Made by a program: the position numbers and the translations under genes. A DNA stretch of 64,000 nt, from contig NZ_QQBA01000001.1 of assembly GCF_003350545.1 (NCBI RefSeq), forward strand, positions 201,489-265,488, in the 5' to 3' direction. Position 1 is the stretch's first letter, and every line of letters starts with the position of its first letter. Shown piece after piece: positions 1-64,000 of the stretch. The notes under the pieces were generated by a model that saw nothing but the letters and a program-made list of their open reading frames with translations, ran no database searches and was not told the DNA's origin. This DNA comes from Flavobacterium glaciei. Lineage in GTDB: Bacteria; Bacteroidota; Bacteroidia; Flavobacteriales; Flavobacteriaceae.

Positions 1-221
1 ATACAAGATACGCAGGAATTAATCACATCATTCTAAAACAAATAAATTATGTCAAGAATTGTAATGGCAATAGGTTAAGTAATCGCTTTTATAGGTTGGA
101 TTTTGTACCGACTAATAATTAAAAAAGACTTGCATAAAAATTTAAATAACGTATACCTTGGACTATTTTTTATAATAACATGGGCATTATTTTATTTTTT
201 TATTGTTGAATCTTTTTAATC
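1..221. repeat. Direct repeat, left copy (~220 bp)
   Basis: This stretch recurs almost unchanged at about 1487-1706. I see only a handful of differences (for example gcat versus gtct near 131-135, ggg versus gat near 180-183, and tct versus tat near 211). The repeat may begin outside the window. Its first 36 bases read as an open frame ending in a stop (…QELITSF), which could be the tail of an upstream gene, and the same peptide end appears in the right copy. The two copies bracket the four-helix-bundle gene at 580-1170. Confidence 0.9.
49..219 (+). pseudogene. Dead small membrane protein, copy 1
   Basis: ATG at 49 opens a frame that reads MSRIVMAIG, meets TAA at 76-78, and then stays open to TAA at 217-219. 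The downstream part is a plausible membrane peptide with two hydrophobic stretches (VIAFIGWILYRL and LGLFFIITWALFYFFIV) joined by a charged linker. Without the stop it would be a 56-residue two-helix protein. The same stop occurs at the same codon in the copy at 1534-1704, so the inactivation came before the duplication. Function is unknown. It could also be a functional short peptide starting downstream at an unusual start codon, but I see no good one. Confidence 0.55.
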
Positions 222-579
222 ATCATGAAATAATGACTGTGCTTCCTCAGAAGCTCGATTGCGTGATATATTTGTTGTAATAATAAAATCTGGTTACAAA
301 AAATTTTGTAATGAATTTTAAGAGGCAACTGAACCTTTTTTTTGGATTAATGTCAACTAGGTTTAAGGCGATTTAAAGTAATGTTTTTTTGGTCATCACA
401 GTAAACTAATCTTTAGAGTAATTTGTTTTTTTGTAGTTTAAATCGACTATATTTATGCTGAAATAAAAAAAGGCGGTTTTGAGACAAACTGACGTTGTGA
501 ATAATTAGGACCGTTAAATCAAAAGGTATTATTTCATTGAAACGCACTCAATGGTCTCTTTACCATTAAAATAAATAAT
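222..579. other. Intergenic, no gene seen
   Basis: AT-rich DNA of about 360 bases between the left repeat and the gene at 580. I see no credible coding frame, RNA gene or strong promoter in it. The bases just before the ATG at 580 are A-rich without a Shine-Dalgarno sequence, as is usual in this phylum. Confidence 0.5.
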
Positions 580-1170
580 ATGAAAATTTTTGCTAAAATT
601 CGTTGGGTTGCAAGCATTCTTTTGGTCTTCTTTATTGTACTCATAACTAACTTGATTGACAGAGAAAACTTCAACCGACTGAGTTACTCTGTGACGACTA
701 TGTATGAGGACAGGATCGTTGCAAGCGATCTTTTGTTTGAAATATCAAGGATAATTCAGGAAAAGCAAATTGCTGTTCTGACTTTAGACACTCTATTTCT
801 TGAAAACAAAAATAACAAACACAATCAGGTACTAAACCAACTAATAGAAAAGTACAGCCTTACTAAATTTACTGAAAAAGAGAAATTTGTATTCAACCAG
901 CTTCAAGAAGAACTTAATTCTCTCAAACAAAAAGAAAGGCCGAATACTGATATAACAGACGCAGCAGTTATTAATAGCTTTGAAAAGATAAACAAAAATT
1001 TACATGAACTATCCAAAATTCAATTAGATGAAGGTAGGAGACAAGTTTTTATAAGCAACAAAGCCAAAGACACCATCAACTTTTTTACACAAGTAGAAAT
1101 TATCTTCTTGGTTATAATGGCGATACTACTTCAAATAATTATCCTGTACAAACCAAAAGAAGAAAATTAA
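580..1170 (+). CDS. MCP-type four-helix-bundle membrane protein
   Basis: A 196-residue protein with a short cytoplasmic start, a transmembrane helix at about residues 9-26, a periplasmic helical region at about 30-170 rich in charged and heptad-like sequence, and a second transmembrane helix at about 172-190. A six-residue charged tail ends it. This is the layout of the four-helix-bundle sensor module of methyl-accepting chemotaxis proteins (4HB_MCP type). It lacks the HAMP, signalling and kinase parts, so it is a stand-alone sensor-like protein whose partner, if any, is not next to it. The family call comes from architecture and the look of the sequence rather than a catalytic motif. It lies between two direct repeats and may have been duplicated or carried with them. 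Confidence 0.6.
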   Translation: MKIFAKIRWVASILLVFFIVLITNLIDRENFNRLSYSVTTMYEDRIVASDLLFEISRIIQEKQIAVLTLDTLFLENKNNKHNQVLNQLIEKYSLTKFTEKEKFVFNQLQEELNSLKQKERPNTDITDAAVINSFEKINKNLHELSKIQLDEGRRQVFISNKAKDTINFFTQVEIIFLVIMAILLQIIILYKPKEEN

Positions 1171-1486
1171 AAAACTCCTGGCAACAGATAAGGGATTGTT
1201 GGGCTTGAAAAGCCAACAATGTTCAATTGGGGCAATCTGCAAATTAAACAAGTTACACCATATCGAGATTTTTACAATTTAATTTTTACAATTTCAAACT
1301 TTGAAGAAAGTGTTCAAAACAATATTTCTTTGCAGAAAATTATTCGAAAAATTTAAGAAAGAAGCATAGGAATATTTCCCTTAACCTTTAAAATGGGTTG
1401 ATGGAAAATAGCTTGCAAATTGTACTGCAAAAGTAAATACCCAGCTAGCGCAAACGTCCCGCTCGTGAACATTCTCAAGAATTCTA
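1171..1486. other. Intergenic with weak hairpin
   Basis: No credible gene. A hairpin with one bulged base (about 1195-1220, arms attgttggg/ccaacaat) lies 24 nt after the stop of the upstream gene, but no T-run follows it, so terminator activity is doubtful. Confidence 0.4.
1455..1484. repeat. Short repeat, copy 1 (cgtcccgctcgtgaac…)
   Basis: About 30 bases (cgtcccgctcgtgaac followed by attctcaagaat) that recur at 1746-1773 with small changes. The sequence is locally GC-rich. It abuts the left end of the right-hand ~220 bp repeat. Its role is unknown. Confidence 0.7.
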
Positions 1487-1706
1487 ATACGGATACGCAG
1501 GAATTAATCACATCATTCTAAAACAAATAAATTATGTCAAGAATTGTAATGGCAATAGGTTAAGTAATCGCTTTTATAGGTTGGATTTTGTACCGACTAA
1601 TAATTAAAAAAGACTTGTCTAAAAATTTAAATAACGTATACCTTGGACTATTTTTTATAATAACATGATCATTATTTTATTTTTTTATTGTTGAATATTT
1701 TTAAAA
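1487..1706. repeat. Direct repeat, right copy (~220 bp)
   Basis: Near-identical to the left edge of the window, in the same orientation, offset by about 1485 bases. The segment between the copies carries the four-helix-bundle gene. Such an arrangement can arise by tandem duplication or allow deletion by recombination. Confidence 0.9.
1534..1704 (+). pseudogene. Dead small membrane protein, copy 2
   Basis: Same frame as the peptide at 49-219. It has the shared TAA at codon 10 (1561-1563) and a second defect where a Trp codon has become TGA (near 1666). The extra stop suggests this copy is under no selection. Confidence 0.55.
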
Positions 1707-1745
1707 ATCTTGAATTAGTGGCTATGCACGCTCATCTAACGGGGG

Positions 1746-1773
1746 CGTCCCGCTCGTGAACTTTTTCAAGAAT
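1746..1773. repeat. Short repeat, copy 2 (cgtcccgctcgtgaac…)
   Basis: Second copy of the short GC-richer repeat at 1455-1484, same orientation (cgtcccgctcgtgaac then tttttcaagaat). Confidence 0.7.
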
Positions 1774-1789
1774 AAATAACTATAAATTA

Positions 1790-1819
1790 AACCTGCAAGT
1801 ATAAACTTGCAGGTTTTTT
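1790..1819 (+). terminator. Rho-independent terminator
   Basis: A perfect 10-bp stem (aacctgcaag / cttgcaggtt) with loop tataaa is followed by a run of T on the plus strand. It also lies 36 nt beyond the stop of the minus-strand receptor gene at 1855, so it may act in both directions. The U-tract is much better for plus-strand transcripts. Confidence 0.75.
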
Positions 1820-1854
1820 ATGTATTAAAATTGTACAAAAACTAATAAATTTCG

Positions 1855-3963
1855 TTATTGATTCAAGATATTTCCTTCTTCTTTTTTCTCTTTGTTTAAT
1901 AAATTAGGATCTTCTTTTGCTAGTTTGTTTTTGGTTGGAATTTTGTAATTTATACTAAACCCAAAACGACGCGTATCGTTTTTATTTGCTAATAACAAAG
2001 GTGTACCAACGGAGCTGAACACAAATCGGTTCGAATTAAGAATATCGTCTGCACTTATGGAAACGGACAATTGATCTTTGAAAAATTTTTTAGAAAATGT
2101 TAAATCAAGCGTATTGTTGAAAGGCTTTTCAGCGATGAAATAAAAATAATTCCCCTTAGACATAATGTAATTAAAGTTAGCTACAAATTTGATATCCTTA
2201 GGCAACACAATTTGAGACATCAAATTAAACATCCAGAAACCATTAGTCGTAATTTCAGGAATTTGATGGAACTGATATGCTGTGTACACATATAAAAAGT
2301 TCATTTTGTCCGGATTAATATTCATTTTTAAGGTTTCCTTAAGTCCTTCTGTAAACAACATATACGGAATTGGCATTCCCACATTAAAGTTATGAATTTT
2401 GATTTGCGGTACGTTTATATTAGTATTTACAACTACATCATTTGTTAGCAACACTCTATTGATTACCTGATTTTGTGCAGAACTTACATTGTATCCAATA
2501 AAAGCATAGTCGAAAGCACTCAGTTTAGCTTCATAATTATCAAAAATAGTAGGCTGCAAATTTGGGTTTCCCGAATAATCTATATTTGGATTCTGATAAT
2601 TGGTATTGTTTGGATTTAAAGCAGTAGTACTAGGTAAACTTATTTTCTTGTTGTAATTCACATTAAAATAAACCGAATTACTAAAATTATATTGAGCACT
2701 GGCATTCGGAAAAAAACGGAATTGTTTAAACGGAATTAAATCAGCAGTATTAGTTTTTCCGGTAATGTTGTAATCCTCGGCTCTACCGCCCACAATAAAA
2801 TTAAACTTATCAAATTTTGTTTGTAACTCTCCATAAGCTGCTGCCGTTTTTCGTTGATAATCCAAGTTCACAATTTCCATGTTTTGGGTTTCAAAAAGAA
2901 GCGCTTCATACAAACCACCAAAGCTTATTTTCCCTTCATCAGAAAATGCAATGGGCTGTGAGTAATCAACTTTAGCATTGTACAACCGCTGCGTCGAAGC
3001 ATTATCTAAAATTGTAGCATTATTATTTCTGGAATTCAGTATAAAATCATTTTGGTTGCTGTTGTAATTGAATTTGAAATCTAATTTTTTAGATTTATCC
3101 TCAAACTTCTTTTGAAAAGTAACTACAAAATCCTGACGTAAAGCATCCGTATAGGAATCGTCATTGGTACTAAAACTAGGACCATTTCCTAATGTATTGC
3201 TATTATTGTTGCTATAATTCACATCGTAGTTAAATAACAATCGGTCGTTGCCAATATCAAACGTTAGTGCGGATTTAGCAAAATTAGTACGTCCGAAACG
3301 ATCCGCCTCAGTAGTAGAAAGTAACGAAGTCGTATTATTTTCGTTTTTAGTCAGCGAAGTCCACACTGCAGATTCTCTGTAATTTTGCCCAACATTCAAT
3401 TGCCATCCAAAATATTTATTCTTAGCGCTCAACAACAGACTATTATTGATTCTCCATCGCAAATGATCGTAACTCGTAATATTAGTGCTATTGGTATACG
3501 TAGCGCTTAAATAATTTTTAGCATTTTTGTTCGTAATGATATTCATAATGGCACCACCGGAAGTAGCTGGAAACTCTGCTCCTGGTTGCGTGATGATTTC
3601 AATTTTTTCAATGGCATTCGCAGGCATTCCTTCCAAAAAAGAATTCAATTCATTTGAAGTAATATTAAGCGGTCTTCCGTCCATAAAAACATCCAACTGT
3701 TTACCCTGATACATCATCCCAGCAACATCAGAAGCTATAAGTCCTGGCAGTTTTTTTATCCCTTCTAATACGGAGCCTGAATTCAAACTGGGCTGATTGG
3801 AAAAATCAAATATGGTTCTATCCGCTTTTTGTTCGATTGCTTTTTTTGTTTTTACAATGGCAACTTCATTCAATTCTACAGCCTTTTTTGGCTCTTCCTG
3901 TGCCGAAAGAGTAAATACTGCTCCTAAAAAAAACATACTCAATAAATAATTCTTTTTCATCAT
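1855..3963 (-). CDS. Outer-membrane beta-barrel / TonB-dependent receptor-like protein
   Basis: A 702-residue protein with a signal peptide (MMKKNYLLSMFFLGAVFTLSAQ, cleavage near residue 22). A plug-like domain follows at about 45-150 (DRTIFDFSNQP, SVLEGIKKLPGL, VFMDGRPLN, IEKIEIITQPGAEF, GGAIMNIIT). A long beta-barrel rich in alternating aromatic strands continues to the C-terminus (outer-membrane beta-barrel family, OMP_b-brl_3 type). Such proteins sit in the outer membrane and import or bind ligands. The ligand here cannot be read from sequence. Many Bacteroidetes relatives carry a carboxypeptidase-regulatory-like domain before the plug. This one goes straight from signal peptide to plug. 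Either of the first two Met codons could be the start. No SusD partner is adjacent. Confidence 0.85.
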   Translation of the reverse strand: MMKKNYLLSMFFLGAVFTLSAQEEPKKAVELNEVAIVKTKKAIEQKADRTIFDFSNQPSLNSGSVLEGIKKLPGLIASDVAGMMYQGKQLDVFMDGRPLNITSNELNSFLEGMPANAIEKIEIITQPGAEFPATSGGAIMNIITNKNAKNYLSATYTNSTNITSYDHLRWRINNSLLLSAKNKYFGWQLNVGQNYRESAVWTSLTKNENNTTSLLSTTEADRFGRTNFAKSALTFDIGNDRLLFNYDVNYSNNNSNTLGNGPSFSTNDDSYTDALRQDFVVTFQKKFEDKSKKLDFKFNYNSNQNDFILNSRNNNATILDNASTQRLYNAKVDYSQPIAFSDEGKISFGGLYEALLFETQNMEIVNLDYQRKTAAAYGELQTKFDKFNFIVGGRAEDYNITGKTNTADLIPFKQFRFFPNASAQYNFSNSVYFNVNYNKKISLPSTTALNPNNTNYQNPNIDYSGNPNLQPTIFDNYEAKLSAFDYAFIGYNVSSAQNQVINRVLLTNDVVVNTNINVPQIKIHNFNVGMPIPYMLFTEGLKETLKMNINPDKMNFLYVYTAYQFHQIPEITTNGFWMFNLMSQIVLPKDIKFVANFNYIMSKGNYFYFIAEKPFNNTLDLTFSKKFFKDQLSVSISADDILNSNRFVFSSVGTPLLLANKNDTRRFGFSINYKIPTKNKLAKEDPNLLNKEKKEEGNILNQ

Positions 3964-4129
3964 TTCTATTTGTGTTACTCCTTTAGTAGCACTATAATTC
4001 GAAACGTTACTAAAAAATGAACTGATTTTGGAAAATTGTCATATTTCACAAGACTTTCAGACTGATTTCAATACAGAATAACGAACTTTGCAGCTAATTT
4101 TCAACTGCAATTCCTAAACTAAATCAAAA

Positions 4130-4531
4130 ATGATTTTACAAATAGAAACTCCCGCATTACTTTTTGGTGCAACCTCTCTGATTTTATTGGCGTATACCAA
4201 TCGCTTTTTGACTATCGCTACAATCGTAAGAGGATTAAAAAAAACGTATAAAGAAAAACAAAACGACACAATTTTATTGGAAATCAAAAATCTGAACTTA
4301 CGCCTAACGCTAATCCGCAACATGCAAATGGCTGGCGTTTTAAGTTTGTTTTTATCCGTTTTCTCGATGTTGTTATTATTCTTAGAACAACACACAGCTG
4401 GAATTTATCTTTTTGGAATGAGTTTATTGGGGTTATTAATTTCGTTAGGCTTATCGTTTTGGGAAATTAGTATTTCCGTAAATGCCTTGCGACTGCATTT
4501 GAGCGATTTAATCGAAAAAGAAATGAAATAA
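4130..4531 (+). CDS. DUF2721 family membrane protein
   Basis: A 133-residue protein with hydrophobic helices at about 8-28, 65-90 and 92-115. A charged loop lies between the first two (RGLKKTYKEKQNDTILLEIKN). The pattern 'LRLTLIRNMQMAG…LSLFLSVFSML' and the final 'SVNALRLHLSDLIE' fit DUF2721, a family of unknown function widespread in bacteria. It stands alone, divergent from the receptor gene at 1855-3963. Confidence 0.8.
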   Translation: MILQIETPALLFGATSLILLAYTNRFLTIATIVRGLKKTYKEKQNDTILLEIKNLNLRLTLIRNMQMAGVLSLFLSVFSMLLLFLEQHTAGIYLFGMSLLGLLISLGLSFWEISISVNALRLHLSDLIEKEMK

Positions 4532-4618
4532 AAATCGCCAATTTATAACTTGGCTTCTTCATTTTTGGAACTCAAATCTTAACTTACAATTTATAATACA
4601 TAACTAATAACTAAACCC

Positions 4619-4626
4619 TATCTTTG
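4619..4626 (+). promoter_or_regulatory. Candidate -7 box TATCTTTG
   Basis: TATCTTTG matches the Bacteroidetes -7 consensus TAnnTTTG and lies 22 nt before the ATG of the EamA gene at 4649. I see no TTG at the expected -33 spacing, so this is a partial match. Confidence 0.4.
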
Positions 4627-4648
4627 CCCGCTTTTTAAAATTGAAAAA

Positions 4649-5602
4649 ATGATAAAGAATAGTGTATTAAAAGGAGTTTTTCTTGTAGGTCTTGGCGCAA
4701 CAAGTTATGGGATGCTGGCTACTTTTGTAAGAATGGCTTATGATGAAAATTATACAACTGCAGAAGTAACTGTTTCACAATTTGTTTTTGGAATTATTGG
4801 AATTTTATTAATAAATGCATTTCAAAGAAACCGCAACAACAATACAGCGGTTAAAGCATCTAAAAAAAACAAATCACAATTAATGCTTGCTGGAACTTCC
4901 ACTGGACTAACGAGCGTTTTTTATTATTTAGCGGTAAAATTCGACATTCCTGTTTCAATTGCTATTGTTCTTTTAATGCAAACAGTTTGGATTGGCGTTC
5001 TATTAGAATGGTTTTTAGAGAAAAAAGCACCTTCTAAAGTTAAAACAATATCTGTAATTATTGTTTTATTTGGTACTGTTTTAGCAACTAACTTACTAAA
5101 TTCTGATGTGAAATTAAATCCATTAGGAATCTTTTTTGGATTATTAGCAGCAACTTCATTTACCACAACCATGTTTACTGCAAATAGAATTGCAACCGAA
5201 ATTTCATCGGCGCAAAGAAGTCTTTACATGCTTTTTGGTGGCGGAATAATGGTTTTAATTTTCGCACTAATTACACAAATAATTCCAAATCAATTTCCAG
5301 CAATAGCTGATGCATTAGGAGTTTTTTCTACGGCAAAAGATTTTAATTTTAGTATTTTCCTCAAATGGGGAATTATACTTTCTCTATTTGGAACTATTAT
5401 TCCGCCAATGCTTTTAAACGCAGGTTTTCCTTTAACAGGAATTGGTCTGGGAAGTATTGTTTCGGCACTGGAACTTCCCGTATCAGTACTAATGGCGTAT
5501 TTTCTTTTGAACGAAAAAGTAATTCTGCTTCAATGGGTTGGAATTGTTTTAATCATCTTGGCTATTGTGATTATGAATGTGAATTTTAAGAAAAAAGCTT
5601 AA
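4649..5602 (+). CDS. EamA/DMT family transporter
   Basis: A 317-residue inner-membrane protein with about ten hydrophobic helices in two repeated halves (about 5-150 and 155-312), the hallmark of the drug/metabolite transporter superfamily (EamA domains). The glycine-rich opening (GVFLVGLGATSYGMLATFVR), 'IVLLMQTVWIGVLLEWF' and the closing 'ALELPVSVLMAYFLLNEKV' followed by 'WVGIVLIILAIV' are typical. Substrates in this family range from amino acids to metabolites, and none is implied by the neighbours. Confidence 0.88.
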   Translation: MIKNSVLKGVFLVGLGATSYGMLATFVRMAYDENYTTAEVTVSQFVFGIIGILLINAFQRNRNNNTAVKASKKNKSQLMLAGTSTGLTSVFYYLAVKFDIPVSIAIVLLMQTVWIGVLLEWFLEKKAPSKVKTISVIIVLFGTVLATNLLNSDVKLNPLGIFFGLLAATSFTTTMFTANRIATEISSAQRSLYMLFGGGIMVLIFALITQIIPNQFPAIADALGVFSTAKDFNFSIFLKWGIILSLFGTIIPPMLLNAGFPLTGIGLGSIVSALELPVSVLMAYFLLNEKVILLQWVGIVLIILAIVIMNVNFKKKA

Positions 5603-5669
5603 TTTCTATTTAAAACATTTGTGCTAATTTCATTTAAATTTTTATAAATTCGTGATAAATAACTTTATT

Positions 5670-6023
5670 ATGAATTTACCTTGGCATTTATATCTGATGG
5701 CTTTTGTGTACTTTATTGCTGGATTAAACCATTTCAGAAACCCGAGATTGTACCTGAAAATCATTCCTCCTTATTTCCCGAATCCCAAATTACTAAACCA
5801 GATTAGTGGTTTAGCAGAAATAATTTTGGGAATCGGATTGTGTATTCCAGTCCTTTCAAGCTATGCTGCATGGGGAGTAATCGCTTTACTGATTGCTATT
5901 TTCCCAACACATTTGTATATGTATTTCGATGAAAAAGCGAGAATGGGTTTGCCAAAATGGGTTTTACTTTTGCGAATGCCTTTACAATTAGTTCTCATTT
6001 TCTGGGCGTACCAATACACATAA
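5670..6023 (+). CDS. DoxX-like small membrane protein
   Basis: About 117 residues with four hydrophobic helices (about 6-20, 46-62, 66-85 and 97-113 from the chosen Met). The 'YFIAGLNHFRNPRLYLKIIPP' opening and 'ISGLAEIILGIGL' fit the DoxX-like family. These are integral membrane proteins, some linked to quinone or redox chemistry. I chose ATG at 5670 (MNLPWHLY…). A GTG at 5652 would add six residues. The next gene begins 4 nt after its stop, suggesting one transcript with the AlkB-like gene. Confidence 0.72.
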   Translation: MNLPWHLYLMAFVYFIAGLNHFRNPRLYLKIIPPYFPNPKLLNQISGLAEIILGIGLCIPVLSSYAAWGVIALLIAIFPTHLYMYFDEKARMGLPKWVLLLRMPLQLVLIFWAYQYT

Positions 6024-6027
6024 TCCA

Positions 6028-6636
6028 GTGAAATCACTTTTCGAATCCACATCAGAACCCTTATTTCTTGATTTGCCAGACGCTGAAATCATCTATTATC
6101 CTCAGTTTTTTGACAAAGAGCAGGCCGATATTATATTTACTGAATTGATAAAAAAAATCCCTTGGCAACACGATGAAATTCGGGTGTACGGAAAAATTCA
6201 TCCACAACCTCGCTTAACGGCTTTGTTTGGAAACGAAGGAAAACCCTATTCGTACTCGAATATAACCATGCAACCTCATCCTTGGAATTTGCTTTTGCAA
6301 AAGCTAAAAACGAAAATCGAAAAGGTTTCGGATACCATTTTTACAACCGTATTACTGAATCAGTATCGCGATGGAAAAGACAGCAACGGCTGGCACGCCG
6401 ATAACGAAAAAGAATTAGGAACAAATCCTGTGATTGCCTCGTTGAGTTTTGGCGCCGAGCGCACTTTTCAATTGAAACATAATTTGAACAAAGACCTGAA
6501 AAAAAGCATCGTTCTAGAACACGGAAGTTTACTGCTAATGAAAGGAAGCACGCAACATTTCTGGAAACATCAAATTCCAAAAACTGCAAAACCCATTGAC
6601 CCAAGAGTAAATCTTACTTTTCGGGTAATCAAATAG
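6028..6636 (+). CDS. AlkB-type 2-oxoglutarate/Fe(II) dioxygenase
   Basis: A 202-residue protein of the AlkB class. These enzymes use Fe(II), O2 and 2-oxoglutarate to remove alkyl groups from nucleic-acid bases. Visible features are the HxD iron motif (H123-A-D125 in SNGWHADNEKELG), the distal iron His (H181 in FWKHQIP) and the 2-oxoglutarate-binding arginines (R193 and R199 in DPRVNLTFR). The strand NQYRDG is present at 111-116. Length matches short bacterial and ALKBH2/3-like members. The start is GTG at 6028, and no ATG in frame is near enough to give a full domain. Substrate (DNA, RNA or both) is not determinable here. Confidence 0.88.
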   Translation: MKSLFESTSEPLFLDLPDAEIIYYPQFFDKEQADIIFTELIKKIPWQHDEIRVYGKIHPQPRLTALFGNEGKPYSYSNITMQPHPWNLLLQKLKTKIEKVSDTIFTTVLLNQYRDGKDSNGWHADNEKELGTNPVIASLSFGAERTFQLKHNLNKDLKKSIVLEHGSLLLMKGSTQHFWKHQIPKTAKPIDPRVNLTFRVIK

Positions 6637-6681
6637 ATATTTTCTAAAAAATTTATTAGATTTGGAATAAATACTCAAATC

Positions 6682-7509
6682 ATGGATGCTATTATTGCTT
6701 ATTTTTCTACAATTCCATCTTCACACCGAAGCTTAATTCTGGTGGGTGGAATCACTTTTTTTTGGTTATTAGAAAATGCTTTTCCACTCTTTAACTTTAC
6801 TTATAAAAAATGGCATCATGCAGGCATCAATATTTTCATGACGTTTACCACAATTGTTGTCAACTTTTGCTTGGCTTTTATTTTATTAAAAACAGCTGAT
6901 TGGACAATTACCAATAATTTTGGAATACTGCAATGGTTGCCAGAAATGTCTCTGTGGCTTTACGCTTTAGTCGGATTACTTCTATTGGATTTGATTGGCG
7001 CATATTTAGTACATTTAGTAGAACATAAAACTAAATTCTTATGGCGTTTCCACTTGATACATCACACCGATACTTGGATTGACACCACAACTGCAAATAG
7101 GCATCATCCGGGAGAAAGTGTGATTCGGTTTACATTTACTGCAATGGGCGTTTTAATCATAGGAAGTCCCATGTGGCTGGTTTTTCTATATCAAACCTTA
7201 TCTGTTGTTGCCACACAATTCAATCATGCGAACATTTCACTTCCTAAAAAAGTGGATACTTTTCTTAGTTATTTCATTGTTTCTCCGGACATGCATAAAG
7301 TGCACCATCATTATGTTTTGCCTTATACAGATAGTAATTACGGAAATATATTTTCAATTTGGGATCGCCTTTTTGGGACTTTTAGGACATTGCCAAAAGA
7401 AGAAATCATTTACGGAATCGACACGCATCCAAATCCAGAAGAACACAATGAATTGAAAAATTTATTAAAAATACCCTTTCAAAAAGCCCCTTTGAAAGAA
7501 AACAAGTAA
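6682..7509 (+). CDS. Sterol desaturase / fatty acid hydroxylase family protein
   Basis: A 275-residue integral membrane di-iron oxygenase-type protein. The histidine clusters are H111LVEH115, H124LIHH128, N139RHHP, N181H and H205KVHHH210, lying between four or five hydrophobic helices (about 17-35, 50-70, 92-112, 150-176). Members hydroxylate or desaturate lipids, sterols or carotenoids. The substrate is unknown. It lies 45 nt after the AlkB-like gene and may be co-transcribed. Confidence 0.87.
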   Translation: MDAIIAYFSTIPSSHRSLILVGGITFFWLLENAFPLFNFTYKKWHHAGINIFMTFTTIVVNFCLAFILLKTADWTITNNFGILQWLPEMSLWLYALVGLLLLDLIGAYLVHLVEHKTKFLWRFHLIHHTDTWIDTTTANRHHPGESVIRFTFTAMGVLIIGSPMWLVFLYQTLSVVATQFNHANISLPKKVDTFLSYFIVSPDMHKVHHHYVLPYTDSNYGNIFSIWDRLFGTFRTLPKEEIIYGIDTHPNPEEHNELKNLLKIPFQKAPLKENK

Positions 7510-7628
7510 AAAGAATAAAAAAAATGTCCATTTGAGAAAATCTAATTATTTTTTTTCTTAATATTGATATCAAATTATAAATGTAATTTATTAATCATTA
7601 ACAACTTATTTGAATTAATTTTCACGTG

Positions 7629-7907
7629 ATGAAAAAGAGTAACCGAAAAGAATTGAACTGGGAGCAAACAGAAAAACTTGTTACAATGGCTTTAGAAGAA
7701 AAAAATCCTTTTGAAATCATAAAAAAAGAATTTGGTCTGGCAGAAAAAGAGATTCTTGAAATCATGAAGAAGAAAATGCCTGCAGAAAAATTTGAAATGT
7801 GGAAAAAGAAAGCAACTGCAAATAAACCAAAACCAAAACCCGTTAAAATTGATGATTTTGATGAAGACTTGGATGGCAAATATTATATAAAAAACAAATT
7901 AGATTAA
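7629..7907 (+). CDS. TIGR03643/DUF2805 family small protein
   Basis: A 92-residue, lysine-rich protein. It begins with a helix-turn-helix-like segment (LNWEQTEKLVTMALEEKNPF and then EIIKKEFGLAEKEILEIMKKK) and ends in a short acidic tail (DDFDEDLDGKYY). This matches the conserved TIGR03643/DUF2805 family, whose function is not established. The HTH-like look suggests nucleic-acid contact, which is inference. ATG at 7629 is used; a GTG directly before it is also possible. Confidence 0.7.
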   Translation: MKKSNRKELNWEQTEKLVTMALEEKNPFEIIKKEFGLAEKEILEIMKKKMPAEKFEMWKKKATANKPKPKPVKIDDFDEDLDGKYYIKNKLD

Positions 7908-7913
7908 ACTATG

Positions 7914-7946
7914 AAACTCCTGAAATTCGGGAGTTTTTGTTTTTTC
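7914..7946 (+). terminator. Rho-independent terminator
   Basis: The stem aaactcc / ggagttt is followed by T-rich sequence, starting 7 nt after the stop of the small protein at 7907. Confidence 0.7.
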
Positions 7947-7971
7947 AAACAGTCCCTATATTTCTTAGATT

Positions 7972-8316
7972 ATGGTTTCAGTTACATTAAAAGATGACGA
8001 ATTTATTTTTGATATTCTAGGCAGTCACAAATTTTGGGCTTTCGAAAATAAGATTAGAGTACCCAGAAATAAAATAATCAGAGCGTATCAAAGCAACGAT
8101 GAATTTACATTTTGGATTGGTTGGAAAATGCCTGGCACACAATTACCTTGGGTTATCACTGCTGGAACGTATATAAAAAAAGGAAAACGCAATTTTTGGG
8201 ATGTTTGCAATAAAAAAAATGCAATTATTGTCGAACTCAAAGATTCCTACTATCATAAACTAATCATTGAAGTTGAAAATCCTGTGATGATAATGAACTT
8301 ATTAAACGAAAAATAA
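7972..8316 (+). CDS. Small PH-like domain protein
   Basis: A 114-residue soluble protein with no signal peptide. It shows an alternating beta-strand pattern (VSVTLKDDEFIFDILG, ENKIRVPRNKIIRAYQ, FTFWIGWKMPG, AIIVELKD, YHKLIIEVENP) ending in a helix (MIMNLLNEK). This is the look of bacterial PH-like domain proteins. The 'NKIIRAYQ' strand and the final 'xLIIEVENP' strand are usual there. Function unknown. The next gene starts 1 nt beyond its stop, so the two are probably co-transcribed. Confidence 0.55.
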   Translation: MVSVTLKDDEFIFDILGSHKFWAFENKIRVPRNKIIRAYQSNDEFTFWIGWKMPGTQLPWVITAGTYIKKGKRNFWDVCNKKNAIIVELKDSYYHKLIIEVENPVMIMNLLNEK

Positions 8317-8317
8317 A

Positions 8318-9265
8318 ATGAAAAAATATCTATTAGTATTCCTAATCTTGTTTACTACACTCGGTCATACTCAAACAGAAACAGCAACTAAATCTTTTAA
8401 TAAAGAAGAAATCGCCATAAATCCTTTGCTAAATGGCTCGTTATATTCGCCTTTAAAACAAAATAAAAAAACTAATTTGGTTATCCTTATTGCTGGTTCA
8501 GGCCCCACAGATAGAGATGGCAATCAAAAAGGGTTAACCAATAATTCTTTAAAATACCTATCCGAAGAATTAACAAAAAATGATATTGCCGTTTTTAGCT
8601 ATGACAAAAGAATCTTTACACAAATGAAAAGCGGAACGGTGAATGAGGCAACGCTAACTTTTGATGATTTCATTACTGATGCGACATCTGTTTTGTTATT
8701 TTTTAAAAATCAAAAAAAGTATAACAAAATTATAATTACCGGACACAGCGAAGGTTCATTAATAGGAATGATAGCCGCAAATGGCAATGCAGATGCTTTC
8801 ATTTCATTGGCAGGAGCCGGAAGAACTATCGATGCCGTTTTAGTCGAACAAATCACCAAACAAGCGCCGTTTTTAAAAGAAGAAACACAAAAGAATCTCG
8901 ATATCCTTAAAAGCGGAAAAACTTTCGAATTAAAAAATCCGATGTTAGCTTCCCTTTTTAGAGAAAGCATTCAGCCTTACATGATTTCATGGATTAAATA
9001 CAACCCTCAAATTGAAATTGCAAAATTGCAAATACCGGTTTTAATCGTAAACGGAACAAAGGACATACAAGTTTCAGTTCAAGAAGCGGAACTATTAAAA
9101 AAAGCTAAGCCAGAGGCTGAACTAGTTTTGATTGAAAATATGAATCATATTTTTAAAGAAATCAAAAGCGATGACGCTGAAAACATGAAATCCTATACCA
9201 ATCCCGATTTACCAATAGTTGCAAAATTAACAAGCACTATAACAACGTTTATTAAATCACTTTAA
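8318..9265 (+). CDS. Secreted alpha/beta hydrolase
   Basis: A 315-residue protein with a signal peptide (about 1-19, MKKYLLVFLILFTTLGHTQ) and an alpha/beta-hydrolase fold. The oxyanion region is 'ILIAGSGPTDRDGN', the nucleophile elbow G142-H-S144-E-G146, the acid D249 (VNGTKDIQV) and the base H277 (NMNHIF). This pattern is that of serine-aminopeptidase-like or esterase-type hydrolases exported to the periplasm. The natural ester or peptide substrate is unknown. Confidence 0.87.
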   Translation: MKKYLLVFLILFTTLGHTQTETATKSFNKEEIAINPLLNGSLYSPLKQNKKTNLVILIAGSGPTDRDGNQKGLTNNSLKYLSEELTKNDIAVFSYDKRIFTQMKSGTVNEATLTFDDFITDATSVLLFFKNQKKYNKIIITGHSEGSLIGMIAANGNADAFISLAGAGRTIDAVLVEQITKQAPFLKEETQKNLDILKSGKTFELKNPMLASLFRESIQPYMISWIKYNPQIEIAKLQIPVLIVNGTKDIQVSVQEAELLKKAKPEAELVLIENMNHIFKEIKSDDAENMKSYTNPDLPIVAKLTSTITTFIKSL

Positions 9266-9321
9266 GCTGTAACAATTGTACAACTGAGAAGACTAATTAC
9301 AAAAAAACAAAACAAACAATA

Positions 9322-11184
9322 ATGAAAAGAATACTTTATTCACTGGCATTTGCTTCGATACTTTGGAGCTGCAAAACTGCAAGCCCAACTGTGTCTGCTG
9401 TTGCAAAAGAACAAGTAGAAGTTGCCATCAATTTGAACGATGTAAAAGATGATAAGGTAATGGTAACTATAACCTCGCCAAAAATCAATACTGAAGAAGT
9501 AACGTACAGCGTTCCTAAAATTGTTCCGGGAACCTATTCCATTGATGATTACGGAAAATACATCGAAGATTTCAAAGCTTTTGATAGCAAAGGAAACCTG
9601 CTTGCAACTACAAAATCTGATGACAACACTTGGAATATTAAGAACGCGAAATCATTGGTAAAAATCACATATTGGGTAAACGATACTTTTGATACTGAAA
9701 AAGGTGGCGGTTTTGGTCAAAATGATATTTTTTCTCCTGCTGGAACAAACATAGATGCTGGTAAAAATTTTATGTTAAACATGCATGGTTTTGTTGGTTA
9801 TTTTCAAGACAAAAAAGATTTAGCCTACACCGTAAGCATCTCACATCCTGAAACGCTTTGGGGCGCAACCTCAATGACAGACCTAGACGCAAGCGCTACA
9901 AATGACGTATTTACTACTCCTAGATACGCTGAACTAGTTGAAAACCCTATTATGTATGCTAAACCAGACTACTCTACTTTTACAGTAGATGGAATGGAAA
10001 TCCTGATAGGCGTGTATTCTCCAACCGGAAAAGTAACTGCCGAAAGCATTACTCCTGAGATGAAAACAATGATGATTGCTCAGAAAACATTTTTAGGAAA
10101 AATAAATGCTACAAAAAAATACACTGTATTATTGTATTTATCAAGCATGACACCTACTGATGCAAAAGGTTTTGGAGCATTAGAACATCCTACTGCAACG
10201 ACAGTGGTTTTACCGGAAATGATGCCTAAATCAGAGCTAGTTAAATCAATGAAAGATGTGGTTTCACACGAATTTTTTCACATCGTAACTCCTCTAACAA
10301 TCCATTCTAAAGAGATTCATTTTTTTGATTACAACACACCTAAAATGTCAGAACATTTATGGATGTACGAAGGGGTGACAGAATATTTTGCCAATCTTTT
10401 TCAGATTAATCAAGGATTAATTACAGAAGAGGAATTTTATACTCGTATGTCTGAAAAAATTGAACATGCCAATGCAATGGATGACACAATGCCTTTTACA
10501 ACCATGAGTGCAAATGTGTTGACTGAACCTTACAAAGCACAATACTTGAACGTATATGAAAAAGGAGCATTGATAGGAATGTGTTTAGACATCATCATCA
10601 GAGAAAAAAGTAATGGCGAAAGAGGAATTCTTGATTTGATGCAAAAATTATCTAATGAGTATGGCGCATCAAAACCATTTAATGATAATGAGCTTTTTGC
10701 AAAAATAACCTCATTCACCTATCCAGAAGTGGGTACTTTTTTGACGACTTATGTTTCTGGCGCAACTCCAATTCCTTATGATGTATTTCTAGCTAAAGTT
10801 GGTGTTACAAAATCAATTGAAAAAGTTCCTGGAAATGTATTCTTGAAAGGACAAATGCCATACATTACCGTAAACCAACAAACAAAAGAAATCATAGTGT
10901 TACCAAATATGGAACTAAATGTATTTTATAGTACTCTTGGTTTAAAAGGTGGTGATATCATAGTATCCATTAATAACAAGCCGTATTCATTAGATAATAT
11001 TTATGAAATGATTGCTGAAAGTCAAAACTGGAAAGAAAACGATGCTATCTCAATCAATATAAAACGTGATGGCAAAGAACAAATAATAAAAGGTATAGTA
11101 AAATTCCCTTACGAAGAAAAAGAAGGCCTAAGAGCAACAGATGCAACAAAAAAAGCGTTGAAAGAAGCTTGGTTTAAAGCCTAA
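9322..11184 (+). CDS. M61 family metallopeptidase, lipoprotein
   Basis: A 620-residue exported zinc peptidase. A lipobox (ILWSC, Cys16) suggests a lipid anchor. An N-terminal beta-sandwich domain is followed by the catalytic domain with H316-E-F-F-H320 and the downstream glutamate motif Y349-E-G-V-T-E354. A PDZ domain lies at about 520-595 (ELNVFYSTLGLKGGDIIVSI and then NNKPYSLDNIYEMI). That domain order is that of M61 (glycyl aminopeptidase-like) enzymes, which cleave near the N-termini of peptides in the cell envelope. A terminator follows it. Confidence 0.9.
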   Translation: MKRILYSLAFASILWSCKTASPTVSAVAKEQVEVAINLNDVKDDKVMVTITSPKINTEEVTYSVPKIVPGTYSIDDYGKYIEDFKAFDSKGNLLATTKSDDNTWNIKNAKSLVKITYWVNDTFDTEKGGGFGQNDIFSPAGTNIDAGKNFMLNMHGFVGYFQDKKDLAYTVSISHPETLWGATSMTDLDASATNDVFTTPRYAELVENPIMYAKPDYSTFTVDGMEILIGVYSPTGKVTAESITPEMKTMMIAQKTFLGKINATKKYTVLLYLSSMTPTDAKGFGALEHPTATTVVLPEMMPKSELVKSMKDVVSHEFFHIVTPLTIHSKEIHFFDYNTPKMSEHLWMYEGVTEYFANLFQINQGLITEEEFYTRMSEKIEHANAMDDTMPFTTMSANVLTEPYKAQYLNVYEKGALIGMCLDIIIREKSNGERGILDLMQKLSNEYGASKPFNDNELFAKITSFTYPEVGTFLTTYVSGATPIPYDVFLAKVGVTKSIEKVPGNVFLKGQMPYITVNQQTKEIIVLPNMELNVFYSTLGLKGGDIIVSINNKPYSLDNIYEMIAESQNWKENDAISINIKRDGKEQIIKGIVKFPYEEKEGLRATDATKKALKEAWFKA

Positions 11185-11203
11185 CTTCAAAAATAATTTT
11201 AAG

Positions 11204-11238
11204 AAATCCCAATTTAGAAATAGATTGGGATTTTTTTT
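11204..11238 (+). terminator. Rho-independent terminator
   Basis: The 10-bp stem aaatcccaat / attgggattt, followed by a long T-run, lies 20 nt after the M61 peptidase stop. Confidence 0.85.
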
Positions 11239-11404
11239 GTAAAATTTGAATGCGTTAGCAAAATCATTCCAACAATTTTCTTTATTTTGCGCCAAATTAT
11301 AAATACTAAAAAATCGTCACGATTTAATTCTGATTCCGAAGTTTCGGGATAGGAGAAATCACTAATGCAAGGCGGTCATGTTTCAAAAAAACTTTAAACT
11401 TCAC

Positions 11405-12115
11405 ATGAAAAAATCAATTATTGCCTTCGTTACTCTTATTCTATTAGCATCTTGTAACAAGAATGAATCTAAAACTAATTTACATATTGCAGGAAACATC
11501 AAAGGATTAAAAAAAGGAACTTTATATATTCAAAGAGTTGTTGACACTACTCTAGTAGCTATTGACACTGTCAACATAGATGGTAGTTCCTCTTTTGAAA
11601 GCAATCTGGAACTAAAATCTCCTGAAATGCTGTATTTATTCTTAGACCGAGGCGTAAGTAATTCATTAGACAATAACATACCTTTCTTCGCTGAACCCGG
11701 AAATATAACTATTGAAACCAGTTTAGATCGTTATTTGATGGATGCTAAAATTACAGGATCAAAAAATCACGAAATATATGAAGAATATAAAAAAATCAAT
11801 TCCCGTTTCACAGATGAGAATCTTTCGTTGATTGAGAAAAAATTCACTGCCATCAAAAATCAAAACACAAAGGCAGTTGATAGCCTGAATGCAAAACAGG
11901 ATTCAAATATTAAAAGAAAATATTTGTTTGCTACTAACTTCGCATTAAACAATCGAGACTTCGAAATAGCACCTTATATTGCTTTATCCGAAATTTATGA
12001 TATCAATGTGAAATACTTAGATACAATTCACAAATCAATGTCGCCAAAAGTAGCAAAATCAATGTACGGAAAAAAACTTACGGAATATATTACTAAAGTT
12101 AAAAATCAAAAATAG
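11405..12115 (+). CDS. DUF4369 domain lipoprotein
   Basis: About 236 residues. A lipoprotein signal (MKKSIIAFVTLILLASC, lipid Cys17) is followed by a DUF4369-type beta domain at about 25-125 (HIAGNIKGLKKGTLYIQRV, IDTVNIDGSSSFE, PFFAEPGNITIE) and a helical region to the end. In Bacteroidetes this domain usually precedes a thioredoxin-like domain in envelope disulfide reductases. Here the redox domain is absent, since no CxxC occurs, so this is a stand-alone version. An in-frame ATG at 11378 would add nine residues that spoil the signal peptide, so I chose 11405. Confidence 0.8.
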   Translation: MKKSIIAFVTLILLASCNKNESKTNLHIAGNIKGLKKGTLYIQRVVDTTLVAIDTVNIDGSSSFESNLELKSPEMLYLFLDRGVSNSLDNNIPFFAEPGNITIETSLDRYLMDAKITGSKNHEIYEEYKKINSRFTDENLSLIEKKFTAIKNQNTKAVDSLNAKQDSNIKRKYLFATNFALNNRDFEIAPYIALSEIYDINVKYLDTIHKSMSPKVAKSMYGKKLTEYITKVKNQK

Positions 12116-12141
12116 GCAAATCCTTTTATAACAAAATAACA

Positions 12142-12176
12142 AAAACCATCTTGAGACAAACAAGATGGTTTTTTGG
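12142..12176 (+). terminator. Rho-independent terminator
   Basis: The 12-bp stem aaaaccatcttg / caagatggtttt with a seven-base loop and T-rich end lies 26 nt after the DUF4369 gene stop. Confidence 0.85.
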
Positions 12177-12233
12177 TTTATAAGAGATCGATTTTCAATA
12201 TTCAAATAAAATGTATTTTACCTGATGAATAAG

Positions 12234-12698
12234 CTAAGCGTTATTAAAAGCTATTCCGCCTATAATCATCCCTACGAACATTAAAAGGTATAGAGAGAAA
12301 ATTACCAGAGTCATAATCCCAATAAATTTGTAGTGTGATTTTAAATATCTTAAAGAAGTATTCAAAGTTTCAGAATCGTTGTTAATAAACGCTGCTTTGG
12401 CATTAGAAGCAAATTTGTTCAAGTAATATACCGGAAAGAAATAAAGTGCCGCAATAAGCAAATACACGACTGCCATCACCATTCCAAAAGAAGACCCCAT
12501 CATTCCCATTGCTGGATTCATTTTTCCCATAGTAGAGAATAGCGTCCCGGCAAATAACGCAGCAAAAACAATAAAACCAATCCCTATATAACCCAGAATT
12601 GATAAATAATATGCCCATTTTGCGGTTTCTTTCAAAAAGTCTTTTGCAGACTCATTTAGTTTCATTTCAAAATTCTCAATAACTGAATGCTCTTCCAT
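12234..12698 (-). CDS. DUF5362 family membrane protein
   Basis: A 154-residue protein with a cytoplasmic N-terminus and about four hydrophobic helices (about 27-52, 68-92, and a pair at 120-152). The middle segment is very Met/Gly-rich (STMGKMNPAMGMMGSSFGM). This matches DUF5362, a Bacteroidetes membrane family of unknown function. The 'LNKFASNAKAAFINND' segment between helices is typical. It is a single-gene unit convergent with the DUF4369 lipoprotein gene. Confidence 0.75.
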   Translation of the reverse strand: MEEHSVIENFEMKLNESAKDFLKETAKWAYYLSILGYIGIGFIVFAALFAGTLFSTMGKMNPAMGMMGSSFGMVMAVVYLLIAALYFFPVYYLNKFASNAKAAFINNDSETLNTSLRYLKSHYKFIGIMTLVIFSLYLLMFVGMIIGGIAFNNA

Positions 12699-12784
12699 AA
12701 TTTATTTTTTTAGGTTAGATACCAAATTAACAAAAAAATTACGACATTCAATAAAAACAGAATCAATTCTCATTTTACCAAAAA

Positions 12785-12814
12785 CAAAAAACCACTTAAC
12801 AAAAGTTAAGTGGT
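12785..12814 (-). terminator. Terminator of tRNA-Thr
   Basis: The 10-bp stem accacttaac / gttaagtggt (loop aaaa) is followed, on the minus strand, by a T-rich tail. It lies about 10 nt downstream of the tRNA 3' end. Confidence 0.8.
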
Positions 12815-12824
12815 TTTATTAAAG

Positions 12825-12898
12825 AGCCGGCGGAGGGACTCGAACCCACGACCTGCTGATTACAAATCAGCTGCTCTAGCCAACTGAGCTACGCTGGC
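12825..12898 (-). tRNA. tRNA-Thr (anticodon TGT)
   Basis: The minus strand folds as a 74-nt tRNA. Its D-arm is agctcagttggctagagc, the anticodon stem-loop is gctga-tttgtaa-tcagc with anticodon TGT (reads ACA), and the T-loop is ttcgagt. CCA is not encoded. The acceptor stem gccagcg / cgccggc has one A-C mismatch (position 4:69) and the T-stem gtggg / ccctc has one U-U mismatch, so base-pairing is slightly imperfect. Confidence 0.93.
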
Positions 12899-12913
12899 GA
12901 CTCATTACGGGTG

Positions 12914-12943
12914 CAAATATAAGTCTGAATTTCTATTTTCCAA
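12914..12943 (-). promoter_or_regulatory. Promoter of tRNA-Thr (TTG-N19-TATATTTG)
   Basis: On the minus strand, TTG (12941-12943) is followed by 19 nt and TATATTTG (12914-12921), an exact match to the flavobacterial housekeeping-sigma consensus. It is placed 15 nt upstream of the tRNA 5' end. Confidence 0.75.
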
Positions 12944-12976
12944 AACAAATTCAAACTTTTTTCGCTTTTTTTTTGA

Positions 12977-13243
12977 CTACAATTCGTTGATTTTAGCAAT
13001 CAATTGATTTGCAGTTTGTTCCAATTCAACATTGATTTGTTTGAAATGAGCTTTTTTATTTTCTACCTTTTTTGCATTCACTTTAGTGATTAAAGCGTCA
13101 AAAGCAGCGATAGCTTCATCAATTAAATCATTAGTTTCAGTTGTTGGTTTTCCTGTTGTAGAAATTTCGAACAAGTAAACTGCTTCAATAATATCTCCTA
13201 AAACGTAGTTGATGTCTTTTTTTAAATTTTTAACGTTTGCCAT
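12977..13243 (-). CDS. Conserved hypothetical helical protein
   Basis: An 88-residue soluble, mainly helical protein (MANVKNLKKDINYVLGDIIE…). It has a mid-protein Gly/Pro/Thr break (STTGKPTTETND), then two Lys- and Glu-rich helices with coiled-coil character. There is no signal peptide or catalytic motif. I recognise the style of a small conserved Flavobacteriaceae protein but know no function. A TACTTTTG box lies 39 nt before its ATG. Confidence 0.7.
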   Translation of the reverse strand: MANVKNLKKDINYVLGDIIEAVYLFEISTTGKPTTETNDLIDEAIAAFDALITKVNAKKVENKKAHFKQINVELEQTANQLIAKINEL

Positions 13244-13281
13244 TTTTATTTTTTTAATATTTGAATTTTAATTTGCGTCTG

Positions 13282-13289
13282 CAAAAGTA
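13282..13289 (-). promoter_or_regulatory. Candidate -7 box TACTTTTG
   Basis: TACTTTTG on the minus strand matches TAnnTTTG and sits upstream of the small helical protein gene (start 13243). No clear TTG at -33 spacing is visible. Confidence 0.4.
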
Positions 13290-13311
13290 CACATAATCTT
13301 TCTATTACCGA

Positions 13312-14274
13312 CTATGAAATGTAAATTTCTAAAATTGAAGCTTTTCCAATGAGAATGAATGTATTCATTGCCGCAGGAATCAAAACAGTATCTCCTTTTT
13401 TATATTGCAATTTTGAATTATCAAATTCCAATTCAAAAGATCCTTCAGTACACATATAAACTGTAAAGGTTTTTTCAGATTTAGAAACCGAAATTTTTCC
13501 GTCTAACGGAATAAAATTAGTTGTAAAATAAGGACAGTCAACAATTTCGTTTGAAACATTTATGTTCTTAGCGTACTCTTTCTTCGTTTCTACTTTATTG
13601 TAATTGATGGCGTCTAAAGCCAAATCAACATGTAATTCTCTTGTATTACCACTAGCATCTACCCTGTCAAAATCATAGAGACGATAGGTAATATCCGAAG
13701 TTTGTTGAATCTCAGCAACTACTAATCCCGCACCAATAGCGTGAACTGTTCCTGTTTCTAGAAAGAAAACATCACCTGATTTCACTTTTACATCATCCAA
13801 AATAGAAAGTAATGTTTTGTTATTTAGATTTTCTAAATAGTTAGTCGCATTGGACTTTTCTTTGAAACCTACTATAATTCTAGCGTCATCATCCGCTTGC
13901 ATGATGTACCACATTTCAGTTTTTCCAAAAGAATTATGACGTTTTTTAGCCAATTCATCATTAGGATGCACCTGTATAGACAAGTCTTCACGAGCATCTA
14001 AATACTTAAAAAGCAACGGAAATTGTTTGCCAAAACGAAAATGAACAGCCGTTCCTAAAATTTCATCCGGAAACGAATTGATAATTTCAGTTAATAACTT
14101 TCCTTTCCATTCCCCATTAGCAACTATACTCACATCACCTTCTACCGTAGACAGCTCCCAGCTTTCACCAGTGATATGTGAAGTAATTGGTTTATCCAGT
14201 ACTGTTTTTAGTTTTTCACCACCCCAGATTCGTTCTTTCAAAATGGGTTCGAATTGTAAAGGATAAAATTTCAT
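13312..14274 (-). CDS. manA: Mannose-6-phosphate isomerase, class I
   Basis: A 320-residue cytoplasmic zinc enzyme that interconverts fructose 6-phosphate and mannose 6-phosphate, the entry to GDP-mannose and surface glycans. Zinc ligands are visible: Q101 and H103 in SIQVHPND, E120 in KTEMWY, and H178 in GTVHAIGAG. The 'TYRLYDFDR' segment is also typical of type I enzymes. It is of the short Bacteroidetes/Firmicutes type. ATG at 14274 (MKFYPLQFEP) is chosen. An upstream Met at 14343 would add 23 hydrophobic-aromatic residues unlike the family. Confidence 0.9.
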   Translation of the reverse strand: MKFYPLQFEPILKERIWGGEKLKTVLDKPITSHITGESWELSTVEGDVSIVANGEWKGKLLTEIINSFPDEILGTAVHFRFGKQFPLLFKYLDAREDLSIQVHPNDELAKKRHNSFGKTEMWYIMQADDDARIIVGFKEKSNATNYLENLNNKTLLSILDDVKVKSGDVFFLETGTVHAIGAGLVVAEIQQTSDITYRLYDFDRVDASGNTRELHVDLALDAINYNKVETKKEYAKNINVSNEIVDCPYFTTNFIPLDGKISVSKSEKTFTVYMCTEGSFELEFDNSKLQYKKGDTVLIPAAMNTFILIGKASILEIYIS

Positions 14275-14431
14275 ATACAGTTGTTGTTTTTTTAGAAAGT
14301 CAAAGATACAAAACCAATTTTTTTTCAATAAGAATTTACACATTTACTTTAATAAGGAAAGCAAACATAGTATAAATTAACAAATGAAATAAATTAGAGA
14401 AATGGAATCAATAATTGATCATATCTGTCGA

Positions 14432-14893
14432 TTATGAAACAATTTTTTTAATGGACTCAAGGGCTTTAGGTATATGCTTTGTTGCCAACACACTATCAAA
14501 AATCATTTGTATTACTCCATTTTTGTCAGTTACATAGGTCACTCGTCCAGGCAATAACCCAAACATCCCTGCAGGGACACCAAAAAGATTTTTGATTTTT
14601 TTATCTGAATCAGACAAAAGTATAAAAGGTAATTTAAACCGCTTACTGAATTTTTGATGAGAATCTACGCTATCACTGCTGATACCAATTACTTCAGCAC
14701 CCAAATCTTTGAAATCCTCATATTGATCTCTAAAACTACAGGCTTGAGCGGTGCAACCTGGTGTATTGTCTTTAGGATAGAAATATATAACAAGTGGCTT
14801 TTGGCCAACTATATTCACACTGTCAAAATCATTTCCATCGGTATCTTTTGCGGTAAAACGAGGAATGGCATCCCCAACTTTTAGTTCTTTCAT
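14432..14893 (-). CDS. bcp: Thioredoxin-dependent thiol peroxidase (Bcp/PrxQ)
   Basis: A 153-residue peroxiredoxin that reduces hydroperoxides with electrons from thioredoxin. The peroxidatic motif is in YPKDNTPGCTAQACSFRD, with C47 peroxidatic and C52 resolving (the atypical 2-Cys BCP spacing of four residues between). Thr44 of the TxxC motif is present. The ATG overlaps the stop of queD by 4 nt, so the two genes are translationally coupled. Confidence 0.92.
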   Translation of the reverse strand: MKELKVGDAIPRFTAKDTDGNDFDSVNIVGQKPLVIYFYPKDNTPGCTAQACSFRDQYEDFKDLGAEVIGISSDSVDSHQKFSKRFKLPFILLSDSDKKIKNLFGVPAGMFGLLPGRVTYVTDKNGVIQMIFDSVLATKHIPKALESIKKIVS

Positions 14894-15300
14894 TCTCCTC
14901 TGTAGGTTACAAAATTTCGCGGTGTTTCATAAAGAACTACCTCTAATTCAAATTCTGACTTAATTCTTTTTCTGATTTTATTCCAAATGACCACCACAAT
15001 ATTTTCGGCTGTTGGATTCAAATCCTGAAATTCTGGTACGTCTAAATTTAAATTCTTGTGATCAAATTGATTCTCAACATCCTCCTTAATAATATCACTC
15101 AAGAATTTCACATCCATCACATAACCCGTTTCCGGATCAATTTCGCCAGTAACACTTACTATAAGTTCGTAGTTATGTCCGTGAAAATTTGGATTATTAC
15201 ATTTCCCAAAAATAGCATCGTTTTGTTCAAAAGTCCAATCTTTCCTGTATAATCTATGTGCCGCATTAAAATGGGCTTTTCGTGAAATGGTAACTTTCAT
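14890..15300 (-). CDS. queD: 6-carboxytetrahydropterin synthase
   Basis: A 136-residue QueD/PTPS-family enzyme that turns dihydroneopterin triphosphate into 6-carboxytetrahydropterin in queuosine synthesis. Zinc histidines H15 (FNAAH), H40 and H42 (PNFHGH), the catalytic Cys34 (FGKCNNP), D80-H81 (QFDHKNLN) and the late glutamate (LYETPRNF) are all present. It is the first gene of the queD-bcp pair. A 16-nt perfect palindrome lies just upstream. Confidence 0.9.
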   Translation of the reverse strand: MKVTISRKAHFNAAHRLYRKDWTFEQNDAIFGKCNNPNFHGHNYELIVSVTGEIDPETGYVMDVKFLSDIIKEDVENQFDHKNLNLDVPEFQDLNPTAENIVVVIWNKIRKRIKSEFELEVVLYETPRNFVTYRGE

Positions 15301-15315
15301 AATTTCAGATTTTAT

Positions 15316-15331
15316 TCCCGAAGCTTCGGGA
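15316..15331. repeat. Palindrome tcccgaagcttcggga
   Basis: A 16-base perfect palindrome 16 nt upstream of queD. A similar imperfect form (tccgaagtttcggga) lies at 11335-11349 before the DUF4369 gene. It may be a dispersed repeat or a binding site. Confidence 0.5.
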
Positions 15332-15394
15332 TCAGATTCCTCAAAGTTGTGAAATCTAAAGTATTTTATTTAAATTGAACTGCTTTTTACAATT

Positions 15395-15922
15395 CTATAT
15401 TTTGTGTTCCTCTAGAAAATGATAAAATTCATCGAAGATAATCTTAAACCAAACAGTATACAATTCTGGATGCACTTCCATGTCTTCTTTAACTGCCTCT
15501 ATTTTCATCCACTTCCAGTTTTCTACCTCTTCTAAATTTATCTCAGGAGCATCATCATAATACCCAATCATGACATGATCAAGCTCGTGTTCCGTCAAGC
15601 CATTATCAAAAGGAGCTTTGTATATAAAATGGAAAAGTTCTTTGAGTTCGGTTCTAAAACCCATTTCTTCAAATAATCTTCGGCTTCCTGCTTGAATATT
15701 TGTTTCTCCCTCGCGCTGATGACTGCAACATGTATTGGTCCAAAGCAAAGGAGAGTGATATTTTTGATGAGCACGTTGCTGCAACATGATTTCATTTTTA
15801 CTATTTAAAACAAAAACTGAAAAAGCACGATGTAAAACCGCTTTTTCATGTGCTTCAAGCTTAGGCATCAATCCTATTTGCTCATCATTTTGGTTAACTA
15901 ATATTACGTTTTCTTCTGACAT
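15395..15922 (-). CDS. idi: Isopentenyl-diphosphate delta-isomerase, type 1
   Basis: A 175-residue Nudix-fold enzyme converting isopentenyl to dimethylallyl diphosphate, feeding carotenoids, quinones and undecaprenyl phosphate. Key residues are H25 and H31 (AHEKAVLHRAFS), the C66-S-H68 catalytic region (WTNTCCSHQR), the Nudix helix GSRRLFEEMGF (78-88) and the distal glutamates in 'LTEHELDHVMIG'. A TATTTTTG box occurs at 15940-15947 just upstream, without an obvious -33 element. It is a single-gene unit. Confidence 0.92.
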   Translation of the reverse strand: MSEENVILVNQNDEQIGLMPKLEAHEKAVLHRAFSVFVLNSKNEIMLQQRAHQKYHSPLLWTNTCCSHQREGETNIQAGSRRLFEEMGFRTELKELFHFIYKAPFDNGLTEHELDHVMIGYYDDAPEINLEEVENWKWMKIEAVKEDMEVHPELYTVWFKIIFDEFYHFLEEHKI

Positions 15923-16090
15923 ATAAATCTATTACTGTTCAAAAATACAAAAAAGATTATTAGCGACAGGGGCTTTAACGTTCTGTTTCGTTTTGTTGAA
16001 GCTAAATTATTTTAAAATTGTCTAAGATAAAATTTACACCTCACATTCAAAGTTTCTTTTGTATTTTTAATAGAAATTACAAAAAACAAA

Positions 16091-16552
16091 ATGGAAATAA
16101 TAACTATTCGGAAAGCACATCCAAACGATTTAGAAAAACTACTTGAATTTGAACAAGGAATTATAGCTGCCGAACGTCCTTTTGACCCTACTTTAAAAGC
16201 AAAAAAAATACATTATTACGATATTGAAAAAATGATTTCAGCGTCACATATTGAGGTGGTGGTTGCCGTGATTGATTCAGAATTGATAGGCTCTGGATAT
16301 GCGCGAATAGAGACCGCAAAGCCTTATTTGAATCATTTGAACTACGCCTATTTAGGTTTTATGTACACCGTGGAAAATCACAGAGGAAAAGGAGTAAATG
16401 CTAAAATTATTGACGCGCTCAAAAAGTGGTGTAACCATCAAGACATAGTCGAAATTAGACTGGATGTATATAACGAAAATACTGCCGCTATTAAGGCGTA
16501 TGAGAAAGCAGGCTTCAAAAAACACCTTATAAACATGCGAATGATTGAATAA
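16091..16552 (+). CDS. GNAT family N-acetyltransferase
   Basis: A 153-residue acetyl-CoA-dependent acyltransferase fold. It has an N-terminal strand-helix (ITIRKAHPNDLEKLLEFEQ), the pyrophosphate-binding motif A (FMYTVENHRGKGVNAKIIDA) and motif B ending in 'ENTAAIKAYEKAGFKK'. The acceptor is unknown; the family acetylates amines from antibiotics to proteins. It is a single-gene unit, divergent from idi. Confidence 0.88.
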   Translation: MEIITIRKAHPNDLEKLLEFEQGIIAAERPFDPTLKAKKIHYYDIEKMISASHIEVVVAVIDSELIGSGYARIETAKPYLNHLNYAYLGFMYTVENHRGKGVNAKIIDALKKWCNHQDIVEIRLDVYNENTAAIKAYEKAGFKKHLINMRMIE

Positions 16553-16701
16553 TGCTAAGATTTAGTTAATTATAAATCCAAAACTGTTTTTTGCCCGTAA
16601 ATAACGATAGTTAAAACTTACTTAAATAACTATTAATTTGCAAAGTAAGCGACATTTTTTGGATCAAAAGCGCTTTACATTTGTAGTATAAAAAGAAAAT
16701 T

Positions 16702-17262
16702 ATGAGAACAACAAAACCATTTTTGAGTCTATTATTTTTACTTCCCTTATTCATGTTTACTGCTTGTGCACAAACGACAAATAAAAAGGACAGTGCAAAA
16801 AAATCTATCGCAATGGAAAATTCAATCAACAAACAGGAAAATCCGTATTATTCTAATACTGACACAAAAAAACTCAATGTTAATGATGCCGAATGGAAAA
16901 AGGTTTTACCCGAAGACGTCTACGAAGTAACTCGTAATGCAGATACCGAAAGGCCATTTACAGGTAAATATTGGAACACTGATGATAAAGGAACCTACTA
17001 TTGCGCAGCTTGTGGCAATAAATTATTTAGATCTGGCGCTAAATTTTCGAGCAATTGCGGTTGGCCAAGTTTTTTTGAACAAGACAATAAAAACAGTGTG
17101 GTTTATAAGAATGACAACTCATTAGGAATGGAACGCATAGAAGCCCTTTGTGGAAGATGTGACGGGCATTTAGGACATCTTTTTGATGATGGTCCAGAGC
17201 CAACTGGAAAAAGATATTGTATGAATTCTATAGCACTTGACTTTATACCTGACGCTAAATAA
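16702..17262 (+). CDS. msrB: Methionine-R-sulfoxide reductase, lipoprotein
   Basis: A 186-residue MsrB that reduces methionine-R-sulfoxide in proteins. A lipoprotein signal (LFMFTAC, Cys22) points to an envelope location rather than the cytoplasm. The domain starts near residue 60. Zinc cysteines are C101/C104 (CAACGN) and C150/C153 (CGRC), the catalytic Cys is C173 (RYCMNS), and C119 (SNCGWPSF) is a possible resolving residue. A TACATTTG box at 16676-16683 lies 18 nt upstream of the ATG. A periplasmic MsrB would repair exported proteins. Confidence 0.92.
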   Translation: MRTTKPFLSLLFLLPLFMFTACAQTTNKKDSAKKSIAMENSINKQENPYYSNTDTKKLNVNDAEWKKVLPEDVYEVTRNADTERPFTGKYWNTDDKGTYYCAACGNKLFRSGAKFSSNCGWPSFFEQDNKNSVVYKNDNSLGMERIEALCGRCDGHLGHLFDDGPEPTGKRYCMNSIALDFIPDAK

Positions 17263-17456
17263 AAATAGAATAAAATTATAAAGCCTCTGTAATAACTAAA
17301 ATTAGTTTGAAACCCATTCAGGCTGATTTTTTTATTGGAAACAACTTAAAGTAAATCAAACTAGAACAAAAATATTCCTTACTTTTGAAAAAGAACTATA
17401 TTTTTGAAGTTCCAAATTATTTACACATAACGGTTTACATTAAATCATTACACTCC

Positions 17457-18764
17457 ATGAATAACTATTACTTAATACCTGCTTTACTGTTATTTACAAT
17501 TGGGATACAAGCTCAAAACACTGCCTTAAAAAACAAAATCACTACAAAAGCTACCTCTTTAGAGTCTAAAGTAGTAAGCTGGAGACGTGATTTGCATCAA
17601 AATCCTGAATTAGGAAATAGGGAGTTTAAAACTGCCGAAAAAATAGCAACCCATTTGCAAAGTTTAGGCATTGAAGTTAAAACAGGAGTTGCAAAAACAG
17701 GAGTTGTAGGTATTTTAAAAGGAGGAAAACCAGGGCCTGTTGTAGCATTAAGAGCAGACATGGATGCTTTGCCTGTGATGGAACGTGCAAATTTACCATT
17801 TGCCTCAAAAGTTACCGGAGAATATAACGGCGCATCAGTAGGCGTAATGCATGCATGCGGACATGACACTCACGTGGCGATATTGATGGGTACTGCAGAA
17901 GTTTTAGCCTCGGTAAAAAACGAAATAAAAGGAACTGTGGTATTTATTTTTCAACCTGCAGAAGAAGGACCACCAGAAGGAGAAGAAGGTGGAGCCGAGT
18001 TGATGGTCAAGGAAGGTGTATTGAATAATCCAAAAGTAGATGTCATTTTTGGACTTCATATAAACGCCCAGACTGAAGTAGGCCAAATTAAATACCGCCC
18101 AAAAGGAACTATGGCTTCCTCTGACTGGTTTACAATAAAAATCAATGGCAAACAATCTCACGGAGCCTATCCGTGGCAATCTATCGATCCTATTGTTACC
18201 GCATCGCAAATTGTGATGGGATTACAAACTATTGTCAGCAGAAATGTAAACCTCACTCAAAATGCCGCAGTGGTAAGTGTAGGCCAAATTAATGCTGGAG
18301 TGAGAAGCAATATCATCCCTGAATCACTCACTATGAGTGGTACCATTAGAACATTAGACGCAGAAACCCAAGATTTTATTCATGGCAAAATAAAAACTAT
18401 TGCGACTAATATTGCAACGAGTGCTGGTGCAACAGCTGAAGTAGCCATTACCAAAAAAACATTAATTACCTATAACGAGCCGTCACTAACTGAGCAAATG
18501 TTGCCTACTCTACAAGCTGCTGCAGGGAAAGAGAATGTACAACTTACCGAAGCAGTAACGGGAGCCGAAGATTTTTCTTTTTACCAAGCAAAAATTCCAG
18601 GCTTGTATTACTTTATAGGAGGAATGCCTAAAGGTAAAAAACCAAGTGACATGCCTTCGCATCATACACCTGATTTTTACATAGACGAAGGAAGCTTTGT
18701 GCTAGGGATGACCTCTATGGCAAATCTTGCCTTAGATTACATGGAAATGAAGTCTAAAAAATAA
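17457..18764 (+). CDS. Exported M20 family amidohydrolase
   Basis: About 435 residues. A signal peptide (1-20, ending IGIQAQ) is followed by an M20D (hippurate hydrolase/IAA-amino acid hydrolase-like) metallopeptidase. Metal-binding residues are C134 and H136 (MHACGHDTH), E169-E170 (QPAEEGPPEG), H201 (GLHINAQ) and a late His near 408 (PSHHTPDF). The dimerisation domain inserts at about 215-330. It cleaves N-acyl amino acids or related amides in the periplasm. ATG at 17457 gives a clean signal peptide. A TTG frame start at 17385 would bury it. Confidence 0.9.
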   Translation: MNNYYLIPALLLFTIGIQAQNTALKNKITTKATSLESKVVSWRRDLHQNPELGNREFKTAEKIATHLQSLGIEVKTGVAKTGVVGILKGGKPGPVVALRADMDALPVMERANLPFASKVTGEYNGASVGVMHACGHDTHVAILMGTAEVLASVKNEIKGTVVFIFQPAEEGPPEGEEGGAELMVKEGVLNNPKVDVIFGLHINAQTEVGQIKYRPKGTMASSDWFTIKINGKQSHGAYPWQSIDPIVTASQIVMGLQTIVSRNVNLTQNAAVVSVGQINAGVRSNIIPESLTMSGTIRTLDAETQDFIHGKIKTIATNIATSAGATAEVAITKKTLITYNEPSLTEQMLPTLQAAAGKENVQLTEAVTGAEDFSFYQAKIPGLYYFIGGMPKGKKPSDMPSHHTPDFYIDEGSFVLGMTSMANLALDYMEMKSKK

Positions 18765-18820
18765 ATTTACTAGTAAAAAATCTTGTACTATTTTATTACA
18801 AAAATCGACCAAAGTTAAAA

Positions 18821-20389
18821 TCAATTTGAGATTTTTAAAACCTGAGCAATCATTTGGGCGCATTTTTCACCATCAATAGCAGCCGAAATAATTCCTCCGG
18901 CATAGCCTGCACCTTCACCGCAAGGATACAAACCTTTTATTTGTACGTGCTCATAAGTTAGAGAATCTCTAGGAATTCTTACTGGCGAGGACGTTCTGGA
19001 TTCTGGTGCATGAATTATCGCTTCGTTTGTCAAATAACCACGCATCGATTTTCCAAATTCAGTAAATCCTTCTCGTAATATTTGCGTTAAAAATCTAGGA
19101 AACACCTGCCCCATTTCTACTGATGTTGTACCAGGAACATAGGACGTTTTAGGAATATCTGATGAAACTCGATTCTGAGTAAAATCAATCATGCGTTGTG
19201 CAGGAACTTTTTGGGTTTCCCCTGCTAAATGCCAAGCTCGTTGCTCAATACTTTTTTGAAATTCCATTCCAGCTAACGCACCATATTTTTCAAATGGCTT
19301 AAAGTCTGCCAATTGCAACTCAATTACAATTCCAGAATTGGCGGTAGCTTGATCTCTCTTTGAAGGCGACCAACCGTTCGTTACCACCTCACCAGGACTC
19401 GTTGCACAAGGAGCAATTACACCTCCTGGACACATACAAAAAGAGTACATTCCTCTACCTCCCACTTGCTTTACGATGCTGTAAGGCGCTGGTGGCAAAT
19501 GTTCTCCTCTATAATCACAACTGTATTGAATGCTATCGATCAAAGTTTGCGGATGCTCTGCACGTACACCTAATGCAAAAGGCTTAGCTTCTATAAAAAT
19601 CTTTTTTCGATCTAATAATTCAAAAATATCTCGAGCAGAATGACCGGTTGCTAAAATAATTTTCTGAGCTAAAATGGTATCGCCATTTTGGGTTACGATC
19701 CCTTCAACCTCATTATTTTTCACCAAAATATCCGTCACACGCGTTTCAAATAAAACCTGACCACCACATTCGATGATTTTTTCACGCATGTCTTGGATAA
19801 TCTGTGGCAACTTATTAGTACCAATGTGCGGATGCGCATCGACCAAAATATCAGATGACGCCCCAAAAGCAACAAACAATTCTAAAACTCGAGTTACATC
19901 ACCTCGTTTTTTAGAGCGAGTGTATAGTTTACCATCAGAATACGTTCCTGCCCCACCTTCGCCAAAACAATAATTAGAATCTTCATCAACAATATGGTCT
20001 CGATTTATAGCTTTTAAATCTCTACGTCGTCCTCGAACATCCTTACCTCTTTCAATTACAATTGGCTTTAAACCCAATTCAATTAATTGCAAAGCTGCAA
20101 AAAGACCTGCTGGACCTGCACCAACCACAATAACCTCTTGAGCAGAAGTGACATTAGGATAGTCTGGAAGTTGCACCTTTTGCTCTTGAAACGGCTCACC
20201 TTTTAAAAAAATAGACAGTTTAAGGTTTATTTTGATGGCCTTTTGGCGCGCATCAATTGATCTTTTTAAAACTACAACTTGATCAATATCTTGAACTGCA
20301 ACTTTGATTTGTTTTGACAAATGAGTTTTTAACAGCGCCTCATTTGCTGCGGTTTCGGGAGAGACTTGTAATAAGAGTTCTTGCGGCAT
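18821..20389 (-). CDS. FAD-dependent oxidoreductase (COG2509-like)
   Basis: A 522-residue cytoplasmic flavoprotein. An N-terminal ~80-residue domain precedes the FAD-binding Rossmann motif G90-A-G-P-A-G95 (VIVVGAGPAGLFAA). Then come the acidic/basic 'PIVIERGKDVRGRRRD' strand end, a 'CFGEGGAGTYSDGK' stretch and a C-terminal FAD contact (LYPCGEGAGYAGGI). This matches uncharacterised FAD-dependent dehydrogenases present in many bacteria. The true substrate is unknown. Confidence 0.85.
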   Translation of the reverse strand: MPQELLLQVSPETAANEALLKTHLSKQIKVAVQDIDQVVVLKRSIDARQKAIKINLKLSIFLKGEPFQEQKVQLPDYPNVTSAQEVIVVGAGPAGLFAALQLIELGLKPIVIERGKDVRGRRRDLKAINRDHIVDEDSNYCFGEGGAGTYSDGKLYTRSKKRGDVTRVLELFVAFGASSDILVDAHPHIGTNKLPQIIQDMREKIIECGGQVLFETRVTDILVKNNEVEGIVTQNGDTILAQKIILATGHSARDIFELLDRKKIFIEAKPFALGVRAEHPQTLIDSIQYSCDYRGEHLPPAPYSIVKQVGGRGMYSFCMCPGGVIAPCATSPGEVVTNGWSPSKRDQATANSGIVIELQLADFKPFEKYGALAGMEFQKSIEQRAWHLAGETQKVPAQRMIDFTQNRVSSDIPKTSYVPGTTSVEMGQVFPRFLTQILREGFTEFGKSMRGYLTNEAIIHAPESRTSSPVRIPRDSLTYEHVQIKGLYPCGEGAGYAGGIISAAIDGEKCAQMIAQVLKISN

Positions 20390-20584
20390 TTTTTTAACGT
20401 ATTGGATTCTTTAAATTCCTAAATAGTATTTTTCAACACGGAATTAGTGTGCAAAAGTACTATTTTGAACCGACATCTCGTAGTGCTCCAATAAAGGCTT
20501 TTGAAAATAGGGAATGACTCCCTTTTTAAAATAGTCTTTGTACCTTTGGCGCTCGAATAAAATCAAGCACCAAAACGATACAAA

Positions 20585-20824
20585 ATGTCAAGAAAAATAA
20601 AATTAATTTGGGATTTCCGTGGACCGGCAGCAGCCAAAACAGCTGAACACCACGAAATCCATTTAAAAGAATACATTCAAATCGAAAAGCTACCCTTATC
20701 CATTACCGGATTTTCGGTACAAGGCGAAATGCAAGCCATTGCCTTTATGGTTGTAACCGATGAGCACATGATTGCCGTTCGTGATGCACTAAAACCTCAT
20801 CGTGGTGAATTATACGAGGGATAA
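20585..20824 (+). CDS. Small conserved hypothetical protein
   Basis: A 79-residue protein without signal peptide (MSRKIKLIWDFRGPAAAKTA…HHEIHLKEY). It holds three His residues near 22-26 and alternating strands. I recognise no domain. A TACCTTTG box at 20541-20548 fits the -7 consensus and lies 36 nt upstream. It ends 2 nt before the convergent purine nucleoside phosphorylase gene, so termination must be tight. Confidence 0.7.
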   Translation: MSRKIKLIWDFRGPAAAKTAEHHEIHLKEYIQIEKLPLSITGFSVQGEMQAIAFMVVTDEHMIAVRDALKPHRGELYEG

Positions 20825-20826
20825 AA

Positions 20827-21648
20827 CTATCCTAAACTGTTGATCACCTCTACAAATAATTGGCTTAATTTTTCATCGGCCTTGCCAGCTATTGCAATAA
20901 TTTCGGCTATATCAACAGGTTTTAAATTATCTGGATCGCACTCGTCAGTAATTACACTTACGGCAGCGCAAGGCAATTTTAACTGATTGGCTACAATAAC
21001 CTCCGGCGTGGTGCTCATCCCTACCATGTCAGCACCAATGCGACCTAAAAAACGGTACTCGGCACGTGTTTCAAGTTGCGGTCCATAAACAGAAGCATAC
21101 ACTCCCTTTTTTAATTCAAGAGATGACTTTTCAGCTATTTGTTGAAACCTCTCATTCAAAAAGCCATCATAAGGCGCACTCATATCTGGAAAAATGCCTC
21201 CGTATTCAAAACTATTTAATCCCGAAAGCGGGCTTCCTCCTTGCAAATTAATGTGATCATCTAGTAAAATTAAATCGCCTTTTTTAAAAGCACTATTTAT
21301 TCCGCCAGCAGCATTGCTTAATAACAAATGCTTTACTCCCAATTGATGCAATACTCGGATGGGAAAAGTAACTTGTTGCAAAGAATATCCCTCGTAAAGG
21401 TGAAAACGGCCTTGCATGGCAATTACTTTTTTGTCGCCAATTGTTCCAATTACTAATTTGCCTTTATGAAATTCAACAGTTGAAACTGGAAAATGCGGAA
21501 TATCAGCATAATCAATGGTTTGTTCCACTTTTAAATGCTCTAAAAACTTCCCTAGTCCCGTCCCTAAAACCACTGCTATTGAAGGACTTGTAATTCCTTT
21601 TGAAACTAAAAATTCTGTTGATTCTAAAATCTTTTGTAAATATGTCAT
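20827..21648 (-). CDS. punA: Purine-nucleoside phosphorylase
   Basis: A 273-residue trimeric-type (family 2) purine nucleoside phosphorylase that splits inosine/guanosine with phosphate for purine salvage. Visible motifs are the phosphate-binding 'VVLGTGLGKF' and 'MQGRFHLYEGY', the 'LLLSNAAGGIN' segment, and the base-binding 'QLETRAEYRFLGRIGADMVG' with 'MSTTPEVIVA'. Its length is usual for the family. The gene is divergent from the arsenosugar gene series that starts at 21708. Confidence 0.92.
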   Translation of the reverse strand: MTYLQKILESTEFLVSKGITSPSIAVVLGTGLGKFLEHLKVEQTIDYADIPHFPVSTVEFHKGKLVIGTIGDKKVIAMQGRFHLYEGYSLQQVTFPIRVLHQLGVKHLLLSNAAGGINSAFKKGDLILLDDHINLQGGSPLSGLNSFEYGGIFPDMSAPYDGFLNERFQQIAEKSSLELKKGVYASVYGPQLETRAEYRFLGRIGADMVGMSTTPEVIVANQLKLPCAAVSVITDECDPDNLKPVDIAEIIAIAGKADEKLSQLFVEVINSLG

Positions 21649-21663
21649 ATTATAAAACTATTA

Positions 21664-21694
21664 TTGGTAAATCTCGTAAATAATAATAAATTTA
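21664..21694 (+). promoter_or_regulatory. Candidate promoter of the arsenosugar gene series
   Basis: TTG (21664-21666), a 20-nt spacer and TAAATTTA (21687-21694) fit the flavobacterial promoter layout with one mismatch in the last base of the -7 box. It lies 14 nt upstream of the DUF547 gene start. Confidence 0.45.
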
Positions 21695-21707
21695 CGAAAA
21701 CAATGCT

Positions 21708-22457
21708 ATGAAAAATATAATATTTATCCTTTGTTTTGTTCAAGTCGCATTGGCGCAACCGAAAAATTATGTGAAAATTTCGCAAGATTTTATTGAAGCT
21801 GCTAAATACGGTGACACTACTACTGTTGCTTTAATCGAAGCTATTGCAAAAGCAGATGAAAAAGAATTACTCGCTCAACTGAGTACAGATGATCTTAGAA
21901 AAGCCTTCTTCATAAATCTTTATAACGGGTTTACTAATTATGCTTTAAAAAAAGATCCTGAAAAATATAAAAGTCGCAACTCCTTTTTTAAATCGAAGCA
22001 ATTTATAGTTGCTGGAAACAAATTGAGTTTAGACATGATTGAACATGGTTTTTTAAGAAAATCAAGTATCAAATTGAGTTTAGGAAAACTTTCGAAGTTG
22101 TTTCCGACGCAATTGGAAAAAAAATACCGTGTAGAAAAGGTGGATTATAGAATTCATTTTAGCCTAAATTGTGGCGCAAAAAGTTGTCCGCCAATTTTCT
22201 CTTACGACCCCGCTAAAATAAACGAGCAACTTGACATAGCTACTAAAAGTTATTTGAGTAATGATGCCCGCTATGACAAGGACAAAAATACGTTACACCT
22301 ACCTATATTGATGAGTTGGTTTCGAGGAGACTTTGGAAACAAAAAAGGCATTTTAAAAATTTGTGAAGATTTAAAAATCATTCCCAAAGGCACAAAACCA
22401 AAACTAAAATACAACGATTACGATTGGAGTTTATTTCTAGAAAATTTTAAATACTAA
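21708..22457 (+). CDS. DUF547 family exported protein
   Basis: A 249-residue protein with a signal peptide (about 1-17, MKNIIFILCFVQVALAQ) and the DUF547 core: 'KAFFINLYNGFTNYALKK', 'LGKLSKLF', 'HFSLNCGAKSCPPIFSY' and a helical C-terminus. Cys and His in the 'NCGAKSCPP' motif recall the thiol/papain-like appearance of the domain, but no activity is established. It is first in the series, 8 nt before the arsenosugar-associated peroxidase-like gene, so co-transcription is very likely. Confidence 0.85.
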   Translation: MKNIIFILCFVQVALAQPKNYVKISQDFIEAAKYGDTTTVALIEAIAKADEKELLAQLSTDDLRKAFFINLYNGFTNYALKKDPEKYKSRNSFFKSKQFIVAGNKLSLDMIEHGFLRKSSIKLSLGKLSKLFPTQLEKKYRVEKVDYRIHFSLNCGAKSCPPIFSYDPAKINEQLDIATKSYLSNDARYDKDKNTLHLPILMSWFRGDFGNKKGILKICEDLKIIPKGTKPKLKYNDYDWSLFLENFKY

Positions 22458-22465
22458 AAACTGAG

Positions 22466-22801
22466 ATGGATAAAAATTATTACAACGCAGATGACCTCAA
22501 AAAATTTGGCAATATCGTTGAATTTCAAAAAGAAATGGGCGAAAAATTCTTTGGTTATTACGGAGAAGTTTTTAAAGAAGGTGCTCTTACAGCACGAGAA
22601 AAATCATTAATTGCACTTGCAGTTGCGCATGCTGTGCAATGCCCATATTGCATAGATGCTTACAGCTCTGATGCCTATGAAAAAGGATACAGCGAAAGCC
22701 AAATGATGGAAGCGGTACACGTTGCTGCAGCCATTCGTGGAGGAGCTAGTTTGGTTCATGGTGTTCAAATGATGAATAAAGTCAAGAAAATAAGTTTATG
22801 A
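22466..22801 (+). CDS. Arsenosugar-associated peroxidase-like (AhpD/CMD) protein
   Basis: A 111-residue carboxymuconolactone decarboxylase/AhpD-fold protein with the redox pair C59-P-Y-C62 (AVQCPYCIDAY) and a conserved His (H85, EAVHVAAA). A dedicated branch of this family occurs with ArsS in arsenosugar clusters. Its position here, with its stop overlapping the start of the radical SAM gene by 4 nt, fits that assignment. The precise reaction is unknown; it could handle thiol-bound arsenic or protect from peroxides. Confidence 0.85.
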   Translation: MDKNYYNADDLKKFGNIVEFQKEMGEKFFGYYGEVFKEGALTAREKSLIALAVAHAVQCPYCIDAYSSDAYEKGYSESQMMEAVHVAAAIRGGASLVHGVQMMNKVKKISL

Positions 22802-23865
22802 GCGAATTTGTAAAAATTAAATTAAAATCACTTAAAGCTACAGCTAACTCCTTATCAAAAGCAGAGCATCAACTGGCAGTTTTGGAACAAAATCCTACGC
22901 GATTTACACCATTTCATACCCAACTAAATACAATTGGTTTGCGTCCTCTTCGTCCTACTGCTCTTGAAGTTTTTCAAGTGAATTTGGGTAAAATGTGTAA
23001 CCAAGTTTGTACGCATTGCCATGTCGATGCAGGTCCGGATCGAAAGGAAATCATGACCAAGGAAACAATGGAAACGATCATTGAAGTTCTCAAAGCCAAT
23101 CCTACTTTTAAAATTGTAGACATGACTGGTGGTGCTCCTGAAATGAATCCGCACTTCAGATGGTTTGTAGAAGAAGTAAGTAAACTAGGTATCCAAATGT
23201 ACGTGCGCTGCAATTTGACTATCATTACTGCCAACAAAAAATACAACGACCTACCTGAGTTTTTCAAAAAACACAAAATTGAAGTCATTTCATCTTTGCC
23301 GTTTTATTCGAAAAATAGAACTGACAAACAACGCGGTGATGGTGTTTTTGAAAGTTCTATCAAAGCTTTACAAATGCTAAACGAGGTGGGCTATGGCAAA
23401 GAAGACTCCGAATTAAAATTAAATTTGGTTTACAATCCTGCGGGAGCCTTTTTACCGCCAGATCAAATTGCACTTGAAAAAGAATACAAAACGGCACTTG
23501 CTAATGATTTTGGAATTAGTTTTAACAACCTATTTGCCATTACCAATTTGCCTGTAAGTCGCTATCTTGATTATTTGATCACATCTGAAAATTATGAAGA
23601 TTATATGACCAAATTAATCGATGCCTTTAACCCAACAGCAGCAGAAAATGTAATGTGTAGAAACACCATTTCAATAGGTTGGGACGGCTATATTTACGAC
23701 TGTGATTTTAATCAAATGTTAGAACTAAAAGTGAGTAACCCAACAACACAACACATCAGTACTTTTAATGCAAGTGCGTTGCAAGATCGCTCTATAATTG
23801 TAAACAACCACTGTTACGGTTGTACAGCGGGTTCTGGAAGTAGTTGTGGAGGAGCTGTTGCATAG
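22798..23865 (+). CDS. arsS: Arsenosugar biosynthesis radical SAM protein
   Basis: A 355-residue radical S-adenosylmethionine enzyme. The 4Fe-4S motif is C67-N-Q-V-C71-T-H-C74 (GKMCNQVCTHCHVD). The SAM-binding 'MTGGAPEMNPHF' follows. The C-terminal domain holds cysteines in 'VMCRNTISIGWDGYIYDCDF' and 'NHCYGCTAGSGSSCGG', like the extra cluster region of ArsS/SPASM-type enzymes. In the known pathway ArsS transfers the 5'-deoxyadenosyl group to methylated arsenic, giving the sugar precursor. The neighbouring ArsM-like gene supports that role. Confidence 0.92.
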   Translation: MSEFVKIKLKSLKATANSLSKAEHQLAVLEQNPTRFTPFHTQLNTIGLRPLRPTALEVFQVNLGKMCNQVCTHCHVDAGPDRKEIMTKETMETIIEVLKANPTFKIVDMTGGAPEMNPHFRWFVEEVSKLGIQMYVRCNLTIITANKKYNDLPEFFKKHKIEVISSLPFYSKNRTDKQRGDGVFESSIKALQMLNEVGYGKEDSELKLNLVYNPAGAFLPPDQIALEKEYKTALANDFGISFNNLFAITNLPVSRYLDYLITSENYEDYMTKLIDAFNPTAAENVMCRNTISIGWDGYIYDCDFNQMLELKVSNPTTQHISTFNASALQDRSIIVNNHCYGCTAGSGSSCGGAVA

Positions 23866-23940
23866 CGCTACGTTTCTTAAAAGGATTCTTTGAAACGAAA
23901 TTTAAAACTTAAAATTAATAATAAGAAGAAATACAATCGA

Positions 23941-24912
23941 ATGGAAAATTATTTAGACGCTACCGTCAACCTTTACCGCGATGCCGCCTTAACACCTGAC
24001 GTAGGATTGTGCTGCACGACTACACCTATTTGGAAATTCCCTGGTTTGGAGATTCCAAAAATTATGCAAGAAATGAACTATGGCTGCGGAAGTACTATCT
24101 CTGCCCAAGACTTAATTAACAATCCTAAAATTCTTTATGTTGGAGTTGGTGGCGGAATGGAATTACTACAATTTGCTTATTTTTCTCGTCAAAAAGGAGG
24201 TGTAATCGGAGTAGATGTAGTTGACGAAATGCTGGAAGCATCGCGCCAGAATTTTATTATTGCCGAACAAGAAAACGATTGGTTCAAAAGTGAATTTGTC
24301 GAACTAAAAAAAGGAGATGCTTTAAAGCTACCAATTGAAAATGAAAGTATCGATATTGCTGCTCAAAACTGCTTGTTTAATATTTTCAAAACAGATGATT
24401 TGAAAAAAGCGTTACAAGAAATGTATCGTGTGCTAAAGTCAGGTGGCCGATTGGTGATGAGTGATCCTACTTGTGAGCAAGAAATGAACGAAACCCTACG
24501 TAATGATGACCACTTAAGAGCTTTATGCCTTAGCGGAAGTATTCCGATTAAAGAATACATAAAGATGTTAACTGATGTTGGTTTTGGAACTATCGAAATT
24601 AGAGGAAGAAGACCGTACCGAATTTTAGATCCTGCAAATTATGCGACAGACGAACTAATTTTTATTGAAAGTATTGAAGTTTGCGCCATCAAAGATCCGA
24701 TGCCAAGTGACGGACCGTGCGTATTTACTGGAAAAGCAGCAATTTATTACGGTAAAGAAGCTTATTTTGACGATAAAAAAGGACATACTTTATTAAAAAA
24801 TCAGCCTCTTGCAGTATGCGATAAAACAGCTCAAGCGCTAGCAGACCTCAACAGAAGTGATATTTACATCAGCGAGTCGACGTTTCATTATAACGGAGGC
24901 GGTTGTTGTTAA
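23941..24912 (+). CDS. arsM: ArsM-like arsenic methyltransferase
   Basis: A 323-residue class I SAM methyltransferase: glycine-rich loop 'LYVGVGGGMELLQF' (65-78), acidic strand end 'VIGVDVVDEML', and a 'LKSGGRLVMSD' post-domain segment. Arsenic-binding cysteines fit ArsM: C24-C25 (GLCCTTTP), C49 (YGCGS), C144 and C178, plus the C-terminal GGGCC end seen in the arsenosugar branch. It methylates As(III), supplying dimethylarsenic for ArsS. ATG at 23941 (MENYLDATVN) is chosen. Earlier in-frame codons encode only a Lys/Asn-rich stretch. A strong terminator follows. Confidence 0.88.
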   Translation: MENYLDATVNLYRDAALTPDVGLCCTTTPIWKFPGLEIPKIMQEMNYGCGSTISAQDLINNPKILYVGVGGGMELLQFAYFSRQKGGVIGVDVVDEMLEASRQNFIIAEQENDWFKSEFVELKKGDALKLPIENESIDIAAQNCLFNIFKTDDLKKALQEMYRVLKSGGRLVMSDPTCEQEMNETLRNDDHLRALCLSGSIPIKEYIKMLTDVGFGTIEIRGRRPYRILDPANYATDELIFIESIEVCAIKDPMPSDGPCVFTGKAAIYYGKEAYFDDKKGHTLLKNQPLAVCDKTAQALADLNRSDIYISESTFHYNGGGCC

Positions 24913-24919
24913 ACCTTAC

Positions 24920-24950
24920 AAGCTGCAGTTCTCGTCTAACTGCAGCTTTT
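24920..24950 (+). terminator. Rho-independent terminator after arsM
   Basis: The stem aagctgcagtt / aactgcagctt with a seven-base loop and T-run lies 7 nt after the arsM stop. It separates or attenuates transcription into the glycosyltransferase gene at 24963. Confidence 0.85.
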
Positions 24951-24962
24951 TAATTTTAAATT

Positions 24963-25556
24963 ATGCAGCAAAAAAATGCAATCATTTTATTTACCAAGAA
25001 TCCTGAATTAGGCAAAGTAAAAACTCGCTTGGCTAAAACAATTGGGAATGAGAAAGCTTTAGAAATTTATAATAAACTATTGCACCATACTCAGGTAATT
25101 GTCAGCCCAGTTACTGCTGATAAATTTCTATTTTATTCTGATGCGATTGTACAAAAGGATCAATGGCCGGAGACCGAATTTCATAAAAAAGCGCAACAAG
25201 GTTCTGACTTAGGCGAGCGAATGAATACTGCTTTTCAAGAAGTTTTTAGTTTGGGCTACACCTCGGTTTGTATCATTGGTAGCGATTGCTTTGAACTGAC
25301 CTCCACAATTATTGAAGACGCTTTTACTCAACTTGAAACATACGACACAGTGATAGGCCCTACTTTTGACGGTGGCTATTATTTGTTGGGTATGAAAAAA
25401 CTACATGAATTCGTTTTTTTAAATAAAACTTGGAGCACTGAATCTGTATATTCTGACACAATTTCTGATGTACTAGAAAATAATCTAACGTATTTTGACC
25501 TTCCAAAATTAACAGATATCGACGAGGAGAAAGACTTACCGCTTATTTGGAAATAA
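24963..25556 (+). CDS. TIGR04282-type arsenosugar glycosyltransferase
   Basis: A 197-residue DUF2064-type nucleotide-sugar enzyme. The nucleotide-binding opening is 'IILFTKNPELGKVKTRLAK' and the metal-binding acidic motif is in 'IIGSDCFELT'. 'DTVIGPTFDGGYYLLGM' and the late 'LTDIDEEKDL' are also family marks. This subfamily recurs in arsenosugar clusters and is thought to act on the arsenoribose intermediate. The gene follows arsM after a terminator and precedes the acyltransferase by 6 nt. Confidence 0.85.
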   Translation: MQQKNAIILFTKNPELGKVKTRLAKTIGNEKALEIYNKLLHHTQVIVSPVTADKFLFYSDAIVQKDQWPETEFHKKAQQGSDLGERMNTAFQEVFSLGYTSVCIIGSDCFELTSTIIEDAFTQLETYDTVIGPTFDGGYYLLGMKKLHEFVFLNKTWSTESVYSDTISDVLENNLTYFDLPKLTDIDEEKDLPLIWK

Positions 25557-25562
25557 CTGTCT

Positions 25563-26516
25563 ATGTATTATTTTTTTAAACTAGCAGCTTCTGTGGCTTT
25601 GCCATTGTACACCAAAAAAACGATAGCGCGTTTTCACGAGCCTTTTGTAGCAAATCAACCTACCATTTTAGCAAGCAATCATCCAAATTCTTTTTTTGAT
25701 GCTGTCCTAATTGCTATACACTACCCGCAACCCATATATTTTTTGGCGCGCGGCGATGTATTTAAAAAGCCTTTGGTGGCAAAATTTTTAAAAGCCTTGC
25801 ATCTAATTCCTATTTACCGATTAAGTGAAGGAAAAGAGAATTTGAGTAAAAACGATGATACATTTCAAACTTGTATAGATTTACTCCAACAGAATCAAAC
25901 GATTTTAATTTTCTCAGAAGGAATTTGCAAAAACGAATGGCAACTACGCCCATTAAAAAAAGGAACTGCTCGATTGGCCCTCATGGCAGCTGAGGCTGGA
26001 TTAACCAATGTTCGAATTCAACCTACTGCGATCAATTATTCTTCCTTTCGCAAAAACCCTAAAGAAATTGAAATACATTTTAATCAAAGTTTTTCGATTG
26101 ATAAAAAAAAACCAGAGAACGAAGCCGTTTATTTCAATGATTTCAACCAAAAATTAAAAATTAGTATGACCACTAATTTATTGGTAAAAAGCGACACAAA
26201 GGATATTGCATTATTTCCAAAGCAAGTAATCTTACAAGCAAAACTTATAAAGTACATGGTTGCAATACCAGCCTTCGTAGGTTTTTTGGCTAATTATGGA
26301 ATTTATTTCACGGTTAAAAAAATAGCCTTGCGAAAAACTAAGAATACTGTTTTTTACGACTCCGTGTTGTTTGGTATACTGTTGCTATTTTATCCAATTT
26401 TGGTAGCTTTTCTTGCTATAATTACGGGGGTACTTTTTAATTGGAGTGCAGCATTAATACTCTTTATAGGCATGCCCCTCAGTGCTTGGTTTTACAAAAC
26501 CTATAAAAGTTTGTAA
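25563..26516 (+). CDS. Lysophospholipid acyltransferase (PlsC-like)
   Basis: A 317-residue membrane acyltransferase. The catalytic block is H40-P-N-S-F-F-D46 (LASNHPNSFFDAVL; five residues between His and Asp, as in related Bacteroidetes members). The glycerophosphate-binding 'ILIFSEGICKNEW' follows at about 113-125. Two or three C-terminal hydrophobic helices (about 228-250, 265-312) anchor it. It adds an acyl chain to a glycerol- or sugar-linked headgroup. Being 6 nt after an arsenosugar glycosyltransferase, it may build arsenosugar phospholipids; this is inference. Ordinary phospholipid synthesis is the alternative. Confidence 0.83.
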   Translation: MYYFFKLAASVALPLYTKKTIARFHEPFVANQPTILASNHPNSFFDAVLIAIHYPQPIYFLARGDVFKKPLVAKFLKALHLIPIYRLSEGKENLSKNDDTFQTCIDLLQQNQTILIFSEGICKNEWQLRPLKKGTARLALMAAEAGLTNVRIQPTAINYSSFRKNPKEIEIHFNQSFSIDKKKPENEAVYFNDFNQKLKISMTTNLLVKSDTKDIALFPKQVILQAKLIKYMVAIPAFVGFLANYGIYFTVKKIALRKTKNTVFYDSVLFGILLLFYPILVAFLAIITGVLFNWSAALILFIGMPLSAWFYKTYKSL

Positions 26517-27545
26517 TTACTTTACCTTACTTAAAGCTAGCATTTTTATCATCCATCTCGGCAAAGGTTTTTCTTGATTTCTTTTGCGAAGGTCTAAATA
26601 CCAACCAATTTTTTTTAGAATAGGTACTTTGTGCGTTTCTACCAACTCAATTAAAGTACCATCTGGATCTTCAATATAACAAAATCTACCCGAGGCATTA
26701 TCCATCGCGAAGGTATTGTTGCTATCTACTGTAAATTCTAATCCGTGAGTAGCTGCATGATTTTTCAAGGCATCCATGGCAATAACATCAAAACAAAGAT
26801 GGATAAAACCACAATCGCCCCAAAACCTGTTTTCGTAAATTTTAGGTTGTTTCTGATCTAAATTTTGCAGCAATTCAACAGTTACATTTCCTAGCAAGGT
26901 ATTGAATGCTCCTTTACCTGTTGCTGCTTTAGAAAGTCCTACTTTTCTAAAATTATGACCGTTTTCAGTGCAGAAATCATCGTATGTGATCGTATCAAGT
27001 CCTAAAATAGTTTGGTAAAAAGCAATTGATTTTTCCATATCGCTTACACCAATAACCGCTCCTACAACGCCACCCAAATCAAAATCATTATTTTGAAACC
27101 AATCGGTAGAGGGAATTATTTTAAAATGATTTGAGTCTGTATCGGTTACATAAAAATAAGGTTGACTATCAGGTCCTGATGCAATTGCACTCACAACCAA
27201 ACCATCTATTACAGAGAGTCGTTGGTACGACTGTTTTAAATTTCGAGATTTTAAAATGGCCGCATTAATCCCTAAATGACCCAATGCAACCTGAGCACCT
27301 TGAGTTGGAGTTCTGTCTTTAAATTGCCAAATTTCTAAACCTCCACCGCCTTGCAAATTCATAGTCAAAATAGCACGTCGGCTGTATACAACTCCACCAG
27401 TATATTGCGCCATTAAACTTGCCTGAGCTTCATCATCAAAAATTAAAACATCCATTCCAAAAAGATGTTTATAAGTATGCATGGCTTTTGTCGCTTGATT
27501 AACTCCAATTCCTACTTGTTGAATTCCTGATAAATACTGATGCAT
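26517..27545 (-). CDS. Tandem VOC-fold protein (glyoxalase/dioxygenase-like)
   Basis: A 342-residue protein with two vicinal-oxygen-chelate domains. One lies at about 5-140 (GIQQVGIGVNQATKAMHTY…) and the other at about 158-310 (VIGVSDMEKSIAFYQTILGL … CYIEDPDGTLIELVE). Possible metal residues include the His of 'FIHLCFDV' and Glu of 'LIELVE'. Members include dioxygenases, glyoxalases and resistance proteins. It heads into the plus-strand acyltransferase with no gap (stops are adjacent). Followed upstream by an SDR and a TIGR04283-type gene, it is probably part of the same pathway region, but its reaction is unknown. Confidence 0.78.
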   Translation of the reverse strand: MHQYLSGIQQVGIGVNQATKAMHTYKHLFGMDVLIFDDEAQASLMAQYTGGVVYSRRAILTMNLQGGGGLEIWQFKDRTPTQGAQVALGHLGINAAILKSRNLKQSYQRLSVIDGLVVSAIASGPDSQPYFYVTDTDSNHFKIIPSTDWFQNNDFDLGGVVGAVIGVSDMEKSIAFYQTILGLDTITYDDFCTENGHNFRKVGLSKAATGKGAFNTLLGNVTVELLQNLDQKQPKIYENRFWGDCGFIHLCFDVIAMDALKNHAATHGLEFTVDSNNTFAMDNASGRFCYIEDPDGTLIELVETHKVPILKKIGWYLDLRKRNQEKPLPRWMIKMLALSKVK

Positions 27546-27559
27546 AGACTGTTTATATT

Positions 27560-28345
27560 TTAATTTTGTAATCCTTTTTTATGTGCAATTTTATAATACA
27601 AAGCGGGACAAAACCACCATAGCCACAGCAAAATACGTTCAGCTTTGACAATTACGATTGCTTTTTTACCTTTTTGAATTCCTTTAATAATTTTTCGGGC
27701 GCAAATTTTTACGTTCATTCCCACTTCATTGTTGGCATCAGTAGTACCGTACTGCTGGCCATTGCCTTGTAGGGCATTTTTTGAAATCGGTGTGTCAATC
27801 CTTCCAGGATATACGATAGAATGCCGTACTTTGGTTTCAAGTAATTCACATTGTACCGTTTCGACATAACCTTTGATAGCGTGTTTAGAGGCTGCATAAC
27901 CAGAACGCAATGGAAAACCCATTAATCCAGCTACACTGCTAATTATAACGCTATGGCCCGAGTTTTTCGCAACAAAATGAGGCAGCAAAGCCTGATTGAT
28001 TGCAACTGGAGCAAAATAATTTATAGCCATTAATTTTTCATAAACAGCGATATCTGTTTCGGTAGCTTGAGCGCGCTGGCTAATACCAGCACTTTGAATC
28101 ACAAAATCAATACGCCCGTAACAAGACAAAGCCTCGTCAACCAATGCAGGAATTCCTTTTAAATCTAATAAATTATAAACTAGTATTTTTGATTTTTGCA
28201 ACTGTAGCTGCAATTCACTTAACAAACTTTGATTGGAAGACGTTAAAATCAAAATTGCTCCTAACGCATCAAATTGCAAAGCAAGCTCCTTTCCTATCCC
28301 TGACGATGCGCCTGTAATCCAAACTACTTTGTCTTTAAAATGCAT
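27560..28345 (-). CDS. Short-chain dehydrogenase/reductase
   Basis: A 261-residue classical SDR. The NAD(P)-binding T11-G-A-S-S-G-I-G18 motif is present, with the N109 region and the catalytic S136/S137, Y150 and K154 (SGYAASKHAIKG). A hydrophobic tail near 235-255 (ILLWLWWFCPALYYKIAHK) suggests membrane association, as in lipid-modifying SDRs. It overlaps the glycosyltransferase gene upstream by 11 nt, so the two are coupled. It could set the oxidation state of the sugar or glycerol part of the arsenic compound (inference). Confidence 0.87.
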   Translation of the reverse strand: MHFKDKVVWITGASSGIGKELALQFDALGAILILTSSNQSLLSELQLQLQKSKILVYNLLDLKGIPALVDEALSCYGRIDFVIQSAGISQRAQATETDIAVYEKLMAINYFAPVAINQALLPHFVAKNSGHSVIISSVAGLMGFPLRSGYAASKHAIKGYVETVQCELLETKVRHSIVYPGRIDTPISKNALQGNGQQYGTTDANNEVGMNVKICARKIIKGIQKGKKAIVIVKAERILLWLWWFCPALYYKIAHKKGLQN

Positions 28346-29039
28346 TTTTACGATAATTTAAAAGATGTTTGTAGGTGGTCACCATATCAGTTTGAGAGGC
28401 TCCTTTTTTATACATGCGTACAATTTTTAAATTAGCCAACTGCACGGTTAACCATGTATTATCAGTATATTTTCGAGCAGAAACCATGGTCGCTTTAGGA
28501 ATTAATTTGAATTTTCCTTGTTCCCAAATTCGAGCAATAAAATCATAGTCCTCCATGATAAACATCTGCTCTTTGTACGAACCCACGCGCTCCCACAGTG
28601 CTTTGGTTACAAAAATTCCTTGGTCACCTCCTCTAAAAAACAAATAATTGAAGCGTGTAAAAAAGGCATTAACTTTTAACAGAAAACTATCGGAATCAAA
28701 TTTCGTGCGGAAACTTCCGCAATTATACCCTTGAGCGAAGGCTTTTTGTAGTGATATATAACAATCTGCAGGAGGCAAACTATCAGCATGTAAGAAAAAA
28801 TACACTTCCCCTGATGCCATTTGCACGCCAAAATTCATTTGCCCGGCGCGTCCTTTTACAGGCGAAAGGACTGCTACTACACCTAATTTTTCAGTAATTT
28901 GTAACGTGTCATCCGTGCTACCGCCATCAGAAATAATGATTTCACAATTCGAAGGCGGTATAATTTTTTGCAAATGCAAGATTGTGTTTTCTATTATGAG
29001 CGCTTCATTGTAAGTTGGAATAATTATGCTGATGACCAT
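28335..29039 (-). CDS. TIGR04283-type arsenosugar glycosyltransferase
   Basis: A 234-residue GT-A family 2 glycosyltransferase: nucleotide-binding opening 'ISIIIPTYNEALIIENTI', 'IIISDGGSTDDT' and the metal-binding acidic segment 'VYFFLHADSLPPADC'. The subfamily (TIGR04283) occurs with ArsS and TIGR04282 proteins. Here it leads a minus-strand unit with the SDR and VOC genes, convergent with the arsS-arsM unit. Confidence 0.87.
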   Translation of the reverse strand: MVISIIIPTYNEALIIENTILHLQKIIPPSNCEIIISDGGSTDDTLQITEKLGVVAVLSPVKGRAGQMNFGVQMASGEVYFFLHADSLPPADCYISLQKAFAQGYNCGSFRTKFDSDSFLLKVNAFFTRFNYLFFRGGDQGIFVTKALWERVGSYKEQMFIMEDYDFIARIWEQGKFKLIPKATMVSARKYTDNTWLTVQLANLKIVRMYKKGASQTDMVTTYKHLLNYRKNAF

Positions 29040-29074
29040 ATATTTGGGGTAGAAAAAAATTCTTGAGATAGTAA

Positions 29075-31270
29075 TTAATTCGCCACTTCGCTGATGAATT
29101 TAATTCGCATCAAGCGCAATTCATCAATATCATAATCGCCATCAAATTCTTTGAGAGCGTTTTCAATATTATCAGATTCTGATTCCATGAAATAATCGTG
29201 AATTTCTTCCTGTTGATCATCGTCAAGCATGTCATCAATCCAATATTTTATATTCAGTTTAGTTCCAGAATAAACGATTTGTTCCATTTCTTTAATCAAA
29301 GTATCCATATTGAGACCTTTAGCCGAGGCTATATCATCGAGAGACAATTTCCTATCAATATTTTGAATAATATAAAGTTTATTCACTGAATTTACCCCTG
29401 TAGATTTTACTACTAAATCCTCCGGACGAATGATATCATTATCATCTACATATCGGCTGATTAACTCTAAGAATTCTTTTCCGTATTTTTTAGCTTTTCC
29501 TTCTCCTACACCATGAATATTAACTAACTCTTCTTGAGATACAGGATATTTCAAAGCCATATCTTCTAATGATGGATCTTGAAAAACCACAAATGGAGGA
29601 ACACTTAATTTTTTAGCAACTTTTTTACGTAAATCACGAAGCATACCCATCAATAATTCATCAGCAGTTCCTGTAGATTTAGAGGCGGTTACAATCGCTT
29701 CGTCCTCAGATTCATTGTATTCATGATCTTCAGACATCATAAAAGACTCTCGATTATTAATAAAATCCAACCCCTTCTGAGTAATTTTTACAATACCATA
29801 CGTTTCAATATCTTTCGATAAAAATCCAGCAACAAGAACTTGACGCAGTAAGGCCATCCAATATTTTTCGTCATGATCTGAACCACATCCAAAAAAAGAC
29901 TGAGTATCTGTTCTATGTGCCTTAATAACGGCATTGACACGGCCAATCAAGGTAAAAACAACTTCTTTTGATTTGTAAAGATGCTTCGTATCTCTAACTA
30001 CTTCTAACAATTGTACTACTTGATTAACGGCTTCAACTTTTGTTTTTGGATTTCGAATATTATCATCCATGTCAGCACCATCACCATTAACATCATCAAA
30101 TTCTTCACCGAAATAATGAAGCAGAAATCTCCTTCTGGACATAGAGGTTTCAGCATAAGCCACAACTTCCTGCAACAGAGCAAATCCAATTTCCTGTTCC
30201 GCAACGGGTTTCCCCGACATAAATTTTTCTAATTTTTCGACATCTTTATAGGAGTAATACGCTAAACAGTGACCTTCACCACCATCGCGACCCGCACGAC
30301 CAGTTTCTTGATAGTAACTTTCTAATGATTTTGGAATATCATGATGAATTACAAAACGAACATCTGGTTTGTCAATTCCCATCCCAAAAGCAATAGTTGC
30401 CACGACCACATCTACATCTTCCATCAGAAACATATCCTGATGTTTGGCACGAGTTTTAGCATCTAATCCTGCATGATAAGGAACGGCACTTATACCGTTT
30501 ACTTGCAAAACTTCGGCAATAGCCTCCACTTTTTTGCGGCTTAAACAATAAATAATTCCTGACTTACCCTTGTGTTGTTTTATGAAACGAATAATGTCCG
30601 ATTCTATATTTTTAGTTTTAGTACGAACTTCGTAATACAGATTAGGTCTGTTAAATGATGCTTTAAATGTTTTAGCATCAGACATATCTAAGTTTTTAAG
30701 GATATCTTCCTGTACTTTAGGTGTTGCTGTTGCAGTAAGCCCAATTATAGGAACATCACCCAACTGCTTGATAATATGTTTTAAATTTCTATATTCAGGT
30801 CTAAAATCATGTCCCCATTCCGAAATACAATGTGCTTCATCAATAGCTACAAAAGAAATAGTCACATTTTTAAGAAAGTTTACATATTCCTCCTTAGTCA
30901 AAGACTCAGGTGCAACATATAATAACTTTGTCAATCCTGAAGTAATATCTTTTTTTACCTGTGCAATTTCGGTTTTGGTCAGCGATGAGTTTAAAACATG
31001 CGCCACACCATTTTCAGAAGACAAACTTCTGATGGCATCCACTTGATTTTTCATTAGAGCAATAAGAGGCGAAACTACTATAGCAGTTCCCTCTTGAATT
31101 AAAGCAGGTAATTGATAACAAAGTGATTTTCCTCCTCCTGTGGGCATTATCACAAATGTATTCTTTTGGTTTAGGATACTTTTTATGACTTGTTCCTGCA
31201 ATCCCTTAAATTGGCTAAAGCCAAAATACTTCTTTAATTCTTTGTGTATGTCAATTTCGTTTGGATTCAT
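29075..31270 (-). CDS. recQ: ATP-dependent DNA helicase RecQ
   Basis: A 731-residue 3'-5' DNA helicase in recombination and fork repair. Walker A is at 43-50 (PTGGGKSL), the DEAH box at 144-147, and the second RecA domain motif VI is 'YYQETGRAGRDGG'. Winged-helix (RQC) and HRDC (near 540-610, VSQEELVNIHGVGEGKAKKY) regions follow. The zinc-binding cysteines usual between helicase and winged-helix parts are missing: the segment after 'RRRFLLHYFGEEF' is acidic (DDVNGDGADMDDN). A ~110-residue C-terminal extension follows the HRDC region. Confidence 0.93.
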   Translation of the reverse strand: MNPNEIDIHKELKKYFGFSQFKGLQEQVIKSILNQKNTFVIMPTGGGKSLCYQLPALIQEGTAIVVSPLIALMKNQVDAIRSLSSENGVAHVLNSSLTKTEIAQVKKDITSGLTKLLYVAPESLTKEEYVNFLKNVTISFVAIDEAHCISEWGHDFRPEYRNLKHIIKQLGDVPIIGLTATATPKVQEDILKNLDMSDAKTFKASFNRPNLYYEVRTKTKNIESDIIRFIKQHKGKSGIIYCLSRKKVEAIAEVLQVNGISAVPYHAGLDAKTRAKHQDMFLMEDVDVVVATIAFGMGIDKPDVRFVIHHDIPKSLESYYQETGRAGRDGGEGHCLAYYSYKDVEKLEKFMSGKPVAEQEIGFALLQEVVAYAETSMSRRRFLLHYFGEEFDDVNGDGADMDDNIRNPKTKVEAVNQVVQLLEVVRDTKHLYKSKEVVFTLIGRVNAVIKAHRTDTQSFFGCGSDHDEKYWMALLRQVLVAGFLSKDIETYGIVKITQKGLDFINNRESFMMSEDHEYNESEDEAIVTASKSTGTADELLMGMLRDLRKKVAKKLSVPPFVVFQDPSLEDMALKYPVSQEELVNIHGVGEGKAKKYGKEFLELISRYVDDNDIIRPEDLVVKSTGVNSVNKLYIIQNIDRKLSLDDIASAKGLNMDTLIKEMEQIVYSGTKLNIKYWIDDMLDDDQQEEIHDYFMESESDNIENALKEFDGDYDIDELRLMRIKFISEVAN

Positions 31271-31354
31271 TCTTTATTATGTGGTATTTTGTATAAATTT
31301 GCAACACCTAAGGTACAAATTTCTTTTACACATACAAATTTTAATTATTCTGTT

Positions 31355-32320
31355 TTGATATCTAAAGAAAATATATTGGCTAGTGCCAAAAAAACAATTT
31401 TATCGGAAAGCCAATCTATTGCCAAACTAATTGATTTTCTTGATGAAAACTTCATTGATGCTACACAAAACATCTATAATTCCAAAGGAAGATTAGTAGT
31501 TACAGGGATAGGAAAAAGTGCTATTATTGCCCAAAAAATGGTAGCTACTTTTAATTCTACTGGAACGCCATCGCTTTTTCTTCATGCCTCAGAGGCTATT
31601 CACGGGGATTTAGGAATGATACAAAATGACGATACTATCATTTGTATTTCAAAAAGTGGCAACAGCCCCGAGATTAAGGTTTTAGTACCATTATTAAAAC
31701 GGTTTGGGAATACATTGATCGCAATTACTGGAAATACTGATTCTTTCCTTGCTAAAGGTTCTGATTTTGTTTTAAACACCACAGTAGATACAGAAGCTTG
31801 TCCTAACAACCTTGCCCCAACAAATAGCACCACTGCACAACTAGTGATGGGTGATGCCCTTGCCGTTTGCCTGATGGAAATGCGCAATTTCAAACCCGAA
31901 GATTTTGCAGTTTATCATCCTGGAGGCGCATTGGGCAAAAAATTATTGTTGCGTGTTAAAGACATGTTAGAACACACACTGAAACCTATGGTATCGCCTG
32001 ACGCATCAATAAAAAAAGTAATTTTTGAAATTTCCGAAAAACGTCTTGGCGTAACTGCGGTTGTTGATCAAGATAAAGTTATAGGTATTATTACCGATGG
32101 AGACATTCGAAGAATGTTAAACGACAGAGATTCTTTTGCTGATTTGACTGCCAAAGACATTATGACCAAAAATCCCAAATTAATACCATCTACTGCTATG
32201 GTTGTAGATGCATTAAACATATTAGAAGACTTCTCCATCACACAATTAGTAGTAGTTGACAATGGCGAATACAAAGGAGTATTACACTTACACGATATTT
32301 TAAAAGAAGGAATAATATAA
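31355..32320 (+). CDS. kdsD: D-arabinose-5-phosphate isomerase (KpsF/GutQ family)
   Basis: About 321 residues. An N-terminal SIS sugar isomerase domain (GIGKSAIIAQKMVATF, HASEAIHGDLGM, CISKSGNSPEIK) is followed by two CBS domains (about 205-320). It makes arabinose 5-phosphate, the first step to KDO for lipid A-core. The start is probably TTG at 31355 (giving MISKENILASAKK), because upstream in-frame sequence overlaps the recQ promoter region and lacks similarity to the family. Its stop overlaps the tatC ATG by one base. Confidence 0.9.
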   Translation: MISKENILASAKKTILSESQSIAKLIDFLDENFIDATQNIYNSKGRLVVTGIGKSAIIAQKMVATFNSTGTPSLFLHASEAIHGDLGMIQNDDTIICISKSGNSPEIKVLVPLLKRFGNTLIAITGNTDSFLAKGSDFVLNTTVDTEACPNNLAPTNSTTAQLVMGDALAVCLMEMRNFKPEDFAVYHPGGALGKKLLLRVKDMLEHTLKPMVSPDASIKKVIFEISEKRLGVTAVVDQDKVIGIITDGDIRRMLNDRDSFADLTAKDIMTKNPKLIPSTAMVVDALNILEDFSITQLVVVDNGEYKGVLHLHDILKEGII

Positions 32321-33135
32321 TGACAAAAAAAAACTTAAACGAAATGTCGTTTTTAGATCATCTTGAAGAATTAAGATGGTTATTGGTTCGAAGCACCGTT
32401 GCAATATTAATTTTGGCAACCATCACTTTTTTTATTAGTGATTATATTTTTGATGTTATCATTTTTGGCCCCACAAATGCTAATTTTGTTACTTATCGCT
32501 TTTTTTGTGACCTGTCAAATCAATTGGGCATTGCCGAAACTATCTGCGTGACCGATATGCCTTTTATTATCCAAAACACGAATATGGAGGGGCAAATCAA
32601 CGTTTTGATTTGGACTTGTATTACCGCTGGATTTATCCTAGGTTTTCCATTTATCTTGTGGGAAGTATGGAAATTTATCAGTCCTGCTTTATATGAATCT
32701 GAAAAAAAGCACGCTAAACTTTTTATATTCTCCTCCTCTTTGCTGTTCTTTTTGGGAGTATTATTTGGCTATTATATGATTGTACCCATGTCAGTTAACT
32801 TTTTTGCTACATTTACCATCAGTACTGTTGTCAAAAATCAGTTCAGCATTGACTCCTACATTGGTTTAGTAAAAACAAGTGTAATCGCTTGCGGGTTATT
32901 CTTCGAATTGCCAATAATAATTTATTTTCTGACCAAATTAGGATTAGTAACACCTGTTTTCCTAAGGAAATACTGGAAATATGCCGTAATCATTATTCTT
33001 ATAGTGGCAGCAATTGTAACTCCACCAGATGTGGTAAGTCAGATTATAGTAACCATCCCGATGTTGTTAATTTATGAAGCGAGTATCTTAATTTCAAAAA
33101 TAGTAGTAAAAAATCAAAAAAAAGTAAATGGCTGA
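32320..33135 (+). CDS. tatC: Twin-arginine translocase subunit TatC
   Basis: A 271-residue inner-membrane protein with about six transmembrane helices and the conserved 'MSFLDHLEELRWLLVR' N-terminus and 'FPFILWEVWKFISPAL' loop. It recognises twin-arginine signal peptides and exports folded proteins. No tatA/B is adjacent. It is coupled to kdsD upstream and overlaps the next gene by 8 nt. Confidence 0.95.
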   Translation: MTKKNLNEMSFLDHLEELRWLLVRSTVAILILATITFFISDYIFDVIIFGPTNANFVTYRFFCDLSNQLGIAETICVTDMPFIIQNTNMEGQINVLIWTCITAGFILGFPFILWEVWKFISPALYESEKKHAKLFIFSSSLLFFLGVLFGYYMIVPMSVNFFATFTISTVVKNQFSIDSYIGLVKTSVIACGLFFELPIIIYFLTKLGLVTPVFLRKYWKYAVIIILIVAAIVTPPDVVSQIIVTIPMLLIYEASILISKIVVKNQKKVNG

Positions 33136-33481
33136 TATAATAGAAGAATTCAACGAGTACCGTTCAAGAATGAACGAAAAATTATTGGCAGACAATAATA
33201 AAATTGTAAAACGCATCTTCAATTTAGATACCAATGCTTATGCCGCTGGCGCTCTAGATGTAAAAACCAAAGAGTTACTGGGATTAGTGGCTTCGGCAGT
33301 TTTACGTTGTGATGATTGCGTAAAATACCATTTGGAAACCAGTCATAAAGAAGGCGTTACCAAAGAAGAAATGATGGAAGCTATGGGAATTGCAACGCTA
33401 GTTGGCGGAACAATCGTAGTGCCACATTTAAGAAGAGCGTATGAATTCTGGGAAGCACTGGAAGAAAACGCAACCAAATAA
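33128..33481 (+). CDS. Carboxymuconolactone decarboxylase family protein
   Basis: A 117-residue AhpD-like all-helical protein with the redox motif C61-D-D-C64-x3-H68 (LRCDDCVKYHLE). It probably acts as a thiol-disulfide/peroxide-related enzyme in the cytoplasm. It overlaps tatC and is the third gene of the kdsD-tatC-CMD series. It is distinct from the arsenosugar-associated relative at 22466. Confidence 0.88.
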   Translation: MADIIEEFNEYRSRMNEKLLADNNKIVKRIFNLDTNAYAAGALDVKTKELLGLVASAVLRCDDCVKYHLETSHKEGVTKEEMMEAMGIATLVGGTIVVPHLRRAYEFWEALEENATK

Positions 33482-33496
33482 TTTGTTAAGAAGTTG

Positions 33497-33549
33497 AATC
33501 GTTTAATTGTTTATTCGTTTATTTGACACGATTAAACAATTAAACGATT
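33497..33549. repeat. 17-bp perfect inverted repeat
   Basis: The arms aatcgtttaattgttta and taaacaattaaacgatt flank a 19-nt loop. Further partial copies (aaacgattaaac) follow up to 33580. The hairpin lies in the gap between the CMD gene and lptB. No T-run follows, so it may be a dispersed intergenic repeat rather than a terminator. Confidence 0.75.
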
Positions 33550-33587
33550 AAACAGTCAACCAGTTTAAACGATTAAACTAAAAAAAA

Positions 33588-34328
33588 ATGAAATTAAGAG
33601 CCGAAAATCTAATTAAAACCTATAAAGGACGCAGTGTTGTGAAAGGCATTTCGGTAGAAGTAAATCAAGGCGAAATCGTAGGGCTTTTGGGACCTAATGG
33701 TGCTGGAAAAACTACTTCTTTTTATATGATTGTAGGATTGGTTAAACCTAATTCAGGCAATATATTTCTAGATGATTTGAATATTACCGATTATCCTATG
33801 TACAAAAGAGCGCAACAGGGAATTGGTTACTTAGCACAAGAGGCATCCGTTTTTAGAAAATTAAGCATTGAAGATAACATCCTAAGTGTATTGCAATTAA
33901 CAAAACTTACCAAAGCAGAACAAGTGGCTAAAATGGAAAGTTTAATCGAAGAATTCAGCTTAGAACATATTCGAACTAATCGTGGTGATTTACTCTCTGG
34001 AGGAGAGCGCCGTCGTACTGAAATTGCACGTTGTTTGGCAACTGATCCAAAATTCATCTTATTAGATGAGCCTTTTGCAGGTGTCGATCCTGTGGCTGTA
34101 GAAGACATTCAAAGAATTGTAGCGCAATTAAAAAACAAAAATATCGGTATACTTATTACCGATCACAATGTACAGGAAACCTTAGCTATTACGGACAAAA
34201 CCTATCTTATGTTTGAAGGTGGAATCCTAAAAGCCGGAATGCCCGAAGAATTAGTAGAAGACGAAATGGTACGTCGCGTATATCTTGGACAAAATTTCGA
34301 ATTAAGAAAGAAAAAATTGGAGTTTTAG
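33588..34328 (+). CDS. lptB: LPS export ABC transporter ATP-binding protein
   Basis: A 246-residue ABC ATPase that powers lipopolysaccharide extraction from the inner membrane. Walker A is G35-P-N-G-A-G-K-T-T43, the signature L136-S-G-G-E140, Walker B ILLDEP (157-162) and the switch His in 'LITDHNVQE'. The close similarity of the opening ([20 protein letters not shown]) to LptB and its link to kdsD nearby support the call over a general ABC protein. Confidence 0.93.
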
Positions 34329-34398
34329 AAAAGTGGTCAGTGATCAGTTTAAAAAAAGTAATCAGTATTCTACATTTTTTTTCATTATTCACTAAAAA

Positions 34399-35256
34399 CT
34401 ACTCCAAAGTAATAAACTGCAACTGTTGCAAATCACCATTATAAATATTGACATCAACATTGCCTTTTATTCCAGGAACTGATGCTTTTTCGGTAAATTG
34501 CCAAAACAACCATTCTTCAGCTATTTCCTCTCTGTAGAAATTATAATTGGCAATCCAAAAAAGATAATCGCTGAATTCTTCTTTTAAAAAATCATCATAA
34601 TACCGCTCGCCGGTATAGATAATAGGCTTTACTCCGTAATGCGATTCTACAGCATTTAACCATCTTTTCAAACCTAATTTAAGATTTTCTATCGACTGAT
34701 TTTTAGGCAATTTTTCAATGTCTAAAACGGGTGGTAAATCACCTTTTTGAAGTGTAACTGTTTTAATAAAAAGTTCGGCTTGTTCTATTGAATTTTCGTT
34801 AGGACGGTAATAATGATAGGCACCACGAATCATTTTATTTTCTTTGGCGCCAAGCCAATTCCTATTAAACTGCCTGTCTTTCCTGTCTTTTCCCACCGTT
34901 GCACGAATAAACACAAAATGCAGCGGATATTTATTTTCTAAAGTGTCGACATAAGTCCATCGGATTTTTCCTTGATATTCAGAAACATCGATACCAATAC
35001 TTTTCCCCTCGTGTTTTTCTAAAACTTGGAAATTCCGAACATCTGAAATGCGCTTGGCTTCGGTTTCTTCTCTTAGAATTTTATCCGTTTTAAAACTAAA
35101 ATAGTACGCTAAGCCATTTCTATAATGATACCCAAACGCAAGCGTCAATAGCAGTAGGAGACTAACAATAGAATACCGTAAGACCTTTCCGGAGAATACC
35201 GTTTTGTTCTTTTTTGGCTTACGGCTATAAGTGGTTCTTGTATTTTTTTTCTTCAT
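34399..35256 (-). CDS. Glycoside hydrolase family 25 lysozyme
   Basis: A 285-residue membrane-anchored muramidase. A Lys-rich N-terminus precedes a transmembrane helix at about 25-45. The GH25 TIM-barrel domain covers about 85-280, with catalytic D90 (GIDVSEYQG) and D179/E181 (PVLDIEKL). 'FVFIRATVG' and 'GAYHYYRPN' are family strands. It cleaves peptidoglycan between MurNAc and GlcNAc, probably in the periplasm for cell-wall remodelling. It is convergent with lptB. Confidence 0.9.
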   Translation of the reverse strand: MKKKNTRTTYSRKPKKNKTVFSGKVLRYSIVSLLLLLTLAFGYHYRNGLAYYFSFKTDKILREETEAKRISDVRNFQVLEKHEGKSIGIDVSEYQGKIRWTYVDTLENKYPLHFVFIRATVGKDRKDRQFNRNWLGAKENKMIRGAYHYYRPNENSIEQAELFIKTVTLQKGDLPPVLDIEKLPKNQSIENLKLGLKRWLNAVESHYGVKPIIYTGERYYDDFLKEEFSDYLFWIANYNFYREEIAEEWLFWQFTEKASVPGIKGNVDVNIYNGDLQQLQFITLE

Positions 35257-35424
35257 ACTATGAAATGATCTTTCTCTAAAAAAATTAATCGTGTTTTGAA
35301 ATTTTATTAGAAATGCTTTTCAAAATTAACAACCTTTAATTCAAAACCTCCAATACCTCTTCATCTTTAACAGAAAATTTTCTTTTCAACTTTTGTATCA
35401 AATTTCGAGAACTTGAGTATATTA

Positions 35425-36438
35425 TTATTGTTTACGACCAAATAAAGAAAAAGGAATTGCTAATATTAAATGAGTCAATGCTATACAAGCATACAAATTA
35501 TTTATTCCAAACATTTTAAACATCCAATAAATTTCTGCTAAAAAAGGCAAAAATAAAGATAATATGCCACTAAAAAAGCCTGTTTCAGTAAAGGCAATGA
35601 TAACCGTCCAGATATGAGTAATTATTGCAGTTATAATAAATATCCCATAAAGAGAAGTGAAAATTACTTTCATCTTTATAATATTTTTACTCTCCGTTTT
35701 AACAATTTCTTCTTGCACAATTGTTCGACTTGAAACTTTATTATTCACTACTGAAAGCAAAACATAAAAGAGAATCACTAAAGGAATTCCTAGATATTCG
35801 AGGAAAATCAATAACAAAAGAGAACAAATCAAAAAGACAATTTGAAGTGTATTATCTTTAAAATTGAACTTTTTTATTTTTAAGGAGAATAATGGAATTT
35901 CAGCGTTTAAGATGTATGCACTTAATATCGATATTGCCAATAAAACCCATTGATTTGTCAATATTTCGATTACAAATATCGATTCGGTGTATTTTAAAAC
36001 CAAAGGCAGACTTAAAATAAACAACGCATTGGCAGGAGTTGGTAAACCAATAAAAGAATCCGTTTGGCGGGTATCAATATTAAAATTTGCTAATCGGAAA
36101 CAAGAACCTAAGGTTATCAAAAATCCTAAATAAGGAAAAATTTGTAAATGACCAATCACAGCTGTTGATGAATTATCGATCATCATTTGAGACATCACTA
36201 AACCTGGCACAACGCCACTGGTAACCATATCTGCCAGAGAATCTAACTGCAATCCAAGTGGACTCGACACGTTGAATAATCGAGCAAAAAAACCATCAAA
36301 AAAATCTAAAAAAATCCCGAGGCACACAAAAAAGAAAGCCATTTCAAAATTTTGGTTAAAAGCAAAAACAAGCGCAATACAACCGCAAAAAAGATTTAGT
36401 AAAGTAATGATATTAGGAATGTGCTTTTTAATAGTCAT
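35425..36438 (-). CDS. pssA: CDP-alcohol phosphatidyltransferase (phosphatidylserine synthase-like), extended
   Basis: A 337-residue membrane enzyme. The CDP-alcohol transferase signature is complete: D48-G49-x2-A52-R53-x8-G62-x3-D66-x3-D70. It is preceded by 'IPNIITLLNLFCGC', typical of phosphatidylserine synthase, the first step to phosphatidylethanolamine. Bacteroidetes homologues I know are about 240 residues. This one carries about 95 extra C-terminal residues with three more predicted helices (after VKTESKNIIKMK). The extension has no domain I recognise. The alternative is another CDP-alcohol transferase. Confidence 0.83.
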   Translation of the reverse strand: MTIKKHIPNIITLLNLFCGCIALVFAFNQNFEMAFFFVCLGIFLDFFDGFFARLFNVSSPLGLQLDSLADMVTSGVVPGLVMSQMMIDNSSTAVIGHLQIFPYLGFLITLGSCFRLANFNIDTRQTDSFIGLPTPANALFILSLPLVLKYTESIFVIEILTNQWVLLAISILSAYILNAEIPLFSLKIKKFNFKDNTLQIVFLICSLLLLIFLEYLGIPLVILFYVLLSVVNNKVSSRTIVQEEIVKTESKNIIKMKVIFTSLYGIFIITAIITHIWTVIIAFTETGFFSGILSLFLPFLAEIYWMFKMFGINNLYACIALTHLILAIPFSLFGRKQ

Positions 36439-36630
36439 AATTATAAATTTAGTGAACCACAGTTGGCAAATTTAGTATAATAAGTCAAGGAGAAGTGAGT
36501 TTTTTAATAGAGTTTTTTCAACAGTGCTTTCTTGTTTGTATATATTTATCCAAAGGAAGAAATAAGCTCAGTAAAAAATTATATTTTTGATGAAATTTAA
36601 AAGAATTTTTCGCCTGTAAAAATAACCCCA

Positions 36631-37701
36631 TTGAAAAAAAGCTTCTTAATAGTATTAGTTTTGATTAGTACGCTAAATTACAGTCAAGCCGTCAGAAAAT
36701 ATTCGAATGAGTTTATGAATATTGGAGTGGATGCGGCTGCATTAGGTATGTCTAATACTGTAGTGGCCACAACGGGTGATGTAAATTCCGGATATTGGAA
36801 TCCTGCAGGGCTTATTCATCTAGAGGACCATCAGGTATCATTAATGCATGCAAATTATTTTGCTAATATAGCCCAATATGACTACTTGGCCTACGCAAGT
36901 CCTATAGATGACCGCAGCGCTTGGGGAATTTCATTAATCCGTTTTGGAGTTGATGACATATTAAACACCACAGAACTTATTGACAGCCAAGGCAATATTG
37001 ACTACAACAGAATCAGTCTTTTCTCGACTGCTGATTATGGCTTTACTTTTTCTTATGCTCGAAAACTCCCTGTTCCTGGGTTTCAATATGGTGTAAACGC
37101 AAAAGTTATCCGACGAATCATCGGTAAATTTGCTAATTCCTGGGGTTTTGGATTTGATATTGGATTACAATTCGAAAAGAACAACTGGCAATTTGGATTA
37201 ATGCTTCGGGATATAACCACCACGTACAACGTTTGGAATATAGATGAAGACGAATATCAAAAAATTTCGAATTCCATTCCAGGGGAGAATCAAGAGTTGC
37301 CAGAGAGCACTGAGATTACGGCTCCAAAAGCACAATTAGGAATCGCAAAAAAATTCATCATTAGATACGATTACAGTATTTTGGCTGCAGCCAATATGAA
37401 TATGAGATTTGCCAAAACGAATGATATTATCTCAACTGATTTTGTCAGCATCGATCCAGCAGCAGGTCTTGAATTTGGTTATTCTGATTTGGTATTTGTA
37501 AGGGCGGGCGTAGGAAATTTTCAAAATGTACAACAACTGGACAATACCGAAAAGGTAGGTTTTCAGCCAAATATAGGTTTAGGATTCAAATACAAAGGCA
37601 TCCAGATAGATTATGCACTAACAGATTTAGGAAATCAAAGTACAGCTTTGTATTCTAATATTTTTTCTGTAAAAGTAGATTTGGCAATGTTTAGAAATTA
37701 A
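36631..37701 (+). CDS. PorV2-like type IX secretion system protein
   Basis: A 356-residue outer-membrane beta-barrel protein. A signal peptide (about 1-19, FLIVLVLISTLNYSQA) is followed by the PorV/PorQ-type opening 'EFMNIGVDAAALGMSNTVVA' and repeated amphipathic strands ending 'NIFSVKVDLAMFRN'. PorV-family proteins help cargo leave through the type IX system. The start is TTG at 36631 and no closer ATG keeps the signal peptide. It is followed, 25 nt on, by the DUF4105 gene. Confidence 0.82.
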   Translation: MKKSFLIVLVLISTLNYSQAVRKYSNEFMNIGVDAAALGMSNTVVATTGDVNSGYWNPAGLIHLEDHQVSLMHANYFANIAQYDYLAYASPIDDRSAWGISLIRFGVDDILNTTELIDSQGNIDYNRISLFSTADYGFTFSYARKLPVPGFQYGVNAKVIRRIIGKFANSWGFGFDIGLQFEKNNWQFGLMLRDITTTYNVWNIDEDEYQKISNSIPGENQELPESTEITAPKAQLGIAKKFIIRYDYSILAAANMNMRFAKTNDIISTDFVSIDPAAGLEFGYSDLVFVRAGVGNFQNVQQLDNTEKVGFQPNIGLGFKYKGIQIDYALTDLGNQSTALYSNIFSVKVDLAMFRN

Positions 37702-37726
37702 TTTAAAAACAACAATACCACTAAAA

Positions 37727-38866
37727 ATGAATATAGCCTCTTTTAAAAAGATAGTTCTTTTCGTACTCTTGATTTCAGTTAACAGCACTATTTTTGGGCA
37801 AAACATAAAATTATCACAAAACACTAAGATTAGCGTAATAACTTGTGGAACGGGTAATGAATCTTATTCACTTTTTGGACACACTGCAATTCGAGTTCGC
37901 GACACCATCAACGCTATTGATGTGGTGTACAATTATGGCGCTTTTGATTTTAACACTCCAAATTTTGTTATGAAATTCATAAAAGGCGACTTACAATATT
38001 TTGCTGTAGTGCACTCCTTTCCTGAATTTATCAATCAATATCAATATGAAAAAAGATCCGTTTACGAGCAGGAATTAATTATTCCACTCCCGTTGAAGCA
38101 GAAACTATTTGACAACCTGAATACTTCTTTAGCCTCTGGCGATAGTCATTATACCTATAAGTTTATTGATAAAAACTGCACATCGATGGTTGTTGACATC
38201 ATCAACAAAACGTTAGGCACAGTCGCAATTGTAAAAAACGCAGATACTGATATCACCTACAGAACAATCCTTTATCCTTATTTTGACAATCACTTTTACG
38301 AAAAATTAGGGACGAGTATAATCTTTGGAAAAAAAGTAGATGGTATGGGAACACATCTATTTTTGCCTTTTGAACTGCAAAAAAGCCTAAAAAACACATC
38401 TTTTCAGAACCATCCACTGGCACAGGAAAACAAAACATTACTAGAATTCGAGAAAACAGCTCCTACCTCTTGGTGGAATAATTGGTACACCTATATCCTA
38501 TTCCTTATGTTTATTGTACTTATAAATAAGAGAAGTATCGATTTATTTTACCTCATTCTAGTAGCAATTATAGGCGCGTTTTTTACGTTTGCAGGATTTT
38601 ATTCGTTGCATTTAGAGTTAGGATACAACTATAATATTTTACTTTTTAATCCAACTTTGTTAGGATTGCTTTATTTTTATTGGAAAAAAAACAAAAAAGG
38701 AATTTACAATTTGGCGTTATTCAATATGTTATCTTTAGGAATTTATTTTTTTGTAATAATCAACAAAGCTCATTTATTTCTAGTGTTGCCAATAATAATT
38801 ACAAGCGGAATCATTTTAGTAAGACTGGCGATTCAAAATAAAAAACGAATTCCAATTATCATTTAG
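37727..38866 (+). CDS. Lnb/DUF4105 domain membrane protein
   Basis: A 379-residue protein. It has a signal/anchor segment (about 8-25), then a periplasmic DUF4105 (Lnb-type) domain at about 33-205 with 'CGTGNESYSLFGHTAIRV' (H52) and 'YNYGAFDFNTPNF', a Cys in 'FIDKNCTSMVVD', and about five C-terminal transmembrane helices (about 252-372). In Bacteroides, Lnb proteins complete N-acylation of lipoproteins in organisms without Lnt. This gene may do so here (family knowledge plus inference). It lies 25 nt after the PorV2-like gene. Confidence 0.8.
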   Translation: MNIASFKKIVLFVLLISVNSTIFGQNIKLSQNTKISVITCGTGNESYSLFGHTAIRVRDTINAIDVVYNYGAFDFNTPNFVMKFIKGDLQYFAVVHSFPEFINQYQYEKRSVYEQELIIPLPLKQKLFDNLNTSLASGDSHYTYKFIDKNCTSMVVDIINKTLGTVAIVKNADTDITYRTILYPYFDNHFYEKLGTSIIFGKKVDGMGTHLFLPFELQKSLKNTSFQNHPLAQENKTLLEFEKTAPTSWWNNWYTYILFLMFIVLINKRSIDLFYLILVAIIGAFFTFAGFYSLHLELGYNYNILLFNPTLLGLLYFYWKKNKKGIYNLALFNMLSLGIYFFVIINKAHLFLVLPIIITSGIILVRLAIQNKKRIPIII

Positions 38867-38886
38867 AATATGTTACTTATAAAATG

Positions 38887-40281
38887 CTATTGTCCCCTAT
38901 AAAATAAAACAGTTGTGATTGTTTTAAAAGCAATATTTAAATCTAGAAAAATACTTCTGTGTTTGATGTAATACAAGTCGTATTGAAGTTTGATCAAACT
39001 GTCATCAATAGTGGCACCATAAGCATAGTTTACTTGAGCCCATCCCGTAAGACCTGGTTTTATAATATGTCTGGTTTCATAAAAAGGCATAATTTCAGCA
39101 ATTTCCTTTACAAAAAAAGGGCGCTCAGGTCGAGGGCCAATAACAGCCATATCTCCTTTTAAGATATTAATAAATTGCGGAAATTCATCAATTCTGGTTT
39201 TTCTTAAAAATTTACCGAATGCTGTCACCCGAGAATCATTAGTAGTGGTAAAAACTGCTCCGTTAGATTCGGCGTTTCTGACCATAGTCCTGAATTTTAA
39301 AATTTTAAAAACCACGCCATCTTTACCTACACGTTCTTGGGTATAAAACAGCTTTCCCCTATTTCCTATTGCATTTCCAATCAGTATAAATGGCAACAAC
39401 AGCAATCCCACACACAATCCAAGCACCGAAGTACTAATTTCAAAAATACGAGCTGCAATTAAATACAGCTTATTGTGATTGCTTCTGCTAAAAGGGAAAA
39501 ATCGGTAAAAATCTCTGGACATATAATGTACCGGAATACGTTGTGTTTTACTTTCGTAGACCTGTGTATATTCTCGAATTATAGTTCCAGACTCCAGTAA
39601 ATGAAGTAATTGTTGATACAAATCAGCCGTTATTCCATCTGTTTTTTGGGAAGCAATAACAATTTCGGATATAGAGTTTTGTTTTACAAAAGAAAACAAT
39701 TTATCCTGCTTTATTTTTTTAAAGTAAGGATATTCGACTGTCTCATCTTCAGGGGCATCAGCATTGACGAATGCAATAATTTTATAATGAGGATCGATAT
39801 TTACTAACCCGGATACTAACTCTTCTACTTGTTCATTATCACAGATTAAAACGGCGTTTTGCAAAAAACGAGTTGAGGCTAAAAACGAGACATAAAACAT
39901 TCGCCAGAAAAATAAAGCCAAAAAAACTACAATATAAAACAAAACAATCTGAATTCTTTTAGAGGGAAGTGTTGGCGAATAAATGGGTGTCAGCAAGTAT
40001 ACTAAAACAGTCGTTGAAACAGTGAGAATAGTGCTCTTTAGTACCTGAAATTGATTACTGGCAACCTGAAGATTATACATTTCGAAGATTGTCCCAAAAA
40101 GATTAATATAAACGCCCAGAATTAGCATCCAATACAAATTATTGGTAGACGAAACAAAATAATCAAAATCAAATATATTTCCAATGGCAAACAAAGAACC
40201 AAAAACAAAAATTACATCAAAAACGCGGAGAATCATCTTTCGTTCTGATATTTCAAAATGCATTTTATCGACTGAAAACAT
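38887..40281 (-). CDS. Polyprenyl-phosphate sugar phosphotransferase (WcaJ/WbaP type)
   Basis: A 464-residue initiating enzyme of surface polysaccharide synthesis. Four or five N-terminal transmembrane helices (about 17-135) precede a CoA-binding-like region at about 140-260. A further helix at about 280-305 leads into the bacterial sugar transferase catalytic domain (about 275-460). That domain shows 'KILKFRTMVRNAE', 'RKTRIDEFPQFINILKGDMA', 'IGPRPERPFFV' and 'PGLTGWAQVNY'. It transfers a sugar phosphate onto undecaprenyl phosphate. It is the most downstream gene of the minus-strand polysaccharide series. Confidence 0.9.
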   Translation of the reverse strand: MFSVDKMHFEISERKMILRVFDVIFVFGSLFAIGNIFDFDYFVSSTNNLYWMLILGVYINLFGTIFEMYNLQVASNQFQVLKSTILTVSTTVLVYLLTPIYSPTLPSKRIQIVLFYIVVFLALFFWRMFYVSFLASTRFLQNAVLICDNEQVEELVSGLVNIDPHYKIIAFVNADAPEDETVEYPYFKKIKQDKLFSFVKQNSISEIVIASQKTDGITADLYQQLLHLLESGTIIREYTQVYESKTQRIPVHYMSRDFYRFFPFSRSNHNKLYLIAARIFEISTSVLGLCVGLLLLPFILIGNAIGNRGKLFYTQERVGKDGVVFKILKFRTMVRNAESNGAVFTTTNDSRVTAFGKFLRKTRIDEFPQFINILKGDMAVIGPRPERPFFVKEIAEIMPFYETRHIIKPGLTGWAQVNYAYGATIDDSLIKLQYDLYYIKHRSIFLDLNIAFKTITTVLFYRGQ

Positions 40282-40499
40282 AGGTGGTATTTACGTTTAG
40301 GACTGCAATTTAGTTCTTTTGCCTTGAAGTAAATGGTAGAAATATTATTTTTTTTAACAAAATTTTAATAGTGACTATTTTACTACAACACGAAAAAAAA
40401 AGTAATGCCGTAATAAAGCAATTCTCGTTTTTTATCAAATTATAAAACGAGTTTTAAAAAAAAAATTCGGAATACACTTAATCAATAAAATAGAGAAAC

Positions 40500-41846
40500 T
40501 CAATCAATCCTGTTTTTTCTTGTCGGAAACCCTAGTTGCACATTCAGCAAAGACAGAGAATAAACAAATGCAGGAGCCGCAGTTCGCATAGCAGCATGAT
40601 TAATGGTTAACAACCAAAATACAACAAAACATAATAAGAACAGATTGAACTTATTTTCAAAATACAAAACAAAAGGAGTGAAAAATAAAATTAATAAAGC
40701 TAACACTCCTAATGAACCATGTTCCGCTAGCATACGTGTAATTTCATCATGTGACAAAGCCGCCCCAGGCATGTCTATTTTTCTTACTTCTACTCCTTTA
40801 CCGACACCTACGCCAAAAATAGGATTCTTTAAAAAAATATTAATTTCATCCGTTGCTATTTCCTCTCTTCCAGTCAATTGACTTTTTTTTGCCCTTCCAG
40901 CGGCATCTTGATTTGCATAACGCTTATCAATAAGCCCACCTGTTTGAAACGACGTGTATGACCAAGTTGCAAATAGTGCGATTACTAATAAAACTATGAT
41001 ATAATTTAATTTTACCCTACCAGCAAAATTAGATTTAAAATACAAAAAAAACAGTAGTAAAAGAACCATCAAAAAACCGGTAATCATTCCTCCACGAGAA
41101 AAAGTAATCATTCCCCTATAAGTTATATTTAAGGCTATAAAAACATTAATTAAAATTTGAAATTTTGACTTAGAATCCAATATGATACGGGAGAAAAAAA
41201 CAAACATTCCCAAGCCGAGAATGGTAGCTACTTGATTAGGTCCATAACCACCAGAAGTTTCATAATTAGATTGTGTACTGGTGATAATATCTCTAACATT
41301 TGGGGTATAAAGAGTCAAATACACCATACAAGTTACAATTGGCAAACCCATACTTAACAAAATATTATTAGTGTCTTCTAATGAAATTTTTCGTCTGTAA
41401 GTATACAAGGATGCAATACCAAGGCAAACGGGACCAGATATATTAAAAGCGATTGCTTTTCGAATATCAGTACCTAAATCCAATGCAAAAGTTGAAATTA
41501 CGATACTAGGAACCAATAATATTAAAAAAAGCCAATATGGAGCAAAACCCTTAGAAAGTCCACTAAAATACATTCCTATAAAGATAAAAACCATCACGCC
41601 ATATTTGGAAATTTCATACAAAGGATTACCATTCGTCATCCTCAAAAAAACTTCACTTCCTACAATATAGGCAGCTGCAATAAGTGCTTCGTTATTTCTA
41701 TTTTGGCTTTTAATAACATAATAGATCCCAAAAATAAAAATGAAATATCCATATATTTTTGAAACAAAAGGAACGGCATACACCATTAACCCAATAACGA
41801 CATGGAAAAGAATTAAAAACAAATAGGATTGATCCTCTTTTTTCAT
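40500..41846 (-). CDS. O-antigen ligase/polymerase family membrane protein
   Basis: A 448-residue protein with about twelve hydrophobic helices and a long periplasmic loop containing 'LTGREEIATDEINIFLKNPI' followed by 'FGVGVGKG' (the Wzy_C/WaaL signature region). 'MAEHGSLGV'-like sequence and a conserved His in 'AALSHDEITRML' follow. It joins or polymerises O-antigen-type glycans at the outer face of the inner membrane. Which of the two cannot be told. Its start overlaps the upstream glycosyltransferase gene by 4 nt. Confidence 0.85.
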   Translation of the reverse strand: MKKEDQSYLFLILFHVVIGLMVYAVPFVSKIYGYFIFIFGIYYVIKSQNRNNEALIAAAYIVGSEVFLRMTNGNPLYEISKYGVMVFIFIGMYFSGLSKGFAPYWLFLILLVPSIVISTFALDLGTDIRKAIAFNISGPVCLGIASLYTYRRKISLEDTNNILLSMGLPIVTCMVYLTLYTPNVRDIITSTQSNYETSGGYGPNQVATILGLGMFVFFSRIILDSKSKFQILINVFIALNITYRGMITFSRGGMITGFLMVLLLLFFLYFKSNFAGRVKLNYIIVLLVIALFATWSYTSFQTGGLIDKRYANQDAAGRAKKSQLTGREEIATDEINIFLKNPIFGVGVGKGVEVRKIDMPGAALSHDEITRMLAEHGSLGVLALLILFFTPFVLYFENKFNLFLLCFVVFWLLTINHAAMRTAAPAFVYSLSLLNVQLGFPTRKNRID

Positions 41847-42943
41847 TTACAACTATTAATTAACCAATTTAAATATACTGCAATAACAGCTTTTTTTGAA
41901 TAATGATCCTGTACCTTTTTATAAAGCAAATTGCCAAACTCAAGCTGCTGAAACTCACTATCTATTAATGCACCTAATGCTTCGTAAAACAAATGCTCAT
42001 TTTGAGGAGCCACAAGAAAACCGTTTTCTCCATTGACAATCAACGAGGATATTTCTCCTACATCTGTAACAACAACAGGTTTTTTTGATTGTCCGTATTC
42101 TAAAAGAGCTACAGGCAGACCTTCAGATTGAGATGTTAAAATCCCGATTGCAGCTTGTTGTAAAATATTTTCAATATCGGATTTGGTACCGTAAAGAAAC
42201 ACATTTTTTTCTAAATCAAAAGAAACTATAAGGTCCTTAATTTTTTGAGAATAAACATCATCAAAATCTTTTCCGACCAAATGAAAAGTCCACTCTGGAT
42301 GAGATATTTTTAGTTTACGAGCTACTTTTAACAATAAAAAGTGATCTTTCTGTACTCTGAGATTAGCTAAACATACGATTCGCTTTCCTTCGATTCCTTT
42401 CAATACAGTAAGGACAGTGCTATAATTACCCTCAGTAGGGAAATTAGGTAAATAGACCGTGTTCTTAAAATTCATTTTTTGCTCAGCCCAAACTTTCAAT
42501 TTTTCATTTACGGATATAATTCCACTAAAAAAAGGCAACGTAATTTTTAAAGCACCTATTGGTCTTTTGGATAAAAACTCACTATCCCCATAATGGTCGT
42601 GCCATATTAATTGTATCGAAGGATGAACTAATTTCAATAAAAAAGCAAGAAAAAATGAGGTACTGTGAGCTTGTACAACAGACACTTTATGCTGCTTCAC
42701 ATAATTTCTAAGCCTATAAAGTGCTTTTAAATCAACAACTTTATTTCTATTCAAAAATAAATATGATACCCCTTCGTCAACCTGACTTAAAAGTGGTCCT
42801 TCTTTGCGACTAACCACTAATCCGGAAAACTCAATCGTAGGCAATAGTGCATTAGCATAACTCACTGCCATACGCTCAGCACCACCTGCCTCAAGAGAAT
42901 CTATAATTTGAATGATTCTTATTTTATGATTGTTATGTTGCAT
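41843..42943 (-). CDS. Glycosyltransferase family 4
   Basis: A 366-residue GT-B glycosyltransferase with an N-terminal 'IIDSLEAGGAERMAVSYAN' acceptor-domain loop and the C-terminal donor-binding 'ILTSQSEGLPVALLEYGQS' E-x7-E region. It adds a sugar to the growing lipid-linked glycan at the cytoplasmic face. It is translationally coupled to the ligase gene downstream. Confidence 0.88.
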   Translation of the reverse strand: MQHNNHKIRIIQIIDSLEAGGAERMAVSYANALLPTIEFSGLVVSRKEGPLLSQVDEGVSYLFLNRNKVVDLKALYRLRNYVKQHKVSVVQAHSTSFFLAFLLKLVHPSIQLIWHDHYGDSEFLSKRPIGALKITLPFFSGIISVNEKLKVWAEQKMNFKNTVYLPNFPTEGNYSTVLTVLKGIEGKRIVCLANLRVQKDHFLLLKVARKLKISHPEWTFHLVGKDFDDVYSQKIKDLIVSFDLEKNVFLYGTKSDIENILQQAAIGILTSQSEGLPVALLEYGQSKKPVVVTDVGEISSLIVNGENGFLVAPQNEHLFYEALGALIDSEFQQLEFGNLLYKKVQDHYSKKAVIAVYLNWLINSCK

Positions 42944-43049
42944 CTTGCTACTCTAGGCTTATTTATTGTTCTCTTAATTGAGGCGTCTTTCATTTGGCCA
43001 CTCCCTTTGCTACTGCCTTTAAATTTTCAAAACCTAACACATTAAATTT

Positions 43050-44165
43050 CTATACAATTAACTTCTTAATTGCTTCCTCAAAAACATCTAGTGTAAACAT
43101 TCTTGACCATTCCGCAGCTTTTTTCCTTTTGGCATCAAAATCAGATTGATTCTGTAAAACCCTCTCAATTTTAGCACTATCACTCTCTAAATTCATTGTT
43201 AGCAATACGCCTCTATTTTCATAGTCTAACATATACGGAACACAAGAAACTGCAGTAGCTAGGGGAACACAACCCCAAAACATACCTTCAGCGATTACTT
43301 TAGGCCAGCCTTCACTATCAGAAGGCAATACAACAAAATGACTGTTCTGATAGGCTTTCTTAACAATGTCCTGTGTCTGGTTTCCCTTTAATGAAACAAT
43401 ACTTTGCAATTGTTGCTTTACTATATAATCTTCAAGAAGTTTTCGTTCTACCCCATCACCATAAAGATTCAATCGCACTGCATATCCTTTTTGATGCAAA
43501 TTTTCAACTAATTGTATAGCATATAACGGATGTTTACCTTGTACTAATGCACCAACAAAAACAAAGTCAATAATTTCATTCAGACTTTTTTGAGCAAGAG
43601 GAACTTTATCATGAGCGTTATAGGAAGCTGTAAAAAAAGGTTTTATATTATGGCTCATCCCTTCCCACTCACCATAAACCAAAACTTGTATGTTACGGGT
43701 CAAAAAAGTATTGTTTAAAATCCATTTTTGCAATTTATACGTCCAAGGTTGTTTGGATTTTGGATCCCAATTACCTGCATATTTTGCAGTTTTAGATTTA
43801 TTTGGAAATACTATTTGTACTAAACAAGCTAACAAACCAATATTCCCCGGACAACGTAAATGAATATGATCAGCAGCTTGCATTTCCTTAAAGAGAATGA
43901 TTAGCAAGGCTGGAAGTTTCAAAATAGTCTGTACAATAGATTTAAACGTTAAAACATCAAAATTTGATACAGAAATAAACTCTATTTTAGGATGTACATA
44001 CGGAATGTCAATTGCAGTTGCATCACCAATAAAAAAAGGAGCAACAATAACTAATTCATCTACATTTTCCCCCCACACATTCATTTCTCTAACATAAGGA
44101 GCATAAGCATAATATTGATTATCAGCTTTAGAATGTGGCACATGGGTAAATATTGCGAATTTCAT
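43050..44165 (-). CDS. Glycosyltransferase family 4
   Basis: A 371-residue GT-B enzyme. The N-terminal half is divergent. The C-terminal donor domain shows 'DFVFVGALVQGKHPLYAIQL', 'LNLYGDGVERKLLEDYI' and the 'LPSDSEGWPKVIAEGMFWG' motif. Sugar and linkage are unknown. It is about 107 nt from the next gene on one side and 28 nt on the other, within the polysaccharide series. Confidence 0.85.
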   Translation of the reverse strand: MKFAIFTHVPHSKADNQYYAYAPYVREMNVWGENVDELVIVAPFFIGDATAIDIPYVHPKIEFISVSNFDVLTFKSIVQTILKLPALLIILFKEMQAADHIHLRCPGNIGLLACLVQIVFPNKSKTAKYAGNWDPKSKQPWTYKLQKWILNNTFLTRNIQVLVYGEWEGMSHNIKPFFTASYNAHDKVPLAQKSLNEIIDFVFVGALVQGKHPLYAIQLVENLHQKGYAVRLNLYGDGVERKLLEDYIVKQQLQSIVSLKGNQTQDIVKKAYQNSHFVVLPSDSEGWPKVIAEGMFWGCVPLATAVSCVPYMLDYENRGVLLTMNLESDSAKIERVLQNQSDFDAKRKKAAEWSRMFTLDVFEEAIKKLIV

Positions 44166-44193
44166 ATTATAACTATTACAATTTCTAACTGCT

Positions 44194-45159
44194 TTATTTA
44201 TTTGACTCGCTATTTAATATTGACTCCACCACATATTTTGCTTGTGCAAATGGTGTACAAAACCCATCAAAATAGATTTTACCATTAGCGGCTATTGTTT
44301 CATGATAGTCCTCACTATCAATTATTTTATCAAAAAGTGGTTTAAATTCTGTCGTTTTTTCTATAAAATGAACGTCAGTATGTTGTGTTAAATTTATAGG
44401 CAATTCTATTTTAAAAGGAAATGACAAAACAAATAAACCTTGATTTAAATATTCAGCTAATCGCCAACTCACTGCTCCACAAACTGCCGGGTTATTTAAT
44501 GCAATTTTAGATTTTGCACTTAGCTTTGAGAACATTCGGGGAGAATATTTTTCATTGTTAAGTTCGTTGTCGAATCCGTAATTATTCCCATCAGAGCGAG
44601 GTATAAATCCACCTTTAAATACTATTCTGGTATCTGCTTTACAAAAACGAATAAATTCTGCTCGAATTTGATTGGTTTCGGGTTCTTTTTTCCAAATATT
44701 AGAGGAGAAAAAAATGAAATTATCTTTTTTAAAACTTTTTTTGTACTGCAGATAGATAGGTCTCCTTAGAAGAATATAAATTTGCTGTAATACCTCTTTT
44801 AATTTTAAATAACGAAACAAACTTAATCCAAAAATACGGCAATATAGTGGAACAATATTAACTGGATAATGAGGAAAAAGTGGTTTTACTTTTGGCTGTT
44901 TATAAGAATCGTGATTGATAAGCTTATTAGTAACAAAATAAGTACTAACCATCTCATATAATTCAGAGTTAACCCCAGTAGGATCATCATTATCTATTAC
45001 GGCTAGTGTATTATTAACCTTAAAAATTAGGATGGGCTTGTTATTGAACTTAGCAAATCTAGGGTCCATTTTAAATTTGACCTTATACTCATGATTCAAT
45101 CCTAACAAATAGTAAGAAGAATAAAAATTAGGAATATTTAATACTTGTATTTCTCTCAT
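44194..45159 (-). CDS. Unrecognised protein of polysaccharide locus, glycosyltransferase-like
   Basis: A 321-residue protein without signal peptide or membrane helix. I do not recognise a firm family. The segment 'CGAVSWRLAEYLNQGLFVLS' followed by 'FPFKIELPINL' resembles the donor-site part of exostosin-like glycosyltransferases (compare 'RFYETLAMGRIPFVID' in the gene at 46208). The nearby 'TRIVFKGGFIPRSDG' may be another strand of such a fold. Its location between two glycosyltransferase genes supports a sugar-transfer role, but this remains inference. Confidence 0.6.
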   Translation of the reverse strand: MREIQVLNIPNFYSSYYLLGLNHEYKVKFKMDPRFAKFNNKPILIFKVNNTLAVIDNDDPTGVNSELYEMVSTYFVTNKLINHDSYKQPKVKPLFPHYPVNIVPLYCRIFGLSLFRYLKLKEVLQQIYILLRRPIYLQYKKSFKKDNFIFFSSNIWKKEPETNQIRAEFIRFCKADTRIVFKGGFIPRSDGNNYGFDNELNNEKYSPRMFSKLSAKSKIALNNPAVCGAVSWRLAEYLNQGLFVLSFPFKIELPINLTQHTDVHFIEKTTEFKPLFDKIIDSEDYHETIAANGKIYFDGFCTPFAQAKYVVESILNSESNK

Positions 45160-45214
45160 AATCTTGTTATTACCTATTGCACACTATACATAGAAGCATT
45201 ACATACTTAGAAAC

Positions 45215-46207
45215 TTATTTCGGCTTATTAATCCACAAACTCCACCACCCCATAGTTCTTCCCAAGGCTTCGGTTAAGGCTTCTTTTTTATTGTTTGTAG
45301 TAAGAACATTACCATACCGAATTCCCGTTAAAAGCAAAGTAATAGCATGCCATTTCAACCTATGTATTAAAGCAGGTCGAGGGTTTTTAGTACGCCATAC
45401 ATACCATCCGTTGCGCACCACCATTTTCCCGTATTGATATTTATTAGGTCTGCCTTCAGTATCGTGATAATGGTACAAAGTTGCAGCAGTATTCAAATAT
45501 AATTTACCCGTTTTAGCAACTCTCAAAGTAAAGTCTGCATCTTCATACAAGCCATAACCTTCAAAATAAGTCGAAAAATGAAGCGTGTCAAATACTTTTT
45601 TTCTAAATGAAGAGACTCCTCCCATCAACATTTCCACTTCATACGTTTTACCATTTGGCGGTAAAAAACCCACACTACGCCCATGAGAATACAGTGATGA
45701 ATATCCTGGAGGACAATCACTGTCTAATCCTAATTTTTTACGAAGGATAAAACGACTACCGTCCTTTTGCTTCCATCCGTCGAAATAAAATTCTTGAATA
45801 GTTGGCCGATAATTAGGTCCTACAAATTGAAATTTATTCTCATTGCAAATGTAACCTCCCACACCCAACGCTTGAGGATTATCATTGTAGGTTTTGAGAA
45901 TTTGTTCAAAATAATCTTTTTCTAAAACAGTATCATCGTCTAAAAAAAACACTATTTCGATGGCATCACTTACTTTCGCCACACCATAATTGCGCTGTTT
46001 TGTAAGACCTCTATGCTCAGGAGAAACTAAATAATAGTGTAGGTTTTTAAAAGGATTTTGATTCAAAACTGTTTTAGTATCTTGATTCAAAGAACCATCA
46101 ACAATTATAATTTCTTCTGGATAAACCGTTTGCCCTACAACAGATTGCAATAATTGCAAAACTGGTTTTGGACGCATATAAGTACATATAATCAGAGCAA
46201 ATTTCAT
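45215..46207 (-). CDS. Glycosyltransferase family 2
   Basis: A 330-residue GT-A enzyme with 'FALIICTYMRPKPVLQLLQS', the acidic 'EIVFFLDDDTVLEKDYFEQI' metal-binding segment and a later 'YEDADFTLRVAKTGKL' acceptor motif. The C-terminus is basic and aromatic. The start directly abuts the stop of the exostosin-like gene upstream. Confidence 0.9.
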   Translation of the reverse strand: MKFALIICTYMRPKPVLQLLQSVVGQTVYPEEIIIVDGSLNQDTKTVLNQNPFKNLHYYLVSPEHRGLTKQRNYGVAKVSDAIEIVFFLDDDTVLEKDYFEQILKTYNDNPQALGVGGYICNENKFQFVGPNYRPTIQEFYFDGWKQKDGSRFILRKKLGLDSDCPPGYSSLYSHGRSVGFLPPNGKTYEVEMLMGGVSSFRKKVFDTLHFSTYFEGYGLYEDADFTLRVAKTGKLYLNTAATLYHYHDTEGRPNKYQYGKMVVRNGWYVWRTKNPRPALIHRLKWHAITLLLTGIRYGNVLTTNNKKEALTEALGRTMGWWSLWINKPK

Positions 46208-47227
46208 TTATATTTTTTCGTTAAAAAGAGTAGAAAGCGTAATAAAATACGATTCTCTATTCAATAATTGAAGCCACAAATTACGGTTATTAACCTGCAT
46301 CTTTTCAAAATTTTCAGCAGTTGTTTTTTGATGAAAAGCAATTAATGCTTCACAAATGTTTGTATCAGAAGCACGAATACAATGCGCTTCCCAATCGACA
46401 ATCCCTTCCAAAGGTAATCTAAAATCAGTATCTATAACAAAAGGAATCCTTCCCATGGCAAGGGTTTCATAAAATCGCACAGAATAGTTACCAGCACCTC
46501 TAAGACAAAATGTGTAGGGGTTTGCAGCTATATTTTTAAAAAAATCCTGAGTTGTTTTCTGTTTATCTTGTGCTGTTTTTACTCCGGCTCGGTATTGCTT
46601 TCTAAAAATAAAATCAGTTTCAATTTGATTGTTTTTTTGCAATAAAGACAAATACTTGTAGCGTTTTATACTGGAAGGATAAAAAGCCTGATAATCAGTA
46701 AAGAGCACTTTGGTCAGTCGCTTGTAATTGTGTAGTAAAAAAACTAATATTTCTTTAATCCATTTAGTCCACGAGTTACTGGCGTGACCTACAAAACCAA
46801 TTTTAGGGAGAGCTTCTTTGGATATGGGTTGAAATTGGTTCTGAATAGTAGCATAAGGATCTTCAATAAAGGAAGGCAAAATAAAGGTGTTGGCATCAAA
46901 TTTTGAATTAAAACCACTTAATCTAAAAGTATAAACCGCTTTATTTAAAGTCAATCCATAATCTCCTGCAGTATATACCCATACTTTTTTATGCAATGCA
47001 ATAGCTTTGTCTAGATAATCAAAAAGCCATTTTTGTTGTTTTTTTTGAAAATATTCACTGATATCTAAAGGCACAATCACTACCTCAGCCTCCTCCATTT
47101 GGGTCATTAATTCATATCGTTCCAAAAGACGATGATTTTTAGTATAACACAAATCAAACAACAACGGAAAAACACAACGTCGGTTTTCCGGTGTTAAAAA
47201 GAGTTGGTCTGTATAAATTTTTAGCAT
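46208..47227 (-). CDS. Exostosin-family glycosyltransferase-like protein
   Basis: A 339-residue soluble protein. It opens 'MLKIYTDQLFLTPENRRCVF'. The C-terminal 'FCLRGAGNYSVRFYETLAMG' followed by 'RIPFVIDTDFRLPLEGIVDW' is the donor-binding signature of exostosin/GT47-like bacterial enzymes. It probably adds a uronic acid or related sugar (family knowledge; the precise sugar is unknown). Confidence 0.78.
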   Translation of the reverse strand: MLKIYTDQLFLTPENRRCVFPLLFDLCYTKNHRLLERYELMTQMEEAEVVIVPLDISEYFQKKQQKWLFDYLDKAIALHKKVWVYTAGDYGLTLNKAVYTFRLSGFNSKFDANTFILPSFIEDPYATIQNQFQPISKEALPKIGFVGHASNSWTKWIKEILVFLLHNYKRLTKVLFTDYQAFYPSSIKRYKYLSLLQKNNQIETDFIFRKQYRAGVKTAQDKQKTTQDFFKNIAANPYTFCLRGAGNYSVRFYETLAMGRIPFVIDTDFRLPLEGIVDWEAHCIRASDTNICEALIAFHQKTTAENFEKMQVNNRNLWLQLLNRESYFITLSTLFNEKI

Positions 47228-47230
47228 TTA

Positions 47231-48019
47231 TTATTTTCTAAAATTTTTATAGGTTACCAATCCCCTTTTAGATTTACTATAAAGGATACACTCCAAATAA
47301 AGTCTGAATGCTCTGGCTATTTTAACCCATTTTTTATTAAAATTATATTCTTTATTTGCAGTTATGCTTTCGTTTACTAAAACTGATTGGCTTCCCTCTA
47401 TTGTTGATGCCAAACGTTGATTTGTTATCCCGATTTTAGCATTCGATTTAAGTATTCGAATTGCATATTCAGTTTCACCATACCTCCCGGAAGTTTGTTC
47501 TAAATAAGTACCAAATCGATCATAAAAACTTTTTTTGGTTACGAAAGGATGATCACTGTATTGATAATAATTCTGTAAAAAATTCTGGAATGAAAATTTT
47601 GGAATCAAAGAAACAGCATTTGATAATGGAAATAATTTATTAAATGCAAAATTTGATGTAAATCGAATCAAATCAACTTTTCCCTGCTGCAATAAATCCA
47701 AGCATTCTGGCAAAACATGGCTTAATTGTGGAGACAAAAGAAAATCTTCTTGACAATAAATAATGTAGTCACCCTGACATGCTTTAATACCTTTATTAAT
47801 ATTAGCCGCTAGTCCCTGATTTGTTTGGGAAACAAGCAACTTATCTATTGAGAAATTTTTAATTGTTTTTAAGTGTTCTTTTTGGCTCGCATCGTCACAG
47901 ACAACAATCTCTGAATTTGATATATTCAAGCTTTTAATAGCTGTTAAACATTGTAACAAATCATCGGGTCTATTGTAATGTGTAATGAGAAAACTGATTT
48001 GTTTATTACTAATTTCCAT
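47231..48019 (-). CDS. Glycosyltransferase family 2
   Basis: A 262-residue compact GT-A enzyme. 'ISFLITHYNRPDDLLQCL' and 'IVVCDDASQKEHLKTI' give the nucleotide-binding fold, and 'GDYIIYCQEDFLLSPQL' holds an E-D pair in place of the usual DxD. It is separated by 3 nt from its neighbours on both sides, so probably co-translated with them. Confidence 0.87.
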   Translation of the reverse strand: MEISNKQISFLITHYNRPDDLLQCLTAIKSLNISNSEIVVCDDASQKEHLKTIKNFSIDKLLVSQTNQGLAANINKGIKACQGDYIIYCQEDFLLSPQLSHVLPECLDLLQQGKVDLIRFTSNFAFNKLFPLSNAVSLIPKFSFQNFLQNYYQYSDHPFVTKKSFYDRFGTYLEQTSGRYGETEYAIRILKSNAKIGITNQRLASTIEGSQSVLVNESITANKEYNFNKKWVKIARAFRLYLECILYSKSKRGLVTYKNFRK

Positions 48020-48022
48020 TCG

Positions 48023-49555
48023 TTATAATTTAGTAGCCCAATAGTGACTCTTATTCCATTTTTTTTCAAAATTGTTTAAAAATGCCGGATAATTCAAAAG
48101 AGATTCCTTTTTTAGTAATTTAAAAAAAGACACTAATTTGTAGCACTGAAGTTGTTGTAGTGTATAATGCTTCAAAAAAACATACATAATAGTAGGTGAT
48201 GGTTTAGGTTGCATTTTTTCATCATCCCATAATTGTTTTACTTTGATTCTAAAACCGCCCATAGGAGCTTTGAGATGCAAAATACGTATTTCTGGGAAAT
48301 AAATAACATCAAATCCGCTGTTGCGCAATTGCATTCCAAAATCAATATCCTCACCATAACCAAACTCTAAGGCCATATTAAAAGAGACGGTCGCCAAACA
48401 ACTCGCCTTTACAAAACTATTTCCAGATCCAAATATTCCAGACTGATTCGTAATACTGTAGCGTTGCGGTTCATTTTTTTGAAGGTAAGCCGTTGTTAGT
48501 GCAGAAACTCCATATTGATCTACTTTATGTAAAAATGTTTCTAATAGTTTTTCGTCAAAACGATTATCATCATCATTCAAGAATACCCACTCACTTTCTA
48601 CTTGGCTTAAAGCCAAATTACGGGCATTACAAGCACCAGCCTGATGGGTAAAAGTATGTTTGATGTTAAAAGGCCAAGTTTGATTTGTCAAAAAATCCAA
48701 TTCAGAAACACTGCCCGGCTGCGGATTTTGTTCTACAATGATTACATGAACGGGCAAATGGGTTTGTTGTGACAAATCATGCAAAACGTCATATAAATAA
48801 TTTTTCCGACCTATGGTTGGTATAATAACATCAATTGTTTTTTTATCTGCAACCGTCAAATTAGTTTGAACTGGAATACCATCTAAACTCAATTCACTTT
48901 TCTTTCTGTTTTTAAAAAACAACGAAAAAAGTAATGGTAATAGTGGAAATCGTTTTTCAAAAACAAGTAAATTCAAAAACAACAATACAATCCAGCGTTT
49001 TTTATAATGCTGTTTTACAAATCGAAATAAAGCAAATAAATTGGCTTTTACAGGAGGTATTTGTGATACATTTTTTAACAATAATTGAGGTTCTGAATAA
49101 CACAATAGACCCAAAATCATTCCTACCTTAGACAATGAGTTTAAAAAATAATCAAAATTAGTGTCTGCTTTTATAGTATCTCCAATCATTTTTAGTACTG
49201 AAGCATGAATCACTCCAACATCACTGCTCATTAACCAAGTAGGATACCTACACTTTTTATTGACTTTAATAAAAGGAGATTCTTCAACATAGCCAATTCC
49301 GTTTCCTAAAAAACTAGAAGGAGAAACACCGTAAGAAAGCATCATTTTATTATGATGAAAAAGCTTTGCAATACCATCAATATTCAAACTATTTTCCAGC
49401 AATTGATGACACCATACGATAGGCTCTAGGGGAAATTGACGAGACAGTGTCATAAGTACTGAAGCAATGCTCAAATGCTCCTCAACAGCAACTGATTCAT
49501 TATGATTCGACACAACTTTAGCTACACGGTTATTATGATGGTACACTACAATCAC
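48023..49555 (-). CDS. Two-part glycosyltransferase (GT2 with extra N-terminal domain)
   Basis: A 510-residue protein. Residues from about 237 form a GT-A domain (TIDVIIPTIGRKNYLYDVLH, 'SEWVFLNDDDNRFDEKLLE', 'FGYGEDIDFGMQLRNSGF'). The first ~220 residues are a separate domain of unclear type. It has repeated hydrophobic segments around 120-160 and 195-215 but no clear signal peptide, and might be a partner or acceptor domain. The gene overlaps its upstream neighbour by 4 nt. Confidence 0.82.
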   Translation of the reverse strand: MIVVYHHNNRVAKVVSNHNESVAVEEHLSIASVLMTLSRQFPLEPIVWCHQLLENSLNIDGIAKLFHHNKMMLSYGVSPSSFLGNGIGYVEESPFIKVNKKCRYPTWLMSSDVGVIHASVLKMIGDTIKADTNFDYFLNSLSKVGMILGLLCYSEPQLLLKNVSQIPPVKANLFALFRFVKQHYKKRWIVLLFLNLLVFEKRFPLLPLLFSLFFKNRKKSELSLDGIPVQTNLTVADKKTIDVIIPTIGRKNYLYDVLHDLSQQTHLPVHVIIVEQNPQPGSVSELDFLTNQTWPFNIKHTFTHQAGACNARNLALSQVESEWVFLNDDDNRFDEKLLETFLHKVDQYGVSALTTAYLQKNEPQRYSITNQSGIFGSGNSFVKASCLATVSFNMALEFGYGEDIDFGMQLRNSGFDVIYFPEIRILHLKAPMGGFRIKVKQLWDDEKMQPKPSPTIMYVFLKHYTLQQLQCYKLVSFFKLLKKESLLNYPAFLNNFEKKWNKSHYWATKL

Positions 49556-50703
49556 GATTTGCCAATTATAGATTGATAAAAAAGAATATTCTGTTCTGCT
49601 ATTTTTTCAATATCAAAAACAGCTTCCACACGTTTTCGGGCATTTCCTCCCATTGTCAGACAAAGATTAGTATCCACTAATAACTCTAGTATTCTATCAG
49701 CGTAAAGCGTATGATCTTGTGGATGAACCAGAAAACCACTTTCACCATCGACAATCAATTCCTGTGCCCAACCAATATTAGTATTAACTACAGGCTTTTG
49801 TAACGCCATTGATTCTATAGTCACCATCCCTAAAGTTTCTGCAAAGCTGGGAAAGATACAAACGTGTGCTTGTTTGATGTAGTTTTGAATATCCTGATAA
49901 GGTATTTTTCCGAGGTAACTTACTTTTTCTAAATCATGGGGATCAAATTCTTTTTGAAGCAGTTGCCAGGTCGAATGACTGCCAGTTTGTACATCCGAAG
50001 AATCTCCACCAATTAAAATTAGCTTTGCATCTGGAAATTGCATTCTAACTTTTTTAAAAATTTCGGGTAGTTCAAACACGCCTTTCTTGCGTATAATTGT
50101 CCCTATGTACAACAACAATCCCTTTTCGAAATGTTTAGGATTTGGATTTTCAAAAAGACTCAATTCCAGTCCATAATGAATGGTTTGTACCCGTTTATTT
50201 TTGATCCCGAATAATTCCTTAGAGACGTTTCCAGCATACGTAGTAGGTGCAATAAAAGCCTTGGCTTTTTTAGTTGCCAATTTTTCAAACCAAAAATTCT
50301 TTGCTTTTTGATGTCGTTTTTCGATATGGCAAAAATAAGTATCGCTACCATGAAACCGAATCACCAATGGCGCTTTTAAATGCATAAATGCAGTTATTCC
50401 AGTCCAATCCGGTGCTTCTACAGCATCAATTTGTTCATACAGGATGTATTTATTTAAATAATTCTGGAGGTACTTTCGATGAAAATACCAACCCATGAAT
50501 TTGTATTTTCTGTTTTTGATCAAATGAATGGTTATTCCCTGCTCGATAAGCACCGCATCTTCTTGCTGCCCATATACAAATACTGACACTTTGATTTTTT
50601 CATTGGACAAAGCAACCACTAAATTCTTTATGCTAGTGCCTATACCAGCAGCGTGAGCTACTCTTTCGTGTGGATATTCCGGAGTTAGAAAAGCAATGTG
50701 CAT
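49552..50703 (-). CDS. Glycosyltransferase family 4
   Basis: A 383-residue GT-B enzyme: opening 'HIAFLTPEYPHERVAHAAGI', donor-domain 'LLYIGTIIRKKGVFELPEIF', 'ICIFPSFAETLGMVTIESMA'-like motif (E-x7-E) and 'DGESGFLVHPQDH'. It belongs to the same coupled series. Confidence 0.9.
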   Translation of the reverse strand: MHIAFLTPEYPHERVAHAAGIGTSIKNLVVALSNEKIKVSVFVYGQQEDAVLIEQGITIHLIKNRKYKFMGWYFHRKYLQNYLNKYILYEQIDAVEAPDWTGITAFMHLKAPLVIRFHGSDTYFCHIEKRHQKAKNFWFEKLATKKAKAFIAPTTYAGNVSKELFGIKNKRVQTIHYGLELSLFENPNPKHFEKGLLLYIGTIIRKKGVFELPEIFKKVRMQFPDAKLILIGGDSSDVQTGSHSTWQLLQKEFDPHDLEKVSYLGKIPYQDIQNYIKQAHVCIFPSFAETLGMVTIESMALQKPVVNTNIGWAQELIVDGESGFLVHPQDHTLYADRILELLVDTNLCLTMGGNARKRVEAVFDIEKIAEQNILFYQSIIGKS

Positions 50704-50720
50704 AGTGTCCTTGATTACAA

Positions 50721-51497
50721 TTATTGATTGAATTTTACATATACATCACCAAATTGAGTATTTAAAAATGCATTAGTGTTAACAACCTCCAATAATTCAT
50801 TAAAATCAACCCATTGTGGCAAAGCAAACTCTGTATTTTCTGTTATACAATAATTGAATAAAACATTTGAATTAGACAAATTATTTAAATAACGCAAACA
50901 ATCAACTAACGCTTCTTTTCTTTCCGGGACGGTATATTCTAACGATAGTACATTCACCTTTTGAGAAAGACCTTTTAATACCTCTAATTCAAAACCCTCA
51001 ACATCAATTTTAATAAAATCTGGTTTCCCGTATGTTTCAATCAATGAGTCTAAAGTAATCATTTCAATTTTCCGAGTTTTGTCCCAATTAATCTTTTTAA
51101 ATCTTCCACTTTTTTTAGTAGAATCAATCCAGTCCTTTGAAAATGAAGATAGAATATTAGCATTAGTAGAAATATACATCAGTTGAGTTTTATTTTCCTC
51201 ACCAACTCCATTTTGAAGTATTGTTATTTTTTTTCCATATTTTTTTCTTAAATATCGAACACATTCTATCTGTGGTTCGATTGCTATAATTTTGATATTA
51301 TCATTTACTAAAGGTTCAATTCTGTTGCCATAATTTGCGCCAATATCAAAAAAAACACTACCCGGCTTAAGGAATTGATTATAAAAAATTCGTCTTTGCT
51401 CAATAAGAATCTTTTCATTTGAACTTACAAACCATGACTTAACAAATTTTATATTATTTACACCAAATAGATTTTTAATTATATTCTTGATATTCAT
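50721..51497 (-). CDS. FkbM family methyltransferase
   Basis: A 258-residue SAM-dependent methyltransferase: 'GSVFFDIGANYGNRIEPLV' (SAM loop), 'IIAIEPQIECVRYLRKKYGK', and the family mark 'PDFIKIDVEGFELEVLKGLS'. FkbM enzymes O-methylate sugars or polyketides, so here it probably decorates the polysaccharide. It lies 17 nt upstream of the glycosyltransferase gene at 49552. Confidence 0.9.
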   Translation of the reverse strand: MNIKNIIKNLFGVNNIKFVKSWFVSSNEKILIEQRRIFYNQFLKPGSVFFDIGANYGNRIEPLVNDNIKIIAIEPQIECVRYLRKKYGKKITILQNGVGEENKTQLMYISTNANILSSFSKDWIDSTKKSGRFKKINWDKTRKIEMITLDSLIETYGKPDFIKIDVEGFELEVLKGLSQKVNVLSLEYTVPERKEALVDCLRYLNNLSNSNVLFNYCITENTEFALPQWVDFNELLEVVNTNAFLNTQFGDVYVKFNQ

Positions 51498-51625
51498 ACT
51501 TTTTTACTTTTTAAATTGTGATTCTATATTATTGAAATAATCCAAGAATCCAAAGATTCTATACCAAGTTTTCTAATTTTCATATCTTTACAAGAATTGT
51601 ATTTCTTTCCTTTTCACACTCTACT

Positions 51626-52501
51626 TTATTTAAAAAAATCATTTAAAATTATTGATGTGAACTTGCGTGCTCCAGCATCATTCATGTGCCCACAAGAAGA
51701 AAAATACTCATCACCCTCAACCGCTTTTTCATAATTGTGAATTTCGGGATACATTTGATGCACTTTCTCAAAATAATCTAATCCTTTAGTATTAGTACAC
51801 ATGGGTGTCATAACGGCTATAAGGTTAATATCATTTATTTTGCAAAGATGCTTTATTTCTTCGTAGTATTTATTATGTAGAGGTTTTAGATTAGTCAAGT
51901 CATTTTTCATATTAGCTTTTGGTTTTTTACCCAATGGATAATAGCCTAAATGATCCAATAACTTAGTTGGTTTTTTTAGAGCATCATTATACATTTCCCT
52001 AAACCCTATTTGAGGTTCGAAGACAATATACCTGTAAAAAGGAAGGTAATAGTTAGTCCAAAAATCAGGTTGTTGTGCAAAATGTGATGCTATAACTTTA
52101 GAATCGTGAATATATGGCATAAATTTAGACGCCACACTTTCAGACTCCTTTTCATTCGACAAGTTCAAATCGGCTTCAAGGATTACATTTTTTATGATAT
52201 ACTTCCGTTCTATCATTAATTTAAGAAACAAAGAGGCTTCAAACAAATGCCCGCCACTCATACCATAATTAAAAGCTTTTAACCCTTTATCCTCAAACAT
52301 TGGTGCAACAAAATGATTATTAGCTCTAGAGGACCCTAAAATAACTACATCATAAACCCTACCTTTTGAATTGTATACATACCCTATTTTCCCTCTATTC
52401 GAAGACTGCAAATACACTTTTGTATAGACAAAATCTAAAACAACCAACACAAGTAAGGTCAGTAGAAGTATTTTTGTTGTAAAAATTAAAAATCGTTTCA
52501 T
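51626..52501 (-). CDS. SGNH-like membrane-anchored protein (O-acetylation partner?)
   Basis: A 291-residue protein with one N-terminal membrane helix (about 5-25) and a periplasmic SGNH-hydrolase-like domain. Block I is G56-S-S58-R (VVILGSSRANN) and a late His (H272) lies in 'SSCGHMNDAGARKF'. The residue three before that His is Ser, where the paralogue at 55958 has Asp (DxxH). This copy may therefore be altered in activity. Its opening and spacing match that paralogue, which is next to an MBOAT acyltransferase. Family members of this architecture (AlgJ/AlgX, PatB-like) move acetyl groups onto polysaccharides. Confidence 0.68.
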   Translation of the reverse strand: MKRFLIFTTKILLLTLLVLVVLDFVYTKVYLQSSNRGKIGYVYNSKGRVYDVVILGSSRANNHFVAPMFEDKGLKAFNYGMSGGHLFEASLFLKLMIERKYIIKNVILEADLNLSNEKESESVASKFMPYIHDSKVIASHFAQQPDFWTNYYLPFYRYIVFEPQIGFREMYNDALKKPTKLLDHLGYYPLGKKPKANMKNDLTNLKPLHNKYYEEIKHLCKINDINLIAVMTPMCTNTKGLDYFEKVHQMYPEIHNYEKAVEGDEYFSSCGHMNDAGARKFTSIILNDFFK

Positions 52502-52559
52502 TGCTGTTATATTCTCTTTTATATTATGGTTTTAAATTCTTAAATATTGCAATGGCTTT

Positions 52560-52610
52560 GTAACATTGAGCGCAGTCTAAACACTCCACTTGATCAGTGA
52601 GTTGCGCTTT
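52560..52610. repeat. 51-nt array unit (leader-type), copy 1
   Basis: It begins with a degenerate left arm (gtaacattgagcgcagtc), continues through 'acttgatcagtgagttgc', and ends exactly where the first full palindromic unit starts (52611). It is the same length as the unit at 52829-52879 and clearly related to it. The tail also matches the DNA between the nuclease gene and the third block (53921-53943). Confidence 0.75.
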
Positions 52611-53545
52611 GTCACGTCGAGCGCAGTCGAGACGCTTATTATTCTAAAACTGATGATTTCCCAAGACAATCTCGTCTTTAGCTAGTTCTGAGCTAATCTC
52701 GACTGTGCTCGATTTGACACCTTACCCATTCTTGTCACGTTAAACGCAGTCGGGACGCTTTTTATTCTAAAACTGATACCGACCTTAGATAATCTCGACT
52801 GCGCTCGATTTGACAACGTACCCTTCTTGTCACGTCGAGCGCAGTATGAAAACTCTACTTGATTATTGAGTTGCACTTTGTCACGTCGAGCGCAGTCGAG
52901 ACGCTTTCTAATCTAAATTAAAATCACCTTGAGACGATCTCGACTTTAGCTAGTTCTGAGATAATCTCGACTACGCTCGATTTGACAACGTACCCTTCTT
53001 GTCACGTCGAGCGCAGTCGAGACGCTTTCTATTATAAAACTAATATCGACCTGATAAAATCTCGACTGCGCTCGATTTGACACCTTACCCTTCTTGTCAC
53101 GTCGAGCGCAGTCGAGACGCTTTTTATTCTAAAACTAATATCGCCCTGATTAAATCTCGACTGCGCTCGATTTGACAACGTACCCTTCTTGTCACGTCGA
53201 GCGCAGTCGAGACGCTTTTTATTCTAAAACTGATATCGTCCTGAGACAATCTCGACTTTAGCTATTTCTGAGATAATCTCGACTGCGCTCGATTTGACAA
53301 CGTACCCATTCTTGTCACGTCGAGCGCAGTCGAGACGCTTTTTAATCTAAAACTGATATGGACCTGTGATAATCTCGACTTTATTCCGTCCTGAGCTAAT
53401 CTCGACTGCGCTCGATTTGACAACGTACCCATTCTTGTCACGTCGAGCGCAGTCGAGACGCTTTTTATTCTAAAACTGACATCGACCTGAGATAATCTCG
53501 ACTACGCTCGATTTAACACCATACCCATTATTGTCACCTCGAGAC
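52611..53545. repeat. Palindromic repeat array, blocks 1-2
   Basis: Tandem units each open with arm A (gtcacgtcgagcgcagtc gagacgc) and close with an inverted arm B (tctcgactgcgctcga tttgacaa). Arm A starts at 52611, 52734, 52829, 52880, 53001, 53096, 53191, 53314 and 53437, with a truncated one at 53533. Spacings are 95-96 or 121-123 nt except for one 51-nt unit. Arms of a unit pair over about 24 bp (tgtca…/…tgaca plus 16 perfect bases, interrupted by cg against tt). The longer units have a ~28-nt internal duplication (ctcgactttagct…). Arm B of one unit also faces arm A of the next as a second, shorter inverted repeat. Confidence 0.93.
52829..52879. repeat. 51-nt array unit (leader-type), copy 2
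   Basis: Arm A broken after gcagt, then 'atgaaaactctacttgat' and 'tattgagttgcacttt', ending at the next full unit (52880). The tail aligns with the sequence upstream of the nuclease gene next to block 3. It has no arm B. Confidence 0.75.
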
Positions 53546-53556
53546 TTTTAATCAAA

Positions 53557-53889
53557 TTATTCATTTACGTCTTCACCATCTGGTTTGTATTTATGATGCG
53601 TTGCATTTCTACATTCTGATAAATTTTGTAATCTGTCAAAATCCCCATCAATTAATGCTTGCTTTTTTAATCTACTCCATTTTTTTAATTTCTTTTCAAA
53701 CTCAATAGCCTGATTAGGATCTGTAAAATCCTGATAAAAAAATAACGTAACAGGTCTTCTACTATGCGTGTAAGCTTCCTGATATTTACCTGCATTATGT
53801 TCCATAATCCTCCTATCAATATTAGAAGTTACTCCAACATAGAGTGAATCATCATTACAAAGAAGAATATATACATAATAGAATTTCAT
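53557..53889 (-). CDS. GIY-YIG nuclease (URI type) inside a palindrome array
   Basis: A 110-residue single-domain GIY-YIG nuclease: 'FYYVYILLC' (Y5/Y7) and Y17-V-G19, then R27 and H31-N32 (DRRIMEHNAG), and metal-binding E65 (AIEFEKKLKKW). A basic helix and the tail 'LQNLSECRNATHHKYKPDG' follow. All catalytic positions expected for this family are present, so it should be active. The gene sits between a truncated array arm (53533) and a full one (53944). Transcription runs away from block 3, from a promoter at the array edge. Possible roles are DNA cleavage at the palindromes, repeat spreading or housekeeping repair. The association with the array is seen; the role is inference. Confidence 0.93.
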   Translation of the reverse strand: MKFYYVYILLCNDDSLYVGVTSNIDRRIMEHNAGKYQEAYTHSRRPVTLFFYQDFTDPNQAIEFEKKLKKWSRLKKQALIDGDFDRLQNLSECRNATHHKYKPDGEDVNE

Positions 53890-53907
53890 ACTCTAATTTT
53901 TTATTAT

Positions 53908-53940
53908 CAAACCTATCTAGACTTGATAATTGATTTGCAA
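53908..53940 (-). promoter_or_regulatory. Promoter of the GIY-YIG gene (TTG-N22-TAGGTTTG)
   Basis: On the minus strand, TTG (53938-53940), 22 nt and TAGGTTTG (53908-53915) match the flavobacterial consensus. The TTG is only 3 nt from the first base of the array arm at 53944, and the region upstream of the -7 box is the same leader sequence found in the two 51-nt units. The predicted 5' UTR is only about a dozen bases. Confidence 0.65.
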
Positions 53941-53943
53941 TTT

Positions 53944-54471
53944 GTCACGTCGAGCGCAGTCGAGACGCTTTTTAATCTAAAAATAATATCGCCCTGATAA
54001 AATCTCGACTGCGCTCGATTTGACAACGTACCCATTCTTGTCACGTCGAGCGCAGTCAGGACGCTTTTTATTCTAAAACTGATACCGACCTTAGATAATC
54101 TCGACTGCGCTCGATTTGACAACGTACCCTTCTTGTCACGTCGAGCGCAGTCGAGAAGCTTTTTATCATAAAACTAATATCGCCCTGAGACGATCTCGAC
54201 TACGCTCGATTTGACAACGTACCCTTCTTGTCACGTCGAGCGCAGTCGAGACGCTTTTTATTCTAAAACTAATATGGCCCTGAGACGATCTCGACTACGC
54301 TCGATTTGACAACGTACCCTTCTTGTCACGTCGAGCGCAGTCGAGACGCTTTTTATTCTAAAACAAATATCGCCCTGAACAATTCTCGACTTTAGTCTGT
54401 CCTGAGCAAATCTTGACTGCGCTCGATTTGACACCGTACCCATTATTGTCACGTCGGGCGCAGTCGAGACG
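53944..54471. repeat. Palindromic repeat array, block 3
   Basis: Five more complete units, with arm A starting at 53944, 54040, 54135, 54230 and 54325, and a terminal lone arm at 54448. Spacings are 96, 95, 95, 95 and 123 nt. Sequence and pairing are as in blocks 1-2. Several arm-B copies carry tacgctc instead of tgcgctc, without a matching change in arm A. The block ends 45 nt before the MBOAT gene stop at 54516. Confidence 0.93.
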
Positions 54472-54515
54472 AATTATAATTTAAACGTTACTTACAATCA
54501 ATATTCTTATTTATA

Positions 54516-55949
54516 TCAAAACTGAAAATAAATAAATTCTTTGTAATCAGAGTACGTACCCAAAGCTATAATCGCTGCTAGACATAACGTTAATTTCAAA
54601 TAACTATATCTCCCAGAAATAGGTTCTAATTTGGTTCGGCTTTTCCATTCCACAAGTATAAATGCAAGGACTAAAATGATGATTTCAAAATTGTATCGCT
54701 CGTTTTCTAAATACTGAGATTCAAAAATGCGATTTGTAAAAATACGAGTTATGTATTCAAATGCATCTCCTATCGATTTTGCCCTGAAAAACACCCAAGC
54801 CAAACAAGTTAATGAAAAGGTACTAATAATACTTGCAATCACTTTAAGTGAATTCCAATTCCAATACAATGAAACCGTTTCCATATTAGATCTGTTCTTT
54901 TTTAAAAGCAACAACGGTAAAAAATACAAGGCATTAATAAATCCCCACGCTATAAATGTCCAATTAGCGCCATGCCAAAAACCACTGATTAAAAATATTA
55001 CAAAGGTATTTCGAATTTTCATCGCCATGCCACCACTGCTTCCGCCCAAAGGAATATATAAATAATCCCGGAACCAAGACGATAGCGAAATGTGCCAACG
55101 ACGCCAAAACTCAGCTATATCTCTTGAAAAATATGGATAATTAAAATTACGTAATAAGTCAATTCCAAATAATTTTGACATTCCTAAAGCCATATCCGAA
55201 TAACCCGAAAAGTCTCCATAAATCTGAAATGCAAAATAAACTGCTCCCAATAACAATGAAAGTGAATTCATGGAATGATAATTATCAAAAATTGCATTGG
55301 CATAAGTAGCGCACGTATCGGCAATAACTACTTTTTTTACTAATCCCCAGATAAACTGAAAGATTCCCTCTTTGGCCTTTTGATAATCAAAAGTACGTTT
55401 CACTTTTACTTGTGGTAATAAATGTGTGGCTCTTTCAATTGGACCTGCCACCAATAATGGAAAATAGCTGACAAACAAAGAGTAATCCACAAAATTATAT
55501 TCTGCCTTAATTCTTTTTAAATAAATATCAATAACATAAGACAAACCGTGAAAAGTATAGAACGAAATACCCACCGGTAAAACTACATTCAGCAATAAAG
55601 GACTTGTTTGTAATCCAAACCCATTCAGTAAATCGGAGAAAGAATCCGCAAAAAAATTATAATATTTAAAAACACCTAGAAAACCCAAATTGATACTGAT
55701 ACTCAACCAAAACCAAAATTTTCGAGAGCCTTCGGATTTTGCTTTTTCAATTCGAATCCCTGTGTAATAGTCTAAAAAAGTAGAGAAAACCAACAGAAAC
55801 AAAAAACGCCAATCCCAACAAGAATAAAAATAATAACTCGCTATAATAAGAACTGCATTTTGATTGCTTTTATTTTTATTAAAAACAAACCAATACAACA
55901 GGAATACGATAGGCAGAAATATAGCGAAAGATAGAGAATTGAAAAACAT
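54516..55949 (-). CDS. MBOAT family O-acyltransferase (AlgI/DltB-like)
   Basis: A 477-residue polytopic membrane protein. The MBOAT core includes 'YSDMALGMSKLFGI', 'FWRRWHISLSSWFRDYLY' (282-299), 'IPLGGSSGG' and the catalytic-type His326 in 'FWHGANWTFIAWG'. Such proteins pass acetyl groups across the inner membrane to a periplasmic SGNH partner that O-acetylates the glycan. The SGNH-like gene at 55958 ends 8 nt upstream of its start, so the pair is probably a functional module of this locus. Confidence 0.92.
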   Translation of the reverse strand: MFFNSLSFAIFLPIVFLLYWFVFNKNKSNQNAVLIIASYYFYSCWDWRFLFLLVFSTFLDYYTGIRIEKAKSEGSRKFWFWLSISINLGFLGVFKYYNFFADSFSDLLNGFGLQTSPLLLNVVLPVGISFYTFHGLSYVIDIYLKRIKAEYNFVDYSLFVSYFPLLVAGPIERATHLLPQVKVKRTFDYQKAKEGIFQFIWGLVKKVVIADTCATYANAIFDNYHSMNSLSLLLGAVYFAFQIYGDFSGYSDMALGMSKLFGIDLLRNFNYPYFSRDIAEFWRRWHISLSSWFRDYLYIPLGGSSGGMAMKIRNTFVIFLISGFWHGANWTFIAWGFINALYFLPLLLLKKNRSNMETVSLYWNWNSLKVIASIISTFSLTCLAWVFFRAKSIGDAFEYITRIFTNRIFESQYLENERYNFEIIILVLAFILVEWKSRTKLEPISGRYSYLKLTLCLAAIIALGTYSDYKEFIYFQF

Positions 55950-55957
55950 GCTAAATT

Positions 55958-56851
55958 TTATTTTTTATTATTTATTATTTTTTCCACTACAATTTCAGTG
56001 AATTTTCTTGACCCCATTTCATTCAAATGAAAACAATCAACAAACATCGAATCTTCTTCTATGGCATCAGAAAAATCATGTAAATCTGGGATTTTAGTTT
56101 TTAATTTTTTTATATAATCTAAATTTTTAGTATGCTTACAAAAAGGAGCACAAAAGAAAACAATTTTTAGATTATTTGCTGCTCCGTATTTTTTTATTTT
56201 TTCGTAATAAGGATTATGTGATGCTATAGAGGTTGGCAAGGCAAGATGGTTGCTGTGCTTACCATCATTTTTTCGTAAAGGACTATACCCTTTATTTGCG
56301 ACCACCGTCGTTTTCTTGCCTATGACGTTTGCAAAAACATCCCTAAACCCAATTTTTTGATCACTTGCACAATATCTAACAAAAGGAATATAATACGTAC
56401 TTAGATCTTCTCCTACATAATCAATCAAATAGTCTTTTGTAATTTGATTTTCCTTAATAAAAGGCGCCATTTCATACGGTAAATTAATGGAGTGACCCTT
56501 AATGTCATAAATATAATCTACTTGAATAAACACCGTATCGGAGGCAATATTATACCATTTCAACAATTGCAAAACCGTGTAAATATCGCCCAGTTTAGCC
56601 GCTTCATATCCTAAATTAACGCATTTTTTTTGAGTGTTATTTTCAATAATGAATGGGTCAATTCCATTTTCAACTCTTGAAGAACCTAGAAAAATATAAT
56701 TGACTTTGGAGTTTTTAAGACTTCTTAGATATTGGAATTTAGTCCTTGGATTAGCATTTTTATAAACAGAGGTGTAAGCAAAATCGAATGCCAATAGTAG
56801 TATTAGAATAATAGTTAAAATACCGATAATCTGAATTATAAATTTTTTCAT
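55958..56851 (-). CDS. SGNH-like partner of MBOAT acyltransferase
   Basis: A 297-residue protein: one N-terminal membrane helix (about 5-26), G56-S-S58-R (FLGSSRVENG) as block I, and D272-x-x-H275 in 'DCFHLNEMGSRKF' as the last catalytic pair. This is the layout of AlgJ/AlgX-type periplasmic O-acetyl transferases. It is adjacent to the MBOAT gene. A paralogue lies across the repeat array at 51626, with the same opening and domain order. Confidence 0.78.
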   Translation of the reverse strand: MKKFIIQIIGILTIILILLLAFDFAYTSVYKNANPRTKFQYLRSLKNSKVNYIFLGSSRVENGIDPFIIENNTQKKCVNLGYEAAKLGDIYTVLQLLKWYNIASDTVFIQVDYIYDIKGHSINLPYEMAPFIKENQITKDYLIDYVGEDLSTYYIPFVRYCASDQKIGFRDVFANVIGKKTTVVANKGYSPLRKNDGKHSNHLALPTSIASHNPYYEKIKKYGAANNLKIVFFCAPFCKHTKNLDYIKKLKTKIPDLHDFSDAIEEDSMFVDCFHLNEMGSRKFTEIVVEKIINNKK

Positions 56852-56878
56852 AGTAGACTAAAAGTAAAGACTCAAATT

Positions 56879-58276
56879 TTATTTTTTTAAAATCAAATCA
56901 ATACTTTCCCATATTTTCTCCGAAGCTTGAGTTGGAGTGGTACCAGCAACAATTTTGTACCATTTTTTACCTTCTGAAACATTCGACAATTGACCTTCGA
57001 TGATTTGATTTACCAAATTTTCCAAGTCTTTTTTATCCGTACAAAAAACAGCTGCTTGTGGGCTGGGCATACTTCTAAAATGAACATACTTATAATTTTG
57101 TCCAATGTCCCGAATGCCTTTTCTTAGTTGGGGTTGCTCGTAATTAAAGTAAATACAGGGTTTTTCATGAGCTACAAAATCAAAAACTGTTGAGGAACAT
57201 ACATTCGTTACCATTTCAGAATGGGCGCAAACATTGTACAACAATCCTAAATCTTCTTTAGTAGGCAAAATTTCATTCCATTGTTTCCCCATAGGTTTCC
57301 AGATAGGATCGATTGCAACAATTACATCTGCATTTGCTTGTAAAACAGCATCGTATCTATTGGTGGTGTCAACTGGACATTTTCTGTAGATAATTCCAAT
57401 ATTCTTGCCTTTAGCATTTAAATTGCGTACAGCATGTGCCAAATCTTCTAAATAATATTGATCTAAAGGCGAGGTAGTTTCATCATCACCGGAATAACAA
57501 ATATATTTTTTATCTATATCCAAATGATGTTCGGCACAAAAAGCAGCTCTTTCTTTTAGTAGTAGGTTGTCGTAATGCGGTTCAAACTGCGGTGTTCCTG
57601 TAACAATAACTTGGGATTCGTTTATGAATGGGTAATATTTTAAAACTTCCGATTTCATTAAATCACTCCAAACAAAATAATAATCGGTTTCTACCACTTG
57701 CATTGCCTTAGGCACATTATCCCATGAATATACAAAAGCAACAGTAGGAATTCCTAAATCTTTGGCTGCCAATAAAGCGCTTATTGATTGCGTAGCGCGT
57801 TGTGTGGTACAAAACACTAAATCCGGTTGGTGTTCTAGCAACTGAGCTTTGCAATACTGGTATTTTTCAGTGGAACGTTCCAGACGATTGATTCGTTTTC
57901 GGATTCTTACAATCCCTTTTTCTGTTGAATTCAATCCTATTAATAACTTCGTATAAAGTGTAATTAAAGTATTTTTTATGCCATTGTAACTAAAAGGAAA
58001 TTTATAAGTAGGATACACATCATCCTTAAACTTCTTTTGTGACACATTTAATTCGATATGTTTTCTAATACGAGAATAGATTGGCGTTAACCTATTTATT
58101 CTATGGTTTTCAATTTTAACCTCATCATAACCCAACTCTTCTTTGAGCGAGAAAACGGTATTATTCCAGTAGACAATTTGATGTCCTTTTTGTTCTCCTA
58201 ATTCCTTGAATTTAGTAAATGCAAAATTGCGCAAACCTACTCCATCTGGAAAAAAAACAAATATTTTTTTACTCAT
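56879..58276 (-). CDS. GT-B fold glycosyltransferase-like protein
   Basis: A 465-residue cytoplasmic protein (from ATG 58276; a TTG two codons upstream is possible). It opens 'MSKKIFVFFPDGVGLRNFAF', has a Rossmann-like first half (DLVFCTTQRATQSISALLAA) and a donor-like C-terminal half with 'VTGTPQFEPHYDNLL' and 'MVTNVCSSTVFDFVAHEKPC'. This looks like a GT-B glycosyltransferase or related CDP-glycerol/UDP-sugar enzyme, and I cannot name the sugar. A copy of its first 45 codons lies at 59276-59413. Confidence 0.72.
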   Translation of the reverse strand: MSKKIFVFFPDGVGLRNFAFTKFKELGEQKGHQIVYWNNTVFSLKEELGYDEVKIENHRINRLTPIYSRIRKHIELNVSQKKFKDDVYPTYKFPFSYNGIKNTLITLYTKLLIGLNSTEKGIVRIRKRINRLERSTEKYQYCKAQLLEHQPDLVFCTTQRATQSISALLAAKDLGIPTVAFVYSWDNVPKAMQVVETDYYFVWSDLMKSEVLKYYPFINESQVIVTGTPQFEPHYDNLLLKERAAFCAEHHLDIDKKYICYSGDDETTSPLDQYYLEDLAHAVRNLNAKGKNIGIIYRKCPVDTTNRYDAVLQANADVIVAIDPIWKPMGKQWNEILPTKEDLGLLYNVCAHSEMVTNVCSSTVFDFVAHEKPCIYFNYEQPQLRKGIRDIGQNYKYVHFRSMPSPQAAVFCTDKKDLENLVNQIIEGQLSNVSEGKKWYKIVAGTTPTQASEKIWESIDLILKK

Positions 58277-58350
58277 AAACAAATTAACTTATTGATAAAA
58301 ACCAAAATTAAATAAAACACATTTCTTCATTTATTTTAAAAAATAGAATT

Positions 58351-59138
58351 TTACTTTACACTGACTAAAACTTCAATCAATTCCCCCCTAATACCATAAT
58401 GTAAATCATCAATATGTTCAATTATTGTTTTAAGTCCACTTTTTTCATTTATGAAATCGACAATGTCAAATCCCCAATGCATGGTAACTGGAGATCCATT
58501 AGCATCAACCACATTACTGTGCCATTCGGGTTTGTTAGTAAAGATAGGCTCTCCATTTTCTCCTTTAACAGCCCAAATTTCCGTTTTCATATGCTTATTG
58601 ATAATTGGAAGAGTAAATATATGAGCGCCTCCTTTTCTCAGTGTTCTCGCAATTTCTGAAAAAGCTTTTTCAGGATTATATACATGTTCCATTACATCTT
58701 GAGAAATCACAAGGTCAAAAGAACAATCATTAAAGGTTTGGTTTTCCAAGTCCTCATTTTGAAAATTATTAATAACAGCTCCAAACTCTTCATTGGGATA
58801 GTACTGAGTTGCTAAATAATTTTTTGAATTATTTTTTAATTTTAAACTCGCCCCTCTATTCCCTGGGGATGACTCATGAATATCAAGATTTCTCCAGTTT
58901 GGATAATATTTTTCAATAACCACCATCAAAGCTCTTTCTCGTGGAATTGACTTACAATTACTGCAAATAAATAATCTCTGAGCCAACTATTTTTTGATTG
59001 AAAATGAACTTCTAAATCACAACAAGGACAATAACCCTTTTGAGAAAAATAAAACCCATTGGGTAGGACATATTTTAATATTTCTTTTTTTAAACTGTCC
59101 TTTATTCCTTTTATTTTTCTTTTAATTAAACGCTTCAT
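58351..59138 (-). pseudogene. Frameshifted class I methyltransferase
   Basis: Two overlapping frames form one protein. The first (ATG 59138) gives about 50 residues with 'GYCPCCDLEVHF', then 'SWLRDYLF'. The second continues 'FICSNCKSIPRERALM', then 'SFDLVISQDVMEHVYNPEKA' and 'LRKGGAHIFTLPI', a SAM methyltransferase with a CxxC…CxxC zinc-type head. Around 58964-58975 the T-rich run tattt-attt appears one base short. Restoring one base would give 'RDYFICSNC' in frame and a ~262-residue enzyme. This is either a true mutation, a phase-variable slip or a sequencing error. A separate 211-residue truncated version could start near 58986. Confidence 0.75.
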
Positions 59139-59275
59139 ATCTTTTATACTGTTTTTTTCTTTTAAAATTTTTAATTTAGTGATACCCTGTTTAACAAATT
59201 TTTGTTTCTAAAATAAAAAACACTTCAATCAAGAATGTTGATTTTTCTCAATTGAACTTTATCTTAAAATATATT
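59139..59275. other. Intergenic, no gene seen
   Basis: AT-rich stretch between the frameshifted methyltransferase start and the duplicated gene fragment. I see no gene or clear promoter in it. Confidence 0.4.
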
Positions 59276-59413
59276 CTATTTGAGTGAGAAAACGGTATTA
59301 TTACAGTAGACAATTTGATGTCCTTTTTGTTCTCCTAATTCCTTGAATTTAGTAAATGCGAAATTGCGCAAACCTACTCCATCTGGAAAAAAAACAAATA
59401 TTTTTTTGCTCAT
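59276..59413 (-). pseudogene. Duplicated 5' fragment of the GT-B-like gene
   Basis: ATG at 59413 opens a 45-residue frame almost identical to the first 45 codons of the gene at 56879-58276 (MSKKIFVFFPDGVGLRNFAF…NNTVFSLK), with one Trp-to-Cys change, then TAG. The match covers about 135 bases with a few differences. The fragment and the full gene bracket the frameshifted methyltransferase, which points to a duplication or insertion event. Confidence 0.88.
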
Positions 59414-59520
59414 AATTTAATTTATCAAGCTCGTTTGGTGTTTAATTATTGATTTTTTTGCGGTTATATATTACTAATCCTGAATTTTTATTAGTTTATA
59501 AAAATAAAGTTCTTTTTCTC

Positions 59521-59590
59521 TTTAAACCATTAAGAAATTAAGGTTCATTAAGGTTAAAACTTAATTTTCTTAATTTCTTAATGGTTTAAA
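59521..59590. repeat. 22-bp perfect inverted repeat
   Basis: The arms tttaaaccattaagaaattaag (59521-59542) and its reverse complement (59569-59590) flank a 26-nt loop with a small internal stem (ttaag/cttaa). It is placed 40 nt after the neuB stop on the minus strand and may act as a 3' end structure. The lack of a T-run argues against a classic terminator. Confidence 0.8.
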
Positions 59591-59630
59591 AATATAATAA
59601 AAATTTTTCACAGCTTAGCAGACTGCTCTA

Positions 59631-60503
59631 CTACTTTTTATTCTTCAACTTATCTCTTTGCACTTGTTCAATAGGTAAAATATCCATTGATTTATAGGAC
59701 AAAGCACTGTGAACTGCGTTTAAATCTCTGGCTAATTTTCTCAATCCCATAGGTTCTAAGGAAGCCGCATGATCAGTTCCTTTCCAAGTGCGATCTATAG
59801 TATAATGTCTTTCAACAATGTTGGCACCTAACGTATAAGCTGCTATATCTACTGCTATTCCTAAATGATGTCCTGAAAAACCAATATGTTTTACTGTGTC
59901 ACCATATTTTTGCTTTAGCAAAGTAATATCTAACAAACAAACATCCTCAAATGGAACCGGATATCCTGAAGTACAATTGTATAACACTAAGTCTTTATTC
60001 CTGCCTTTTTCAACAAAATAATTGACCAGAGTATCTGTTTCATCTTTAGTGGTCATTCCAGTTGAGATATGAATTTCTCCTTGATAATGATCACACAGCC
60101 AACCCAACATATCAAAATTATTATTACAAGCGGATGGTATCTTTATAAATTCTGGCTGAAGTGAAGCAATTTCTTTGGCTGAAGTCGTGTCCCAAACCGA
60201 AGTGGAATACGTAATTCCAATAGATTCACAATACTCTTTTAACTCTTGATGTTGGTTTACATCAAATTCTAAAAATTCACGGTGCGCACCATACGTATCG
60301 CCATAAGAGTTGCTGGCATTGGGATGCGGTGCATTGTATTGCTCTTCAGTCAATAATTCCGTATTGTTTCTTTTTTGAAATTTTACGGCGTCAACATTAC
60401 AAAATATCTTGGCAATCTTTATCAATTCTTTTGCAATTGCCATATCGCCTTTATGATTACAGCCAATTTCAGCAATTACATACGGTTTTTTTAACTCAGT
60501 CAT
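59631..60503 (-). CDS. neuB: N-acetylneuraminate/nonulosonate synthase family protein
   Basis: A 290-residue PEP-condensing enzyme making a nine-carbon acidic sugar. 'VIAEIGCNHKGDMAIAKELI' and 'VDAVKFQKRN' hold the substrate-binding region, and 'HISTGMTTKDETDTLV', 'LYNCTSGYPVPFEDV', 'IGFSGHHLG' and 'IVERHYTIDRTWKGTDH' the barrel motifs. The C-terminal SAF (antifreeze-like) domain, usual in ~340-residue NeuB, is absent. The sugar (sialic, legionaminic or other) cannot be fixed. Its start overlaps the neuA-kdsC gene by 8 nt. Confidence 0.88.
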   Translation of the reverse strand: MTELKKPYVIAEIGCNHKGDMAIAKELIKIAKIFCNVDAVKFQKRNNTELLTEEQYNAPHPNASNSYGDTYGAHREFLEFDVNQHQELKEYCESIGITYSTSVWDTTSAKEIASLQPEFIKIPSACNNNFDMLGWLCDHYQGEIHISTGMTTKDETDTLVNYFVEKGRNKDLVLYNCTSGYPVPFEDVCLLDITLLKQKYGDTVKHIGFSGHHLGIAVDIAAYTLGANIVERHYTIDRTWKGTDHAASLEPMGLRKLARDLNAVHSALSYKSMDILPIEQVQRDKLKNKK

Positions 60504-61656
60504 ATCTTTTATTATACTTTAATATCATTTCACAAACTTCCCTGATAGCCCCGGCTCCAGAAGCTGTTCCAAGCACAAAATCAGCGTTCATTTTTACTGT
60601 AGTTGTCGCATTTGCAGGAGCAAAAGACAAACTGCAACTACACATATTAGTCAGATCATTAACATCATCTCCAACATAAGCAACAGCGCCAAAACTACTA
60701 TTTTTAGTGGCAAGAAATTGCTTCAGAAATGAATATTTATCTTTCACACCAAAAAACGCCTCTTTAATTTGAAGTTTTTGCATGCGTTGCACCACCAGTT
60801 TAGAATTTTCAGAAGTTAGTGTGATTACTTCAACATTATTTTCTCTTAAAATTTCTAATCCCATACCGTCTCGCATATCAAACTTTTTGGCCATTTCTCC
60901 CTCTTCATTATAATATACCCCACCATCTGTAAAAACGCCATCAACATCCAGTACTAAATAGTCGATTCTTTGTTGGGTTTTACTCTTTTTTTGTCGCTCT
61001 ATCAGTAAATTTTCAACAATATTCCAGTCAGAGAGGCTGTCTATCTCCATCAAAGTTTCCTCTGGCATTTCTACTAATCCAATACTACCACTTACTCTGT
61101 TTCTCGAATGTAGAAAAAGTTCTTTTTTAGTAGCATATACCGCTCCATTTTCTATTAGCAATCCCTCAAAATTTTGCCTTCTGGGTCTGTTAAACACATC
61201 ATAATTTTGCGGAGTTCCGTCCTTGTTCCAGGTAAATCGATGGGTGTTGACGACAGTAAGAGCACTGTCATATTGTGTTGTAGTAATTTTATCTAAAACG
61301 GCATTAATATCGGCAGATAAGGTCAAAGGCGAAGTCGCTTGAAGCAAACATAAAACCCCGTAATCATGATTAATTTTCTCAGAAAACTCCATCATGGTAC
61401 TCTCCGTAGAAGCGGTATCATTGGCATTTTCTTCGTTGCGCAATAAGGCATACACCTTATCGCTCCAGTAATATTCGCGTTCTATATAGCTAATGATTTC
61501 TGTATCGTTTGTAAATACATATACAGCATCCAAATCAGAAAAAATAGCTTCCGTAAGTACCCAGGAAAACAAGGGCCGTCCTACCATTTTCTTTTTATTT
61601 TTCCCCGGAATCCCTTTCGAATCTTTACGCAGTGGAATGATGCCTATTTTTTTCAT
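60496..61656 (-). CDS. Fused CMP-nonulosonate synthetase and KdsC-like phosphatase
   Basis: A 386-residue fusion. Residues 1-225 are a cytidylyltransferase of the NeuA family (IPLRKDSKGIPGKN at 7-20, LLQATSP, 'GAVYATKKELF', 'EIDSLSDW'). Residues 230-386 are a HAD hydrolase with D237-V-D239-G-V-F-T-D (KdsC/NeuA C-terminal type). 'VAYVGDDVNDLTNM' holds the last HAD acids. It activates the sugar made by NeuB and probably removes its phosphate. In many bacteria these are separate genes. It overlaps neuB, so the steps are co-expressed. Confidence 0.9.
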   Translation of the reverse strand: MKKIGIIPLRKDSKGIPGKNKKKMVGRPLFSWVLTEAIFSDLDAVYVFTNDTEIISYIEREYYWSDKVYALLRNEENANDTASTESTMMEFSEKINHDYGVLCLLQATSPLTLSADINAVLDKITTTQYDSALTVVNTHRFTWNKDGTPQNYDVFNRPRRQNFEGLLIENGAVYATKKELFLHSRNRVSGSIGLVEMPEETLMEIDSLSDWNIVENLLIERQKKSKTQQRIDYLVLDVDGVFTDGGVYYNEEGEMAKKFDMRDGMGLEILRENNVEVITLTSENSKLVVQRMQKLQIKEAFFGVKDKYSFLKQFLATKNSSFGAVAYVGDDVNDLTNMCSCSLSFAPANATTTVKMNADFVLGTASGAGAIREVCEMILKYNKRYD

Positions 61657-61766
61657 AATTGTAAGTGAATCGGTTATTTATTTCTTGTCTTCTATATAAT
61701 TATGCGAAATAAGTTTCTATAAATAATCGCAATGCAAGATAAAAAAAGTATTTATGAATAGATTCT

Positions 61767-62840
61767 TTAAAATACCATTTTGAATTTAATACACTTTGAA
61801 TCTTTTTCATAGGCATATTCATATGGATTATTACGATAATTTTTAATTATTTCTTCTAAAATCATTCTATTTATTTGCTCTAAACCAATATAAGAAATCG
61901 ATTTTTTCTGAATTACTTTTCTCAAACCATTTTTAAACTTTGTATACCAATTGACCTCATCTATCCGGATAAATACAACTTCTTGTTTAAAATTCCTTAA
62001 CTGTGCTAAAAGAGCAATTATTATCGTAAGTGAATTTGGCAAAACAAATTCGACAGTTGTTGAATTTAACTTTAATCGCTGATACATTGCGATGTCTGGC
62101 ATTTCACCCCATGATTGGTTATCATTAACAATAATTTTTTTAGTCACTTGCCCTAAGTACATATAATTATGATTTACCGTCTCTAAACCACTATGAAAAG
62201 GGTGCTTGCTCAATGCATTTCGATATAGTTTTGGGTGCCATTGGTGTTTTACTAAAATAGTTGAATCATAAAATTTAATTTCATAACCTAAATTTTTTAA
62301 CCTTAAGTGAATGTCTGTATCTTCAGCACCCCAACCATGATAAAATTCATCATAACCATTAATTTTTTTTAAGGTTTCAGTTGAAAACAATGTTGTACCT
62401 GTGACGGACATACTCCCCTTAAAGTCAACTTGATATTCTTCATATTTTTTATTTTTTAATGATTCTTCTTTTGATAAAAAACCATATTGAAAATAATGAA
62501 TTTCATTGTCGTTAATCAATTGATAAGCTAAGTTTATAAACTCAGGAGCAAAAATTAAATCTACATCGCCCACTAAAAAGTGAGAAGTTTTAGTCTGTTT
62601 TAAAGCTATATTGATTGCCCTACTTTTATTCCATAACTGACCATTGACTGGGCACAAAATTAAATTAACAGTATTATAATTTACCATCAAATCATTTAAT
62701 TTTACTAAGTAATCCAAATCACTACCATAATCTACAAAAAACAATTCAAATTCATTTATTGTTTGATTTCGAAGAGATTCTAAACAATTCTTAACAATCC
62801 GTAAATCACGATTCCTATTGGTTAAAACTAGTGTAATCAT
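61767..62840 (-). CDS. Glycosyltransferase family 2, GT7/27-like
   Basis: A 357-residue GT-A protein: 'MITLVLTNRNRDLRIVKNCL', 'HFLVGDVDLIFAPEF' (DxD-like) and 'GYDEFYHGWGAEDTDIHLRL' (the acceptor motif of the galactosyltransferase-type C-terminal region). An extra ~90-residue C-terminal part follows. It probably adds a hexose or HexNAc to the glycan. Confidence 0.85.
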   Translation of the reverse strand: MITLVLTNRNRDLRIVKNCLESLRNQTINEFELFFVDYGSDLDYLVKLNDLMVNYNTVNLILCPVNGQLWNKSRAINIALKQTKTSHFLVGDVDLIFAPEFINLAYQLINDNEIHYFQYGFLSKEESLKNKKYEEYQVDFKGSMSVTGTTLFSTETLKKINGYDEFYHGWGAEDTDIHLRLKNLGYEIKFYDSTILVKHQWHPKLYRNALSKHPFHSGLETVNHNYMYLGQVTKKIIVNDNQSWGEMPDIAMYQRLKLNSTTVEFVLPNSLTIIIALLAQLRNFKQEVVFIRIDEVNWYTKFKNGLRKVIQKKSISYIGLEQINRMILEEIIKNYRNNPYEYAYEKDSKCIKFKMVF

Positions 62841-62885
62841 ATACTAAAGTTTCTTTGTAGCGGTTTTATTATAATCTCTGTATTC

Positions 62886-64000
62886 TTAACAGTAACTTGC
62901 TTTTATAAACACTTGTTCGTAAAATGATAAAATATCTTTTTTTAAAGTTATTCTATTGCAATCCTTTTGAATCAAATGAATATTAAAATTTTGTGCTTGT
63001 GCTCTGATATCAGGATTCAAAATGGCCCATTCGATACTATTGGCTATTTCTTGCGTATCCAGTGGGTTGTTAATTAAGACTCCATTGACGCCATTTTCAA
63101 TCACTTCTTCTGATACATTACCGGGATTTGATTGTATAGGAAAAGCACCCATTCCCATAGCTTCCAGCAAAGCATTAGGCATACCATCAGAAATACTGTT
63201 GCCAATATGCAATACAGATTGTCCCATTATTGCTAGTAATTCTGGATTAGAAATAAACGCACCTCTGTTGATAACCCTCACTTTTAAACTTTTAAAAAAT
63301 TCCTTACTTTTTAATTGATTTGAAACAGAAGCATCAGCACTATAAACCACTATCTTATAATTCTGAATCAAAGCTATAGGAACTAGTTCTAGTGCTTCAA
63401 TCACTTTAGAAGCCATTCCTACTCCATCATCATACCCCTTAATAATAAGAGTATCCCGCTGATTACTGTCTTTTATCTTTGCTGTGTCAATTGTTATCCC
63501 ACCATTTCCGGGATATACTCCCAAAAATGTATTCCTGTACCCATTTGCAACGGCAATGTTATAGTCTCTAATACAATCCGTAATTAAATAATCGACTCTT
63601 CCTAAAAAACTAGACACCGTTCTTTTAGTAATTCCAAGTTGCTGGTAATAATACAAATCACTTCCCCAAGATGAATAAATAAAGGGAATGGAATGGTGTT
63701 TTTCCATCACTACTAAAATAGGAAGACCAGCCAACCGCATTTCGAAGCTATGAACAATATCCGGCTGATATTCTTGGATTATATTTTCAAAAACGGCAGT
63801 AAGATTTTTTTCATTATATTTTTGAAGGTAAGCATATATTTTAGGTAAATACTGTTTAAAAGTGTGTCGCATCGGGAAATTCCATTTCAATTTCCATCCT
63901 TTAATCTGAGTTACCCAATTAATTCTTTCAACCTTAGTACCCCCATCAGAAGCATCAAACCAAATAACATCATGCCCCGAATCTTTCAATTGGTCAACCC
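62886..64000 (-). CDS. Glycosyltransferase family 4 (partial, start outside window)
   Basis: The frame stays open to the right edge of the window (…VDQLKDSGHDVIWFDASDGG), so its true start lies outside. The visible ~371 residues show a GT-B C-terminal half: 'HIGNSISDGMPNALLEAMGMG' region (shown here in pieces: 'NSISDGMPNALLEAMG'), 'FPIQSNPGNVSEEVIENGVN' and 'IIKGYDDGVGMASKVIEALE'. The first half carries 'AGLPILVVMEKHHSIPFIYS'. It is the first gene of the visible polysaccharide series. Confidence 0.85.
   Translation of the reverse strand, partial: VDQLKDSGHDVIWFDASDGGTKVERINWVTQIKGWKLKWNFPMRHTFKQYLPKIYAYLQKYNEKNLTAVFENIIQEYQPDIVHSFEMRLAGLPILVVMEKHHSIPFIYSSWGSDLYYYQQLGITKRTVSSFLGRVDYLITDCIRDYNIAVANGYRNTFLGVYPGNGGITIDTAKIKDSNQRDTLIIKGYDDGVGMASKVIEALELVPIALIQNYKIVVYSADASVSNQLKSKEFFKSLKVRVINRGAFISNPELLAIMGQSVLHIGNSISDGMPNALLEAMGMGAFPIQSNPGNVSEEVIENGVNGVLINNPLDTQEIANSIEWAILNPDIRAQAQNFNIHLIQKDCNRITLKKDILSFYEQVFIKASYC

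Follow-up and report, generated by a model that had tools for sequence, protein, structure and literature searches.

A small GIY-YIG nuclease gene of Flavobacterium glaciei and its relatives is accompanied by clade-matched hairpin repeats, its putative cognate targets

We analyzed a 64-kb stretch of the Flavobacterium glaciei genome (hereafter, the window), in which the gene of a small GIY-YIG nuclease is embedded in an array of short hairpin-like repeats. The reading that we favor, and hold to be reasonably probable, is that of a nuclease with its own cognate REP-like hairpin, which it would cut as single-stranded DNA, and of which the window carries an unusually amplified copy. The parts of this reading differ in strength. 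The hairpin is very probably the cognate target of the enzyme, and the enzyme probably acts on the hairpin in its single-stranded form, while a spread of the units driven by the enzyme is put forward tentatively. Taken together, the sequence comparisons described below suggest that the hairpin is the target and that gene and hairpin travel together.

The arm TCGAGCGCAGTCGAGA (up to 3 mismatches) has 27 matches in the window, 14 on the plus and 13 on the minus strand, and all of them fall within positions 52566-54469. The whole array spans 52558-54471 and comprises 13 inverted A/B pairs in three blocks, namely two pairs in block 1 (52609..52819), six in block 2 (52878..53521), which is located downstream of the nuclease gene, and five in block 3 (53942..54436), located upstream of it. 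The 27 matches do not include the degenerate A arm of the second pair (about 52740-52755). Partial units are present at 52558-52582, about 52827-52846, 53531-53544 and 54446-54471, the last of them being the degenerate final unit of block 3 (plus strand), recognized by sequence and arm search. The thirteen palindromic pairs in three blocks that the initial annotation had described, with an intact gene for a 110-residue nuclease between blocks 2 and 3, are thus confirmed by the arm search and the sequence and, for the gene, by the open reading frame and its PF01541 match. Most pairs are spaced at 95-96 or 121-123 nt, and their A and B arms pair over 24 nt (92%). One 95-nt pair, folded as single-stranded DNA, has a predicted energy of -23.8 kcal/mol (z = -7.8), which was equaled in 0 of 200 shuffles. 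Typical units are the A-type unit at 52999..53024 (plus strand), with a TTGTCA tag, the stem CGTC/GACG and the core GAGCGCAGTCGA, and the B-type unit at 53058..53083 (minus strand), which is inverted relative to A and carries the same core with the stem AATC/GATT. Orientation is constant by type among 21 units of the array: read in the direction of the gene, the 11 units with CGTC are minus and the 10 with AATC are plus.

The partial unit and leader of block 1 (52558..52608, plus strand) recur as diverged repeats before blocks 2 and 3 (52827-52877 and 53891-53941), and these leaders form a repeat family with 86% and 68% identity over 91 nt. Since the leader is repeated with divergence before each block, the three blocks look like duplicates. 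The truncated unit TTGTCACCTCGAG (53531..53544, plus strand) is situated 12 nt beyond the stop codon of the nuclease gene; in the direction of the gene it is minus, the orientation usual for the unit that follows the gene in relatives. The nearest intact unit before the gene has an unusual orientation, whereas the unit after the gene is oriented as usual. Because of the turned upstream unit, the truncated unit at the stop codon and the alike block leaders, the copy in the window looks amplified and partly rearranged.

The nuclease gene itself (53557..53889, minus strand) is intact and encodes a protein of 110 aa. Its PF01541 match (E = 2.6e-19; 69.7 bits at a cut-off of 22.6) assigns the protein to the GIY-YIG superfamily and is its sole Pfam match at E ≤0.001, the HUH tyrosine transposase domain being absent from the protein at the same threshold. 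Five residues (Y7, Y17, R27, H31 and E65) are invariant in all 24 aligned rows of alignment A1, and four of them (Y7, Y17, R27 and E65) we take to be the catalytic GIY-YIG residues.

The repeat unit consists of a TGTCA tag, a 4-bp stem with free but complementary bases, and a conserved 12-nt core, GAGCGCAGTCGA. Searching the loci of 80 named relatives for the core alone (up to 1 mismatch) yielded 342 unique sites, at which the four stem positions are paired in 94, 92, 94 and 86% of cases; after shuffling of the 3' sides, the same positions are paired in 64, 54, 31 and 30%. At the fifth position pairing is at background, so it ends after 4 bp. The tag TGTCA precedes the stem at 260 of the 342 sites. 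Many stem combinations are in use (GGTC/GACC, AATC/GATT, CGTC/GACG, TCCC/GGGA, CCCT/AGGG and others), and covariation this free, confined to exactly four pairs, speaks for a structure read as a hairpin. It follows from the covariation around the core that the unit is the single arm with its tag, short free stem and fixed core. The 95-123-nt palindrome, which had been taken for the repeat unit, therefore stands as an inverted pairing, whereas the true repeat is the single arm, about 25 nt long with its tag. A single 30-nt unit alone has no predicted stable fold (z from +0.2 to +0.7, under an energy model that may undervalue tandem G.A pairs), and thus the case for a hairpin rests on covariation. 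Since the pair is predicted to be stable and the lone unit is not, the inverted pair could also be the form present in the cell.

By their cores the units were divided into three classes: class I with GAGCGNAGTCGA, class II with GAGCYTGTCGA, and class III with GAGTG and TATCGA on either side of an inner hairpin. The core is 11-12 nt long in classes I and II and longer in class III, and covariation of the stem is broadly alike in class II (43 sites) and class III (93 sites). In class III units of several loci (L133, L159, L164 and others) the inner stretch differs from copy to copy and is often itself a hairpin, while GAGTG and TATCGA are fixed. A motif near the C terminus of the nuclease, EC[RK]N, is kept in the 15 class I rows of alignment A1 and not seen in the 9 others, the rows ending where the tblastn match ends, so that their tails are not fully comparable. 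Among class I loci, the number of class I units within 1.5 kb ranges from 1 to 27. The 16 nt that follow a unit are 63% identical within a locus (same strand) versus 32% between loci (strand not matched), a likeness of arrayed copies that is as expected from local amplification.

The units are strongly associated with the nuclease gene in relatives, whose loci were selected solely for the similarity of the protein. The arm (up to 3 mismatches) was found at most 1.5 kb from the gene in 62 of the 80 named loci (330 matches in 262 kb, or 1.26 per kb), versus 8 matches in 422 kb (0.019 per kb, in 3 of the 80 loci) beyond 3 kb; the density near the gene is thus about 66 times higher. The reversed pattern gave 1 match. 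Among the 18 loci without an arm match at this distance from the gene, seven have the class I core with another stem, and 11 have units of class II, class III or another core. A scanner for the unit architecture (GTCN, a 4-bp stem and GAG...CGA) detected units within 1 kb of the gene in 122 of 132 entries, in which one pseudogene is counted twice and some genes occur in two collections. These amount to 525 units in 301 kb, compared with 21 in 438 kb beyond 3 kb and 0 in shuffled flanks. At least one unit of this architecture lies within 1 kb of the gene in all 80 named loci, as well as in the window. By both flanks, the 81 loci fall into 28 genomic contexts (18 by either flank), and units are present in 28 of 28, so that the link between gene and units is not explained by inheritance of a single site.

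The association extends to distant genes from outside the taxonomic family of the window, of which 40 were hand-picked for family spread from the matches listed. At least five repeated 12-mers are found within 600 bp of 36 of these genes (median 41.5 versus 0.5 in control windows of the same loci; p = 5e-8); 33 of the 40 exceed each of their own control windows, and in 4 of the 40 the controls average at least 5 repeated 12-mers. The pattern GTCN-4bp-GA...GA-4bp occurs in 23 of the 40 distant loci (109 copies, versus 12 in 154 control windows). A long-stem REP with a [CT]GTC tag and a perfect 6-bp stem was also considered and is not enriched, having 30 copies in the 40 windows versus 78 in the 154 controls (40 versus 97 for the reversed-tag control of the same search). 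The link between gene and units is not due to chance, and the enrichment of GIY-YIG genes beside such palindromes, for which the initial annotation had proposed to search related genomes, is found in close and in distant relatives.

The nearest units are plus before the gene and minus after it in 51 of the 81 loci. In relatives the minimal element can be seen almost on its own: a TTGTCA-hairpin, the gene and a hairpin-TGACAA make up a cassette of about 400 bp. At one site, between the kinase gene that follows glgE (read by us as a maltokinase gene, without a Pfam match) and a GlgB-type amylase gene, we could compare loci that have the cassette with loci that lack it. Units are present in 7 of 7 loci with the GIY-YIG gene at this site. 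Of 23 loci that lack the gene, two (L226 and L230) are cut by contig ends, and none of the 21 informative ones has units. The 21 empty sites have intergenic lengths of 58 to 1277 (16 of them ≤262), with L231 having no glgB within 1500. One of the loci compared (L216), whose kinase is 96% identical to that of another (L112), has an empty site. A further 18 loci of the kinase site, picked for having the gene and not included in the 7 of 7, gave 17 scorable loci, all with units (17/17). A similar search at the carboxyltransferase locus L148 found its neighboring oxidoreductase gene beside it in 0 of the 30 loci fetched. Neither a target-site duplication nor fresh transposition was seen at the loci compared, and 22 loci are joined by chaining into a single context with both flanks conserved; movement of the cassette is therefore rare. 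Among plasmid and phage records, the cassette nuclease has matches of <60% identity (10 plasmid and 20 phage records) and none closer.

In the window the array is situated between an MBOAT acyltransferase gene, which adjoins it, and an SGNH-like gene, 2.0 kb apart, and two glycosyltransferase genes and an FkbM methyltransferase gene are nearby; the two SGNH-like neighbors were named by reading alone and have no Pfam match. In one relative (L098) the MBOAT and SGNH-like homologs are adjacent (tblastn ends 10440 and 10443), and the cassette is 2.7 kb off.

This neighborhood bears on a reading that we consider rather unlikely yet the most serious of the alternatives, namely that the repeats are host sites and not selfish DNA, and that the nuclease, by cutting repeated sites in incoming single-stranded DNA, tunes natural transformation or recombination near the genes that the units flank. 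A family of GIY-YIG nucleases that cut sequence-specifically and only in single-stranded DNA, with repeated cognate sites, named Ssn, was reportedly described in a 2025 paper in Nature Communications, first in Neisseria, where the nucleases are said to affect transformation and the repeats are called NTS, homologs having sequences of their own. On this account, the statement that a GIY-YIG enzyme in such a role is not an established system was too strong. As in Ssn, the window has a small stand-alone GIY-YIG protein with a putatively cognate repeat in many copies, both around the gene and across the genome, which we take to be a defining feature of that family, and by this analogy the window nuclease is likely to be a member. 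In apparent contrast to Ssn, its gene is bracketed by inverted units, the units have a free 4-bp stem and a core that follows the clade, and they form a tandem array. A host function of this type agrees with the position of the window array in a surface-polysaccharide-like neighborhood, the two neighbors of which bracket the cassette in 11 of the 80 named relatives. However, another large group of loci has the cassette in the glgE-kinase-glgB cluster, which is no variable surface locus, and cassette and units are missing together at the empty sites.

The favored reading, a nuclease with its own cognate hairpin, is further supported by the match between core class and protein phylogeny. A tree was built from 133 entries (the 132 and the window), reduced to 123 proteins by dropping five short or broken frames (<75 aa) and identical proteins; it is based on 108 columns and is thus short and poorly resolved within classes. 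When the class of the nearest unit was mapped on the tree, two changes among the three classes were required, the fewest possible (109 labeled of 123 proteins, the 14 rows without a class I-III unit being left out of this count). With the unlabeled rows as a fourth state, the number of changes is 7 versus 32.7 after shuffling, and none of 200 shuffles was as low. Two paralogs of Flavobacterium psychrolimnae, located 9.4 kb from each other, belong to class I and class II, and each is accompanied by units of its own class (L086 and L152).

The correspondence was also observed for whole genomes. Among 199 genomes of the family, the class I motif is present in 55 of the 63 that have a close gene (E ≤1.1e-20) versus 43 of the 136 others (odds ratio 14.9). 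The eight exceptions among the 63 include six genomes with class III units, one (G039) with 22 class II units, and one (G031) with repeats of other make-up. Of the 63 genomes, the 36 with a retrieved gene locus, not counting G031 and G039, were classed by their best gene, 26 as class I and 10 as class III. All 10 of the latter have more class III than class I units. Class I units outnumber class III units in 20 of 26 genomes with a class I gene and the other 6 have as many or more class III units, likely because of several paralogs. These genome-level counts include the units beside the gene, and the class of a gene is read from its nearest unit, so they are partly circular and weigh less than the tree. 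The share of class III units at the gene varies, being 3 of 3 in G026, 2 of 3 in G107 and 2 of 16 in G101, where 14 are elsewhere. Ten of the 43 motif-bearing genomes without a close gene have at least 8 class I copies each. The initial annotation had further proposed that the nuclease recognizes the palindrome; so far as this can be computed, the enrichment, the core class that follows the clade and the joint presence or absence at one site all agree with it.

Across the genome of the window (3.14 Mb, 42 contigs) there are 71 arm matches (up to 2 mismatches), 26 of them in the array, versus 0 for the reversed pattern; by this and by the density near the gene, chance was rejected as a source of the arm repeats. 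Exact patterns identified 41 class I, 0 class II and 0 class III units. Those arm matches that are not in the window array form an array on contig 14 and a smaller cluster on contig 15 or are dispersed. The contig-14 array (L035:3890-4502) is an orphan tandem array of seven inverted unit pairs with a 95-nt period, the plus units of which mostly have TGTCT and a CATC stem, and none of the four GIY-YIG matches of this genome is on that contig. We assume that gene loss or a diverged enzyme accounts for this orphan array and for class I motifs in genomes without a close gene. Of 42 core matches in 20 loci retrieved from the window's genome, 14 of which belong to the contig-14 array, 33 fall outside ORFs of at least 100 aa, and thus the units are mostly intergenic and dispersed; several form inverted pairs 20-80 bp past an ORF. 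Such positions are what one would expect if the hairpins were ordinary terminators or REPs among which the gene tends to land. This explanation is improbable, being already disfavored by the core class that follows the nuclease tree, the empty sites without units, and the two F. psychrolimnae paralogs with their separate classes.

The structural model of the nuclease (AlphaFold2, mean pLDDT 86.8) has as its nearest solved folds the UPF0213 proteins, followed by Slx1. The UPF0213 GIY-YIG proteins 1zg2 and 1ywl, which have the same fold and size as the window nuclease, were deposited as hypothetical proteins. The similarity to Slx1 is compatible with a housekeeping role, in which a structure-specific enzyme of the Slx1 or UvrC kind would clear hairpins or cruciforms from the DNA and be encoded beside its commonest substrate. 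This, too, is improbable, as neither a clade-specific core nor a tag would be required by such a general enzyme, and its gene and the units would not be missing together. A toxin-antitoxin-like or homing element without a hairpin target, with the repeats as recombination scars, would fit a small nuclease gene with many contexts and variable array size but is highly improbable, since the ORF stands alone in a cassette of roughly 400 bp that has no space for a partner gene, and repeats that pair at just four positions, whatever the bases, are unlike scars.

Under the reading of a nuclease with its own cognate hairpin, the enzyme would most likely recognize the tag and hairpin core in single-stranded DNA, be it the lagging strand, incoming transforming DNA or repair intermediates, and would cut there. 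Repair of the cuts against other copies could then copy units and gene between sites, and the same repair may expand or shrink arrays such as that of the window. The proposal that the nuclease spreads the palindrome is consistent, indirectly, with the dispersed copies, the variable array sizes, the many contexts and the empty sites.

The units resemble known REP families to different degrees. CGTC-tagged REPs are hairpins with a terminal [CT]GTC tag on one side; they are mostly intergenic and predominantly form head-to-head dimers (Di Nocera et al. 2013, PMC3733652). According to that survey, TGTC is a common variant of the tag, dRS3 of Neisseria corresponds to CGTC-1, the five phyla listed include Bacteroidetes, the stems measure 8-9 bp and the loops 4-5 nt, and there is apparently no dedicated transposase (PMC3733652). 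The window units share with these REPs a TGTC-type tag, the mostly intergenic and dispersed locations and the inverted pairs. They differ in having a 4-bp stem with a 12-nt class I core, outside the stem and loop ranges of CGTC REPs, and in the attached GIY-YIG gene. GTAG REPs with their RAYT (TnpA-REP) enzymes are similar in that the gene is flanked by hairpin repeats that are also dispersed and clustered (BIMEs), but the window has the tag TGTCA instead of GTAG and a GIY-YIG enzyme instead of a tyrosine transposase, and with neither an HUH domain nor a GTAG tag it is not a RAYT-REP system. By comparison with known systems, the nuclease would thus relate to its units as Ssn does to its sites and RAYT to REPs, but it is not itself a RAYT.

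Other candidate systems were discarded. The gene is a stand-alone ORF between intergenic repeats, not a GIY-YIG homing endonuclease in an intron or intein. The array consists of inverted heterodimers with repeated spacers, unlike the direct repeats and unique spacers of a CRISPR array. The nuclease has no PADLOC match and a weak PHROGs match (E 3.4e-4), giving no sign of a phage-defense gene, and the sole Rfam match in 52000-55000 is a sub-threshold snoRNA (E 0.54). Papers joining GIY-YIG nucleases with REP-type repeats were not found among the openly licensed papers listed, nor was a link of GIY-YIG to repeats in passages of PMC12306157 or PMC1564403.

The survey of 2013 left open what, if anything, mobilizes CGTC-type REPs. 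We speculate that the dedicated enzyme which [CT]GTC-tagged hairpin repeats seemed to lack is, throughout the phylum, a small GIY-YIG nuclease. REPs would then have a second enzyme system besides RAYT and independent of it, with each nuclease clade reading its own core (the tag and a 4-bp free stem closed by GA...GA) and copying cassette and units by cutting single-stranded DNA. The class-matched pairs of gene and unit would provide ready enzyme-substrate sets for a direct test of whether GIY-YIG nucleases read and spread hairpin repeats, mismatched controls being naturally available within one genome. They would also provide many candidate site-specific single-strand nucleases with predicted targets.

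Several further loci contain small GIY-YIG genes. Near the end of contig 22 of the window's genome (L002/L037) there is a second small GIY-YIG frame, of 82 aa and about 30% identical, with no arm matches nearby. In one relative an in-frame stop codon interrupts the GIY-YIG frame (L112:6004-6312), and the units are still there. Some small GIY-YIG genes (L304, L308, L310, L312 and L315) are also flanked by repeats of the CGTCATTGCGAG and GTCATTCTGA types, which are presumably frequent in genomes of Bacteroidota. Finally, four Bacteroidota genomes (G174, G533, G618 and G673) have at least 16 small GIY-YIG matches each.
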